42,818 bases of DNA from Campylobacteraceae bacterium (GTDB taxonomy: Bacteria; Campylobacterota; Campylobacteria; Campylobacterales; Sulfurovaceae). Positions 1 to 42,818 of this stretch are shown piece after piece. Below the pieces are notes generated by a model, which worked only from the letters and a program-made list of their open reading frames with translations, searched no databases and was not told the DNA's origin. The DNA is taken from positions 1 to 42,818 of the forward strand of contig JALVXC010000084.1 of NCBI GenBank assembly GCA_027038275.1, read 5' to 3'. Position numbers and translations under genes: made by a program. Numbering within the stretch: the stretch's first letter is position 1; each line of letters begins with the position of its first letter.

Positions 1-2
1 AT

Positions 3-128
3 GTACCCAACCTACTTTGGTTTCACGATGAACGACCATTTTCTGAATTACGTGCTAATGACCGTATGAGCCGAATTATTCAGACTTTTGATAGGTACTG
101 TGAAAATATCTATATTAAAAAGAAGTAA
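3..128 (+). CDS. 3' end of an unidentified gene (5' truncated by window)
   Basis: Frame 3 is open from the first base of the window to a TAA at 126-128, giving 41 residues that contain WFHDERPFSEL and end in IYIKKK. The composition (aromatic, charged, lysine-rich end) looks like a real protein C-terminus rather than a shadow frame. It ends three bases before the stop of the convergent regulator gene, leaving no room for a separate terminator. I do not recognise the family, and no motif is visible in so short a piece. A competing frame-1 reading from base 1 stops at 67-69 and is less convincing. Confidence 0.55.
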   Translation, partial: VPNLLWFHDERPFSELRANDRMSRIIQTFDRYCENIYIKKK

Positions 129-131
129 AAG

Positions 132-773
132 TTAAAGGACTAAAAACATCTCTAGCTTCTCGGAATCAATAAGCATTCCCTTTTTATCTATAATATTTAA
201 GTTTTTTAACTTTTTAAGTATGCGTGAAAGTGTCTCTGGAGCCATATTTAAGATGATAGCTATATCTTTATGTTTAGTATCTGCAACATCTTTTGGATTC
301 TCTTTTATAAATGAACAAACTTTAGTCATGGCATCATAGATAAGATTTCTGTTAATAACTTGTTCTAAACTTCTTACTTTTTGACTTAATGATTTAATAA
401 GGTATAGAGAGAATTTTGGGTCAGTGCCAAGTAGCTCTAAAAACTTTTCTCGGTCTATAAGCAAAAAACAACTCTCATCTCTCATAGCTATTGCTGTAGC
501 AGGAAAAGGGATATTTTCAAAACTCGGCATCTCAGCTAGAAACATTGGTCTAGTAAAGAAATGAATAACAATCTCATTGCCCTTTAAATCAGTTTTATAA
601 AACTTTACAAAGCCATCTAATAAAACATAAAAGAACTGTGGTTTTTCTCCCTCATAAAACAAAACATTTTCTCTTGAAAGCTTTTTAGTTATAGAGATAT
701 TAACGATCTTTTCTATCTCTAATTCTGTTAGATTTTTAAATATATCTATTTTTTGTAACTGTTCTTTTATCAT
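132..773 (-). CDS. Crp/Fnr-family transcriptional regulator
   Basis: A 213-residue protein with the Crp/Fnr layout: an N-terminal cyclic-nucleotide-binding-type beta-roll (about residues 10-125, including the segment FYEGEKPQFFYVLLDGFVK), a long dimer helix, and a C-terminal Crp-type winged helix (about 145-210, recognition helix around MAPETLSRILKKLKN). It has only two cysteines, well apart, so it lacks the FNR iron-sulfur cluster ligands. The ligand is therefore unknown and could be haem, NO or a small molecule. It is divergent from a hemerythrin gene across 84 bases, which suggests it regulates that gene in response to oxygen or nitrogen oxides (inference). No Shine-Dalgarno precedes the start, and a TGATATAAT extended -10 lies so close that the mRNA may be leaderless. 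Confidence 0.85.
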   Translation of the reverse strand: MIKEQLQKIDIFKNLTELEIEKIVNISITKKLSRENVLFYEGEKPQFFYVLLDGFVKFYKTDLKGNEIVIHFFTRPMFLAEMPSFENIPFPATAIAMRDESCFLLIDREKFLELLGTDPKFSLYLIKSLSQKVRSLEQVINRNLIYDAMTKVCSFIKENPKDVADTKHKDIAIILNMAPETLSRILKKLKNLNIIDKKGMLIDSEKLEMFLVL

Positions 774-780
774 GAAGATT

Positions 781-789
781 ATTATATCA
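781..789 (-). promoter_or_regulatory. extended -10 promoter of the Crp/Fnr-type gene
   Basis: Read on the minus strand the bases are TGATATAAT, a perfect extended -10. Normal spacing would place the transcription start at about 774-773, on or next to the ATG at 773, so the transcript would be essentially leaderless. Confidence 0.45.
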
Positions 790-802
790 AAATAATTGTT
801 TT
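789..802. promoter_or_regulatory. palindrome between regulator and hemerythrin, possible operator
   Basis: AAAATAATTGTTTT is a 14-base inverted repeat with one mismatched pair. It lies in the 84-base divergent gap, just upstream of the regulator's -10. A Crp-family dimer could bind such a site, but it does not match the FNR consensus (TTGAT-N4-ATCAA), and AT-rich palindromes arise easily by chance here. Confidence 0.25.
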
Positions 803-819
803 ATTTAGCAACTTTTAAT

Positions 820-825
820 TATAAT
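820..825 (+). promoter_or_regulatory. possible -10 box of the hemerythrin gene
   Basis: TATAAT at 820-825 lies 32 bases before the ATG at 858, which has an AGGAAA Shine-Dalgarno. No good -35 is visible, as is common for promoters in this window. Confidence 0.35.
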
Positions 826-857
826 AATAACAGAGAAACTCTAACTTAGGAAATAGA

Positions 858-1292
858 ATGCTCTTAAAAAAAGAAGATGTACCTTTAGTCTCTGAAGGAT
901 TTATGAATGAAGTCCATGATGAAGACAGGAAAATTATTAACGATATTTTTGATGAAATAATAAAATATGAGAAGAAACCCTCTTACAATACAAAAGTAAA
1001 TATTGCTGTTCTTTTTCAAAAATGGTTTAACCATACAGTTAAACATTTTAGCAAAGAAGAGAAAAAAATGAGAAAAGTTAGATATCCACGCTATAAGATA
1101 CACAAACAAGAACATACTCGAACTCTTGCAGAGATGCATACTGTCTATAGTGATTGGTTAAAAACCAATGATATTTATATTTTAAAAAACTACTTTACTG
1201 ATGTTCTTCCTACATGGATTGTTGAACATATTGAAACAATGGATATGGAAGCCTCCTCCTTTTTTAAAGAAAATCAAATTAACTTAAATTAG
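858..1292 (+). CDS. bacteriohemerythrin (non-haem di-iron O2-binding protein)
   Basis: A 144-residue four-helix protein carrying the full hemerythrin ligand set: H20 (in HDEDR), H63 and E67 (HFSKEE), H82 and H86 (HKQEH), and H124 and D129 (HIETMD). These bind a di-iron centre that reversibly binds O2 and may also handle NO or store iron. It has no signal peptide or membrane segment, so it is cytoplasmic. Length and motif spacing match single-domain bacterial hemerythrins. The start has a good Shine-Dalgarno (AGGAAA). It is transcribed divergently from a Crp/Fnr-type regulator, its likely controller, and its 3' end overlaps that of the convergent coiled-coil gene by 14 bases. Confidence 0.92.
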   Translation: MLLKKEDVPLVSEGFMNEVHDEDRKIINDIFDEIIKYEKKPSYNTKVNIAVLFQKWFNHTVKHFSKEEKKMRKVRYPRYKIHKQEHTRTLAEMHTVYSDWLKTNDIYILKNYFTDVLPTWIVEHIETMDMEASSFFKENQINLN

Positions 1293-1887
1293 TCAAAAGT
1301 CTATCTTCGGCAATCTCTTGATGCCTTGGTATCTGTTGAATTAGCTTATTATATTTAGAGTGACAACTCTCTAAATAGATTATTTTTACATTTAAATCTT
1401 TTTTACACTGCTCAACCTCATCTATCTTAACATAAATCTCTCTTAGATACTCTTGTACCCTCTTTTGAATAATACTGTTTCTAAGAAAAGGCTTCTTCTC
1501 TACAAACATATTAAGCAAACGCTCTAAATTAGCTAAAAGTGCAATAATATTTTTAATATGAAAATTAATCTTATACTTCTCTCTCTTTAGATTATTTATC
1601 TCTAGTTTCAACTGACCACCTAAGATAATTAACTGTTCACGTCGTGGATTTTTATCTTTTCCTATACCAAAAGAGCGATATAGAAACTTGCTTATAAATC
1701 CCTCCTCCTCATCTAGCTCTCTTAAAGTAAATGCTGTCGCTTCATATAACTCTTGGTTAAAGTCATAATTATTACTCAACTCCTTTCTTGCATTTATAAG
1801 TATACTATTTTCTAATTTTGACAATATCTCATCAAAAACATCTCTATTACTATTTAAAATTCTATCTATATTAATTTTTGATGACAT
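1279..1887 (-). CDS. coiled-coil protein of unknown function
   Basis: A 202-residue, highly charged and helical protein without signal peptide, membrane segment or recognisable catalytic motif. The second half (about 95-190) has leucine/isoleucine spacing typical of coiled coils, and the middle carries a short basic stretch near GKDKNPRREQ. It starts seven bases after a strong AAGGAGG Shine-Dalgarno, so the ORF is real and probably well translated. Its tail overlaps the hemerythrin tail on the other strand. I cannot assign a family. A cytoplasmic structural or accessory role is all the sequence suggests. Confidence 0.7.
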   Translation of the reverse strand: MSSKINIDRILNSNRDVFDEILSKLENSILINARKELSNNYDFNQELYEATAFTLRELDEEEGFISKFLYRSFGIGKDKNPRREQLIILGGQLKLEINNLKREKYKINFHIKNIIALLANLERLLNMFVEKKPFLRNSIIQKRVQEYLREIYVKIDEVEQCKKDLNVKIIYLESCHSKYNKLIQQIPRHQEIAEDRLLTNLS

Positions 1888-2050
1888 CTAAACCTCCTTG
1901 CCTTTTTATTATTATAATGAAATAAGTTTAAGTTTAATGTTGTTTTTTGATTAATAATATTTTTTTAGATTTATATATATTTTAGGGCTTAAAACTTGTA
2001 AAAATTCAACTAATAAAAGTAGAGTTTTTACCTACATTTGGGTTTTTGAG

Positions 2051-2059
2051 TGATATAAT
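2051..2059 (+). promoter_or_regulatory. extended -10 promoter of the M20/ATP-grasp operon
   Basis: TGATATAAT, a perfect extended -10 in the 233-base gap, would start transcription about 55 bases before the M20 ATG at 2121. No convincing -35 accompanies it. Confidence 0.45.
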
Positions 2060-2120
2060 TTCACAATTGTTTATCAGCCTAAATTTTTAACACATAATTA
2101 AACAAATTCAAAGAAAAAAA

Positions 2121-3221
2121 ATGACCTATTTTGAAGATTTAAAAAAAATTGTTAACATCAACTCCTATACAAAAAATAAATCAGGTGTAGATAGCATTTC
2201 TACTCTTATGACACAGTGGTTTAAAGAGTTAAAATTTAAAACAGAGTGCTTTAAACGCAAAAATATTGGCAATCATTATCTCTACATCTCTCCTAAAACC
2301 AATGGTATTAAAATTCTTCTTTTGGGTCATAATGACACTGTTTTTCCACAGGGTAAATTTGAAAATTTTTCAGAAGACAATGAGTGGATCTATGGACCTG
2401 GTGTATGTGATATGAAAGGTGGAAACATTGTTGCACTTCAAGCTCTGCGTAATGTTTTTTCTCAAAATGGAAAAATTGAAAATATAGACATGCTTCTTGT
2501 TTCCGATGAGGAGACAGGCTCTGATGACAGTAAAGAGCTAACATCTAAACTTGCAAAAAACTACGATGTCTGCTTTGTATTTGAAGCAGCAGGAGAAAAC
2601 CTAGAGGTGGTTACAGGTCGTAAAGGGGTAGGAACTTTCACTATTGAGATTGAGGGGAAAGCTTCTCATGCAGGTGTTCGTTATGCTAGTGGAGTCAATG
2701 CTAATCTTGAAGCTGCTTATAAACTTATAGAGCTTACTAAACTAACTAATTTAGAGATTGGTACTACAGTAAATGTTGGAAAGATAGAGGGTGGGATTGG
2801 AGCGAATACTATCTCTCCTAGTGCTACCCTCCTTTTAGAGTTACGTTACACAAAAAACTCTGAACGTGACCGACTACTAGAGGCACTAGAGCGTATTACT
2901 AATACCTCTTATGTTGAGGGTACAAAAGCTACCCTATCAGGACTTATTCAACGTGATGTTATGGAGACAAACGAGTCTCAACTAGAGCTTATTAAAAAGA
3001 TAGAAAATTTTACAAATATAGAACTGCCTATAGAAGAGCGTGGTGGAGTAAGTGATGCAAATATTGTTGCTTCACAAGGAGTTGTAACCCTTGATGGCTT
3101 TGGACCTTTTGGTGATGGTGACCATACAGTTAAAGAGAGAGCCTTAAAGAGTTCATTTGAACAGCGTATAGAGTTGATGACAAAGATACTTTTACATCAT
3201 CAAGTATATAAACAATTTTAA
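2121..3221 (+). CDS. M20-family zinc metallopeptidase/deacylase (carboxypeptidase G2/ArgE-like)
   Basis: A 366-residue co-catalytic metallohydrolase of the M20 family, which cleaves C-terminal or N-acyl amino-acid amide bonds. The expected residues are present: H70 and D72 (GHNDT), bridging D97 (GVCDMKGG), catalytic E130 and ligand E131 (SDEETGS), E155 as ligand, the dimer-domain H183, the GGVSDAN motif (309-313) and the final ligand H335 (GDGDHT). There is no signal peptide, so it acts in the cytoplasm. It is the first gene of an operon with two RimK-like ATP-grasp ligases, 13 bases before the next start. The pairing suggests it hydrolyses an amino-acid or peptide conjugate made by the ligases, as LysK acts with LysX (analogy only). 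The exact substrate cannot be read from sequence. Confidence 0.85.
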   Translation: MTYFEDLKKIVNINSYTKNKSGVDSISTLMTQWFKELKFKTECFKRKNIGNHYLYISPKTNGIKILLLGHNDTVFPQGKFENFSEDNEWIYGPGVCDMKGGNIVALQALRNVFSQNGKIENIDMLLVSDEETGSDDSKELTSKLAKNYDVCFVFEAAGENLEVVTGRKGVGTFTIEIEGKASHAGVRYASGVNANLEAAYKLIELTKLTNLEIGTTVNVGKIEGGIGANTISPSATLLLELRYTKNSERDRLLEALERITNTSYVEGTKATLSGLIQRDVMETNESQLELIKKIENFTNIELPIEERGGVSDANIVASQGVVTLDGFGPFGDGDHTVKERALKSSFEQRIELMTKILLHHQVYKQF

Positions 3222-3234
3222 CAGGAGAAGAAAT

Positions 3235-4146
3235 ATGTCTGACAAACGAACTATTGGAATGTGGCTTTATAAAAATGGTGGAGGTGAAGCCATAGAAAAA
3301 AAGATTATTAAAAAACTTAGAGAGAGAGAGATTTTAACTATTAACGACATTAACCTTCGTCATGCAATAGCTAAAAACAAAAATATTATCCATAATGGAA
3401 TCAAACTAAATAAACTTGACCTTTTTTTCTCATATAATGCAGGGGAACAAACCATCTATCAGACTTATCTTTATCAGGCTCTTAATCGTGTTATTCCTAT
3501 GATTAACTCCTATGATTCTTTTTCTTTAACAGAAGATAAATTTCAAACATCTTTTGTCTTAAGAAATGCAGGAGTAAAAACTGCTGATTATCGACTTTTT
3601 CATAGAGAAGAAGCAACAAAACATTTAGAAAAAGCTCTTAATAAATGGGGTGGAATGGTATATAAACCAACAAGTGGTTGGGGAGGAGCAGGTTTAGCTA
3701 AAATAGAAGATAAGGAAGCACTTCATACTCTTATACCTACACTAAACCAAAGCTATACTCGTGAAGTCTTGATTGAACGTTTTATAAAATATGATAAATC
3801 TGATTTTAGAGTTGATATTGTAGATGGTCAATATGTAGGGTGTTATGGAAGAAGAGCACCAGGAACTGACTGGAGAACAAATATTACTTCTGGAGGGTCT
3901 GTATTTTTAAGGGAGTGCAATGATGAAGTAGTAGAGATAGCCAAAAAAGCAGCAAAAGCTTGTGGAGCAGATATTGCAGGGGTAGATATTATTTACGACC
4001 AAGAGCATGAAGAGTATCTAGTATTGGAGGTAAATGGTATCCCTGCATTTGCAACACCAGAACAAGAGAAGATGGGTCTTAATTTTAATAACAAAAAGAT
4101 AGACCTTATTGTCGATTTAATTGATAGAAAAACAAGAAAAAAATAA
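3235..4146 (+). CDS. RimK-like ATP-grasp ligase
   Basis: A 303-residue ATP-grasp enzyme of the RimK/LysX type, which forms amide bonds through acyl-phosphate intermediates. Visible features are an N-terminal pre-ATP-grasp fold, the ATP-binding lysine K144 (VYKPTSGWGGAG), adenine-loop E181 (LIERFI), the substrate/phosphate loop RRAPGTDWRTN (206-216), D251 (GVDII) and the Mg-binding pair E265 and N267 (LEVNGIPAF). All catalytic positions look intact. The start has an AGGAG Shine-Dalgarno 13 bases after the M20 stop. It is a paralogue of the next gene: both share an RRAP-x-W-x-TN-GGS signature. The amino-acid substrate is unknown, and no LysW-like carrier is encoded nearby. Confidence 0.85.
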   Translation: MSDKRTIGMWLYKNGGGEAIEKKIIKKLREREILTINDINLRHAIAKNKNIIHNGIKLNKLDLFFSYNAGEQTIYQTYLYQALNRVIPMINSYDSFSLTEDKFQTSFVLRNAGVKTADYRLFHREEATKHLEKALNKWGGMVYKPTSGWGGAGLAKIEDKEALHTLIPTLNQSYTREVLIERFIKYDKSDFRVDIVDGQYVGCYGRRAPGTDWRTNITSGGSVFLRECNDEVVEIAKKAAKACGADIAGVDIIYDQEHEEYLVLEVNGIPAFATPEQEKMGLNFNNKKIDLIVDLIDRKTRKK

Positions 4147-4168
4147 TATTAACTAGAAGGAAAACAAC

Positions 4169-5629
4169 ATGGGTTTAAAAAACAAAGAACTACCAAAATT
4201 AGGATTTTTATATCTTGACTATGTATTACGTTTTTTTGACCACTCTAACTTTAAGGGTTGGCCAAATAAAATAGAGACTGTAACCTATCACTGGGGTAAT
4301 GATAAAGATAGGTTTATAGAAGAGGTTAAACGTAAAAAGATTGACGTACTTATAGGAAATGTACCTGCAACTGCTTATGAGACATTTAGAGAGATTGCTC
4401 GTGCTCTACCAAATGTACGATTTATTCCATCACTTGACACTCAGTTCTCTAATAAATCAAAAGAGAATGTTACTCGTTTTGCATGGAAATATAATCTTCC
4501 TATTCCTAAAACATATATCTACTACAATAGAAAAGAGGGAGAGAAATTTTTAGAGAATACAACTTATCCAAAAATTATAAAACGCTCTTATGGACCATCT
4601 AACTATGGTGGATATTTTGTGCACAAGGTAGATTCAAAAGAGGAGGCAAAAGAGCTTTTTGCAACTAAAAAGTACCACCCTATGTATATTCAAGACTTTG
4701 TACCTATGGAGGCTGATATTAGAGTTATGCTTATTGGTCATAAACCTGTTTGTGCCTTTTGGAGAAGAGCCCCAGAGGGTGAGTGGTTAACAAACACTAG
4801 CCAAGGTGGAAGCATGGACTACATGAATGTTCCAAAGTCCGTTTTAGATTTAGCTGTTAGAACCTCTAAGGCTGCCAATGCTGAATATTGGGCATGTGAT
4901 ATTGCTTATGGTAAAGATGGTAAAGTACATATCTTAGAGTGTGCAACTGCTTTTGCTGCCTTCCCATATATTAGAGACTGGATTGGTCAATACATTATGT
5001 GGAGTCTAAGCAAAGGGAGATTTAGAAAACCACACTTACCAATGTTTAACTGGGAAGAGCTTGGAAAAATTTCTCCTGATTTATTAAGAACTATGAGACA
5101 TATTACTTTTGGTAAATATAGTTCATCTTACGACGGTGCTTATTTTGGGAAACGAAGAAAGATGTATGGAGAGGGAGAGGTATTCTTGCATGAGCTAGAC
5201 TCTGCATACAAAATGTATAATGTTAAAGAGCGTACTTTTGAAGAGTGGCCAAGTGAAAAGTGGAACTATCAAGATAGATTTGCTCTTAAAAACTTTAAGT
5301 CTATGAAAGTTCCAGCTCTTAAAAAGGAAGAAGCTCCTATTGTTTCAGAAGATGAGTCAATTCCTGCTATTGAAATCTCAAATGATGACCTAGAGACTCT
5401 TTTAACATCAGTAAAAGGTATTGGTAAAAAGAAACTCAAAAAGTTAACAAACCGTTTCTCTCACCAAGCTATTGTTAATATTTTAGAGTATGAACCAAAA
5501 ATTCTTAAAGATGTAAAGGGTATCTACGATAGTACTATTGAAGGTCTTATGGAGGTTTGGAATGGTTATAAAAAGGCATTTTTAAAAGAAAATAACGATA
5601 AAAGGAAGAAAGAGTTAGCTGAATCTTAA
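4169..5629 (+). CDS. ATP-grasp protein with C-terminal helix-hairpin-helix domain
   Basis: A 486-residue protein. Residues about 60-280 form a RimK-like ATP-grasp module with K138 (KIIKRSYG), the loop WRRAPEGEWLTNTSQGGS (198-215), D244 (CDIAYG) and E257. The Mg-binding Asn expected two residues after that Glu is replaced: the sequence reads LECATAFAAF, with A259. After a linker rich in aromatic and basic residues, the C-terminus (about 405-465) is a helix-hairpin-helix-like segment with VKGIGKKKLKKL and a second hairpin around KDVKGIYDS, folds that usually bind nucleic acid. It ends the M20/ATP-grasp operon, 22 bases after the previous gene, with an AAGGA Shine-Dalgarno. It could be an active ligase with altered metal binding, or a partner of the intact ligase upstream. 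Confidence 0.8.
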   Translation: MGLKNKELPKLGFLYLDYVLRFFDHSNFKGWPNKIETVTYHWGNDKDRFIEEVKRKKIDVLIGNVPATAYETFREIARALPNVRFIPSLDTQFSNKSKENVTRFAWKYNLPIPKTYIYYNRKEGEKFLENTTYPKIIKRSYGPSNYGGYFVHKVDSKEEAKELFATKKYHPMYIQDFVPMEADIRVMLIGHKPVCAFWRRAPEGEWLTNTSQGGSMDYMNVPKSVLDLAVRTSKAANAEYWACDIAYGKDGKVHILECATAFAAFPYIRDWIGQYIMWSLSKGRFRKPHLPMFNWEELGKISPDLLRTMRHITFGKYSSSYDGAYFGKRRKMYGEGEVFLHELDSAYKMYNVKERTFEEWPSEKWNYQDRFALKNFKSMKVPALKKEEAPIVSEDESIPAIEISNDDLETLLTSVKGIGKKKLKKLTNRFSHQAIVNILEYEPKILKDVKGIYDSTIEGLMEVWNGYKKAFLKENNDKRKKELAES

Positions 5630-5636
5630 ATATTAT

Positions 5637-5656
5637 GGTGCGATTTCCATCGCACC
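5637..5656. terminator. bidirectional hairpin between convergent operons
   Basis: An eight-base perfect stem, GGTGCGAT paired with ATCGCACC around a TTCC loop, fills the 27-base gap between the ATP-grasp stop and the stop of the minus-strand RCK gene. It lacks a long T tract on either side. Its position and GC-rich stem in AT-rich surroundings suggest a shared terminator. The core resembles the palindrome at 35948-35964. Confidence 0.65.
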
Positions 5657-6355
5657 TTATAGATTACAAACAAAATCCTCAAATCTTTTTAAATCTTCGT
5701 TATATCCAATACATACTATTGTATCACCACTATCAAAACGGTTCTCTACACCTGATGTAACAAAAAGAAACTTATTGGTTAGTCGCCTATCTATCATACC
5801 CACCATAATAACCTTATACTCCTCAAAGTTAAAATCATTTACCATAGTACCATCAATAGGTGACCCTTCGGGTATATCTATCTCCTTAAAAGAGAACTCT
5901 TCATATGGAGATAACAATCGGTCAACCAATTTTGTGGTTACAGGTTTATGAATAATGTTATGAAGACGATTTGCACTTACCTGATAGAGGTCAATAATAC
6001 GATTTGCACCTGCCATTTTTAGCTTTTGAGTAGTATAAAGAGAATCAGAAAGAGCAATAATAACTGTTTTTGGAAAGAGTGAATGAAGAGATAGAGTTAA
6101 AAAAACATTATAGTGCTTATCTTCTAAGACACAAACTAAAAAGTCTTCTTCTTTTACCTCTAACTCTTTAAGTGCTTCATCATCTGTTATATCAATCTGT
6201 TTTATATCAATATATCCATCTGCAAGAGCCTTTTCATAAGCTTCATCACTTGAAAGAACTAATGTCAAATGTAAATTTTCATAACTTAACTGTTTTGCTA
6301 CAAAAGAAGAGGATTTACTGTAACCAAACATAAAAGCTCTCTTTTTATGTGCCAT
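5657..6355 (-). CDS. soluble RCK/TrkA-N domain protein, probable channel partner
   Basis: A 232-residue soluble protein with a Rossmann-like RCK_N (TrkA-N) domain (about 1-125) and a C-terminal TrkA_C-like half (about 150-232, including ESPIDG-like strand EGSPIDGTMV). The nucleotide-binding glycine motif is degraded: GYSKSS stands where GxGxxG is expected, so NAD or ATP binding is doubtful. Its start overlaps the end of the channel gene by 11 bases, and an AAGGAG Shine-Dalgarno lies inside the channel gene, implying co-translation. By analogy with MthK, whose gating ring combines tethered and free RCK domains, it may supply the second set of RCK subunits (inference). Confidence 0.8.
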   Translation of the reverse strand: MAHKKRAFMFGYSKSSSFVAKQLSYENLHLTLVLSSDEAYEKALADGYIDIKQIDITDDEALKELEVKEEDFLVCVLEDKHYNVFLTLSLHSLFPKTVIIALSDSLYTTQKLKMAGANRIIDLYQVSANRLHNIIHKPVTTKLVDRLLSPYEEFSFKEIDIPEGSPIDGTMVNDFNFEEYKVIMVGMIDRRLTNKFLFVTSGVENRFDSGDTIVCIGYNEDLKRFEDFVCNL

Positions 6356-7901
6356 AGTCTACTCCTTGGAAAGAATTTTTAAAGTGATTAATACTTGCTT
6401 CTCTTCCCATTAACAACAAAATATCTTTTTCATTAAGTACTCTTCGTTTATCTGGATTAAATACAAAGTCACCTTTTAACCCTCTTTGAATACCAATAAA
6501 AAGAAGCTTATAGTGTTTAAAGTTTACCTCTTCTAACTTTAAACTAACCAATTTCTGATGCTCTACCAACATTACCTCATCTAGTTGTGCAAGGTGTCTA
6601 CCTGTTAAGATAGCATAAATAGCTTGATACATAACTGGCTGGGTAATGGCTGTTAATAACATTTTATTTGCTATAATATTAGGACGTACAACATGGTCTG
6701 CTCCTGCTAATTTACATTTATTTGCAATACTCTCATCACTTGCTCTAGTAATAACTTTTATATTTTTAGATAGTGATTTAGCATTAAGAATAATATATAC
6801 ATTTGATACATCGCTACCTGTTAGAGCAAAAAGGGTAATATCAGAATACTCTATGTTAAACTTAGATATAACATCATGTCTACTTGCATCTTCGTGAATT
6901 GCTTGATATCCCTCTTTAAATGCCTCTTCGACTTTATCTCTCTTTTTATCAATAATAATATAATTACTTCCTAATTCTTTAGAATAATTTCTTAAAAATA
7001 CTCTTGTCATCTGCCCATAACCACAAAAAATCATAAACTTGCCTGTTTTGTTTATCTCCTCTACTAAACGATTCTCTTTTAGCTCATCTAGCTTTTCAGA
7101 AAAGGAGGAGACTATAACTGAGGTTACAAATGAAATCATAGCAATACCTGATATAATTACCAACATAGAGACAATACGCCCCTCCATTGTAATAGGAGAG
7201 ATGTCTCCATAGCCAACTGTTGAGATAGTAATTAATGCCCAGTATAGTCCATCAAAAAGTGAATTTATATCTGGATTACTCTTCTCTTCAAAGACATAGA
7301 TAGCAATTCCTGATGTAAAGACAATAAAAAGAATTAAAAAAAGAAGAGTAAAGAGCTCAAACTTTTTAGTTGCTAAAACCTCTACAAACTGATTAATACT
7401 TTTGGTATAACGCAAAAGCTTAAAGACCCTAAAGAGTACAAAAATACGCAACACTCTAAGAGGACGATAGGCAGGTAAAATAGCCAACAGGTCAATAAGT
7501 GCAGCAGGGGTTAATAGATAGAAAAATTTTGATTTAAAGACTCCTCTACTTGCTTCCCATAGTGAAAATTTTTTCTTAAGAAATTTTGCTTCACCATGTG
7601 CTTTAACTACCTCTTTTGACCAAGAGTTGTGAACCCATACTCTTGCTACATACTCAATGGTAAAAACAAAAGTTACAATATATATGTCAACAAAATCAAC
7701 CCATGGTGGCATGGTGTGTTCTACCTCATAGATTAAAATAGCCACAGACAATACAATAAGAGAAATCATAAAAATATCAAAATACTTTTTATACTTATAG
7801 TCTGGGTTTAGAAGAAAATTTTCTACTATCGCTTTAAATCTCTTGTATCGTTTAGAGGTATGTAAAAAAAATGCAAATCTTAAAATAAACTTTTTTATCA
7901 T
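6345..7901 (-). CDS. six-TM potassium channel with C-terminal RCK domain
   Basis: A 518-residue inner-membrane channel. Transmembrane segments run from about residue 40 to 270. An S4-like helix at about 147-166 has repeated arginines (RPLRVLRIFVLFRVFKLLR), suggesting voltage sensitivity. The pore helix leads into the potassium selectivity filter TVGYGD (228-233). The cytoplasmic part starts with an RCK_N domain (FCGYGQMTR, about 291), where the third glycine of GxGxxG is lost, and ends with a TrkA_C-like region. It belongs to the Kch type of bacterial voltage-gated potassium channels. It precedes and overlaps a gene for a free RCK protein. No strong Shine-Dalgarno is seen before the start. 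Confidence 0.88.
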   Translation of the reverse strand: MIKKFILRFAFFLHTSKRYKRFKAIVENFLLNPDYKYKKYFDIFMISLIVLSVAILIYEVEHTMPPWVDFVDIYIVTFVFTIEYVARVWVHNSWSKEVVKAHGEAKFLKKKFSLWEASRGVFKSKFFYLLTPAALIDLLAILPAYRPLRVLRIFVLFRVFKLLRYTKSINQFVEVLATKKFELFTLLFLILFIVFTSGIAIYVFEEKSNPDINSLFDGLYWALITISTVGYGDISPITMEGRIVSMLVIISGIAMISFVTSVIVSSFSEKLDELKENRLVEEINKTGKFMIFCGYGQMTRVFLRNYSKELGSNYIIIDKKRDKVEEAFKEGYQAIHEDASRHDVISKFNIEYSDITLFALTGSDVSNVYIILNAKSLSKNIKVITRASDESIANKCKLAGADHVVRPNIIANKMLLTAITQPVMYQAIYAILTGRHLAQLDEVMLVEHQKLVSLKLEEVNFKHYKLLFIGIQRGLKGDFVFNPDKRRVLNEKDILLLMGREASINHFKNSFQGVDYGT

Positions 7902-7933
7902 TGAAATAATCTCGTATAAATTATATTTGCATT

Positions 7934-7939
7934 ATTATA
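7934..7939 (-). promoter_or_regulatory. possible -10 of the channel/RCK operon
   Basis: TATAAT on the minus strand, 32 bases before the channel ATG at 7901, in the divergent gap shared with the helicase gene. No -35 is evident. Confidence 0.35.
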
Positions 7940-7957
7940 AAGTAATTTTTCTATTTA

Positions 7958-7966
7958 TGCTATAAT
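7958..7966 (+). promoter_or_regulatory. extended -10 promoter of the helicase gene
   Basis: TGCTATAAT, a perfect extended -10, ends 33 bases before the helicase ATG at 8000, giving an expected leader of about 25 bases. Confidence 0.5.
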
Positions 7967-7999
7967 CTAACTCACTAAAACATAAAGAATTCAAGAAAT

Positions 8000-10837
8000 A
8001 TGGCAAAAAAGAAAAAAAAACAGACAATTAAGATAAACAATAAAATAAAAGAGCTAATGGGTGGTGAACCTTTTGATGAGGGGATTAAGTATATAGACGA
8101 AGATATTTTACTTGACCTAACTATACTACTTGACCTAAGAGTTTCAATGTTTACTAAAAAAGAGATGGTTCGCTCATTACGTCAAGCTTGGTCAGAGGGA
8201 AACACTCAACTACGACTACATATTGTAAACTATCTTGACCAAATGAAGCTAAAAAAATCAAAAAACGATGAGAGAGACAAGGTATCTTATATTGTCTCTC
8301 TACTAAGTGAACATGAACATAGCAAAGAGGAGGAGCAAGAGATACTATCTGCTTTTATAGATACCAAGTTAAGTAAAATTAACTCCCAAAAGATTACCAA
8401 TAAACTAAACTATATTCGTCAACAAAAACGAATGAAGATTTGGGAGGAGAGGCTTGATGTTCACTTTAACTCTATTTTAGAGATGGAGTTCTACTGCTCA
8501 TATAGATTTGATATGAGTGAGGAGACCTTTTTTAAATCTTTACTTACCACTACAGCTTCAATCGAAAGTAACCTCTTACTTCATGAAGATGAAGAGTACA
8601 TAAAAAAAGAGTTAGAAGCATTTAAAACCTCTGCTATTGCTAGAAAAGAGGAGGAGATAGAGGCTTTTTTAGAGATTGTTAACAGTGACCACAAATATCT
8701 CTCACAAAGTGAAGTAACAAAACTTATTCGCTCTATGCCTCCTGAAGACTCTCTATATGAGATAGAGATTCCACTCTCTATTATTAAAGAGATTATTGCC
8801 ATAATTAACCCTGAATATAGGGTAACTATGCAAGGGAATAATATTGTTATAGCTATAGATAAAAGCTACTCTCTTTACGGGAAAAAGCTACCCTACACAG
8901 CTGTAGTCTCTTACGCTAGAGGTTTTCTATATCAGCATATTTGGAAAGAGAAACAACTTCCCATAATAACTGACATTACACTTGTTAAACAAGATATGAA
9001 ACAGCATTTTAAACAGAGCATTCAAGATATAGAAGATGAACTATTTGAGTTGGCAGAGGGTTTAGAGATAGAAGATGAGGTTGTAGAGAGCTATATTTTA
9101 CAGTTTATTGAACCACAAGTTACTTCATCTAAAAATCTTAAAATTAAAGAGAAGGTCAAACGACGTATTGTCTACCACTTTATGGAGTATATTCGCCCTT
9201 TAAAAGAGAAGAAGCGTAAAGAGGAGCTATTGGCTAAGACTATTCGAGATTTTAAAAACCTCTTTCCTTTGGCTAGATTACTTAACCGTGAAATTATATT
9301 TCATGTAGGGCCTACCAACTCTGGAAAAACCTATGAGGCACTTAAAGAGCTAGAAGAGGCTGAGACAGGTTACTACCTTGCACCTCTTCGTCTCTTGGCA
9401 CTAGAGGGGTATGAGACTCTTAAAGCCAAAGGAGTTGGAGTTTCGCTTATTACAGGTGAAGAGGAGATTATTGATGAGGAGTCGACACACATTAGCTCAA
9501 CTATTGAGATGATGAACAACAGCGTTGATGTAGATGTCTGTGTAATAGATGAGATACAGATGATAAACGACCGTGACCGTGGTTGGGCATGGGCAAATGC
9601 ACTCATTGGAGCTCCTGCTAAGAAGGTAATTTTGACTGGCTCAGCTGATGCACTAGATGCTGTAATCCAACTTTGTGACTACCTTGAAGAGCCACTAACA
9701 GTAAAACATTTTGAGCGTAAAAATGAGCTACTACTCCTACCAAATTCTACTCCTATAAAGAGAATTGAGAAAGGAACAGCTATTGTTGCCTTCTCAAGAC
9801 GTGAAGTTTTAGGACTACGTCAACAGCTCTCTCAACACTTCTCTGTCTCTGTTGTCTATGGAAATCTATCACCAGAGGTGCGAAGAGAAGAGGCACGACG
9901 ATTTAGAGAGGGAGAGTCAGAGATACTAGTTGCTACCGATGCTATTGCTATGGGTTTAAATCTTCCTATTAAAACCCTACTCTTTGCAAAAGACAATAAG
10001 TTTGATGGCTTAAGAAGGAGAGAGCTTCTACCTACAGAGGTTGCACAGATTGCAGGACGTGCAGGACGTTATGGTTTAGAAGAGGTTGGTTACATTGGTG
10101 CTTTAGATGGTAAAACCTTAGAGACCATAAGCTCCAAATTTTACCAACCTCTACCAAAACTAGAGCTTCCATTCTCTGTTATGGCTAGTTTAGAGCATGT
10201 TATGCTTATTGGTGAGATTTTAGAGACAGAGAATCTCTCTACCATCTTAAACTTCTTTGCTGAAAATATGGAGTTTGAAGGTCCTTTTGTAGCAGCAAAT
10301 ATTGACTCTATGTTGGAGATTGCAGCTATTGTAGACGAATACCGTTTAGACCTAAAGACACGCTTTCACTTGGCATGTGCCCCTGCTTCTATCTCTTCGC
10401 CATATATTGAGTCGGTATTTCACCGATATATCAAACAGATAGAGGCTAATAAACCTGTCAGATACTTCCCACCAAGAGACCTACCAAAAGTTGCACAGAC
10501 AAATGAGATGATGCTCAACGCAGAAGATAGAGTACGTGAAATCTCTCTCTACCTATGGCTCTCTTTTAAGTTTGAAGAGCTATTTCAAGAGACACAACAA
10601 GCCATAGATGCACGTGTTCGTCTAAACAACTACATTGAAGCCTCTCTAAAGCAGGGTAACTTTATTAAAAAATGTACACGTTGTGGAAAGAGTTTGGATT
10701 TTACCTATAAGTTCTCTATCTGTGATAGCTGTTTCACTAAAGGTCGAAGGGGGTCAAGGTCTAACAATAGAGGGGCTAGAAATGGTGGTAAGAGTTCTAC
10801 AAAAAAAAGTAATACTAGGAGGTCTAGGAGACGATAG
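8000..10837 (+). CDS. Suv3-like superfamily 2 RNA helicase
   Basis: A 945-residue ATP-dependent helicase. The N-terminal 430 residues are a helical, charged extension. The core has motif I GPTNSGKT (437-444, K443), motif II DEIQ (517-520), a SAT-like GSADA, and motif VI QIAGRAGR (683-690). GPTNSGKT, DEIQ and the C-terminal helical region are typical of Suv3/SUPV3L1, the RNA helicase of the mitochondrial degradosome. The C-terminus adds a zinc ribbon (C892, C895, C908, C911) and a tail rich in Arg, Gly and Ser (about 912-945) that should bind RNA. It is cytoplasmic, transcribed alone, and likely acts in RNA decay. The start follows only a weak Shine-Dalgarno. Confidence 0.85.
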   Translation: MAKKKKKQTIKINNKIKELMGGEPFDEGIKYIDEDILLDLTILLDLRVSMFTKKEMVRSLRQAWSEGNTQLRLHIVNYLDQMKLKKSKNDERDKVSYIVSLLSEHEHSKEEEQEILSAFIDTKLSKINSQKITNKLNYIRQQKRMKIWEERLDVHFNSILEMEFYCSYRFDMSEETFFKSLLTTTASIESNLLLHEDEEYIKKELEAFKTSAIARKEEEIEAFLEIVNSDHKYLSQSEVTKLIRSMPPEDSLYEIEIPLSIIKEIIAIINPEYRVTMQGNNIVIAIDKSYSLYGKKLPYTAVVSYARGFLYQHIWKEKQLPIITDITLVKQDMKQHFKQSIQDIEDELFELAEGLEIEDEVVESYILQFIEPQVTSSKNLKIKEKVKRRIVYHFMEYIRPLKEKKRKEELLAKTIRDFKNLFPLARLLNREIIFHVGPTNSGKTYEALKELEEAETGYYLAPLRLLALEGYETLKAKGVGVSLITGEEEIIDEESTHISSTIEMMNNSVDVDVCVIDEIQMINDRDRGWAWANALIGAPAKKVILTGSADALDAVIQLCDYLEEPLTVKHFERKNELLLLPNSTPIKRIEKGTAIVAFSRREVLGLRQQLSQHFSVSVVYGNLSPEVRREEARRFREGESEILVATDAIAMGLNLPIKTLLFAKDNKFDGLRRRELLPTEVAQIAGRAGRYGLEEVGYIGALDGKTLETISSKFYQPLPKLELPFSVMASLEHVMLIGEILETENLSTILNFFAENMEFEGPFVAANIDSMLEIAAIVDEYRLDLKTRFHLACAPASISSPYIESVFHRYIKQIEANKPVRYFPPRDLPKVAQTNEMMLNAEDRVREISLYLWLSFKFEELFQETQQAIDARVRLNNYIEASLKQGNFIKKCTRCGKSLDFTYKFSICDSCFTKGRRGSRSNNRGARNGGKSSTKKSNTRRSRRR

Positions 10838-10844
10838 AGAATAT

Positions 10845-11696
10845 CTACACCCCCTTATGCTCCTTGGAGATGAGTCTTAAATACTTAAGAGGAGTAACAC
10901 GCTTCATCTCTTGTGCTAACCACTGTATCTGAAACCATGCAGCACCAGAGGCTCTTAGTTCAAAATAGTTTTTAAGAGAACGAATATTGAACGTTATTAC
11001 CATATCAACTTTCCAGTTATCAGATACAATATGTTTAAATGCATCTCCTACATTTCTCTTTTTCTTTCCAGACTCCAAAGCTCTAAAAAGCTCCTCTGCA
11101 CTCTCTTTATGCTCTTCTATAAATGGCAAGGAAGATTTAGCAACAGCATTGAGTATAAAATCTGAGTCTCTTTTGTATTGAAAAACTAATTTATCGTAAA
11201 TAGCTCGTATCTCAATAGTTAAGTACTCTGGGTCAGTAATAACAAATAGATTTAGATTGAGTAGTTTTTCTAAAAAAAATTTAAATGACTCTTGGCTCTC
11301 TATACCAAGAGTAGTAGAGGCTACAAAAGCGTTAATTACAGATGACATCGTATAGCGTGTACTTCTTACTGAAATAGCTTGAAGTCTATGTCTTGCATGT
11401 TCTTGAAGTACACCTCTTGATGTTCCCTCTACAAGAAAAGAGAGAGTTGCATGTTCTATAATGGAGTGATGATGATGAACCCATGCTAAATTTGAGAGAA
11501 GTTGTGAGTTTTCAATACTATTAATTGCATCTCTGTCCATCTTCTGCATAGCATTTTTAATAGACTCATTTTCACTATTTTCAAAACTATCATAACATGT
11601 TCTTGCAGCAATCTCTGCTACTCCCAACCCCGACTCTTGAAGAAGTGTTACTTTGGGTTTCTCATACTCAATATTATATTTTTTTACTTTTTCCAT
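10845..11696 (-). CDS. thyX: flavin-dependent thymidylate synthase ThyX
   Basis: Converts dUMP to dTMP using methylenetetrahydrofolate, FAD and NADPH, in the cytoplasm. The defining ThyX motif RHRx7S is present (R102-H103-R104 to S112, followed by TRY). The conserved histidine-rich segment WVHHHHSIIEHA (72-83) and the C-terminal RSLKNYFELR region also fit. At 283 residues it is slightly longer than many ThyX proteins, through N-terminal and C-terminal extensions. It converges on the helicase gene with seven bases between stops. The organism therefore need not have ThyA, which is common in Campylobacterota. The Shine-Dalgarno is weak, and no internal start is better. Confidence 0.95.
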   Translation of the reverse strand: MEKVKKYNIEYEKPKVTLLQESGLGVAEIAARTCYDSFENSENESIKNAMQKMDRDAINSIENSQLLSNLAWVHHHHSIIEHATLSFLVEGTSRGVLQEHARHRLQAISVRSTRYTMSSVINAFVASTTLGIESQESFKFFLEKLLNLNLFVITDPEYLTIEIRAIYDKLVFQYKRDSDFILNAVAKSSLPFIEEHKESAEELFRALESGKKKRNVGDAFKHIVSDNWKVDMVITFNIRSLKNYFELRASGAAWFQIQWLAQEMKRVTPLKYLRLISKEHKGV

Positions 11697-11813
11697 TACT
11701 TATATATTCACTTTTAAATTAACTTCTGCATTATATCTTAGCTTTAATTTTAAATAAATTATTTTTTATAAATCTATTACACTTAGAACATCAACCCAAA
11801 TTATGTAATATTT

Positions 11814-11822
11814 TGATAAAAT
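11814..11822 (+). promoter_or_regulatory. probable extended -10 of the M14 peptidase gene
   Basis: TGATAAAAT, an extended -10 with one mismatch, lies 27 bases before the ATG at 11850. No good -35 is seen. Confidence 0.4.
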
Positions 11823-11849
11823 TGCACATTATAAATTTAGGGGATATCT

Positions 11850-14426
11850 ATGAAACAACAATATAAGTCCTACGATGAAAGCTGTGCTTTTCTTGAAGCA
11901 TGTGTCGAAAAATATCCTGACTTAATTACCATTGAAAATATAGGAAACACTTGGGAGGGTCGTCCTATTATGTTGGCAACTATCTCTTTGCATGTTACCT
12001 ATGCAAATCTAAAACCTGCTCTACTCTATACAGGTACAGTTCATGCACGTGAGTGGATTGGTCATGAACTTGCGATTGAATTCATTGACTACCTACTACA
12101 AAATTATAATAAAAATCCTGAAGTTTTAGAGACATTAACAAACAATACACTCTATATTGTGCCTTGTCTCAACCCAGATGGATTTGTCTACTCTCAAAGA
12201 CACTTCTCTTTTTGGAGAAAAAATAGACGAGATAATGGTGATGGTACATTTGGTGTTGACCTTAACCGTAACTTTTCAGAGGGTTATAGAAAATCAACTC
12301 AAACTAGCTCAAATGTATACTCTGGACCCTACCCGTTCTCTGAACCTGAAACACAAGCTATTAAAAAGTTTGTTGACAACCATGAAAATATTACAATTGC
12401 CCTAGACTACCACTCTCAAGGAAACGTCTTTTTCCCTGCACATAAATTTAACCATGAGAGTGAAATAGAGGGAACTGACCTAAACTCTCTTTGTGCAAAT
12501 ATGAACTATCATATTAATAAAATTACAGGACGTAAGTATGGAATTAACAGAGGTAAACCACCAACAAAGCTTATATCTGGTTCAGGACGTGAGTACTACT
12601 ACTCAAAAGGGATTATCGCGGCTGTTGTAGAGGTTGGAACACGAAATATTCCAGACTATATTCAAAATATGAGTGAATCAGTTAATGAGAATATCCCTGC
12701 TCTACTATATGCTTTAGGTGAAGCAAATAACTATGCCAAAACAGCACCAAAACGTGTAGAGAACTTTCATATTGTCTCTTTTGATGCAAACTCTTGCGAA
12801 CTTAGTTGGGATTATGATGATAGTGCCAATGTCTATTTTGAAATATATAAAAATCTCAATAACAAAATGGCATGTAACACCTCATCTCTAATTGGTACTA
12901 CTTGTAATAAGTTTTTTAAAGATGAGAACCTAAAGAGTGGTACTATGTACTTCTACTACATAAGAGCTGTTGATAAACTTACCAAAACACGCTCTCCTTA
13001 CCCTCCAAAAGTAAAATTAAAAACCATTCTAGCAGAAGATGAGTTTAGTAGAACAATTTTTCCTCATAAAAATGATGTGGGATACGTTTCAGAGAAGTCA
13101 CCAGAGGCAAACTATGGTCACTTTGGAGTAAACTCTTTAAAGATTGGTGTGAGTGAAGGTAGGGGTATCTGTTATGGAGTAATGAGCTTTGACCTCTCTA
13201 GTATTCCTAAAAACGCTATTATATTAGAGACTAAAATCTCTCTATATCCTCTTAATCGTGTCTCTGCTAAAATTGAGAAGTATGGTGAGTGGTCTGTTAA
13301 TATTATTGATCAAGATACTATTCCAAACATTCGTGACTTTGAGCAAGTTCATAAAGCAAAACATGTTGCAACTATTGGTCAGAGTATCCCATCTGAAAAG
13401 CTTACCCAAGGTATTTGGTCGCACTGGGACGCAAATGAGTTTGAGAACAAAATGATTCAAAGTGAGTTAAAGCATGGAAAAATTACCTTTAAAATTTCTG
13501 GTCCTACTGAACTACCACTAGGTAGAGACTCACAAATAATGGTTTTTGATATTGGATATGGAAACCAAGGAGGAGGACTACACTATAGACCATCTCTCGA
13601 TATTAAATACACAGTTCCTCCTACGGAGATTGCCATTCCTCTTGAAAACTCAATGACCATTGCCCCAGATGGTATCAATACAGAAGAGATGGCATGTGGT
13701 TTCAATAAAGATGATGAAAAAATTTACGCCTATATGTCATTTGACCTATCTTCATTACCAAATCCTGATGAGGTAGTCATTACAGAAGCATGGTTAGAGG
13801 TCTATAATGACTCAACTGTTAAAAAGAAGCTTGATATACGTTATAACATAGAGTTTGTTGACCTAGATGAGTTCTCTTACCACGATATTAAAGAGCGTGA
13901 GAGAATTGAGTTTATTGGATATGAAGTTAGTTCAGCTGAACTTGGCATAAAAAAAACTCACCATTTTATCTTTGACAAATATTCAAGATTGGCACTTGAA
14001 GAGAAGCAACGAAAGGGTGAAGAGGCTAAATTTATTATAAAGCCTACATCTGTCTTTAGTCGTGACCATATTATTAAGTGGGCAAACTCTGGTAAAAATG
14101 CTACTCAACTAAAGATTAAGTATATTAACCGTCGTAAGTTCCCTCTTCCATCTCCTGTCAATCTAAAAACAAAAATAGAGAACAAGCTAATTAAAATTAC
14201 TTGGGATAAAGTAGATGATGATGACTTAGTGGGCTACTATGTGGTTAGAAATCGTTGGCATCCTCCTAAAAATCCATTTGATGGAGTGAAACTCTATGCT
14301 GGATTAGATACATATACTTTTGACAACTTTGGTTCAACCAAACTAGATAAATACTTTGCTGTCTTTACTTATGATAATGTACCAAACTATAGTCATCCCT
14401 CCATTATTGAGTATAAAGGGAAATAG
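11850..14426 (+). CDS. M14 zinc carboxypeptidase with FN3 and DNRLRE-like modules
   Basis: An 858-residue multidomain protein. Residues about 5-295 form an M14 catalytic domain with zinc ligands H65 and E68 (HAREW) and H188 (DYHSQG), substrate-binding DLNRNF (137-142) and general base E261 (VEVGT). An FN3-like module (about 305-390) follows. Next come two DNRLRE-like beta domains, about 395-595 and 600-765, each with the motif YxxMSFDLSS or GVMSFDLSS. A second FN3-like module closes the protein (about 770-858). Such accessory modules are normal in extracellular proteins, yet the start codon (AGGGG Shine-Dalgarno) leads straight into the catalytic domain with no signal peptide. It is either cytoplasmic or exported by a non-Sec route. 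Confidence 0.88.
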   Translation: MKQQYKSYDESCAFLEACVEKYPDLITIENIGNTWEGRPIMLATISLHVTYANLKPALLYTGTVHAREWIGHELAIEFIDYLLQNYNKNPEVLETLTNNTLYIVPCLNPDGFVYSQRHFSFWRKNRRDNGDGTFGVDLNRNFSEGYRKSTQTSSNVYSGPYPFSEPETQAIKKFVDNHENITIALDYHSQGNVFFPAHKFNHESEIEGTDLNSLCANMNYHINKITGRKYGINRGKPPTKLISGSGREYYYSKGIIAAVVEVGTRNIPDYIQNMSESVNENIPALLYALGEANNYAKTAPKRVENFHIVSFDANSCELSWDYDDSANVYFEIYKNLNNKMACNTSSLIGTTCNKFFKDENLKSGTMYFYYIRAVDKLTKTRSPYPPKVKLKTILAEDEFSRTIFPHKNDVGYVSEKSPEANYGHFGVNSLKIGVSEGRGICYGVMSFDLSSIPKNAIILETKISLYPLNRVSAKIEKYGEWSVNIIDQDTIPNIRDFEQVHKAKHVATIGQSIPSEKLTQGIWSHWDANEFENKMIQSELKHGKITFKISGPTELPLGRDSQIMVFDIGYGNQGGGLHYRPSLDIKYTVPPTEIAIPLENSMTIAPDGINTEEMACGFNKDDEKIYAYMSFDLSSLPNPDEVVITEAWLEVYNDSTVKKKLDIRYNIEFVDLDEFSYHDIKERERIEFIGYEVSSAELGIKKTHHFIFDKYSRLALEEKQRKGEEAKFIIKPTSVFSRDHIIKWANSGKNATQLKIKYINRRKFPLPSPVNLKTKIENKLIKITWDKVDDDDLVGYYVVRNRWHPPKNPFDGVKLYAGLDTYTFDNFGSTKLDKYFAVFTYDNVPNYSHPSIIEYKGK

Positions 14427-14638
14427 TGTTATTTTTTTTAGAGTAAAGAGTAAAATCTTTACTTAGAAAATATATAAAATTAATTTAATAGCTTCATATT
14501 ATATTAAAATATAAATCATTAAAAAACAGAAAAAATTATTATTCAATTGTCTTTCTCCTTCCCACAATATAATGCTTTGCTTTAGTATTAAAAAAGTAAA
14601 AAATCTTTAAAAATATCACAATTACAACACAACTTTAC

Positions 14639-14647
14639 TGCTATACT
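14639..14647 (+). promoter_or_regulatory. probable extended -10 of the NlpC/P60 gene
   Basis: TGCTATACT, an extended -10, lies 55 bases before the ATG at 14703. The rest of the 276-base gap (14427-14702) is very AT-rich and holds no ORF that I believe, only a weak seven-base stem at 14443-14462 without a T tract. Confidence 0.4.
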
Positions 14648-14702
14648 AACCTTAAGAACATAAGATAATCAAATAAATACAGAGAAAAAGGAGGATTTAC
14701 TT

Positions 14703-15398
14703 ATGAAAAAGATAACTTTAACAAACTTACTTATTCTATCAACTGCTATTATATTTACAGCGTGTTCAACTAAAGATGGACCTAAAAAACAAGCTCAATC
14801 AATTGAATCAATTATTGCTTTACAACAAGCAAGAATAGCTTCATTGCCATTGGCTCAAACTTACCCAGTAGAGCAAGAGATACCATTAGCTCAAACATAT
14901 CCTGTTCAAGAGGTAGTAAGAGTAACTAGAACAAGCTATACACCACCAAGAAGATATCAAAGAGATTACTCATCTCTAAGATACAATCCTCAAATTGTCA
15001 ATAAAATTGAGTGGGATGCAAAAAAACTTTTAGGTAAAAAATATGTTTGGGGTGCAACAGGACCTTACTGCTATGACTGTTCAGGATTTACTCAAAAAGT
15101 CTTTAGAGATTCAGGAATCAATATTCCAAGAGTATCAAGAGACCAAGCAAGAGTAGGTCAGTATGTTGACTACTCACATCTTAGAAAAGGGGATATGGTA
15201 TTTTTTGATACACATAAAAAACGCACAGGAAAAGTTACACATGTTGGTATCTATTTAGGGAATGGAAACTTTATTCATGCTAGTTCTGGAGCTAAAAAAA
15301 TTGTTATCTTTAACTTTAACCAAAAGAAATACTATAAAAAACGTTTTTTATGGGGTAGAAGAGTTATTAACCCTGACACACGTATTGCTTCATTATAA
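14703..15398 (+). CDS. NlpC/P60 peptidoglycan endopeptidase, lipoprotein
   Basis: A 231-residue predicted lipoprotein: basic N-terminus, hydrophobic stretch and lipobox IFTAC with C21 as the lipidated residue. Residues about 100-230 are an NlpC/P60 cysteine peptidase domain with catalytic C126 (YDCSGF), H180 (THVGIYLG) and the third polar residue H192 (FIHASSG). These enzymes cut peptide stems of peptidoglycan, so it acts in the periplasm. The linker contains an exact eight-residue repeat, PLAQTYPV, at 49-56 and 61-68. The start has a strong AAGGAGG Shine-Dalgarno. It appears to be a single-gene unit. Confidence 0.92.
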   Translation: MKKITLTNLLILSTAIIFTACSTKDGPKKQAQSIESIIALQQARIASLPLAQTYPVEQEIPLAQTYPVQEVVRVTRTSYTPPRRYQRDYSSLRYNPQIVNKIEWDAKKLLGKKYVWGATGPYCYDCSGFTQKVFRDSGINIPRVSRDQARVGQYVDYSHLRKGDMVFFDTHKKRTGKVTHVGIYLGNGNFIHASSGAKKIVIFNFNQKKYYKKRFLWGRRVINPDTRIASL

Positions 15399-15410
15399 TC
15401 TTTACCAAAT

Positions 15411-15437
15411 GTAGGGCGACCTATGTGTCTGCCCTTA
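15411..15437. repeat. short palindromic repeat, family A copy 1
   Basis: GTAGGG-CGAC-CTATGT-GTC-TGCCC forms a bulged stem-loop in the gap after the NlpC/P60 gene. It shares the pattern GTAGGG..GACC-ATGTGTCT-CCC with the element at 31431-31456, so it is a dispersed repeat. It could also end transcription of the lipoprotein gene. Confidence 0.55.
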
Positions 15438-15514
15438 ATTCGCATAAATAAACACCTCATCCTTACAAGAACTATGTTAAAATTCGCCCCACAATTTCTC
15501 AAAGGATTTCAATT

Positions 15515-17098
15515 TTGTTTAATCTTCAAAATTACTCTACTCAAAACATCAAAAATGATGTTCTCTCAGGTGCTTTAGTTGCTGTTGCACTTATTCCTGA
15601 AGCTATTGCCTTTTCTGCCATAGCAGGGGTTAACCCTATGGTTGGGCTATACGCTGCGTTTATTATTGGGCTTGTTACCTCTTTGCTTGGTGGTAAACCT
15701 GGTATGATTTCAGGAGCAACAGGTGCTGTGGCTATTGTTTTTGTCTCACTTGGGCTTGGAGTTAAAGCACTCTACCCTGACCTAAATGCTCAAGAGTTAT
15801 CTATGATGATACTTCACCATATTCTTCTTGCTTCTATATTTGCTGGGCTTTTTCAGATTGCTATTGGTCTTTTAAAACTTGGAAAGTTTATACGTCTTGT
15901 ACCTCAACCTGCTATGTTTGGGTTTGTAAATGGACTTGCCATTGTTATTGCCCTTGCACAGCTTAAATTTTTAGCTCCAAAAGTAACAGAGGGGCTAAGT
16001 TGGATAGAGATTATTAAAAACTCATTTGCAGAGAACTATCTTATGTATATTCTTATTGCTATGACCATGCTAATTATGCACTTTTTGCCAAAAGTTACAA
16101 AGGCTATCCCTGCTGGTTTAGTAGCAATTATACTTTTGACTCTTGTAGTCTACTTTACAGGAGTAGAGACCAAAATGGTAGGAGAGCTATTTGGAGATGT
16201 TACCTCTATTAGTCTACCTCACTTTGTTATGCCAGATTGGTCGCTATTTAATGCTGACTCTATGGCACTTATTTTACCTACTGCTTTTTTAGTGGCTATG
16301 GTGGGGCTTATTGAGTCGCTTTTGACCCTCTCGGTACTAGATGAGATGAGTGGAACAAAAGGTTCAGGAAACAAAGAGTGTGTTGCACAAGGTATTGGTA
16401 ATGTCTGTTCAGGTTCATTTGGTGGTATGGCAGGTTGTGCTATGATTGGACAGAGTATGATTAACTTCTCATCAGGGGGACTTGGTCGTCTCTCATCTTT
16501 TGTAGCAGCTGTGCTTCTTTTGGTGCTTGTAGTGAGTTTCTTTAATGTTATTGCTATTATTCCTGTGGCTGTTTTGGTGGGAATTATGTTTATGGTAAGT
16601 ATTGGAACATTTGAGTTCTCTTCTCTAAAACGTATTAAGCATATGCAAAAGTCTGATGCCTTTGTACTTATTGTTGTAACTCTCATTACTGTTTTTGCCG
16701 ACTTGGCTATTGCTGTTATTGCAGGTATTATTATCTCTGCTTTGGTATTTGCTTGGAAACATGCTAAGATTCATGCAACAGTTGAAGAGAGTAGCGAGAA
16801 GAGAAAGGTCTACAGACTTGAAGGTCCTCTATTTTTTGCTTCTGTAACCTCATTTATGGAGCAGTTTGATGTCAACAATGACCCAGATGAGGTAGTTATT
16901 GACTTCAAAGATGCAAGGGTTATGGATAGTTCAGGAGTAGAGGCGATTGATGCTCTAACAGAGAAGTATAAAAAAGCAGGAAAAAAACTTACCCTTAGAC
17001 ACCTCTCACCTGACTGTAAAAAGGTATTAAAAACAGCTGGACCATTCTGTACCTATGAAGAGGACGACCCAACCTATAAAGTGGCAGTAAACCATTAG
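15515..17098 (+). CDS. SulP-family anion transporter with STAS domain
   Basis: A 527-residue inner-membrane protein of the SulP/SLC26 family, which moves sulfate, bicarbonate or related anions. The N-terminal signature is clear (SGALVAVALIPEAIAFSAIAGV), followed by many hydrophobic segments up to about residue 415. A C-terminal cytoplasmic STAS domain (about 425-520) carries MDSSG at 470-474. The start is TTG, eight bases after AAAGGA. Translation from TTG gives FNLQNYS, a normal SulP N-terminus, and no nearby ATG does better. pdxA follows nine bases later and is probably co-transcribed. The substrate cannot be decided from sequence: sulfate and bicarbonate are both plausible. Confidence 0.9.
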   Translation: MFNLQNYSTQNIKNDVLSGALVAVALIPEAIAFSAIAGVNPMVGLYAAFIIGLVTSLLGGKPGMISGATGAVAIVFVSLGLGVKALYPDLNAQELSMMILHHILLASIFAGLFQIAIGLLKLGKFIRLVPQPAMFGFVNGLAIVIALAQLKFLAPKVTEGLSWIEIIKNSFAENYLMYILIAMTMLIMHFLPKVTKAIPAGLVAIILLTLVVYFTGVETKMVGELFGDVTSISLPHFVMPDWSLFNADSMALILPTAFLVAMVGLIESLLTLSVLDEMSGTKGSGNKECVAQGIGNVCSGSFGGMAGCAMIGQSMINFSSGGLGRLSSFVAAVLLLVLVVSFFNVIAIIPVAVLVGIMFMVSIGTFEFSSLKRIKHMQKSDAFVLIVVTLITVFADLAIAVIAGIIISALVFAWKHAKIHATVEESSEKRKVYRLEGPLFFASVTSFMEQFDVNNDPDEVVIDFKDARVMDSSGVEAIDALTEKYKKAGKKLTLRHLSPDCKKVLKTAGPFCTYEEDDPTYKVAVNH

Positions 17099-17106
17099 GA
17101 GGTAGC

Positions 17107-18027
17107 ATGAAAAAGATAGCTATATCGGTTGGAGATTTAAATGGCATTGGTATACAACTTATTTTAGAGAACCATGAAGAGATTAAAAAATATATTGAAC
17201 CTATCTACTGTATAGATGAGGTTATGCTTCAAGAGGCTTCAAAACTTTTGGGGCTACCTATTCCCTCTGATTTTCAAACAGTTAACAGAGTTGCCAAAAG
17301 ATTTACCATAGAGCCATCAAAAGTTACTAAAGAGGCAGGGGTCTACTCCTTTGCCTCATTTCTAAAAGCTGTAGAACTCTCCAAGCAACAAAAGGTAGAT
17401 GGTATCATGACTCTACCTATTCATAAAAAGGCTTGGGAGATGGCAGGAGTAAGTTTCAAAGGTCATACAGACGCTCTGCGTGAGTTCTTTTTTGCCCCTG
17501 CTATTATGATGCTGGGTTGTCCTAAAATGTATGTTGCACTCTACACCGAGCATATTCCTCTTAGTCACGTAGTAAAAGAGGTTCAAAATGTAGAGAAGCT
17601 CTCTATATTTTTAATCGATTTTTATGAAAATATAAAAGATAAACTAGAAAAAGATGAGACCATAGGACTCTTAGGAGTCAACCCACACGCAGGAGACGAT
17701 GGTGTATTAGGAGATGAAGAGAAGCAGATAGTTAAAGCTAGAGAGATAGCACACAAAACAATAGGAAAAGAGGTCTACACCCTACCCCTTGTACCAGACG
17801 TTGCCTTTACACCAAAAAGTCGTAAACAACACCACTACTTTGTTGCTATGTACCACGACCAAGGGTTAGCACCACTTAAGGCTCTCTACTTTGATGAGGG
17901 AATAAATATCTCTCTTAATCTACCTATTGTTAGAACCTCTGTTGACCATGGGACGGCTTTTGATATTGCTTATAGAGGTGTGAAGTTAAATAATTTGAGT
18001 TATATTAATGCTATTAAGTATTTTTAG
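17107..18027 (+). CDS. pdxA: 4-hydroxythreonine-4-phosphate dehydrogenase PdxA
   Basis: NAD-dependent oxidation of 4-phosphohydroxy-L-threonine in the DXP-dependent pyridoxal phosphate pathway; cytoplasmic homodimer. The metal-binding histidines are present: H149 (TEHIPL), H194 (NPHAGDDG) and H250 (MYHDQGLAPLKAL). GHTDALREFF (119-128) is also typical. At 306 residues it is on the short side for the family, but N- and C-terminal motifs are intact. The AGGAGG Shine-Dalgarno overlaps the end of the SulP gene. pdxJ, often its partner in Campylobacterota, is not next to it here. Confidence 0.95.
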   Translation: MKKIAISVGDLNGIGIQLILENHEEIKKYIEPIYCIDEVMLQEASKLLGLPIPSDFQTVNRVAKRFTIEPSKVTKEAGVYSFASFLKAVELSKQQKVDGIMTLPIHKKAWEMAGVSFKGHTDALREFFFAPAIMMLGCPKMYVALYTEHIPLSHVVKEVQNVEKLSIFLIDFYENIKDKLEKDETIGLLGVNPHAGDDGVLGDEEKQIVKAREIAHKTIGKEVYTLPLVPDVAFTPKSRKQHHYFVAMYHDQGLAPLKALYFDEGINISLNLPIVRTSVDHGTAFDIAYRGVKLNNLSYINAIKYF

Positions 18028-18071
18028 AATAATATTTTAATCTTCATTATACTACGCAAAAGGAAATAAAC

Positions 18072-19607
18072 ATGAAAAGACTCTATTTTTTTATACTACT
18101 ATCTACACTAACACTATTTGCCCAAGAAGATTATGAAAACTATGAACCACAACAGTTCTTTAGTGCCAATGATGTTAATGCATTTTTTAATTCCCAAGCA
18201 GGAGAGCTACTCAAAAAGATTATAGTTAATGGTAAAATCTACTATATGCAACAAGATGGAGACCTATATGATGAGGATGTGGCTACTATTGATGATGAAG
18301 TCTTTGGAGCAAAAGGTGAACGTTACTCTTTTGGAAAGTCTAAACGACTTCTTGCTACTAAAATCTACCCTAAACACCAAAAGGCATTCTACTCAAACTG
18401 TGACTATGTTGTAAAAGAGAAAAAGCTTATACCTCTGCCAAAAACTTGTGGATTTCACTATCGTAAAAACAAAAATCGTTCAGAGAGAATAGAGTGGGAG
18501 CATATTGTTCCTGCTTGGCACTTTGGGCATCAGCTACACTGTTGGCAAAATGGTGGGCGAATGACCTGTCGAAACCAAAATAGTAAGTTTAGACAGATGG
18601 AAGCTGACATGCACAATCTTGTCCCTGCCATAGGAGAGATAAACGGAGACAGAAGTAACTTTAAATACGGCATGATAGAGGGAGAGAAGCGTCTCTATGG
18701 AAAAGTAGATATGGAGATAGATTTTGCAAATAAAAGAGCAGAACCTAGACCTGAAGTACGTGGAGATATTGCAAGAACATACTTCTATATGCGTGACCGT
18801 TATGGAATGCGTATTAGTAAACCTCAAGAGAAGATGTTTATTGCATGGAATAATCTTGACCCCGTTGACAGATGGGAGAAGAAGAAAAATCAGATTGTAA
18901 AAGAGCTTCAGGGCGATGAGAATATGTATATTACTAACTATCATAAAATGAAACAGTTAGGAGATACCAAAGATGAGAGTAAAAACCCTACAGATTTTAA
19001 TGAAGTAAAAGATGAACTCTCTAAAAAGTACTCATTTATCTTTGATAAACTCTCTGCTCCAGTAGCATCAATTTTACTCTTTTTAGCTACAGCTTTTGTG
19101 GTCTATAGACGTAAAAGAGAGAAAAAAACAGAAACAGAGACTAAAACTGAAACTCCAAAAGAGCAGAGTGTAGAGACTAAAGGCTTTATGCTTCTCTCTA
19201 AGCTTGGTGATGTAGCTATTAGTTTTAATGAGAAAGATGAGGTGGTTATTGAAAAAGCAGATAAAAATAACCCTAATCAGATTTGGAGATTTACAAAAGC
19301 CAATAAGAAAAAAGAGTTCTTCTTTATAGAGAGTGTTAGTACTAATAAGGTCATAGAGGTAAAAGATGGAGACTCTAATGATGGTGCAAAGATTGTAATG
19401 GCTAAAAAGAAAAGACACAACAATGACCACCAAGAGTGGAAATTAGAGAGTTCAAAAGATAAAGGTTTTGTCTTTGTAGTTAACCGATGGACACTTAATG
19501 TTCTTGATGTCAAATATAAAAAGACCTCTGATGGCACAAAGCTACAGAGTTTTCACAAAAAGGTACGTGGTACTGAGAACCAAGAGTGGAAGATTGAGAA
19601 GGTGTAG
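18072..19607 (+). CDS. exported endonuclease I fused to a ricin-type beta-trefoil domain
   Basis: A 511-residue protein. A signal peptide (cleavage likely after LFA, residue 17) leads to an endonuclease I/NucM domain (about 80-270) with the core EWEHIVPAWHFG (141-152) and the downstream NGDRSNF segment (191-197), a metal-dependent non-specific DNase/RNase fold. A hydrophobic segment (about 329-345, PVASILLFLATAFVVY) is followed by RRKREKK and a Thr/Glu-rich linker. The last 140 residues (about 370-511) are a ricin-B-like beta-trefoil with repeated QIWRF/QEWKL/QEWKIE motifs. The basic cluster after the membrane helix would put the lectin-like domain in the cytoplasm if the nuclease is periplasmic, an odd topology. 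An AAGGAAA Shine-Dalgarno supports the start. The CitE-like gene follows two bases after the stop. Confidence 0.85.
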   Translation: MKRLYFFILLSTLTLFAQEDYENYEPQQFFSANDVNAFFNSQAGELLKKIIVNGKIYYMQQDGDLYDEDVATIDDEVFGAKGERYSFGKSKRLLATKIYPKHQKAFYSNCDYVVKEKKLIPLPKTCGFHYRKNKNRSERIEWEHIVPAWHFGHQLHCWQNGGRMTCRNQNSKFRQMEADMHNLVPAIGEINGDRSNFKYGMIEGEKRLYGKVDMEIDFANKRAEPRPEVRGDIARTYFYMRDRYGMRISKPQEKMFIAWNNLDPVDRWEKKKNQIVKELQGDENMYITNYHKMKQLGDTKDESKNPTDFNEVKDELSKKYSFIFDKLSAPVASILLFLATAFVVYRRKREKKTETETKTETPKEQSVETKGFMLLSKLGDVAISFNEKDEVVIEKADKNNPNQIWRFTKANKKKEFFFIESVSTNKVIEVKDGDSNDGAKIVMAKKKRHNNDHQEWKLESSKDKGFVFVVNRWTLNVLDVKYKKTSDGTKLQSFHKKVRGTENQEWKIEKV

Positions 19608-19609
19608 TA

Positions 19610-20530
19610 GTGATATTTGATAACCTTGAAGAGATAGAGAAGATAGAGACAAAAGATAGACTAAAACATTTAGGCAACAAAAAAAAGAAGCCATGCAAAA
19701 AGAGGATTTTTCGCTCAAATATGATGCTAAATCCCCTACGGCTAAAGCACTTAAATAGAATAGACAACCTACCTGCTGACATGATTACCCTTAATCTTGA
19801 AGATGCCATTGCCCCTAGTCGCAAAGAGGAGGCTCTGCACAATATTGCTCTTTTTCTCTCTCATTTAGAGTACTCTGACTCATTTATAATTGTACGTACT
19901 AACCCTTTAGATGAGGGAGGCAAAGAGGAGATAGCTTTTTTAAATGATTTTGGATTTGATGCTGTAAGAGTTGCCAAGATTAAGAGAAAGGAGGAGATTT
20001 TAAAAGTTGATAGATTACTTAACAGTGAAAAAGAGATACATGTTTCACTAGAGATAAAAGAGGCATTTAACAACTTAGCCTCATTTGGTGGAGTTGAACG
20101 TTTTACCACTGCCAACCTTGGCATACTTGACCTACTTACCTCTTTAGCTCTTCCTCAGTCACTTGTTACTCATGACAATCCAACCATTCACTACATTCTC
20201 TCTAAATTTTTAGTCGATGCAAAGATAGCAAACCTTAACCCTATATCATTTATGTTTCAAGACTATAAAGATGAAAAGGGCTTTAGAGAGTGGTGTGAGC
20301 TTGAAAAGAAGATGGGCTTTACTACTAAAGCGTGTATGGGACCTCTTCAAGTCAAGATTGCCAATGAGGTGTTTGGAGTCTCAGAGTATGAGTTAAAAAG
20401 AGCAAGAGAGATAAAAGAGGCATTTGAGACCTCATCTAGCAAAGGCAAAAATGGGTTTATACATGAGCATTACGGATTTATAGATGAACCTATATATCGT
20501 GATGCTCTGCTTGTTTTAAAATTAAGTTAA
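19610..20530 (+). CDS. HpcH/HpaI (CitE-like) aldolase/lyase family protein
   Basis: A 306-residue TIM-barrel protein of the HpcH/HpaI/citrate-lyase-beta superfamily, which cleave or form C-C bonds in CoA esters or oxo-acids. Visible marks are LNLEDAIAP (61-69), R96 in IIVRTNP for carboxylate binding, and E148 (HVSLEIKEA) as likely Mg ligand. The start is GTG, two bases after the previous stop. The first 32 residues, lysine-rich (KKKKPCKKR), extend beyond the usual CitE start; an in-frame Met within RSNMML is an alternative. No other citrate lyase subunits are present, so the enzyme is of the stand-alone type and its substrate is unknown. Confidence 0.8.
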   Translation: MIFDNLEEIEKIETKDRLKHLGNKKKKPCKKRIFRSNMMLNPLRLKHLNRIDNLPADMITLNLEDAIAPSRKEEALHNIALFLSHLEYSDSFIIVRTNPLDEGGKEEIAFLNDFGFDAVRVAKIKRKEEILKVDRLLNSEKEIHVSLEIKEAFNNLASFGGVERFTTANLGILDLLTSLALPQSLVTHDNPTIHYILSKFLVDAKIANLNPISFMFQDYKDEKGFREWCELEKKMGFTTKACMGPLQVKIANEVFGVSEYELKRAREIKEAFETSSSKGKNGFIHEHYGFIDEPIYRDALLVLKLS

Positions 20531-20533
20531 TAT

Positions 20534-20539
20534 TATAAT
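20534..20539 (+). promoter_or_regulatory. possible -10 of the aldehyde dehydrogenase gene
   Basis: TATAAT lies 117 bases before the ATG at 20657. If used, it gives a leader of about 110 bases containing GGAGG (20613-20617) weakly paired with CTCC (20628-20631). No -35 is evident. Confidence 0.25.
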
Positions 20540-20656
20540 AAATGTTACAAAAAGTAATCTAAATCTATCAAATATATTTTTTTTAAAGATTAACTAAATT
20601 ATTTTAGAAAACGGAGGAATAATTACACTCCTAATATAAAAATATGGAAATAATCA

Positions 20657-22051
20657 ATGAACAACAGAAATATAAATCAATATTTAGAAAATGCCCAAAA
20701 AGCTACAACAGAGTTAAAAAAATACTCTCAATCTGAAGTTAATAAAATTATCAAAGAAGTTTATCTAGCAGGATTTCAAAATCGTGTTCTATTTGCAAAA
20801 ATGGCAGTTGCTGAAACAAGCATAGGAAAATGGGAAGATAAAGTAACTAAAAATATTTTAGCAACAAAATATATCTATGAAGATATTAAAGAGTTAAAGA
20901 CAGTAGGAGTCATATCTAAAGACAATACTTCAGGTATTATAGAAGTAGCCCAACCTGTTGGACCAATTTTAGCCATTGTTCCCTCTACCAATCCTAGCTC
21001 TACAGTAATGTTTAAGATTTTAATTGCTTTAAAAACAAGAAATCCCATTATTATTAGTTCTCCAGCTCGTGCTAAAGGTGTTTGCAGTTATGTTGCTGAA
21101 CTTTTATATAAAACAGCACTAAAAGCAGGAGCACCTAAAGATTGTATTCAATGGACTAAAGGTTCTACAAGAGAAGAGACTCAAAAACTTATGAGAGATA
21201 GACGCTTAGCTCTTATTTTAGCAACAGGAGGTGAGAGCTTAGTTAATGCAGCATACAGTTCGGGAACACCTGCTTTAGGTGTAGGTCCAGGAAATGTTCC
21301 TGTACTTATTGAAAGCTCCTTTAACACAGAATTAGCCATCAAGAAAATTATGGAGTCAAAAACATTTGATAATGGTACAATATGTGCTAGTGAACAAGCT
21401 ATTATTGTTGAGAAGAGAAATATGCAAAAAGCATTAAAGGCTTTAAAAAAATATGGGGCATATATTGTTCCAAATGAAGAGATAAAAGCCTTAGAAGAGG
21501 TTGTATATGATAAAGAGCGTAAGATGATGTCAAGCAGTATTGTTGGAAAGAGTGCAACTTTTATTGCAAAAAAAGCAAAACTCAATGCTCCTACCAATAC
21601 CTCTTTATTGGTTGTAAAACAGACAAATGTAGGAGAAGAGTATCCTCTATCTTCAGAAATTTTAGCACCAGTCATTGCTATTTATGAAGCTGAAAATTTT
21701 CAACATGCCTTAAACATCTGTTTAGAGCTAAATAACTATGGAGGGAAAGGGCATACTGCTAGTATATTTTCAAATGATGATAGTAAAATCTTGAAGTACT
21801 CTATGGTAATTAATGCTGGTAGAATTATTGTAAATGCTCCATCAGCACAAGGAGCTGTAGGTGGACTATACAATAATCTTAGCCCATCTCTTACTCTTGG
21901 TTGTGGCTCAGGGGGAAGAAACATAACAACCGATAATATTACAGCTAAACATCTACTAAATATTCAACGTATTGCTAAACCTAAAAAAGAATCTAAAATA
22001 GCTAAACAAACATTATCTAAGATAAAAGAACGAATACTTAGTTTTGCATAA
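20657..22051 (+). CDS. acylating aldehyde dehydrogenase (acetaldehyde dehydrogenase, EutE/AdhE-N type)
   Basis: A 464-residue aldehyde dehydrogenase of the CoA-acylating class, converting acetaldehyde, CoA and NAD to acetyl-CoA, or the reverse. Catalytic C243 lies in [12 protein letters not shown]. The cofactor region [15 protein letters not shown] and [12 protein letters not shown] (about 189-218) matches the N-terminal half of AdhE and EutE. It lacks the iron alcohol dehydrogenase half of AdhE. It has no signal peptide and no Eut shell protein genes nearby, so it is a cytoplasmic stand-alone enzyme. A gap of 126 bases and a separate -10 suggest its own promoter. Confidence 0.88.
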
Positions 22052-22065
22052 AACTAAGATGTTCT

Positions 22066-24795
22066 CTATGAACACATAAGCTTATGCTCAATCTCTTTTA
22101 CACCATCTAATAGATGTAGTGTTGCACAGCAGTTGTTACTGCTCTCTTTCTCTACAAATGTTATAGGAATAGCACCACTATCTCGTATAATTTCAACTAC
22201 TAACTCATCTGAGTTAATCTTTCTAAATGGAGCATCATCAAATAGAGCAAAAGAGTATTTTTTCTTATTAAGTTGTTCTAAAAACTCATTTGTATTGCTA
22301 TATGTATCGACACTATAACCCAAATTACTTAAAACAGCTGAGTAGATTTTTCCTGTTAAATCTAACTCTTTATAGAGTATAATATTTGACTTTTTATAAC
22401 TCTTTTCTTTATAATCTAAAGAGAGAGAGTCTCTAAGTTTTTGAATAGGGAAATACTCCTCTATAATAGATATAAGTTCTTTAACATCTATAGGCTTTTT
22501 TAAATATTTATCCATACCAGAGCTTAAATATTTTCTCTTATCACTCTCTATAACATTGGCTGTCAAAGCAACAATAGGAGTATGCTTTTTACCACTCTTT
22601 TTTTCATACTCAAGAATCTTGCTTGAAGCTTCCAATCCATTCATAATAGGCATTTGAATATCCATAAATATCATATCATACTGCTCTTTTTTATAATACT
22701 CAACTGCCTCTTCTCCATTATTTACTACTCTTACTTCAATGTCAAACCCAGTTAAAATACTTTTGATAAGTTTTTGATTAATAATATTATCTTCTGCTAC
22801 CAATACAGTTAAACCTTTAAATACCTTATTGGAGTTAATCGTTTTAACTGTTGCTATCTCTTTATTAAAACTATCATCTTTAACATAACTTACCTCTAAT
22901 GCTTTCATAGTTTTTGAGAAATTAATAGGCTTATAGATAGTTTTTGCAATTTTATCTTTTATACTGCTCTTTAATGTTTTTATTTTAGTATCGGTAAGAA
23001 GAATGACTTTTGCTCTAAACTCCAAAATAGAACGAATCTCTATATTGTTTTTTATGATATTATGCTCAACGAATATAATCTCTTCTAATAGATGCTCTTT
23101 TTTTATAAAAACATCTTCATAGTTATATTTTTTTAAACTAGCTCCTGTAAAGCTAATATAACGTTCAAGATTTTCATCTATGCTATCCTTTTTTTCACCA
23201 ATATAAGCTATTGACAAACTATCTAATTTAGGAATAACTCTTTTAATAGATTTTTCTGATTTCTTTAAAGGTATTACAAAAGAGAATGTTGTTCCAACTC
23301 CCTCTTTACTATCTATAGTTAACTCTCCACCCATAAGTTTCACTAATTTACTTGAAATAGTAAGACCAAGCCCTGTTCCTCCAAACTTTCTACTTGTACT
23401 TACATCTGCTTGAGAAAAGGCATCAAAAATTTTACTCTGTTGCTCTCTACTAATACCTATTCCTGTATCTTTTACAGAAAAATATACACTAACCTCTTCT
23501 TCTGATTCCATCTGCTTTTCTATTACAACTCTAATAGCTCCACCTGCCTTAGTAAACTTTATAGCATTACTAAGTAGATTAACCATAACCTGAGAAATCT
23601 TATTTGAATCTCCAACCAACTCCACAGGAAGCCTTGGGTCAATATATAGCCCCAACTCTATATCTTTTTCATCTGCTTTAGCTACATAAGAGTCAATACT
23701 AGATTCAAACTTCTCCATAACATTAAATGATATATTTTCAAGTTCTACTTTTCCTGCACTAACTTTAGAGAAATCTAAAATATCATTGACTATTGTTAAA
23801 AGGTTATTAGAGCTATCTTCAATAATATTAATAAACTCACGCTGTTCCTCATTTAGCTCTGTCTCCTTTAAGATATTAGTAAAACCAATAATACCATTGA
23901 GTGGTGTACGAATCTCATGTGACATATTTGCTAAAAAATAATCTTTTGCTCTACTTGGTTCTTTAATAGCATTTGCTAAAAACTTATAAATCTCTCTAGT
24001 ATCATTTTTTTTAAGAACCTCTTTTATCTCACTCTTTTGCCTTTCATCTAGGTCTGCTTCTATATCTTTTAAAGTATCTGATAGAAGTCTAGAATTTTTA
24101 TCTAAAATAAAATAGACATAAATCGCAACTAATAGTAGAGTAAATAAAATAGTAAAAGTTACAAATAATCTATAAAATTTTTTCTTTGCAACTTTAAGAT
24201 TCTCATTGATAGTCCCTTTAATATCAGAAAGAATCAACTCTTCCAATGCACCTAATCTACCTATTTTCTTATTAAAACTACTTATCCACTCTTGATTTGA
24301 AATAGTATATTTACCATTGACTAAACCTATAAAAGCTCTCCCTCTTTCTACTTTACATAGTGTTACAAAATATTTTTTTTCTAACATGTTATTAAGTTTA
24401 TTACGCAATAAAATATCTTTTATATTAGAGAAATTTGGAAGAACATCATTTTTAACCAACGCCTCCCAATGTAAAAGCTCCTCATCTGTCATTTTTTTAG
24501 AAGAGGTTAAAATAGCAGAGATAAATTTTTTCTCTTTATTTAAGTTATCTTCCAATTCTAACAAGTTTACAAAAGATGAAATTTTAGAATTATCTTCTAT
24601 GTTGGCTTTAGATATAACTTTTTTAACATACAAAATATTATCATCTTTATCTATTGAATTAATATACTTTGCACTACTATCTAATTTTGTATATTCACTA
24701 TATTTTATAGATAAATTATATACTACAATAAAAATAGAAATAGATAAAATAAAAATAAAAAATAGAGAGATTGTTCTATTGCTAATATTAAACAT
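22066..24795 (-). CDS. hybrid sensor histidine kinase with NIT-like periplasmic domain
   Basis: A 909-residue inner-membrane kinase. TM1 (about 8-28) and TM2 (about 209-231) flank a helical periplasmic domain whose second half, [15 protein letters not shown] and [11 protein letters not shown] (149-176), resembles the NIT nitrate/nitrite-sensing domain. The cytoplasm holds HisKA with H293 ([11 protein letters not shown]), HATPase (N410, DTGIGIS 443-449, GGTGLGL 472-478), a degenerate receiver-like segment (about 525-640), a true receiver (about 662-783, D712 in [10 protein letters not shown]767) and a second degenerate receiver-like region (about 798-905). It is last in a four-gene operon with three exported PilJ-domain proteins and starts 13 bases after the third. 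No DNA-binding response regulator is nearby. Confidence 0.9.
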
Positions 24796-24808
24796 ATTTA
24801 ACCTCTCT

Positions 24809-25567
24809 CTACTGATTTTTCTTATGATAAAGAGCTATATCTTCAATTATATTCTCTAAATTTTTAGCTGAAGAGTCTAAAAGGTTTGGTAAAAATAGTT
24901 TATCTGATTTATATAGAAACTCTCTATGAGTCTTCCAAATTGTACTCATCTCTCTACTCTCTTGTTTTAATTTGGAAGGATACCTATACATATTAACCTC
25001 TTTTATAATTTTATCAACTCTTAAAATAGCCTTTACCATATGGTCAAAGTTATTACTTTTGTCAAGATTTAACTTTGATGCTAAATAGTACTTTGATACT
25101 CTCTCTATAAGATAATCCATCTCTTTCATCAACATTAACATCTTCTCTTCTTTAGAAAAAGGATAGGTATGCATAGAGGCAATAGAGTTAGCACCCTCTA
25201 AAAAACTTTCACTATAATCTAAGATTAATATACTTCTCTCTTTTGTTATATTTTTCGATAACAACTCTTTTATCTCTTCTATATTATAAGTTAAAAAATC
25301 TAAAATATTTTTACTATCAATATTAGTAGTACTCATAGCAATATCATGTATAAATAGCTCAAGTTTCTCTATATCTTTATTTAACTCCTCTTTTAGCTCT
25401 ATTCTTTTAGGATTTGAATATAGATATAGATAATCTTTAGAGAGCTTTTGCCCCAAATAGCGTATATTTTCTGTTGCCTCTATAATCTTTACATCACTCC
25501 TTGAAGATGCATAGATACCTGTAGTTAAAAGATAAATAGCAACCAATATATATAATATTCTCTTCAT
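24809..25567 (-). CDS. exported PilJ-like sensor protein, degenerate motif
   Basis: A 252-residue protein with a Sec signal peptide (cleavage likely near YASS, residue 20) and no further membrane segment, so periplasmic. Two helical halves align with the two neighbouring PilJ-domain proteins, but the QRMxxQR motif is altered: [13 protein letters not shown] (34-46) and [13 protein letters not shown] (149-161) keep only the flanking pattern. It lies between the other PilJ proteins and the hybrid kinase, with 13-base gaps on both sides and a GGAG Shine-Dalgarno. It is probably a diverged paralogue with a changed ligand, or a structural adaptor to the kinase (inference). Confidence 0.75.
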
Positions 25568-25580
25568 TTAATCTCCATTG

Positions 25581-26372
25581 CTATTTATCTTTTTGGATAT
25601 ATAGTTTAGTTATCTCATCCATCTTTTTGGTAATATTGTCAGTTGTATTAAAAACAATAAGAGGTAAACCACCCTTCTCTATATTATTATAGAACTTATG
25701 AACAATCTTCCAAAGTTTATCTATCTCTTTAAGTTTTTTATCTATTTTTTCCCCATTATCTCTATTAGCCAATAAAACCCTTAAATTTTCAGAAAATTGT
25801 TTTACTGTATCTTTCATACTCTTAACTGTATTTTCATCTTTAATACCAGACTGGTAAGCAATATAATATTTAGCTATTCTTTGAGAAAGCATTCTCTGCT
25901 TTGCTACCTTTTCTAATAGATTAGACCCCTTAATATTGTGTGTCTCTTTTAATGAATCTACTATATATTGATTTCCTTCCAACATAGACTCAGTTAAATC
26001 TAAAATCAAATGAGCATTGTCAAGAGTAAAGTCTTTGTTAGCTATATCTTTTAGCTCACTTGAACTCAATGCAACAAAATCTAAAAGATTTTTTATTTCT
26101 GAATCAGTAATTAGTGTAGTTAATTCATTATGTATTTTTAAAAACTCATTAAGTGACTTTTTTAGTTGCTTATCTGCTTTACTAGTAGCTATTTTCATAC
26201 CCAAATATATATAATCTTTTGCTATACGCTGAGAGAGCATTCTCTGTTCTCCTGCAATATCTATTAATTTAGATACATTTACCGTTGAATCATTTTTACA
26301 AAATAAGAAACTCGATGCTAACAATAAAGATATAAAACCTAAAGTTATTTTTTTTACTATTCTATTTTTCAT
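25581..26372 (-). CDS. exported PilJ-domain protein with duplicated motif
   Basis: A 263-residue protein with an N-terminal signal sequence (hydrophobic 9-24; LFC is a poor lipobox) and otherwise soluble. It contains the PilJ/NarX-type motif twice: QRMLSQR at 43-49 and again at 159-165, each followed by IAK-Y. The exact 116-residue spacing shows an internal duplication of a helical hairpin. This domain (type IV pili methyl-accepting chemotaxis transducer N-terminus) resembles the periplasmic nitrate-binding P-box region of NarX, but here it stands alone with no transmembrane output. AGGAAA Shine-Dalgarno. Operon with two paralogues and the hybrid kinase. Confidence 0.82.
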   Translation of the reverse strand: MKNRIVKKITLGFISLLLASSFLFCKNDSTVNVSKLIDIAGEQRMLSQRIAKDYIYLGMKIATSKADKQLKKSLNEFLKIHNELTTLITDSEIKNLLDFVALSSSELKDIANKDFTLDNAHLILDLTESMLEGNQYIVDSLKETHNIKGSNLLEKVAKQRMLSQRIAKYYIAYQSGIKDENTVKSMKDTVKQFSENLRVLLANRDNGEKIDKKLKEIDKLWKIVHKFYNNIEKGGLPLIVFNTTDNITKKMDEITKLYIQKDK

Positions 26373-26381
26373 TATATTTTC

Positions 26382-27170
26382 CTATTTAGATGCTTCAACA
26401 TAACAGTGTGTTACTCTATTCATATCTTTTAAAATATCGTCAGATTTTTTATAGATTAAAGATGGAATAAAAATAGTATTTGACCTATTCATAACTTCAA
26501 AAAACATAAATGATTTTTCAACACTATCAAGTAGTTTATTAATCTCATCTGTATTAAGTTTAGATTTTTTTAACTCCTCTAATGAACTCTTAAAAAGATG
26601 CATATCATTTTTCATTTTTTTTTTAAATTTATTATCCTCTACACCCCAAACTTTTAACATATAAAGACTTGCCATTCTTTGAGACAACATTCTCTGTCTT
26701 CCTGATATATCAACTATTTTTCCTGACTCTTTCCCTGTCTCTTTAGCAAATAGTCCTGTAATATCATTAGCTACTGAAAGTAATAACTCTAAATTTTCTT
26801 GAAGCTTTACAACTTTACTCTTATTAGGAAGAGATAGAAGAGTTTTTTTAATTGGTAACCATATCTCTTTTGCCTTTTTAACACTTTTCTTTATATTACT
26901 ATTATTCATTGTATAATTATTAAGAGAGTCAAGATGGTCTTCAAATTCAGATATAGTTATATTTAAATCTTTATCTGCATTACCAAAACTATTTTTCATA
27001 CCAATCATGGCATAATCTTTTAACATTCTTTGTGTAAACATTCTCTGTTTACCTGCTATATCCACAGCATCATAAATATTTTTAATATCTATAGCAAAGA
27101 GAGAAGAGGTTAAAATAGAAAATATAACTATAAATTTTATAATTTCTTTGAATTTAAAAGGGAACAACAT
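26382..27170 (-). CDS. exported PilJ-domain protein with duplicated motif
   Basis: A 262-residue protein, first of the sensor operon. The signal peptide ends near SLFA (26). QRMFTQR (42-48) and QRMLSQR (159-165) repeat the PilJ signature at the same positions as in the next gene, so the two are paralogues with the same internal duplication. There is no output domain, so it probably binds a small ligand in the periplasm and passes the state to a membrane partner such as the hybrid kinase downstream (inference). A GGAG Shine-Dalgarno precedes the ATG. The gap to the next gene is nine bases. Confidence 0.82.
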   Translation of the reverse strand: MLFPFKFKEIIKFIVIFSILTSSLFAIDIKNIYDAVDIAGKQRMFTQRMLKDYAMIGMKNSFGNADKDLNITISEFEDHLDSLNNYTMNNSNIKKSVKKAKEIWLPIKKTLLSLPNKSKVVKLQENLELLLSVANDITGLFAKETGKESGKIVDISGRQRMLSQRMASLYMLKVWGVEDNKFKKKMKNDMHLFKSSLEELKKSKLNTDEINKLLDSVEKSFMFFEVMNRSNTIFIPSLIYKKSDDILKDMNRVTHCYVEASK

Positions 27171-27210
27171 CTATACTCCAATATAATATTTTTAATTATT
27201 TTAGTTAAAT

Positions 27211-27216
27211 ATTATA
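27211..27216 (-). promoter_or_regulatory. possible -10 of the PilJ/kinase operon
   Basis: TATAAT on the minus strand, 40 bases before the ATG at 27170, within the 87-base AT-rich gap after comF. Without it the sensor genes would depend on read-through from comF. Confidence 0.3.
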
Positions 27217-27257
27217 TTTAATATAGAATTAAGACTATCTTAAAAACTATAATTCCT

Positions 27258-27833
27258 CTAATCTCTAACAGAAGCTAATGTTAAAGCAAAAAGCACCTCC
27301 ACTCCACTCTGCTTTAGTAGCTCTTTTGCCTCTTTAAGAGTAGTTCCTGTTGTAACAATGTCATCAACCAAAATCACTTCTATATCTCTTTTACCACTAT
27401 ATATAAATTCTCTTGGATTCTCAAGTCTAAACTGTAGTGGTTTTCCTGAGTAGTTTACACCATTGGTTGCCATTAGTTTTGCATGTTCTATATGAACTTG
27501 TTTATGTCTCATTTCATGAGTAAGAAGAGCAACATGACTATAGCCTGATTTAACATTTTCATCAATACCTATGACATAAACTTCTCTAGGGTCATTCTCT
27601 ACAAATTTTTGAATAAAAGGTCTAAAAGAGAGCCTTGCTAAAGCTCTATATAGCTGATAACCTTGTGGAGTATGTTTTGTAAGTAATAAATCTTCTATAT
27701 GCTGATAGTTAAAGAAACTATAGACATCTAGTGAACCAAACCTTCGTTTAGTTATAGATGGTTTTAAAAGATTATTTTGACAAGTTTCACAAAAAGTAGA
27801 TATACTTAGTTTATGACAACTTAAACAACGCAT
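27258..27833 (-). CDS. comF: ComF-family phosphoribosyltransferase-like protein
   Basis: A 191-residue protein with an N-terminal four-cysteine zinc finger (C3, C6, C15, C18) and a C-terminal type I phosphoribosyltransferase fold with the PRPP loop VILVDDIVTTGTTL (153-166). ComF proteins (CtsW in Campylobacter) are cytoplasmic and needed for DNA uptake in natural transformation, where they act with the DNA translocation machinery. Length and both motifs are normal for the family. The gene starts five bases after the CopD-like gene, so both are probably one transcript. No other competence genes lie in the window. Confidence 0.9.
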   Translation of the reverse strand: MRCLSCHKLSISTFCETCQNNLLKPSITKRRFGSLDVYSFFNYQHIEDLLLTKHTPQGYQLYRALARLSFRPFIQKFVENDPREVYVIGIDENVKSGYSHVALLTHEMRHKQVHIEHAKLMATNGVNYSGKPLQFRLENPREFIYSGKRDIEVILVDDIVTTGTTLKEAKELLKQSGVEVLFALTLASVRD

Positions 27834-27838
27834 CTTTT

Positions 27839-28288
27839 TTAGAGTATATTTCTAATTACAATGGCATAATGAAGTACAATAAAATTCATAAGAAAAATTC
27901 CCATAGAGGAGGCTCTTGAAAGTAGAGTCTCTAACTTAGTTCTCTTCTTTCCATTGGTTCTAAAAGCAATTCTTAAATGAACAATAGTAATAACCGTCAT
28001 AATAGCAACTAAAATTAATTTTGTTCTTAATGCTTCTATAACTCGAGAATGAACTTCAAAATCAAACAGAACATCTATCATACCATTTTGGACAATCATC
28101 CAAATACCTGTAGTAATGAGCATAACTAAAACAACCATTTCAAAGTAGCCAAATATAGGTCCTACTATCGGATAGACTACCTCTTGGTCTCTTTTATCAC
28201 GCATTGAAATTCCTAAAACAAACATAAAAACTGAGCCACCAATCCATGAAATAGCAGCAATAAGGTGTAGATGTATTCCCCAGCCCAA
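27839..28288 (-). CDS. CopD-like four-TM membrane protein
   Basis: A 149-residue integral membrane protein with four hydrophobic segments (about 4-24, 44-66, 89-108, 127-147). The N-terminal HLHLIAAISWIGGSVFMFVL resembles the CopD-type copper-export/membrane domain, with histidines H6 and H8 in the first helix and H139 in the last as possible metal or haem ligands. The start is TTG, placed five bases after AAGGGG; no ATG lies upstream in frame within the gap. It is co-transcribed with comF, but that says little about function. Family assignment is moderate; substrate unknown. Confidence 0.65.
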   Translation of the reverse strand: MGWGIHLHLIAAISWIGGSVFMFVLGISMRDKRDQEVVYPIVGPIFGYFEMVVLVMLITTGIWMIVQNGMIDVLFDFEVHSRVIEALRTKLILVAIMTVITIVHLRIAFRTNGKKRTKLETLLSRASSMGIFLMNFIVLHYAIVIRNIL

Positions 28289-28434
28289 GTGTTCCCCTTT
28301 AAATATGTAATATAAAGAGTATAGCTAAATAATTAATGATTTTCAATATATTATTAAATATTAATAGTTATGACACAAACTGAAACAGTTTTTATTTTTA
28401 ATAAATATGATTATAAAAAAAGTATAAAACTATT

Positions 28435-28464
28435 TTGAATTTAAGCTATTCTAATAAATATTAT
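28435..28464 (+). promoter_or_regulatory. probable promoter of the FecR/OmpA/CHASE2 operon
   Basis: TTGAAT, an 18-base spacer and TATTAT at 28459-28464. Transcription would start near 28471, downstream of the ATG at 28467, which favours the GTG at 28482 as the real FecR start. Confidence 0.35.
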
Positions 28465-28481
28465 ACATGAGGAATTATATA

Positions 28482-28901
28482 GTGAAACAAAATGTCATTT
28501 TATTGATTATGTTAAGTAGTTTAACATTTGCAAATGTTGCTATTGTAAAAAAAATTTCAGGCAATGTTGAGGTTAAAAGAGAAGGTAAGATTTTTCCTAT
28601 AGAAAAAGGGGACAGCTTAGAAAATGGAGATATTATTTTAACAAAATCAAAAAGTTCAATAGGTATCATGTTTGATGATGGAAGTCGTGTTGCTCTTGGA
28701 GAAAAAGCTGTTTTTGTTATTAATAACTATGTTGTAAAACCAAGTAAAAAAGAGTACGATATTGACTTAGACCTCAAAAAAGGAAAAGCGATGTTTAGCT
28801 CAGGTAAAATTAGTAAACTTGCTCCAGAGGCTGTTAAATTTCGTATTCCTGAAGGTGCTATTGGTATTCGTGGTACAAAGTTTGTTGTGGAGGTAAAGTA
28901 G
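28482..28901 (+). CDS. exported FecR-domain protein
   Basis: A secreted or periplasmic protein: signal peptide KQNVILLIMLSSLTFA, then a FecR domain (GNVEVKREG, LENGDIILTKSKS, FDDGSRVALGE, PEGAIGIRGTKFVVEV). I place the start at GTG 28482, eight bases after GAGGA. The ATG at 28467 adds five residues but has no Shine-Dalgarno. FecR domains usually act as periplasmic signal or ligand-binding modules. Here there is no anti-sigma region, and the protein is 139 residues long. It is directly followed by an OmpA-like lipoprotein and a CHASE2 kinase, a combination in which the FecR protein may present a signal to CHASE2. Confidence 0.85.
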   Translation: MKQNVILLIMLSSLTFANVAIVKKISGNVEVKREGKIFPIEKGDSLENGDIILTKSKSSIGIMFDDGSRVALGEKAVFVINNYVVKPSKKEYDIDLDLKKGKAMFSSGKISKLAPEAVKFRIPEGAIGIRGTKFVVEVK

Positions 28902-29486
28902 ATGAGACTCTTTTTAATAGTTACTATTTTATCTCTTTTTATTGGCTGTTCTAAAACAACTGTTGTCCTATTAGATAGTGGAAAGGTTGGTAGTAGCATT
29001 ACTGTTGCTACGAAAAAAGCAACAACAAAAATAGATAAAGTTGGCTCTTTTGTTGAGTTAAAAGATAAAAATAAAGCTCCAAGTGAAGTTAAAAAGATGT
29101 CAAAAGAGGAGGTAAATAGACGCTTTGGAGATGTCTTGAATGCAGCACCACAAAAACCAGCCTCTTATCTTCTCTATTTTGAAACTGGTTCAACAAACTT
29201 AACACCTGAGTCAAAGAAGATACTAGAAGAAGCTCTAAAAACAATAAAAGAACACTCTCCTTGTAGCGTCGACATTATAGGGCATACAGACACAACAGGT
29301 TCAGCTACTCTAAACCAAAAAGTTTCACTAAAACGTGCTAAACATATTAAATCTATTATTGAGAAAAGGGGTATAAAAGTTATAAGTTTAAATGCTAAAG
29401 GCTATGGAGAAGAGGATTTACAAGAAAAAACTCCAGACAATACACCAAATGCAAAAAACAGAAATGTTGAGATTTACATTAAATAG
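28902..29486 (+). CDS. OmpA-family lipoprotein
   Basis: A 194-residue lipoprotein with lipobox FIGC (C16) and a C-terminal OmpA-like peptidoglycan-binding domain (about 90-194). The domain shows YFETGSTNL, GHTDTTGS, the helix NQKVSLKRAKHI, GYGEEDL and NAKNRNVEIYI. It probably anchors to the outer membrane by lipid and binds peptidoglycan through the OmpA domain. The ATG follows the FecR stop with no gap, implying coupled translation, and the kinase gene starts three bases after its stop. It likely forms the outer part of an envelope-spanning sensor with its neighbours (inference). Confidence 0.88.
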   Translation: MRLFLIVTILSLFIGCSKTTVVLLDSGKVGSSITVATKKATTKIDKVGSFVELKDKNKAPSEVKKMSKEEVNRRFGDVLNAAPQKPASYLLYFETGSTNLTPESKKILEEALKTIKEHSPCSVDIIGHTDTTGSATLNQKVSLKRAKHIKSIIEKRGIKVISLNAKGYGEEDLQEKTPDNTPNAKNRNVEIYIK

Positions 29487-29489
29487 TAT

Positions 29490-31424
29490 ATGAGCCGTTT
29501 CATTCAATATCTAATAGTTGTAGTTGTCTCATTGCTACTACATTTTCTATTTTACTATACAGATATTTTAAGAAACCTTGACTATAAATTTTATGACTTT
29601 TCAACAACAATCTTTACAAAAACTAAAATACAAAATAGTGGCTCTTACTCGGTCATTATAGATATTGATGAAAAGAGTCTACAAGTAATGGGACAATGGC
29701 CTTGGGCAAGAGTTCTTGATGAACAACTTATTGATAGCATCAATACAATGCATCCTTCAGCTTTAGGAGTCAATATTCTCTTTCCTGAACAAGATAGACT
29801 CTCTCCAATAAGTATACAAAAATTTTATAAACGCTATTTTAAATTAAATGTTCAATTCTCTTCTATCCCTCCTAGATTACGAGACAACGACCAACTTCTT
29901 GCTAACTCTATTAAATCTTCAAATGCTATTCTCTCAACTTATTTCTCAAATGAGGATTATACTGCTCCACATTGCGAAAAACTAAACTATAAAAATAATA
30001 TTTTTTCAAAAAGAGAAACAGACTTTACTGCCTCATCTCTGCTCTGTAATTATCCTATTTTACAAGATAGTGTAGAGAATTTTGGTTTTATTAATGCAAG
30101 TGTTGACGATGATGGTATCTTTAGACGTGTGCCTCTTTTTATGCGTTATAAAGATAAAATTTTTCCCTCTTTTGCACTGGCAACTCTACTTAGTTTTGAC
30201 AACTACTTACAGATTGATAAATCAATAAGCGATATCTTAATAAACTTCTCAAGCAGTAAACCCAAAACTATATCTGCTATTGATATTTTAAGAGGAGAGG
30301 TTAATCCTAAAGATATTCAAGGGAAAATTGTTATTTTAGGCTCTTCTGTTATAGGGCTAAATCCAAGCTATATTACCTACAATGGTAATAAAATCTCAAA
30401 TAGCATGATTCACGCTATGGTAATTAATAATATTTTAGATAATGCTATCTTTACTCAACCTAAAAAGTATAAAAAGATTAATTTAATTATATCATTTATA
30501 CTCTCTGTTATTATTATTATACTTTTTGCAAAACGGCTATATATCTATAGTACACTTCTTATTTTAACAACAACTATAGTGAGTTTTATTTGGCTTATGA
30601 GAGCCTATGAATCAAATATCTATATCTCTATAGCCTATTTATGGATTCCTCTTTTAACTATAGCACTAATCACTTCAATATACCACTTACAGATTATTAA
30701 CAAAGAGCATAGAGAACAAGAGACACTACTCATACGCCAAAGCAAACTTGCTTCTATGGGAGAGATGATTTCACTTATTGCTCACCAATGGAGGCAACCT
30801 CTTTCAGCTATTAATGGGGTTGTACTAGAGCTTGATATTGACTATAGAAAAGAGAAACTTAATGCTCAACAACTAGACAAACACCTCAATGAAATAGAGA
30901 GAATTACAGCCTATCTATCAAGAACTATCCATGACTTTACCTCTTTCTTTGCCATTAACAAAGAGAGTGTTAGCTTTTTTGTAAAAGATGTTATTACACA
31001 AGCTATAAATCTAACCACTATCTCTAGCTACAAAAATATTGAAATTATCTGTAATAAAAGAGAGAAAATAGAGCTTGTAGGTTTTAAGTCTGAACTAATA
31101 CAGTCACTTTTAGTTCTTCTCAACAATGCCATTTTTGCTTGTGCAAAAAAAGCTTCCAATGAGTTTAGGGGAGAGATTGTCATAGATTTTTATCATCTAA
31201 AAAACTATGTCTATATAACTGTGTCTGACAATGCAGGAGGAATTCCTAAAGAGAATCTAAAAAAGATTTTTGACCCATACTTTACAACTAAAAAGAAGTC
31301 AGGAGGTACAGGACTTGGGCTATACATTTTAAAACTTATTGTTGAAGATAGTATGAATGGAAAGGTTTTTGTAGAAAATGGTAGCAAAGGGGCTATTTTT
31401 ACTTTGAAAATTCCTAGTAAATAG
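29490..31424 (+). CDS. CHASE2-domain sensor histidine kinase
   Basis: A 644-residue membrane kinase: TM1 (about 6-23), a long extracytoplasmic CHASE2 domain (about 30-315; markers [16 protein letters not shown] and [16 protein letters not shown]), three TMs (about 329-397), then a kinase core. The phosphoacceptor region [20 protein letters not shown] has H432 in the AHQWRQPL variant typical of Campylobacterota kinases. The HATPase has [13 protein letters not shown] and GGTGLGLYI. There is no receiver domain, and no response regulator is adjacent, so the partner is encoded elsewhere. The gene is third in the FecR-OmpA-CHASE2 operon. CHASE2 is more often joined to adenylate or diguanylate cyclases; here the output is phosphotransfer. 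Confidence 0.9.
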
Positions 31425-31430
31425 AAAAAT

Positions 31431-31456
31431 GTAGGGGTAGACCCATGTGTCTACCC
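31431..31456. repeat. short palindromic repeat, family A copy 2 / terminator
   Basis: GGGTAGAC (31435-31442), a CCATGT loop and GTCTACCC (31449-31456) form a perfect eight-base stem in the 41-base gap between the convergent CHASE2 kinase and lepA genes. The preceding GTAG and the ATGTGTCT core match the element at 15411-15437. Probably a bidirectional terminator as well as a dispersed repeat. Confidence 0.6.
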
Positions 31457-31465
31457 ATATAACAT

Positions 31466-33283
31466 TTAATTATCCAACTTAAGCACAGCCATAAATGCCT
31501 CTTGTGGAACATTTACTTTACCAATAGCCTTCATACGCTTCTTACCTGCTTTTTGCTTCTCTAAAAGCTTTCTTTTACGTGTAATATCTCCACCATAACA
31601 CTTAGCAGTTACATTTTTACCTGTAGACTTTACATTGGTTCTTGCAATAATCTCATTTCCAATACTTGCCTGAAGTGCAACCTCAAATAGCTGTCTTGGA
31701 ATAAGCTCTTTAAGAGACTTAACAAAGGCTAAACCTCTACTTCTTGCCTTCTCTCTAGGAACAATTATAGATAGTGCATCAACAACCTCACCTGCTACTC
31801 TAATGTCAAGTTTTACTAAATCTCCTGCTCTAAAACCTATAGGCTCATAGTCAAAACTTGCATACCCTTTTGTAGTACTTTTAAGCTTATCGTAGAAGTC
31901 AAGCACAATCTCATTCATAGGTAAATCGTACTCTAAAAGTACACGTTCAGCATTAATATAGTCCATCTTAACCTGAATACCACGACGGTCATTAAGGAGT
32001 TTAATAACATTTCCAAGGTAATCATTTGGTACTAATATGGTTGCTTTAATATATGGCTCATAGATAGTATCTATCTTTTGAACCTCTGGCATATCGTAAG
32101 GGTTTTGAATCTCTATTCGCTCACCATTGGTTAAGGCTACCTCATAGATAACAGTTGGAGCAGAGGCAATCAGCTCTAAGTTAAACTCTCGCTCTAAACG
32201 CTCTTTTACCACCTCCATATGTAGCATTCCAAGAAAACCTACCCTAAAACCTGAACCAAGAGCTAGTGAACTCTCTGGTTCATAGGTAATAGAGCTATCA
32301 TTGAGCTTTAGCTTATCTAGTGCATCACGTAAATCTTCAAATCTATCCGTCTCAATAGGGTAAATTCCTGCAAAAACAAATGGTTTAGCACTCTCAAACC
32401 CATCAATAGATTCAGCTGTAGGATTTTTAGCATCAGTTACAGTATCTCCCACTTGAAGCCCATCGACACTCTTTAGACCAGTAACTACAATACCAATCTC
32501 ACCTGTATTTATTTTAGAGCTCTTAATAGGAGCAATAGGATTTGGATACATCAAATCCAATACCACATGCTCCTCTTTTGTACTCATAATCTGAATCTTC
32601 TGTCCCTTCTCTATACTCCCATCATAAACACGTACTAAAGCCAAAGCACCCAAATAGTTGTCAAACCAAGAGTCATAGATTAGAGCTTTAGTAGGGGCAT
32701 TTTCATCACCATTTGGAGCAGGTATACGCTCTACAATAGCTTCAATAAGTTCAGGTACACCCAAACCTGTCTTTGCAGAGACTAAAGAGTGTTCTGTACA
32801 ATCTAATCCAATAGCATCTTCAACCTCTTCAAGTACCCTTTCAGGTTCAGCAGCTGGTAAGTCAATCTTATTTACCACTGGTATAAGCTCCAAATCATTC
32901 TCTAAAGCAATATATACATTTGCAATAGTTTGAGCCTCAACACCCTGTGCTGCATCAATAATAAGTAAAGCACCCTCACTTGAAGCCAAAGAGCGACTAA
33001 CCTCATAAGAGAAGTCAACATGACCTGGGGTGTCAATTAGGTTAAGAACGTAGTGTTCACCATTATTAGCAACATAATCTAGTCGAACCGATTGAGCTTT
33101 AATAGTAATGCCTCTCTCTTTTTCAATGTCCATTGTATCCATAACTTGTGATGACATCTTACGCTCAGAGACAGCATTACACTCCTGAATAATTCTATCA
33201 GCCAAAGTAGATTTACCATGGTCAATATGAGCAATAATCGAAAAGTTTCTAATGTGTGATTGAGGAAAATTATTTTCAGCCAT
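31466..33283 (-). CDS. lepA: elongation factor 4 (LepA)
   Basis: A 605-residue translational GTPase, the usual LepA length. G1 is AHIDHGKST (18-26), G3 DTPGH (84-88), G4 NKID (138-141). The C-terminus has the LepA-specific domain with [19 protein letters not shown] and the lysine-rich [17 protein letters not shown]-type tail (here [18 protein letters not shown]). EF4 remodels stalled or mistranslocated ribosomes, and is cytoplasmic or membrane-associated. Its ATG overlaps the last base of the prs stop codon (TAATG), so translation is coupled to prs. It ends at the family A palindrome. Confidence 0.97.
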
Positions 33284-34221
33284 TAATTTGTCTCAAATAG
33301 GGAATTTACACTCTCATTATTGTAAACACGACGAATCACTTCACCTAACATCTTAGCTGTTGAGAGTACTTTAATTTTTTCACAAGTTCTATTTTTAAGA
33401 GGAATAGTATTGGTCACTATTAACTCATCTAATTCACCATTTTTAATACGCTCAAATGCAGGACCAGAAAGTACAGGGTGAGTACAACATGCCATTACAG
33501 ATGTTGCACCTTTAGCCTTAAGTGCAGCTGCTGCTTTTACCATTGTCCCTGCTGTATCTACCATGTCATCTATCATAATGACATCTTTACCCTCAACATT
33601 TCCAATAATATTCATAACCTCTGATTCATTAGCTTTTTCACGACGTTTATCGACAATGACCATATCTAAACCCATAGTCTTAGCAAAATATCTAGCACGA
33701 GCAACCCCACCAATATCTGGACTTGCTACTACAGGATTTGGAAGATTTTTAGATTTTACATAGTCGTTGAACAAAACAGCACCATAGAGATTATCTACAG
33801 GAACATCAAAAAAACCTTGAATCTGTGAGGCATGTAAATCAACCGTTACAACTCTAGTAATTCCTGCTGTCTCCATAAGATTGGCTACCAATTTAGCTGA
33901 AATAGGAACTCTTGGCTCTGCTTTTCTATCTTGCCTAGCGTAACCATAGTAAGGGACAACAGCTGTAATAGAACGTGCAGATGAACGCTTAAGAGCATCT
34001 ACCATAATAAGTAGTTCCATCAAGTTAAAGTTTACAGGTGCTGAGGTTGGTTGTAAAATAAATACATCTTTTCCTCGTACACTCTCATCAATTTTAACAT
34101 TAATTTCATTGTCTGAAAACTTTGTAATTTTTGCTTTAGAGAGTGGCTGCTGGAGATATTCTGAAATCTCTTGTGCCAATTCTGGGTTAGCTGTACCTGA
34201 AAAGAGCATATATCCTGTCAT
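33283..34221 (-). CDS. prs: ribose-phosphate pyrophosphokinase
   Basis: Makes PRPP from ribose 5-phosphate and ATP for purine, pyrimidine, histidine, tryptophan and NAD synthesis; cytoplasmic. The 312 residues have normal family length. Visible motifs are the ATP-binding [11 protein letters not shown] (90-100), catalytic H130 in [12 protein letters not shown], the flexible loop [10 protein letters not shown] (190-199) and the PRPP loop DDMVDTAGT (218-226). An AAGG Shine-Dalgarno lies eight bases before the ATG. It forms a two-gene operon with lepA. Confidence 0.97.
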
Positions 34222-34238
34222 TTGTCTACCTTATAGTT

Positions 34239-34244
34239 AGTATA
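34239..34244 (-). promoter_or_regulatory. possible -10 of prs-lepA
   Basis: TATACT on the minus strand, 17 bases before the prs ATG, giving a short leader with the AAGG Shine-Dalgarno. No -35 is evident. Confidence 0.3.
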
Positions 34245-34308
34245 TTTCTGGCGAATTTTACCCATATTTGGCTAATAAGCTGATGATGTATGATTAAGTG
34301 TTTTTAGC

Positions 34309-34314
34309 TAAAAT
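34309..34314 (+). promoter_or_regulatory. possible -10 of the retropepsin-like gene
   Basis: TAAAAT in the divergent gap, 32 bases before the ATG at 34347, which has a GAGGAG Shine-Dalgarno. Confidence 0.3.
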
Positions 34315-34346
34315 TACAAGTAGTCACTTTTTAGAGGAGTTAAATT

Positions 34347-35408
34347 ATGCTTAATCTACTTTTAGCCCTATCGTTAGGAGTTATTATTGGTTGGAATTTT
34401 CATACTTTTTATAATGCATTAGGTACACCACACATTATTAAAAATGATATTAATATATCTATCAACAGAGATATAAAAGATAGCAGCTCTTTAAATAAGG
34501 AGTCTCAAAAAGCTTCACAAACTGAACAAAATCTTTCTCAACAAAAAATTCAAAAAAAAGTAACTCTAAAAATTGACCACTTTTATACTCTCTTAAATAG
34601 AGGTTTATTCTCTGATGCCATGGCTCTTTATCTTGAAGCTTCTGAAAAAAAACTTAAACTTTATAGATTAAAACTTTTAGACTATTTCCAAAAAAAAGCC
34701 AAAACCGATACCACTCTAGCCATAACACAAATGCATGAGTTTATAGAGACAGAACCCGAAAGTGAAGATGTAGCTAAACTACTTATCGACACACTTAATT
34801 CATCTAAAGAGTATAATGAGTTAGTTACTTTTTTAGAAGAGCAGATAGCAAGAAGTAGCTCCCCTGCTTTCTATACCTATAAGTTAGCAGAGTATTATGT
34901 TGAAGTAGAAAACTATACTAGAGCTATAGAGCTTCTAAAAGAGATTGAGTTTGATGATAACTTTGCAGATAAAGCAAAGGCTCTATTGAAGCAAATTAAT
35001 AAAAAAATAGAAGAGTCAAAAGAGTATGCCTACTCTATTCCTCTTAAAAAATCAGGAGAGCACTTTACTGTTGATGTCTCTGTTAACGATACACCTCTAA
35101 CCCTACTTCTTGATACAGGTGCAACACTTACTATGGTCAATGAAAAGAAACTTCCCCCTTTAACTATTATAAAAGAGAATATCTCTTTAAAAACAGCAGG
35201 AGGAGAAATAAACGCTCAACTTCAAGAGGCTGAAAAATTCTCTATTGGAGAGATAGAACTAGAAAAATTTCAACTTGTTAGCTCCTCATTTCAACAAAAA
35301 GATGCTGATGGACTTTTGGGTATGAACTTCTTTAAAAAATTTAAATTTAAAATTGACCAAAAGAATGAGGTTTTATATCTTTCCAGAAAAGAACTAATAG
35401 CAAAATGA
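34347..35408 (+). CDS. membrane-anchored retropepsin-like aspartic protease with helical repeats
   Basis: A 353-residue protein. An N-terminal hydrophobic anchor (about 2-16) is followed by a polar linker rich in Ser, Gln and Lys, a helical TPR-like region (about 75-225, for example AEYYVEVENYTRAIELLKEI) and a C-terminal retropepsin-type domain (about 228-350). The catalytic aspartate is D256 in LLLDTGATLTMV, and the closing strand is DGLLGMNFFKKFKFKID. Such single-domain pepsins work as dimers. The protease domain probably faces the periplasm. The next gene, a hydrogenase maturation protease, overlaps it by ATGA, so expression is coupled. Whether this protease also serves hydrogenase assembly is an open inference. 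Confidence 0.85.
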   Translation: MLNLLLALSLGVIIGWNFHTFYNALGTPHIIKNDINISINRDIKDSSSLNKESQKASQTEQNLSQQKIQKKVTLKIDHFYTLLNRGLFSDAMALYLEASEKKLKLYRLKLLDYFQKKAKTDTTLAITQMHEFIETEPESEDVAKLLIDTLNSSKEYNELVTFLEEQIARSSSPAFYTYKLAEYYVEVENYTRAIELLKEIEFDDNFADKAKALLKQINKKIEESKEYAYSIPLKKSGEHFTVDVSVNDTPLTLLLDTGATLTMVNEKKLPPLTIIKENISLKTAGGEINAQLQEAEKFSIGEIELEKFQLVSSSFQQKDADGLLGMNFFKKFKFKIDQKNEVLYLSRKELIAK

Positions 35409-35923
35409 AAATAATAGGCATAGGAAACGTACTAGAAAAAGATGATGGTTTAGGTGTTTACGCCTCAACCTACCTTCAAAAAAACTACACCTTTAACCCA
35501 AATATTCAAATTATCAATGGTGGTGTAGAGGGTATCCATCTACTCAATATTTTAGAAGAGGCAAAACATCTTATTATACTCGATAGCCTAGAGTTAAACG
35601 ATAAACCTACCTCTATCTACGCCATTCCTGCACAAGAGATAAGTGGCTACGGTCTCAACAATGGTGGAGCTCATGAGATAGGTATTATCCAATGTATGGA
35701 CATGATGGAGCTTCAAGGAAAAGAAGTTCCACAAGCTATTGTTATTGGTATTGTTCCTGCTGAAGTAACATTTGAGTTTGGGTTAAGCCAAGAGCTTACT
35801 AAGGCGTTTGAGGGTTATGTCTCTGTAGTACTACAATATCTTCAAAAACATAATATTGAGTGGCAACTAAAAGAGGAAATAGTCACCCTTAAGGAGATTA
35901 TTCAGGAGGTAAAAAGAGTCTAA
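35405..35923 (+). CDS. HyaD/HupD-type hydrogenase maturation protease
   Basis: A 172-residue nickel-dependent endopeptidase that clips the C-terminal tail of the NiFe hydrogenase large subunit after the metal centre is inserted; cytoplasmic. The N-terminus has the family motif IGIGNVLEKDDGLGV. The three nickel-binding positions are D14 (Glu in HybD), D60 (IILDSLEL) and H90 (GGAHEIGI). Length is typical. It overlaps the retropepsin-like gene by four bases. hypA and hypX lie just downstream on the other strand, consistent with a hydrogenase locus whose structural genes are outside this window. Confidence 0.92.
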   Translation: MKIIGIGNVLEKDDGLGVYASTYLQKNYTFNPNIQIINGGVEGIHLLNILEEAKHLIILDSLELNDKPTSIYAIPAQEISGYGLNNGGAHEIGIIQCMDMMELQGKEVPQAIVIGIVPAEVTFEFGLSQELTKAFEGYVSVVLQYLQKHNIEWQLKEEIVTLKEIIQEVKRV

Positions 35924-35943
35924 TTTTAATTGCTAATAAATTT

Positions 35944-36012
35944 GTAGGTTCGATTTCATCGAACAAAAAATAAGCCACCCTCAAATACTCTGTTCGATAA
36001 AATCGAACCTAC
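35944..36012. repeat. nested inverted-repeat element between convergent genes
   Basis: Two small hairpins, GTTCGAT-TTC-ATCGAAC (35948-35964) and GTTCGAT-AAA-ATCGAAC (35992-36008), are themselves the two arms of a larger inverted repeat. Bases 35944-35965 pair with 35991-36012 with a single mismatch, around a 25-base spacer. The element fills the gap between the maturation protease stop and the DUF695-RraB stop. It may act as a two-way terminator. The GCGAT/ATCGC-type hairpin at 5637-5656 is a shorter relative. Confidence 0.65.
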
Positions 36013-36016
36013 TAAA

Positions 36017-36766
36017 CTACGCTTTTACCACCGAAGTCTCCCACCCATCATACAAAGCTCCAAACGCTTCACATAAATCAATCAACTCCAAACTCAACGC
36101 ATCAATATCATGATAAAAAGGTTTATCAATACGGTAAAACTCCAACCCCTCAACACCCTCTTCATTTTTAATGCTCTGCTGAATTTTAAAGCCTCTCTCC
36201 TCTAAAGCCTCTTTTAACTCCTCTTTTTTATCAAGCTTCTCAAAAAAGAGTTTATGAGAGATTGCTCGTTTTAGGTGTAGGTTATCGCCCTGTTCACTAA
36301 GGGCTTTACAGACTTTATGATTTTGTATCAGTTGCCACTCTTTAGCTGTTGGGTAGAGTAGATTTTTGTAGTAGTTCCACTCACTATCTTCACTATGACC
36401 ATGAGTTACTTCATAATTTTGATGTTCTGTAAGTGCAAACTCTATAAAATCTTCCCAATTATAGGTAAATTGTAAATAGTACAAAAAAGTAACATACCCA
36501 TCAGAAATCACTCGCCCCACATACTTACCAATACGAAACTTTATCATAGAGGCTTCAAGCTTATCCTCCATAAAGAGTATCTCAGGCTCTTCATTTTCGC
36601 CTAACAATCCACTCTCTTTAGGCTCTTTTAGTTTTGCTTTTACAAAAGCAATGGTAGGGTAGATGTACTTTAGCTTCTCAACCTCCATAGAGATACCTGC
36701 ATTAAACTGTATAGAGGCAGGATTACCCTCTAAATTTTTCATATATAGTTCCCAATACTCTTGCAT
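36017..36766 (-). CDS. DUF695-RraB fusion protein
   Basis: A 249-residue cytoplasmic protein. The first part (about 1-130, with NPASIQFNAGISMEVEKL and GYVTFLYYLQ) matches the DUF695 type. The last part (about 160-245, with ALEERGFKIQQ, GLEFYRIDKPFYHDIDALS and the ending GALYDGWETSV) matches RraB, regulator of ribonuclease activity B, which in gamma-proteobacteria inhibits RNase E. Campylobacterota often rely on RNase J or Y rather than RNase E, so the target here is unclear. An AAGGAG Shine-Dalgarno precedes the ATG. It lies downstream of the four-helix-bundle gene and may once have followed hypA directly. Confidence 0.75.
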   Translation of the reverse strand: MQEYWELYMKNLEGNPASIQFNAGISMEVEKLKYIYPTIAFVKAKLKEPKESGLLGENEEPEILFMEDKLEASMIKFRIGKYVGRVISDGYVTFLYYLQFTYNWEDFIEFALTEHQNYEVTHGHSEDSEWNYYKNLLYPTAKEWQLIQNHKVCKALSEQGDNLHLKRAISHKLFFEKLDKKEELKEALEERGFKIQQSIKNEEGVEGLEFYRIDKPFYHDIDALSLELIDLCEAFGALYDGWETSVVKA

Positions 36767-36790
36767 GTTGCACTCCTTCGTCGTTTAAAT

Positions 36791-36820
36791 TAATAGTTAA
36801 GAAGTAAGAGTTAAGAGTTG
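36791..36820 (+). repeat. TTAAGAGTTAAG-type array, left flank of four-helix gene
   Basis: Short tandem-like units (GTTAAGAAGTAAGAGTTAAGA) lie at the 3' end of the four-helix-bundle gene and include its stop codon. The reverse complement of this array occurs at the other end of the gene (37175-37213), so the two form imperfect inverted flanks. Confidence 0.55.
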
Positions 36821-37164
36821 TTTTTTGAACTTTTAACTATACTTACCAATAGCGATATAATTTCGTTTATATCTTTTTCTATGTCTTTATACATTTTTTG
36901 GTTGATATATTCTGTGTCGTGTAGTAAATCAATCCAATAGTTCGTTTCATTTGCCTCTTTTAGGGCAATACTCATTTTACTTATAAAATCTGCTTTTGAT
37001 TGAGCAAACTTTGCCTCTCGAATCAATGCTCCAACAGCTGTACCACTCCGTAAAACCTGTTTCGACAAAACATACTCTTTATACTCCGATGTCAAATACT
37101 TATAAAGCTTCACAACCCGAATGGCAAACAGATAACTCTTCCGAGAAACAACACTATCACCCAT
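36811..37164 (-). CDS. four-helix-bundle protein (23S rRNA IVS / Avd-like family)
   Basis: A 117-residue all-helical protein with the family hallmarks SKQVLRSGTAVGALIREA (34-51), KADFISKMSIALKEANETNYWI (57-78) and a final amphipathic helix. The family is found as ORFs in 23S rRNA intervening sequences, as stand-alone genes and as the Avd accessory protein of diversity-generating retroelements. Its biochemical role is unclear, but it is basic and multimeric. Here no rRNA or reverse transcriptase is near. The gene is bordered on both sides by TTAAGAGTTAAG-type arrays and sits between hypA and the DUF695-RraB gene, as if inserted. Confidence 0.85.
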   Translation of the reverse strand: MGDSVVSRKSYLFAIRVVKLYKYLTSEYKEYVLSKQVLRSGTAVGALIREAKFAQSKADFISKMSIALKEANETNYWIDLLHDTEYINQKMYKDIEKDINEIISLLVSIVKSSKNNS

Positions 37165-37174
37165 ACACCCCCCC

Positions 37175-37213
37175 TAATTCTTAACTCTTAACTCTTAATT
37201 ATTAATTCTTAAC
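37175..37213 (-). repeat. TTAAGAGTTAAG-type array, right flank of four-helix gene
   Basis: On the minus strand the units read GTTAAGAATTAATAATTAAG followed by AGTTAAGAGTTAAGAATTA, between the hypA stop and the four-helix start. They are in the opposite orientation to the left flank relative to the gene. The array reaches into the hypA stop region. Confidence 0.55.
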
Positions 37214-37550
37214 TCATCTCAAGGCTCATCAAATACATATCCTCCCCATCAAGCACCTTTACACGCAGACTCTCACACTTTGTACAAAAGTAACGCACCT
37301 CGTCCACTTCAAAAACATGGCCACAATCTTTACATTCAAGCTTAAGCTTTTGTGTGTTGAGTACCAATAGAGCCTCACTACACATCGTCCCCTCTTTAAA
37401 TGTATCGAATGCTACTTGAAGCAGATGTGTCTCTATGCCACTCATTACACCTATCTTACAGACAACTTTTGTTACTTTTGTTGCTTCATTAGCAACTGCA
37501 TTCTCTTCACACTGATTTAAAAGAGCTTGTACTACGCTATATTCGTGCAT
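37209..37550 (-). CDS. hypA: hydrogenase nickel-insertion protein HypA
   Basis: A 113-residue nickel metallochaperone that works with HypB to load nickel into NiFe hydrogenase (and urease in Helicobacter). It starts with MHE, giving the essential nickel ligand H2, and has the zinc site C73-x2-C76 and C89-x2-C92. The length is exactly typical. AGGT precedes the start. It follows hypX by 24 bases and is probably co-transcribed. HypB and the other Hyp genes are not in the window. Confidence 0.95.
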   Translation of the reverse strand: MHEYSVVQALLNQCEENAVANEATKVTKVVCKIGVMSGIETHLLQVAFDTFKEGTMCSEALLVLNTQKLKLECKDCGHVFEVDEVRYFCTKCESLRVKVLDGEDMYLMSLEMS

Positions 37551-37574
37551 GGTGAATACCTATTCATTTTTATT

Positions 37575-39203
37575 TTAATTGTACTGTTTAAATCTTTCAG
37601 GTGTCTTAGTTGGACAGACTTTCCAAACAAATTCACGTCTCAACTCATGAAAAGCAGAATCCTCTTCCCAAAACTCAGGGTACATCACCTCTATCTCCCT
37701 CTCTTTACACAACTCTATCTCTTCGCCATGCTCCTCTAAAAACTCCTGCTTCTCCCACACAAAATCATCATCAAAAGCACTTTTAGCAAAACTATGTAGC
37801 TCCTCATAATAGTCACTAGCCTCAAAAACCTCATCAACCATACCAATCTTTTTAGCATAACTAGCAGAGATAGGCAGACACTCATCTAAAAGTTTTTGAC
37901 TCATCTCTTGCCCCACTCTTTTTGGTAGTGTGTAGGTATGGTACTCACTCCCTGTAAGTCCTAAAGTTTTGTAGTGAGGGTTAAGAGTAACATCCTCTTT
38001 TGCTACCACATAGTCACACGCCAAACCCAGAAACACCCCACCTGCTCCTGCATTTCTAGCAAAAGAGGCAACAGTAACTATCTCATCTGCAAAGATAATA
38101 GAGCGAATTAAATCGTTCATCGCATTGATATTTGCCCAACCGTCTTCGCCCTGTTTTTGGCTATCTTCTAAGATATTTAGGTGAATTCCATTGGAAAAAA
38201 AGTCTATTCCTCCTACCAAGACCAACACCTCACACCTCTCTTTAATATACTCAACGGCATACTTTAGCCGTATACATTGGGCTGTACTCATCGCCCCATT
38301 GTGAAAGTTAAAACAGAGGTAGGCGACATTATCTCTAAACTCTACAGAGGTCTCATAAAAGGTTTTATAGCTCTTGTCAAAAAGTAGAGGCAATCTATGC
38401 TCTTTTACCCCTTTTAGTCGCTCTTTTAAAACATAGGTAGCAGGAAGTTTAAACCTACCCACCTCTTTAAGATGGCTTATCCAAACAGCCCCATCTATAG
38501 TCCCTAGACAAATAGCCCCATCTCGTTTAGCCAATATCTCTTTAGGCTCTCCTCGTAACCTCTCCTCTTCCCACACTCCAAAGAGATAACACTCTACCCC
38601 TAAAATCTCATCTAACACCCCAGGTAGAGAGTCGGAGAGGTAGATTTTATCGATAATGGTTTGAGTAGTATCTCTCTGCCAATCAATCGCTCTTTTTGCT
38701 TGGGTAAAGGGTTCATGTATGGGGTTTAAAATCTGTGGGGTAGCTCTGTTGTTCTCTATATTTTCAAAAAGCTCATCTAAAAGTTCAAGCGAAGCTGAGA
38801 CCACCTCTTGACGATAGAGTGAAGCCTTATAGGTTTTACGTACCTCAAAAGAGGTCTCGGCATAGATGTCTCCACCATCATACTCACTATTGGCTCTTAA
38901 GACCACCACACCCCACCTTTTAGTTGGTTCTTGAAGTGCATACTCCAAACTGTACGCCCCTCTATCTCCTCTTGGAGCAGGGTGAAAGATGTAGGTTGGG
39001 TAGTTTTCATAGACAGAGGCAGGTAGATAGCTCTTTAAAAAAGGGCATAAGATAAGCTTTGGGTTAAAGGCTTCTATCTCTTGGAGCATCTGTTTTTCGT
39101 TGATAGCGAAGCAGACAGAGACGGTGTGGTTTAAATCTTTTAGTTTGCTGTAGATGGCTTGGGTTTGGGAGTTGAAGGTGGTTACTAAAAGGAGGATTTT
39201 CAT
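37575..39203 (-). CDS. hypX: hydrogenase maturation protein HypX (HoxX)
   Basis: A 542-residue two-domain protein. The N-terminal part (about 1-280) is related to 10-formyltetrahydrofolate transferases, with FHPAPRGDRGAYSLEYAL (73-90). The C-terminal part (about 285-480) is an enoyl-CoA hydratase/isomerase fold, with LVLVGGIDFFSNGIHLNIL and the oxyanion-hole region AGAGGVFLGLACDYVVA. HypX makes the CO ligand of the NiFe active site from the formyl group of formyl-tetrahydrofolate through formyl-CoA; cytoplasmic. It is typical of organisms that build hydrogenase in the presence of oxygen. GAGGA precedes the start. It heads the hypX-hypA unit. Confidence 0.93.
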   Translation of the reverse strand: MKILLLVTTFNSQTQAIYSKLKDLNHTVSVCFAINEKQMLQEIEAFNPKLILCPFLKSYLPASVYENYPTYIFHPAPRGDRGAYSLEYALQEPTKRWGVVVLRANSEYDGGDIYAETSFEVRKTYKASLYRQEVVSASLELLDELFENIENNRATPQILNPIHEPFTQAKRAIDWQRDTTQTIIDKIYLSDSLPGVLDEILGVECYLFGVWEEERLRGEPKEILAKRDGAICLGTIDGAVWISHLKEVGRFKLPATYVLKERLKGVKEHRLPLLFDKSYKTFYETSVEFRDNVAYLCFNFHNGAMSTAQCIRLKYAVEYIKERCEVLVLVGGIDFFSNGIHLNILEDSQKQGEDGWANINAMNDLIRSIIFADEIVTVASFARNAGAGGVFLGLACDYVVAKEDVTLNPHYKTLGLTGSEYHTYTLPKRVGQEMSQKLLDECLPISASYAKKIGMVDEVFEASDYYEELHSFAKSAFDDDFVWEKQEFLEEHGEEIELCKEREIEVMYPEFWEEDSAFHELRREFVWKVCPTKTPERFKQYN

Positions 39204-39209
39204 AAACTA

Positions 39210-39305
39210 TTAATCCTCATATTTTACACTGTGTATAGCTCTTTCTATACGAACAAGATAATTAATAGCCTTTTTATCAAAAATAAAAGTTTTACCTATA
39301 GTCAT
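39210..39305 (-). CDS. possible 31-residue ORF upstream of hypX
   Basis: An ATG-to-TAA ORF of 31 codons (contains KTFIFDKKAINYLVRIERAI) ends six bases before hypX. Its last codons contain the GAGGA used as the hypX Shine-Dalgarno. It could be a leader peptide, a small protein, or the remnant of a longer gene. Its own Shine-Dalgarno is weak and I recognise no family. Confidence 0.3.
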   Translation of the reverse strand: MTIGKTFIFDKKAINYLVRIERAIHSVKYED

Positions 39306-39384
39306 TAACTACTCTTTTTATCGATTTTATATATACAATAGTAACATAAGATATATTCTATTTTAGCATTTAAGGCGAATAGGA

Positions 39385-39390
39385 TATAAT
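39385..39390 (+). promoter_or_regulatory. possible -10 before the DUF4149/ABC operon
   Basis: TATAAT in the 278-base gap between hypX and the DUF4149 gene, about 92 bases before that gene and 30 before the small ORF at 39420. A TTGACA at 39392-39397 follows it and has no matching -10 downstream. Confidence 0.3.
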
Positions 39391-39419
39391 ATTGACAAAC
39401 TACTCCATTGGTAAAAAGA

Positions 39420-39485
39420 ATGAGTATAGAAGAGTTCAAATTAATCTTAAAAGAGTTTGATGATATTCCTGGAGATAAACTATGA
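39420..39485 (+). CDS. possible 21-residue ORF coupled to the DUF4149 gene
   Basis: ATG at 39420 opens a 21-codon ORF (SIEEFKLILKEFDDIPGDKL after the Met). Its TGA overlaps the ATG of the next gene as ATGA, the classic coupling arrangement. It also contains that gene's GGAG Shine-Dalgarno. It may be a leader peptide or the tail of a decayed gene. Its own ribosome-binding site is weak. Confidence 0.3.
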   Translation: MSIEEFKLILKEFDDIPGDKL

Positions 39486-39964
39486 TAAAAAAATACTTCC
39501 GAATATTCACCACAATATTCATAATAACACTAGGCACAGTACTAGGAGCAAGTATCTTAGCAGGAGCAGTAGTTGCTCCAACAATTTTCCATTCAGAACT
39601 ATTTGTAGGCTCTGAACTTCTAAGCCGTTTTCAAGAAGGCTTACTTATGACTCATGTATTTGAGCTTTTGGCTTATGGGGTTAATTTTTTAGTAGTTATC
39701 GCTATTTTATATGAGGTAGTTAAATTTAAAGCATTTGAGAGTAGTAAGTGGTCTTTAGGTTTAACCTTTTTAGTAGTTGCCTCTGGACTACTCTTTAGCT
39801 CATACTACATTCCACAAATTTTAGAGATGCAATTAGCAGGTGAGGCTGTAACAAGTGGGCATATTTTTGAAAATGTCCATAAAGCTTCTGAATTGGACTT
39901 TAAGCTCTTTAGCTTTTCAACACTTGGGCTTTTGATTTTAACATTGAGAAAAGTGTTACGATAG
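39482..39964 (+). CDS. DUF4149-family four-TM membrane protein
   Basis: A 160-residue inner-membrane protein with four hydrophobic helices (about 9-33, 57-80, 91-110, 140-158) and the family-like start region VLGASILAGAVVAPTIF. The function of DUF4149 is not established. GGAG lies seven bases before the ATG. The ABC ATPase gene starts one base after its stop, so the two are co-translated. This suggests a shared membrane process, but DUF4149 does not resemble an MlaE permease. Confidence 0.75.
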   Translation: MIKKYFRIFTTIFIITLGTVLGASILAGAVVAPTIFHSELFVGSELLSRFQEGLLMTHVFELLAYGVNFLVVIAILYEVVKFKAFESSKWSLGLTFLVVASGLLFSSYYIPQILEMQLAGEAVTSGHIFENVHKASELDFKLFSFSTLGLLILTLRKVLR

Positions 39965-39965
39965 C

Positions 39966-40748
39966 ATGAAGTTCGATGAGAAAAACCCTCTAATAGAGAT
40001 AAAACATCTACAAAAAGTCTTTGGAACGAAAGAGGTTCTAAAAGATGTAAACCTTATTTTCCCAAAAGGTTCAACTACGGTTATTTTAGGTCTTTCAGGT
40101 GGAGGTAAATCAACCATTATTAAACATATTGTAGGCTTAATGAAACCAACAAGTGGAGATATTATTGTAGATGGAGTAAGTGTTCCTAATGCCTCTGAGG
40201 AGGAGTTACGAGAAGTTCGTAAAAATATTGGCTACCTCTTTCAAGATGGAGCGATGTTTGATAGTATGAATATTTTTGACAATGTAGCCTTTCCTCTGCG
40301 TGAACATAGAAAAGATATGAGCGAGAAAGCCATACATGATAAAGTACTAAAGATGTTAAGCATGACAGGGTTAGATGCTAAACGTGTAGCTAAACTAGCA
40401 CCAAATGAGCTTAGTGGTGGTATGAGAAAACGTGCAGGGTTAGCAAGAGCGATTATTATGGAACCAAAGATTATATTGTACGATGAACCAACCTCTGGGC
40501 TTGACCCTATTACAAGTGACCTTATTACTCAACTCATTTTAAAACTTCAAAGAGAGCTTGGAGTTACCTCTGTGCTTATTACTCACGATATGAAAGAGAG
40601 TTTTAAAGCAGCTGACTATTTGGCATTTTTGTTTGAGGGTGAGATTATTGAGTGGGCTGAGAATGAGAAATTTAAAAATACTACTAATCCTTATGTAAGA
40701 CAGCTTTTAGAGGGGAGTGGAGAAGGACCTATTCAGTTTAATGAATAG
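39966..40748 (+). CDS. ABC transporter ATP-binding protein, MlaF-like
   Basis: A 260-residue ATPase with Walker A GLSGGGKST (42-50), Q-loop Q93, signature LSGGM (149-153), Walker B and D-loop ILYDEPTSGLDP (170-181) and switch H in LITHDMKES. The ending LLEGSGEGPI and the SGLDPITSDLI segment are like MlaF/Ttg2A, the ATPase of the outer-membrane phospholipid transport system. The usual MlaE permease and MlaD substrate-binding genes are not next to it; the only partner here is a DUF4149 protein. It works at the inner membrane with a permease encoded elsewhere. Confidence 0.88.
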   Translation: MKFDEKNPLIEIKHLQKVFGTKEVLKDVNLIFPKGSTTVILGLSGGGKSTIIKHIVGLMKPTSGDIIVDGVSVPNASEEELREVRKNIGYLFQDGAMFDSMNIFDNVAFPLREHRKDMSEKAIHDKVLKMLSMTGLDAKRVAKLAPNELSGGMRKRAGLARAIIMEPKIILYDEPTSGLDPITSDLITQLILKLQRELGVTSVLITHDMKESFKAADYLAFLFEGEIIEWAENEKFKNTTNPYVRQLLEGSGEGPIQFNE

Positions 40749-40777
40749 AGTGCGATATTTTAACTATACAATAATTT

Positions 40778-41608
40778 TTAAGAAGTTACATTTAATATTA
40801 TAACAAACCCTCTATCAAACCCTGCCAAATCTCGATAAAAGCTATATGATTTTATCCCATTTTGCTTAAAAAAAGATTCCATTGGCTCTTTTTGGTCATA
40901 CCCCATTTCACAAGCAAGATACTTAATGCCTCTCTTTTTTACCTCTAAAACTATCTCTTTTAAAAGCTCATCTCCAATCACTCCACCAAAGAGTGCCTCT
41001 TTTGGTTCATAGTCAACTACATTGGATTCTAAAATAAAATCTTGGGCAATGTATGGGGGATTACTTACTACAAGTTCAATAGGTTCATTTACATTATCAA
41101 GAAGATTAGATTTTCTTACCTCTATCTGCTTTTCTAATCCAAAGGTTTCTATATTTTGCCTAGAAACTCTAATTGGAGTATCGCAAATATCAGTAGCTAT
41201 AATCTTTAAATTTGGAAATTTTCTAGCCAAAACTACCGAAATAGCACCACTTCCTATGCCAATTTCAGCAATAGATGTAATATTCTTTTTTTCAATAATC
41301 TCTGCTACTAAATCAATAAGTATTTCAGTTTCAGGACGAGGTATAAGCACCCCCTGCTCTACTTTTAGTTCAATATCATAAAAACTAGTACTACCTACAA
41401 TATACTCATAAGGCTCATGGTTAGCTCTTCGCTCTACTAAGGCTTCAAAAGCTTCAAAATTCTTTACCTCTTTATTATCAAAAGCATGTAGATAGATTCG
41501 CTCTTTGTTTAGATGATGGGCTAAAAGTAGTTCGGCTTCAAATCTTGGACGTTGGCAACTCTGTTGTAGTTTTTTAGTGGTTTGGGTTAAAATCTCTTTT
41601 ATTGTCAT
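40778..41608 (-). CDS. prmC: peptide chain release factor N5-glutamine methyltransferase PrmC
   Basis: Methylates the glutamine of the GGQ motif in release factors RF1 and RF2, using S-adenosylmethionine; cytoplasmic. The 276 residues show the N-terminal helical domain, GVLIPRPET (86-94), SAM motif EIGIGSGA (115-122) and the catalytic NPPY (183-186). Length and motif order are normal. It converges on the ABC gene with 29 bases between stops and no clear terminator. It appears to be its own transcription unit; the release factor gene is not adjacent. Confidence 0.95.
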   Translation of the reverse strand: MTIKEILTQTTKKLQQSCQRPRFEAELLLAHHLNKERIYLHAFDNKEVKNFEAFEALVERRANHEPYEYIVGSTSFYDIELKVEQGVLIPRPETEILIDLVAEIIEKKNITSIAEIGIGSGAISVVLARKFPNLKIIATDICDTPIRVSRQNIETFGLEKQIEVRKSNLLDNVNEPIELVVSNPPYIAQDFILESNVVDYEPKEALFGGVIGDELLKEIVLEVKKRGIKYLACEMGYDQKEPMESFFKQNGIKSYSFYRDLAGFDRGFVIILNVTS

Positions 41609-41654
41609 GTTGGAAGAATAGCAAAAAAGTAATAAATAAGCAAAAAAGTTTTAC

Positions 41655-42818
41655 CTACACCTCCAAAAACTCCACCCCATCTTTTGACCCAATAATCAAA
41701 AAGCTTCTAAGTTTAGGAATGCTTTTAACTCTATCTAGCTCTTTATACTCCTCGACCTGCTTTATCCCATCTTTTTTAATAGTGTTATAACTATCTTTAT
41801 CTTTTTTCCATTTTAATTCAAGCAGATAGTTGTTTGGCACTTTTTCATCTCGACCTATTAGCATAATATCAGGAATTTTTCTGTTTTTCTCAGGTTGTGA
41901 GTCTATAAAATAGAAATCTGATGAGAAACTAAGAAGTGCAAGAGCAATCATCTGAAAATATTTTTCATCAAATCCTTGATGGTCTCGGTTTGAGAGTGTT
42001 TTTATAACCTCATTTAGTTGCTTTTTAAATGGTTCTACATCTCCTAAAGCCATATCAACCAATAGTCTTCTTGTATCTAAATCTATCTGTAAATTGTTTC
42101 TCTTTTTAAGCTCAATAGCAAAGTAGTTAAAGTAGAGTATTTTTATCACATAGTTTGGTATCTCAAACTCCATCTCTTCACCAAATAGTTCATCTTTTAT
42201 GGTTATAAATCCCATAGAATAAATAAGTGTTATAAAATCGTCTCTACTAAACTCTCTATTTAAATCATATCTATCTTTTATTTTTCCTGAAATGGTATTT
42301 TTCTCTATTAGCTCTTTTAGTATCTCATAGTTTTTTTCACTATTGCCTATATTAAAGAGTTTCATAATAGCTCGATAGTCACTTGCTACATTGCTATCCA
42401 ACATCTTTTTAGGCATTTCACACCGTTTTTTATCATATTCAGAGAGAAAATAGTTAATTAGCGTAGCATTATAAATTCGTTGGGTAGCTTGAATATTAAA
42501 AAGATAACCGTTATACCATATTTTTAACTTCTCTATTAATCTATCTCTATCTATTGTATCACACTCGTTAAAAAGATACTGCTCCAATGAGTAGTTTACC
42601 TCTTCTGCTGTAAATCCTGCTAAAGCGTTAAACTCCTCTTTGTAGGTAATATGTTTTACAATATTAAACCCACTACTTAGGCTATCTAGTGTAATTGGGG
42701 TTACTCCTGTAATAAACATCTTTTGCACTGTCCCTGAAAGAGTAGCAGTTTTTAGTACCTCATAAAAGCTTCTAACAAACCCACCTTTGCCTACTATCTC
42801 TAAAAAATCTTTCATGCT
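41655..42818 (-). CDS. AAA-ATPase-like / PD-(D/E)XK (PDDEXK_9) protein, 5' end outside window
   Basis: The visible 386 residues are the middle and C-terminal part of the family that joins an N-terminal AAA-type ATPase domain to a C-terminal PDDEXK_9 (DUF1703) nuclease-like domain. KMFITGVTPITLDSLSSGFN near the start belongs to the end of the ATPase part, GFTAEEV follows, and the nuclease-like site near the C-terminus is IPDIMLIGRD followed by YLLELKWKK (D and ExK positions). The Met at 42815 is internal: full-length members carry a Walker A region upstream, which must lie beyond the window. The family is often mobile and present in many copies; its function is uncertain. Confidence 0.8.
   Translation of the reverse strand, partial: SMKDFLEIVGKGGFVRSFYEVLKTATLSGTVQKMFITGVTPITLDSLSSGFNIVKHITYKEEFNALAGFTAEEVNYSLEQYLFNECDTIDRDRLIEKLKIWYNGYLFNIQATQRIYNATLINYFLSEYDKKRCEMPKKMLDSNVASDYRAIMKLFNIGNSEKNYEILKELIEKNTISGKIKDRYDLNREFSRDDFITLIYSMGFITIKDELFGEEMEFEIPNYVIKILYFNYFAIELKKRNNLQIDLDTRRLLVDMALGDVEPFKKQLNEVIKTLSNRDHQGFDEKYFQMIALALLSFSSDFYFIDSQPEKNRKIPDIMLIGRDEKVPNNYLLELKWKKDKDSYNTIKKDGIKQVEEYKELDRVKSIPKLRSFLIIGSKDGVEFLEV

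Follow-up and report, generated by a model that had tools for sequence, protein, structure and literature searches.

A conserved PilJ-NIT kinase operon of Campylobacterota as a candidate nitrate sensor built from separate periplasmic subunits

Described nitrate receptors and kinases with accessory proteins

The ligand-binding domain of McpN (6GCV), a membrane chemoreceptor of Pseudomonas aeruginosa, binds nitrate on the dimer axis, between two identical protomers, through the Gly and Arg of its N-box (PMC6381276). Nitrate is not bound by the NIT domain of PA4520, nor by the PilJ domains of the PilJ receptor (PMC6381276). NarX and NarQ use the GxxR motif as McpN does, and the NasR site, although asymmetric, retains both arginines (PMC8199190). 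R176 of NasR is a predicted pocket residue (PMC7496416). The operon described here encodes two tandem PilJ proteins (J1 and J2), a more distant relative (P3) and a hybrid histidine kinase. Like McpN, J1 and J2 appear to have the four-helix PilJ fold with the N-box Gly and Arg, but they are predicted to be secreted and carry two halves on each chain. With NarX and NarQ the locus would share PilJ-type nitrate sensing tied to a histidine kinase, and the P-box GxxR. However, the NarX and NarQ sensor is fused to HAMP and a HisKA_3 kinase, whereas here PilJ is found on separate, free proteins and the kinase is a HisKA hybrid kinase, for which the Pfam search gives no HAMP match. J1 also resembles the NIT domain of NasR (4AKK) as a putative single-chain tandem helical receptor, and the J1 model aligns along the whole of NasR-NIT. 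NasR is a cytoplasmic antiterminator, while J1 is predicted to be periplasmic and separate from the output.

TorT-TorS and LuxP-LuxQ are kinases with periplasmic accessory proteins, and for GltB-GtrS it has been proposed that the membrane kinase is gated by a separate periplasmic protein, as we suggest here. The accessory proteins of these three systems are binding proteins of another fold. In the present operon there are several paralogous subunits, and the receptors and the kinase sensor appear to belong to related nitrate-receptor families. In the Cvn8 system of Streptomyces coelicolor (CvnF8/CvnA8), an accessory protein likewise accompanies kinases without an extracytoplasmic sensor, which belong to a kinase family where NIT can occur (PMC13343842). 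However, CvnF has a GAF domain, is modelled at the kinase catalytic domains and is not a periplasmic receptor (PMC13343842). A search of the open-access literature found no description of the architecture reported below.

The operon and its tandem PilJ proteins

The window, which is the whole stretch of 42,818 nucleotides analysed, is contig C84 in a fragmented assembly of a sulfur-oxidising marine bacterium of the Sulfurovum group. The nearest named relatives of this genome are Sulfurovum and Campylobacteraceae metagenome bins. The operon consists of four minus-strand ORFs, and the intergenic gaps J1/J2, J2/P3 and P3/kinase are 9, 13 and 13 bases; both the ORFs and the gaps agree with the original prediction. 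The signal peptides predicted for the three small proteins are borne out by signal-peptide-like starts in J1, J2 and P3, as read from the sequence. Promoter and terminator scans of the operon gave nothing better than shuffled sequence. The features, in window coordinates, are as follows.

26382..27170, minus strand: J1, predicted exported tandem-PilJ protein of 262 aa, first gene of the operon (PF13675 3.9e-17, two stretches)
27030..27065, minus strand: N-box of the first half of J1, VDIAGKQRMFTQ (11/12 of the McpN consensus)
26679..26714, minus strand: N-box of the second half of J1, VDISGRQRMLSQ (11/12 of the McpN consensus)
25581..26372, minus strand: J2, predicted exported tandem-PilJ protein of 263 aa (PF13675 2.6e-17, two stretches)
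26229..26264, minus strand: N-box of the first half of J2, IDIAGEQRMLSQ (consensus matched exactly)
25881..25916, minus strand: corresponding box of the second half of J2, LEKVAKQRMLSQ (Gly replaced by Ala, Arg kept)
24809..25567, minus strand: P3, predicted exported, putative degenerate PilJ relative of 252 aa (J2 homology; NIT protein adjoining in 53/53)
25448..25483, minus strand: degenerate N-box of P3, 12 residues (family residue counts given below)
22066..24795, minus strand: hybrid histidine kinase of 909 aa with a BarA-like cytoplasmic part (HisKA, HATPase_c, Response_reg)
24181..24708, minus strand: shortened, NIT-related periplasmic sensor of the kinase, about residues 30-205 (alignments A4 and A8; NIT in homologues)
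22462..22806, minus strand: receiver domain of the kinase (PF00072 2.3e-29)

A QRMxxQR domain had been attributed to all three small proteins. This holds for J1 and J2, which have two PilJ stretches each and PF13675 scores of 62.8 and 63.4 bits against a curated cutoff of 26.6; P3 of the window has neither the QRMxxQR motif nor a Pfam PilJ (PF13675) match. The N-box consensus of nitrate-binding PilJ domains is [IVL][ND]xAGxQRML[ST]Q. The first half of J2 agrees with it exactly and both halves of J1 agree at 11 of 12 positions, while P3 fails. J1 has two GxxR motifs within a single chain, and each of the two arginines is kept in 28/31 family members. The corresponding arginines of the two halves of J2 are kept in 25/31 and 26/31. 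These N-box residues support a putative role of J1 and J2 in nitrogen-oxide sensing.

The best match of the J1 profile among PDB sequences is McpN (5.9e-4), and it falls at the McpN N-box. The AF2 model of J1 (pLDDT 92.7) has eight helices beyond the signal peptide. In Foldseek, each half of the model superposes on McpN (probability 1.00, TM 0.75, 2.4 Å) and the whole length on NasR-NIT (probability 0.97–0.99, TM 0.62–0.64), with E-values of 0.3–1.2 for these model matches, which are not significant. From the paired GxxR motifs in one chain, and from the superposition of the model on McpN by halves and on NasR over its whole length, we read J1 as a single-chain pseudo-dimer.

More stand-alone tandem PilJ proteins, with no kinase adjoining, are present in the window genome (L049:7359-8213 and L050:1475-2371), and the one at L049 has two exact N-boxes. 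A plasmid search outside the phylum returned only two PilJ loci, both from Cupriavidus (L160:4184-5780 and L161:4217-5705); these are neighbouring pairs of PilJ-like genes, kinase-less and unannotated in the collection. Stand-alone PilJ proteins are thus not unusual per se, and their rarity had been overstated. No defined function for them was found described in the open-access literature.

Neighbours of the unit vary. A location next to nap or nrf is not supported, as no nap or nrf operon was seen beside the unit at the loci examined. Since napA is matched in 58/60 relatives, its co-occurrence with the unit does not discriminate. Near the operon, a plus-strand run (window:28467-31424) encodes a FecR-domain protein, an OmpA-domain protein and a CHASE2 histidine kinase with gaps of 0 and 3 bases, and it may be another sensor unit. 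The window also encodes a protein with a signal-like N-terminus that joins an Endonuclease I domain and a ricin-type beta-trefoil lectin-like domain in one chain (18072-19607), a SUV3-like RNA helicase of 945 aa with DEXQ-box, Helicase_C and SUV3_C (8000-10837), and a protein of 542 aa whose N-terminal part is formyl-transferase-like and which also has an enoyl-CoA hydratase domain (37575-39203). Weak Pfam matches to FliG_C, Sec8_N and Peptidase_A3 were taken as chance.

P3, the kinase sensor and the conserved gene order

P3 is 24% identical to J2 (about 1e-15), and by this sequence homology it is a degenerate PilJ relative. Its family matches PilJ weakly, in 8/18 members (best 4.9e-5), and the P3 profile has no relevant match among PDB sequences. 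The Gly position of the N-box is Glu in 37/37 members, and Arg36 is present in 31/37. The idea of three equivalent PilJ subunits is not supported, as P3 has lost the binding motif.

The kinase contains HisKA, HATPase and REC domains in Pfam and matches BarA of NCBIfam at 3.3e-136, under the family cutoff. Its periplasmic part had been described as NIT-like. This is supported by the homologues, as 19 of 36 homologous kinase sensors match Pfam NIT (PF08376; best 5.4e-15) and those of L077, L129, L130, L136, L141 and L142 score over the curated cutoff; the window kinase sensor itself has no NIT match. In the window kinase and three relatives, about 95 residues are gone from the first part of the NIT domain, the shortened sensors having 249 residues up to a common motif versus about 345 in full-length ones. 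Only 13 bases separate the stop codon of P3 from the start of the kinase gene downstream, and it is therefore unlikely that a longer reading frame was missed. With positions mapped by motif, the one matched to NasR R176 is Arg in only 1/36 kinases, the adjoining Glu is kept in 36/36, the first-half Arg is present in 11/32, and paired nitrate arginines of the NasR type are not found in the kinase NIT domains. The arginines of J1 and J2 are kept and those of the kinase NIT domain are lost; it is thus the free subunits, and not the kinase, that retain the binding residues. The model of the kinase sensor gave no usable structural match in the PDB, and the kinase profile matched nothing relevant among PDB sequences.

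Scanning with the P3 family returned 36 loci, whose genes were then assigned with J1, J2, P3 and kinase-sensor profiles. The order J1-J2-P3-kinase runs throughout these loci, some of which have extra J1 (and J2) copies; J1-J1-J2-P3-kinase is found in genomes of 2,217,891 and 2,562,277 bases. Where P3 has a downstream gene, that gene encodes the NIT protein and shares the strand of P3 in 53/53 cases, with gaps of -29 to 34, and J2 lies directly upstream of P3 in 45/54 loci. The linkage of an exported protein with a kinase, by which periplasmic-accessory-protein systems are recognised, is therefore present at 53/53 loci. These counts are centred on P3, and a J2-centred test was run besides on a phylum-wide sample, where the NIT protein adjoins 15 of 16 strong J2 places and all 13 J2-positive genomes are also P3-positive. 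In the order sample P3 occurs in 30/299 genomes, namely 14 of the window's family, 14 of one other family and 2 weak matches. In the second family the NIT protein is often just 330 to 584 aa long, with the ATPase domain weak or undetected. Gene order is kept there despite the shortening, an argument for assigning the PilJ proteins to the NIT sensor and not to the kinase core. Exceptions are P3-kinase without J2 (L076, L083, L084 and L144), a kinase alone (L068), J1-J2 without a kinase (L156), J1 alone (L157) and J2 with a J1-like protein and kinase but without P3 (L155).

The evidence is strong that the PilJ-P3-NIT kinase set is a real conserved unit. As originally predicted, free PilJ proteins and a NIT kinase go together, the order recurring in dozens of genomes of two families, and with the NIT protein beside 53/53 P3 genes and 15/16 strong J2 places, PilJ genes without the kinase are not the state of most relatives. 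The locus L082:4030-8759 is expanded, with five consecutive J-type genes ahead of P3 and the kinase, and its two J2 copies are near-identical.

A paralogous clade comprises L091, L092, L093, L097, L101 and L102, and the window genome has a copy of this type as well, L051. In this clade the loss of J1 goes together with that of both J2 arginines and of P3 Arg36 (J2 of L102 is only a fragment). The joint losses are probably one evolutionary event; even so, they tie these proteins together. Amt and PII genes lie near the paralogous type in three loci. The window genome's copy (L051:7554-11626, contig C89) is a second J2-P3-kinase operon whose J2 has no N-box, and it is preceded by PII and ammonium-transporter genes together with two porin-like genes. 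At the paralogous locus L143, a Fdh/NasC-like neighbour is under both curated cutoffs and is not claimed as a nitrate reductase.

Signalling model and alternatives

The conserved gene set suggests a nitrate sensor that is split into separate parts. We think it fairly probable that the operon encodes a multi-subunit periplasmic nitrate (or nitrite) sensor, in which J1 and J2 act, perhaps through P3, on the NIT hybrid kinase; for this model we infer the ligand, the adaptor role of P3, the contact between subunits, the direction of signalling and the output. J1 and J2 would be secreted single-chain pseudo-dimers of two PilJ four-helix bundles, with both halves on one chain where NarX, NarQ and McpN pair them by dimerisation. 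A single anion would sit between the paired N-box arginines of each chain. P3, its binding site decayed, would most likely be the adaptor between the J receptors and the kinase. The NIT domain of the kinase has lost the arginine pair, and in the window lineage also the first part of the domain, so we propose that it senses the state of the subunits and not the ligand, and would pass the signal to HisKA and REC.

A broader reading, which we hold only tentatively, is a modular array, in which soluble single-chain tandem-PilJ receptors, two to five per locus besides P3, would sit on a ligand-dead adaptor, and this on a NIT-family membrane protein with an exchangeable output. The output would be the hybrid kinase, or in the second family the shortened NIT protein with little or no kinase. 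Sensing, coupling and output would then lie on separate proteins of related nitrate-receptor folds.

The same architecture could serve another small anion or an organic ligand and be no nitrogen-oxide sensor at all. The variable neighbours, which are not nap or nrf, are consistent with this, as are the paralogous type without N-box next to Amt and PII in three loci and the lack of nitrate binding by certain PilJ and NIT domains (PMC6381276). However, window J2 has an exact N-box and J1 near-exact ones, and the nitrate-contacting Gly and Arg are kept across the main clade, so we regard another ligand as somewhat unlikely. It is also unlikely, in our view, that the ligand is sensed by the NIT domain of the kinase, with the PilJ proteins confined to modulation or to ligand delivery. 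NIT does score over the cutoff in many relatives, and kinases are found with P3 alone or entirely alone (L068, L076, L083, L084), but the position equivalent to NasR R176 is not conserved and the window kinase is without the first part of the domain.

A very improbable explanation is that J1, J2 and P3 are helical periplasmic proteins co-transcribed with the kinase and not receptors, for example kinase-regulated anion buffers or envelope proteins. The kinase-less stand-alone PilJ proteins of the window genome (L049, L050), L156 and Cupriavidus would fit such a role. Against it, order and adjacency are fixed in two families, even where most kinase domains are missing from the NIT protein, and the binding residues decay jointly in J2 and P3, with J1 lost.

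Returning to the split nitrate sensor, separate periplasmic partners of a kinase are a known arrangement, and what appears to be new is that these partners and the sensor of their kinase are drawn from related nitrate-receptor families. If this is true, the operon shows a fused receptor kinase taken apart into free receptor subunits and a degenerate sensor, and stand-alone PilJ proteins thereby gain a candidate function as nitrate or nitrite receptors. It would also be a candidate nitrate-sensing system for Campylobacterota, a phylum of importance for nitrate reduction and sulfur oxidation in vent and sediment habitats.
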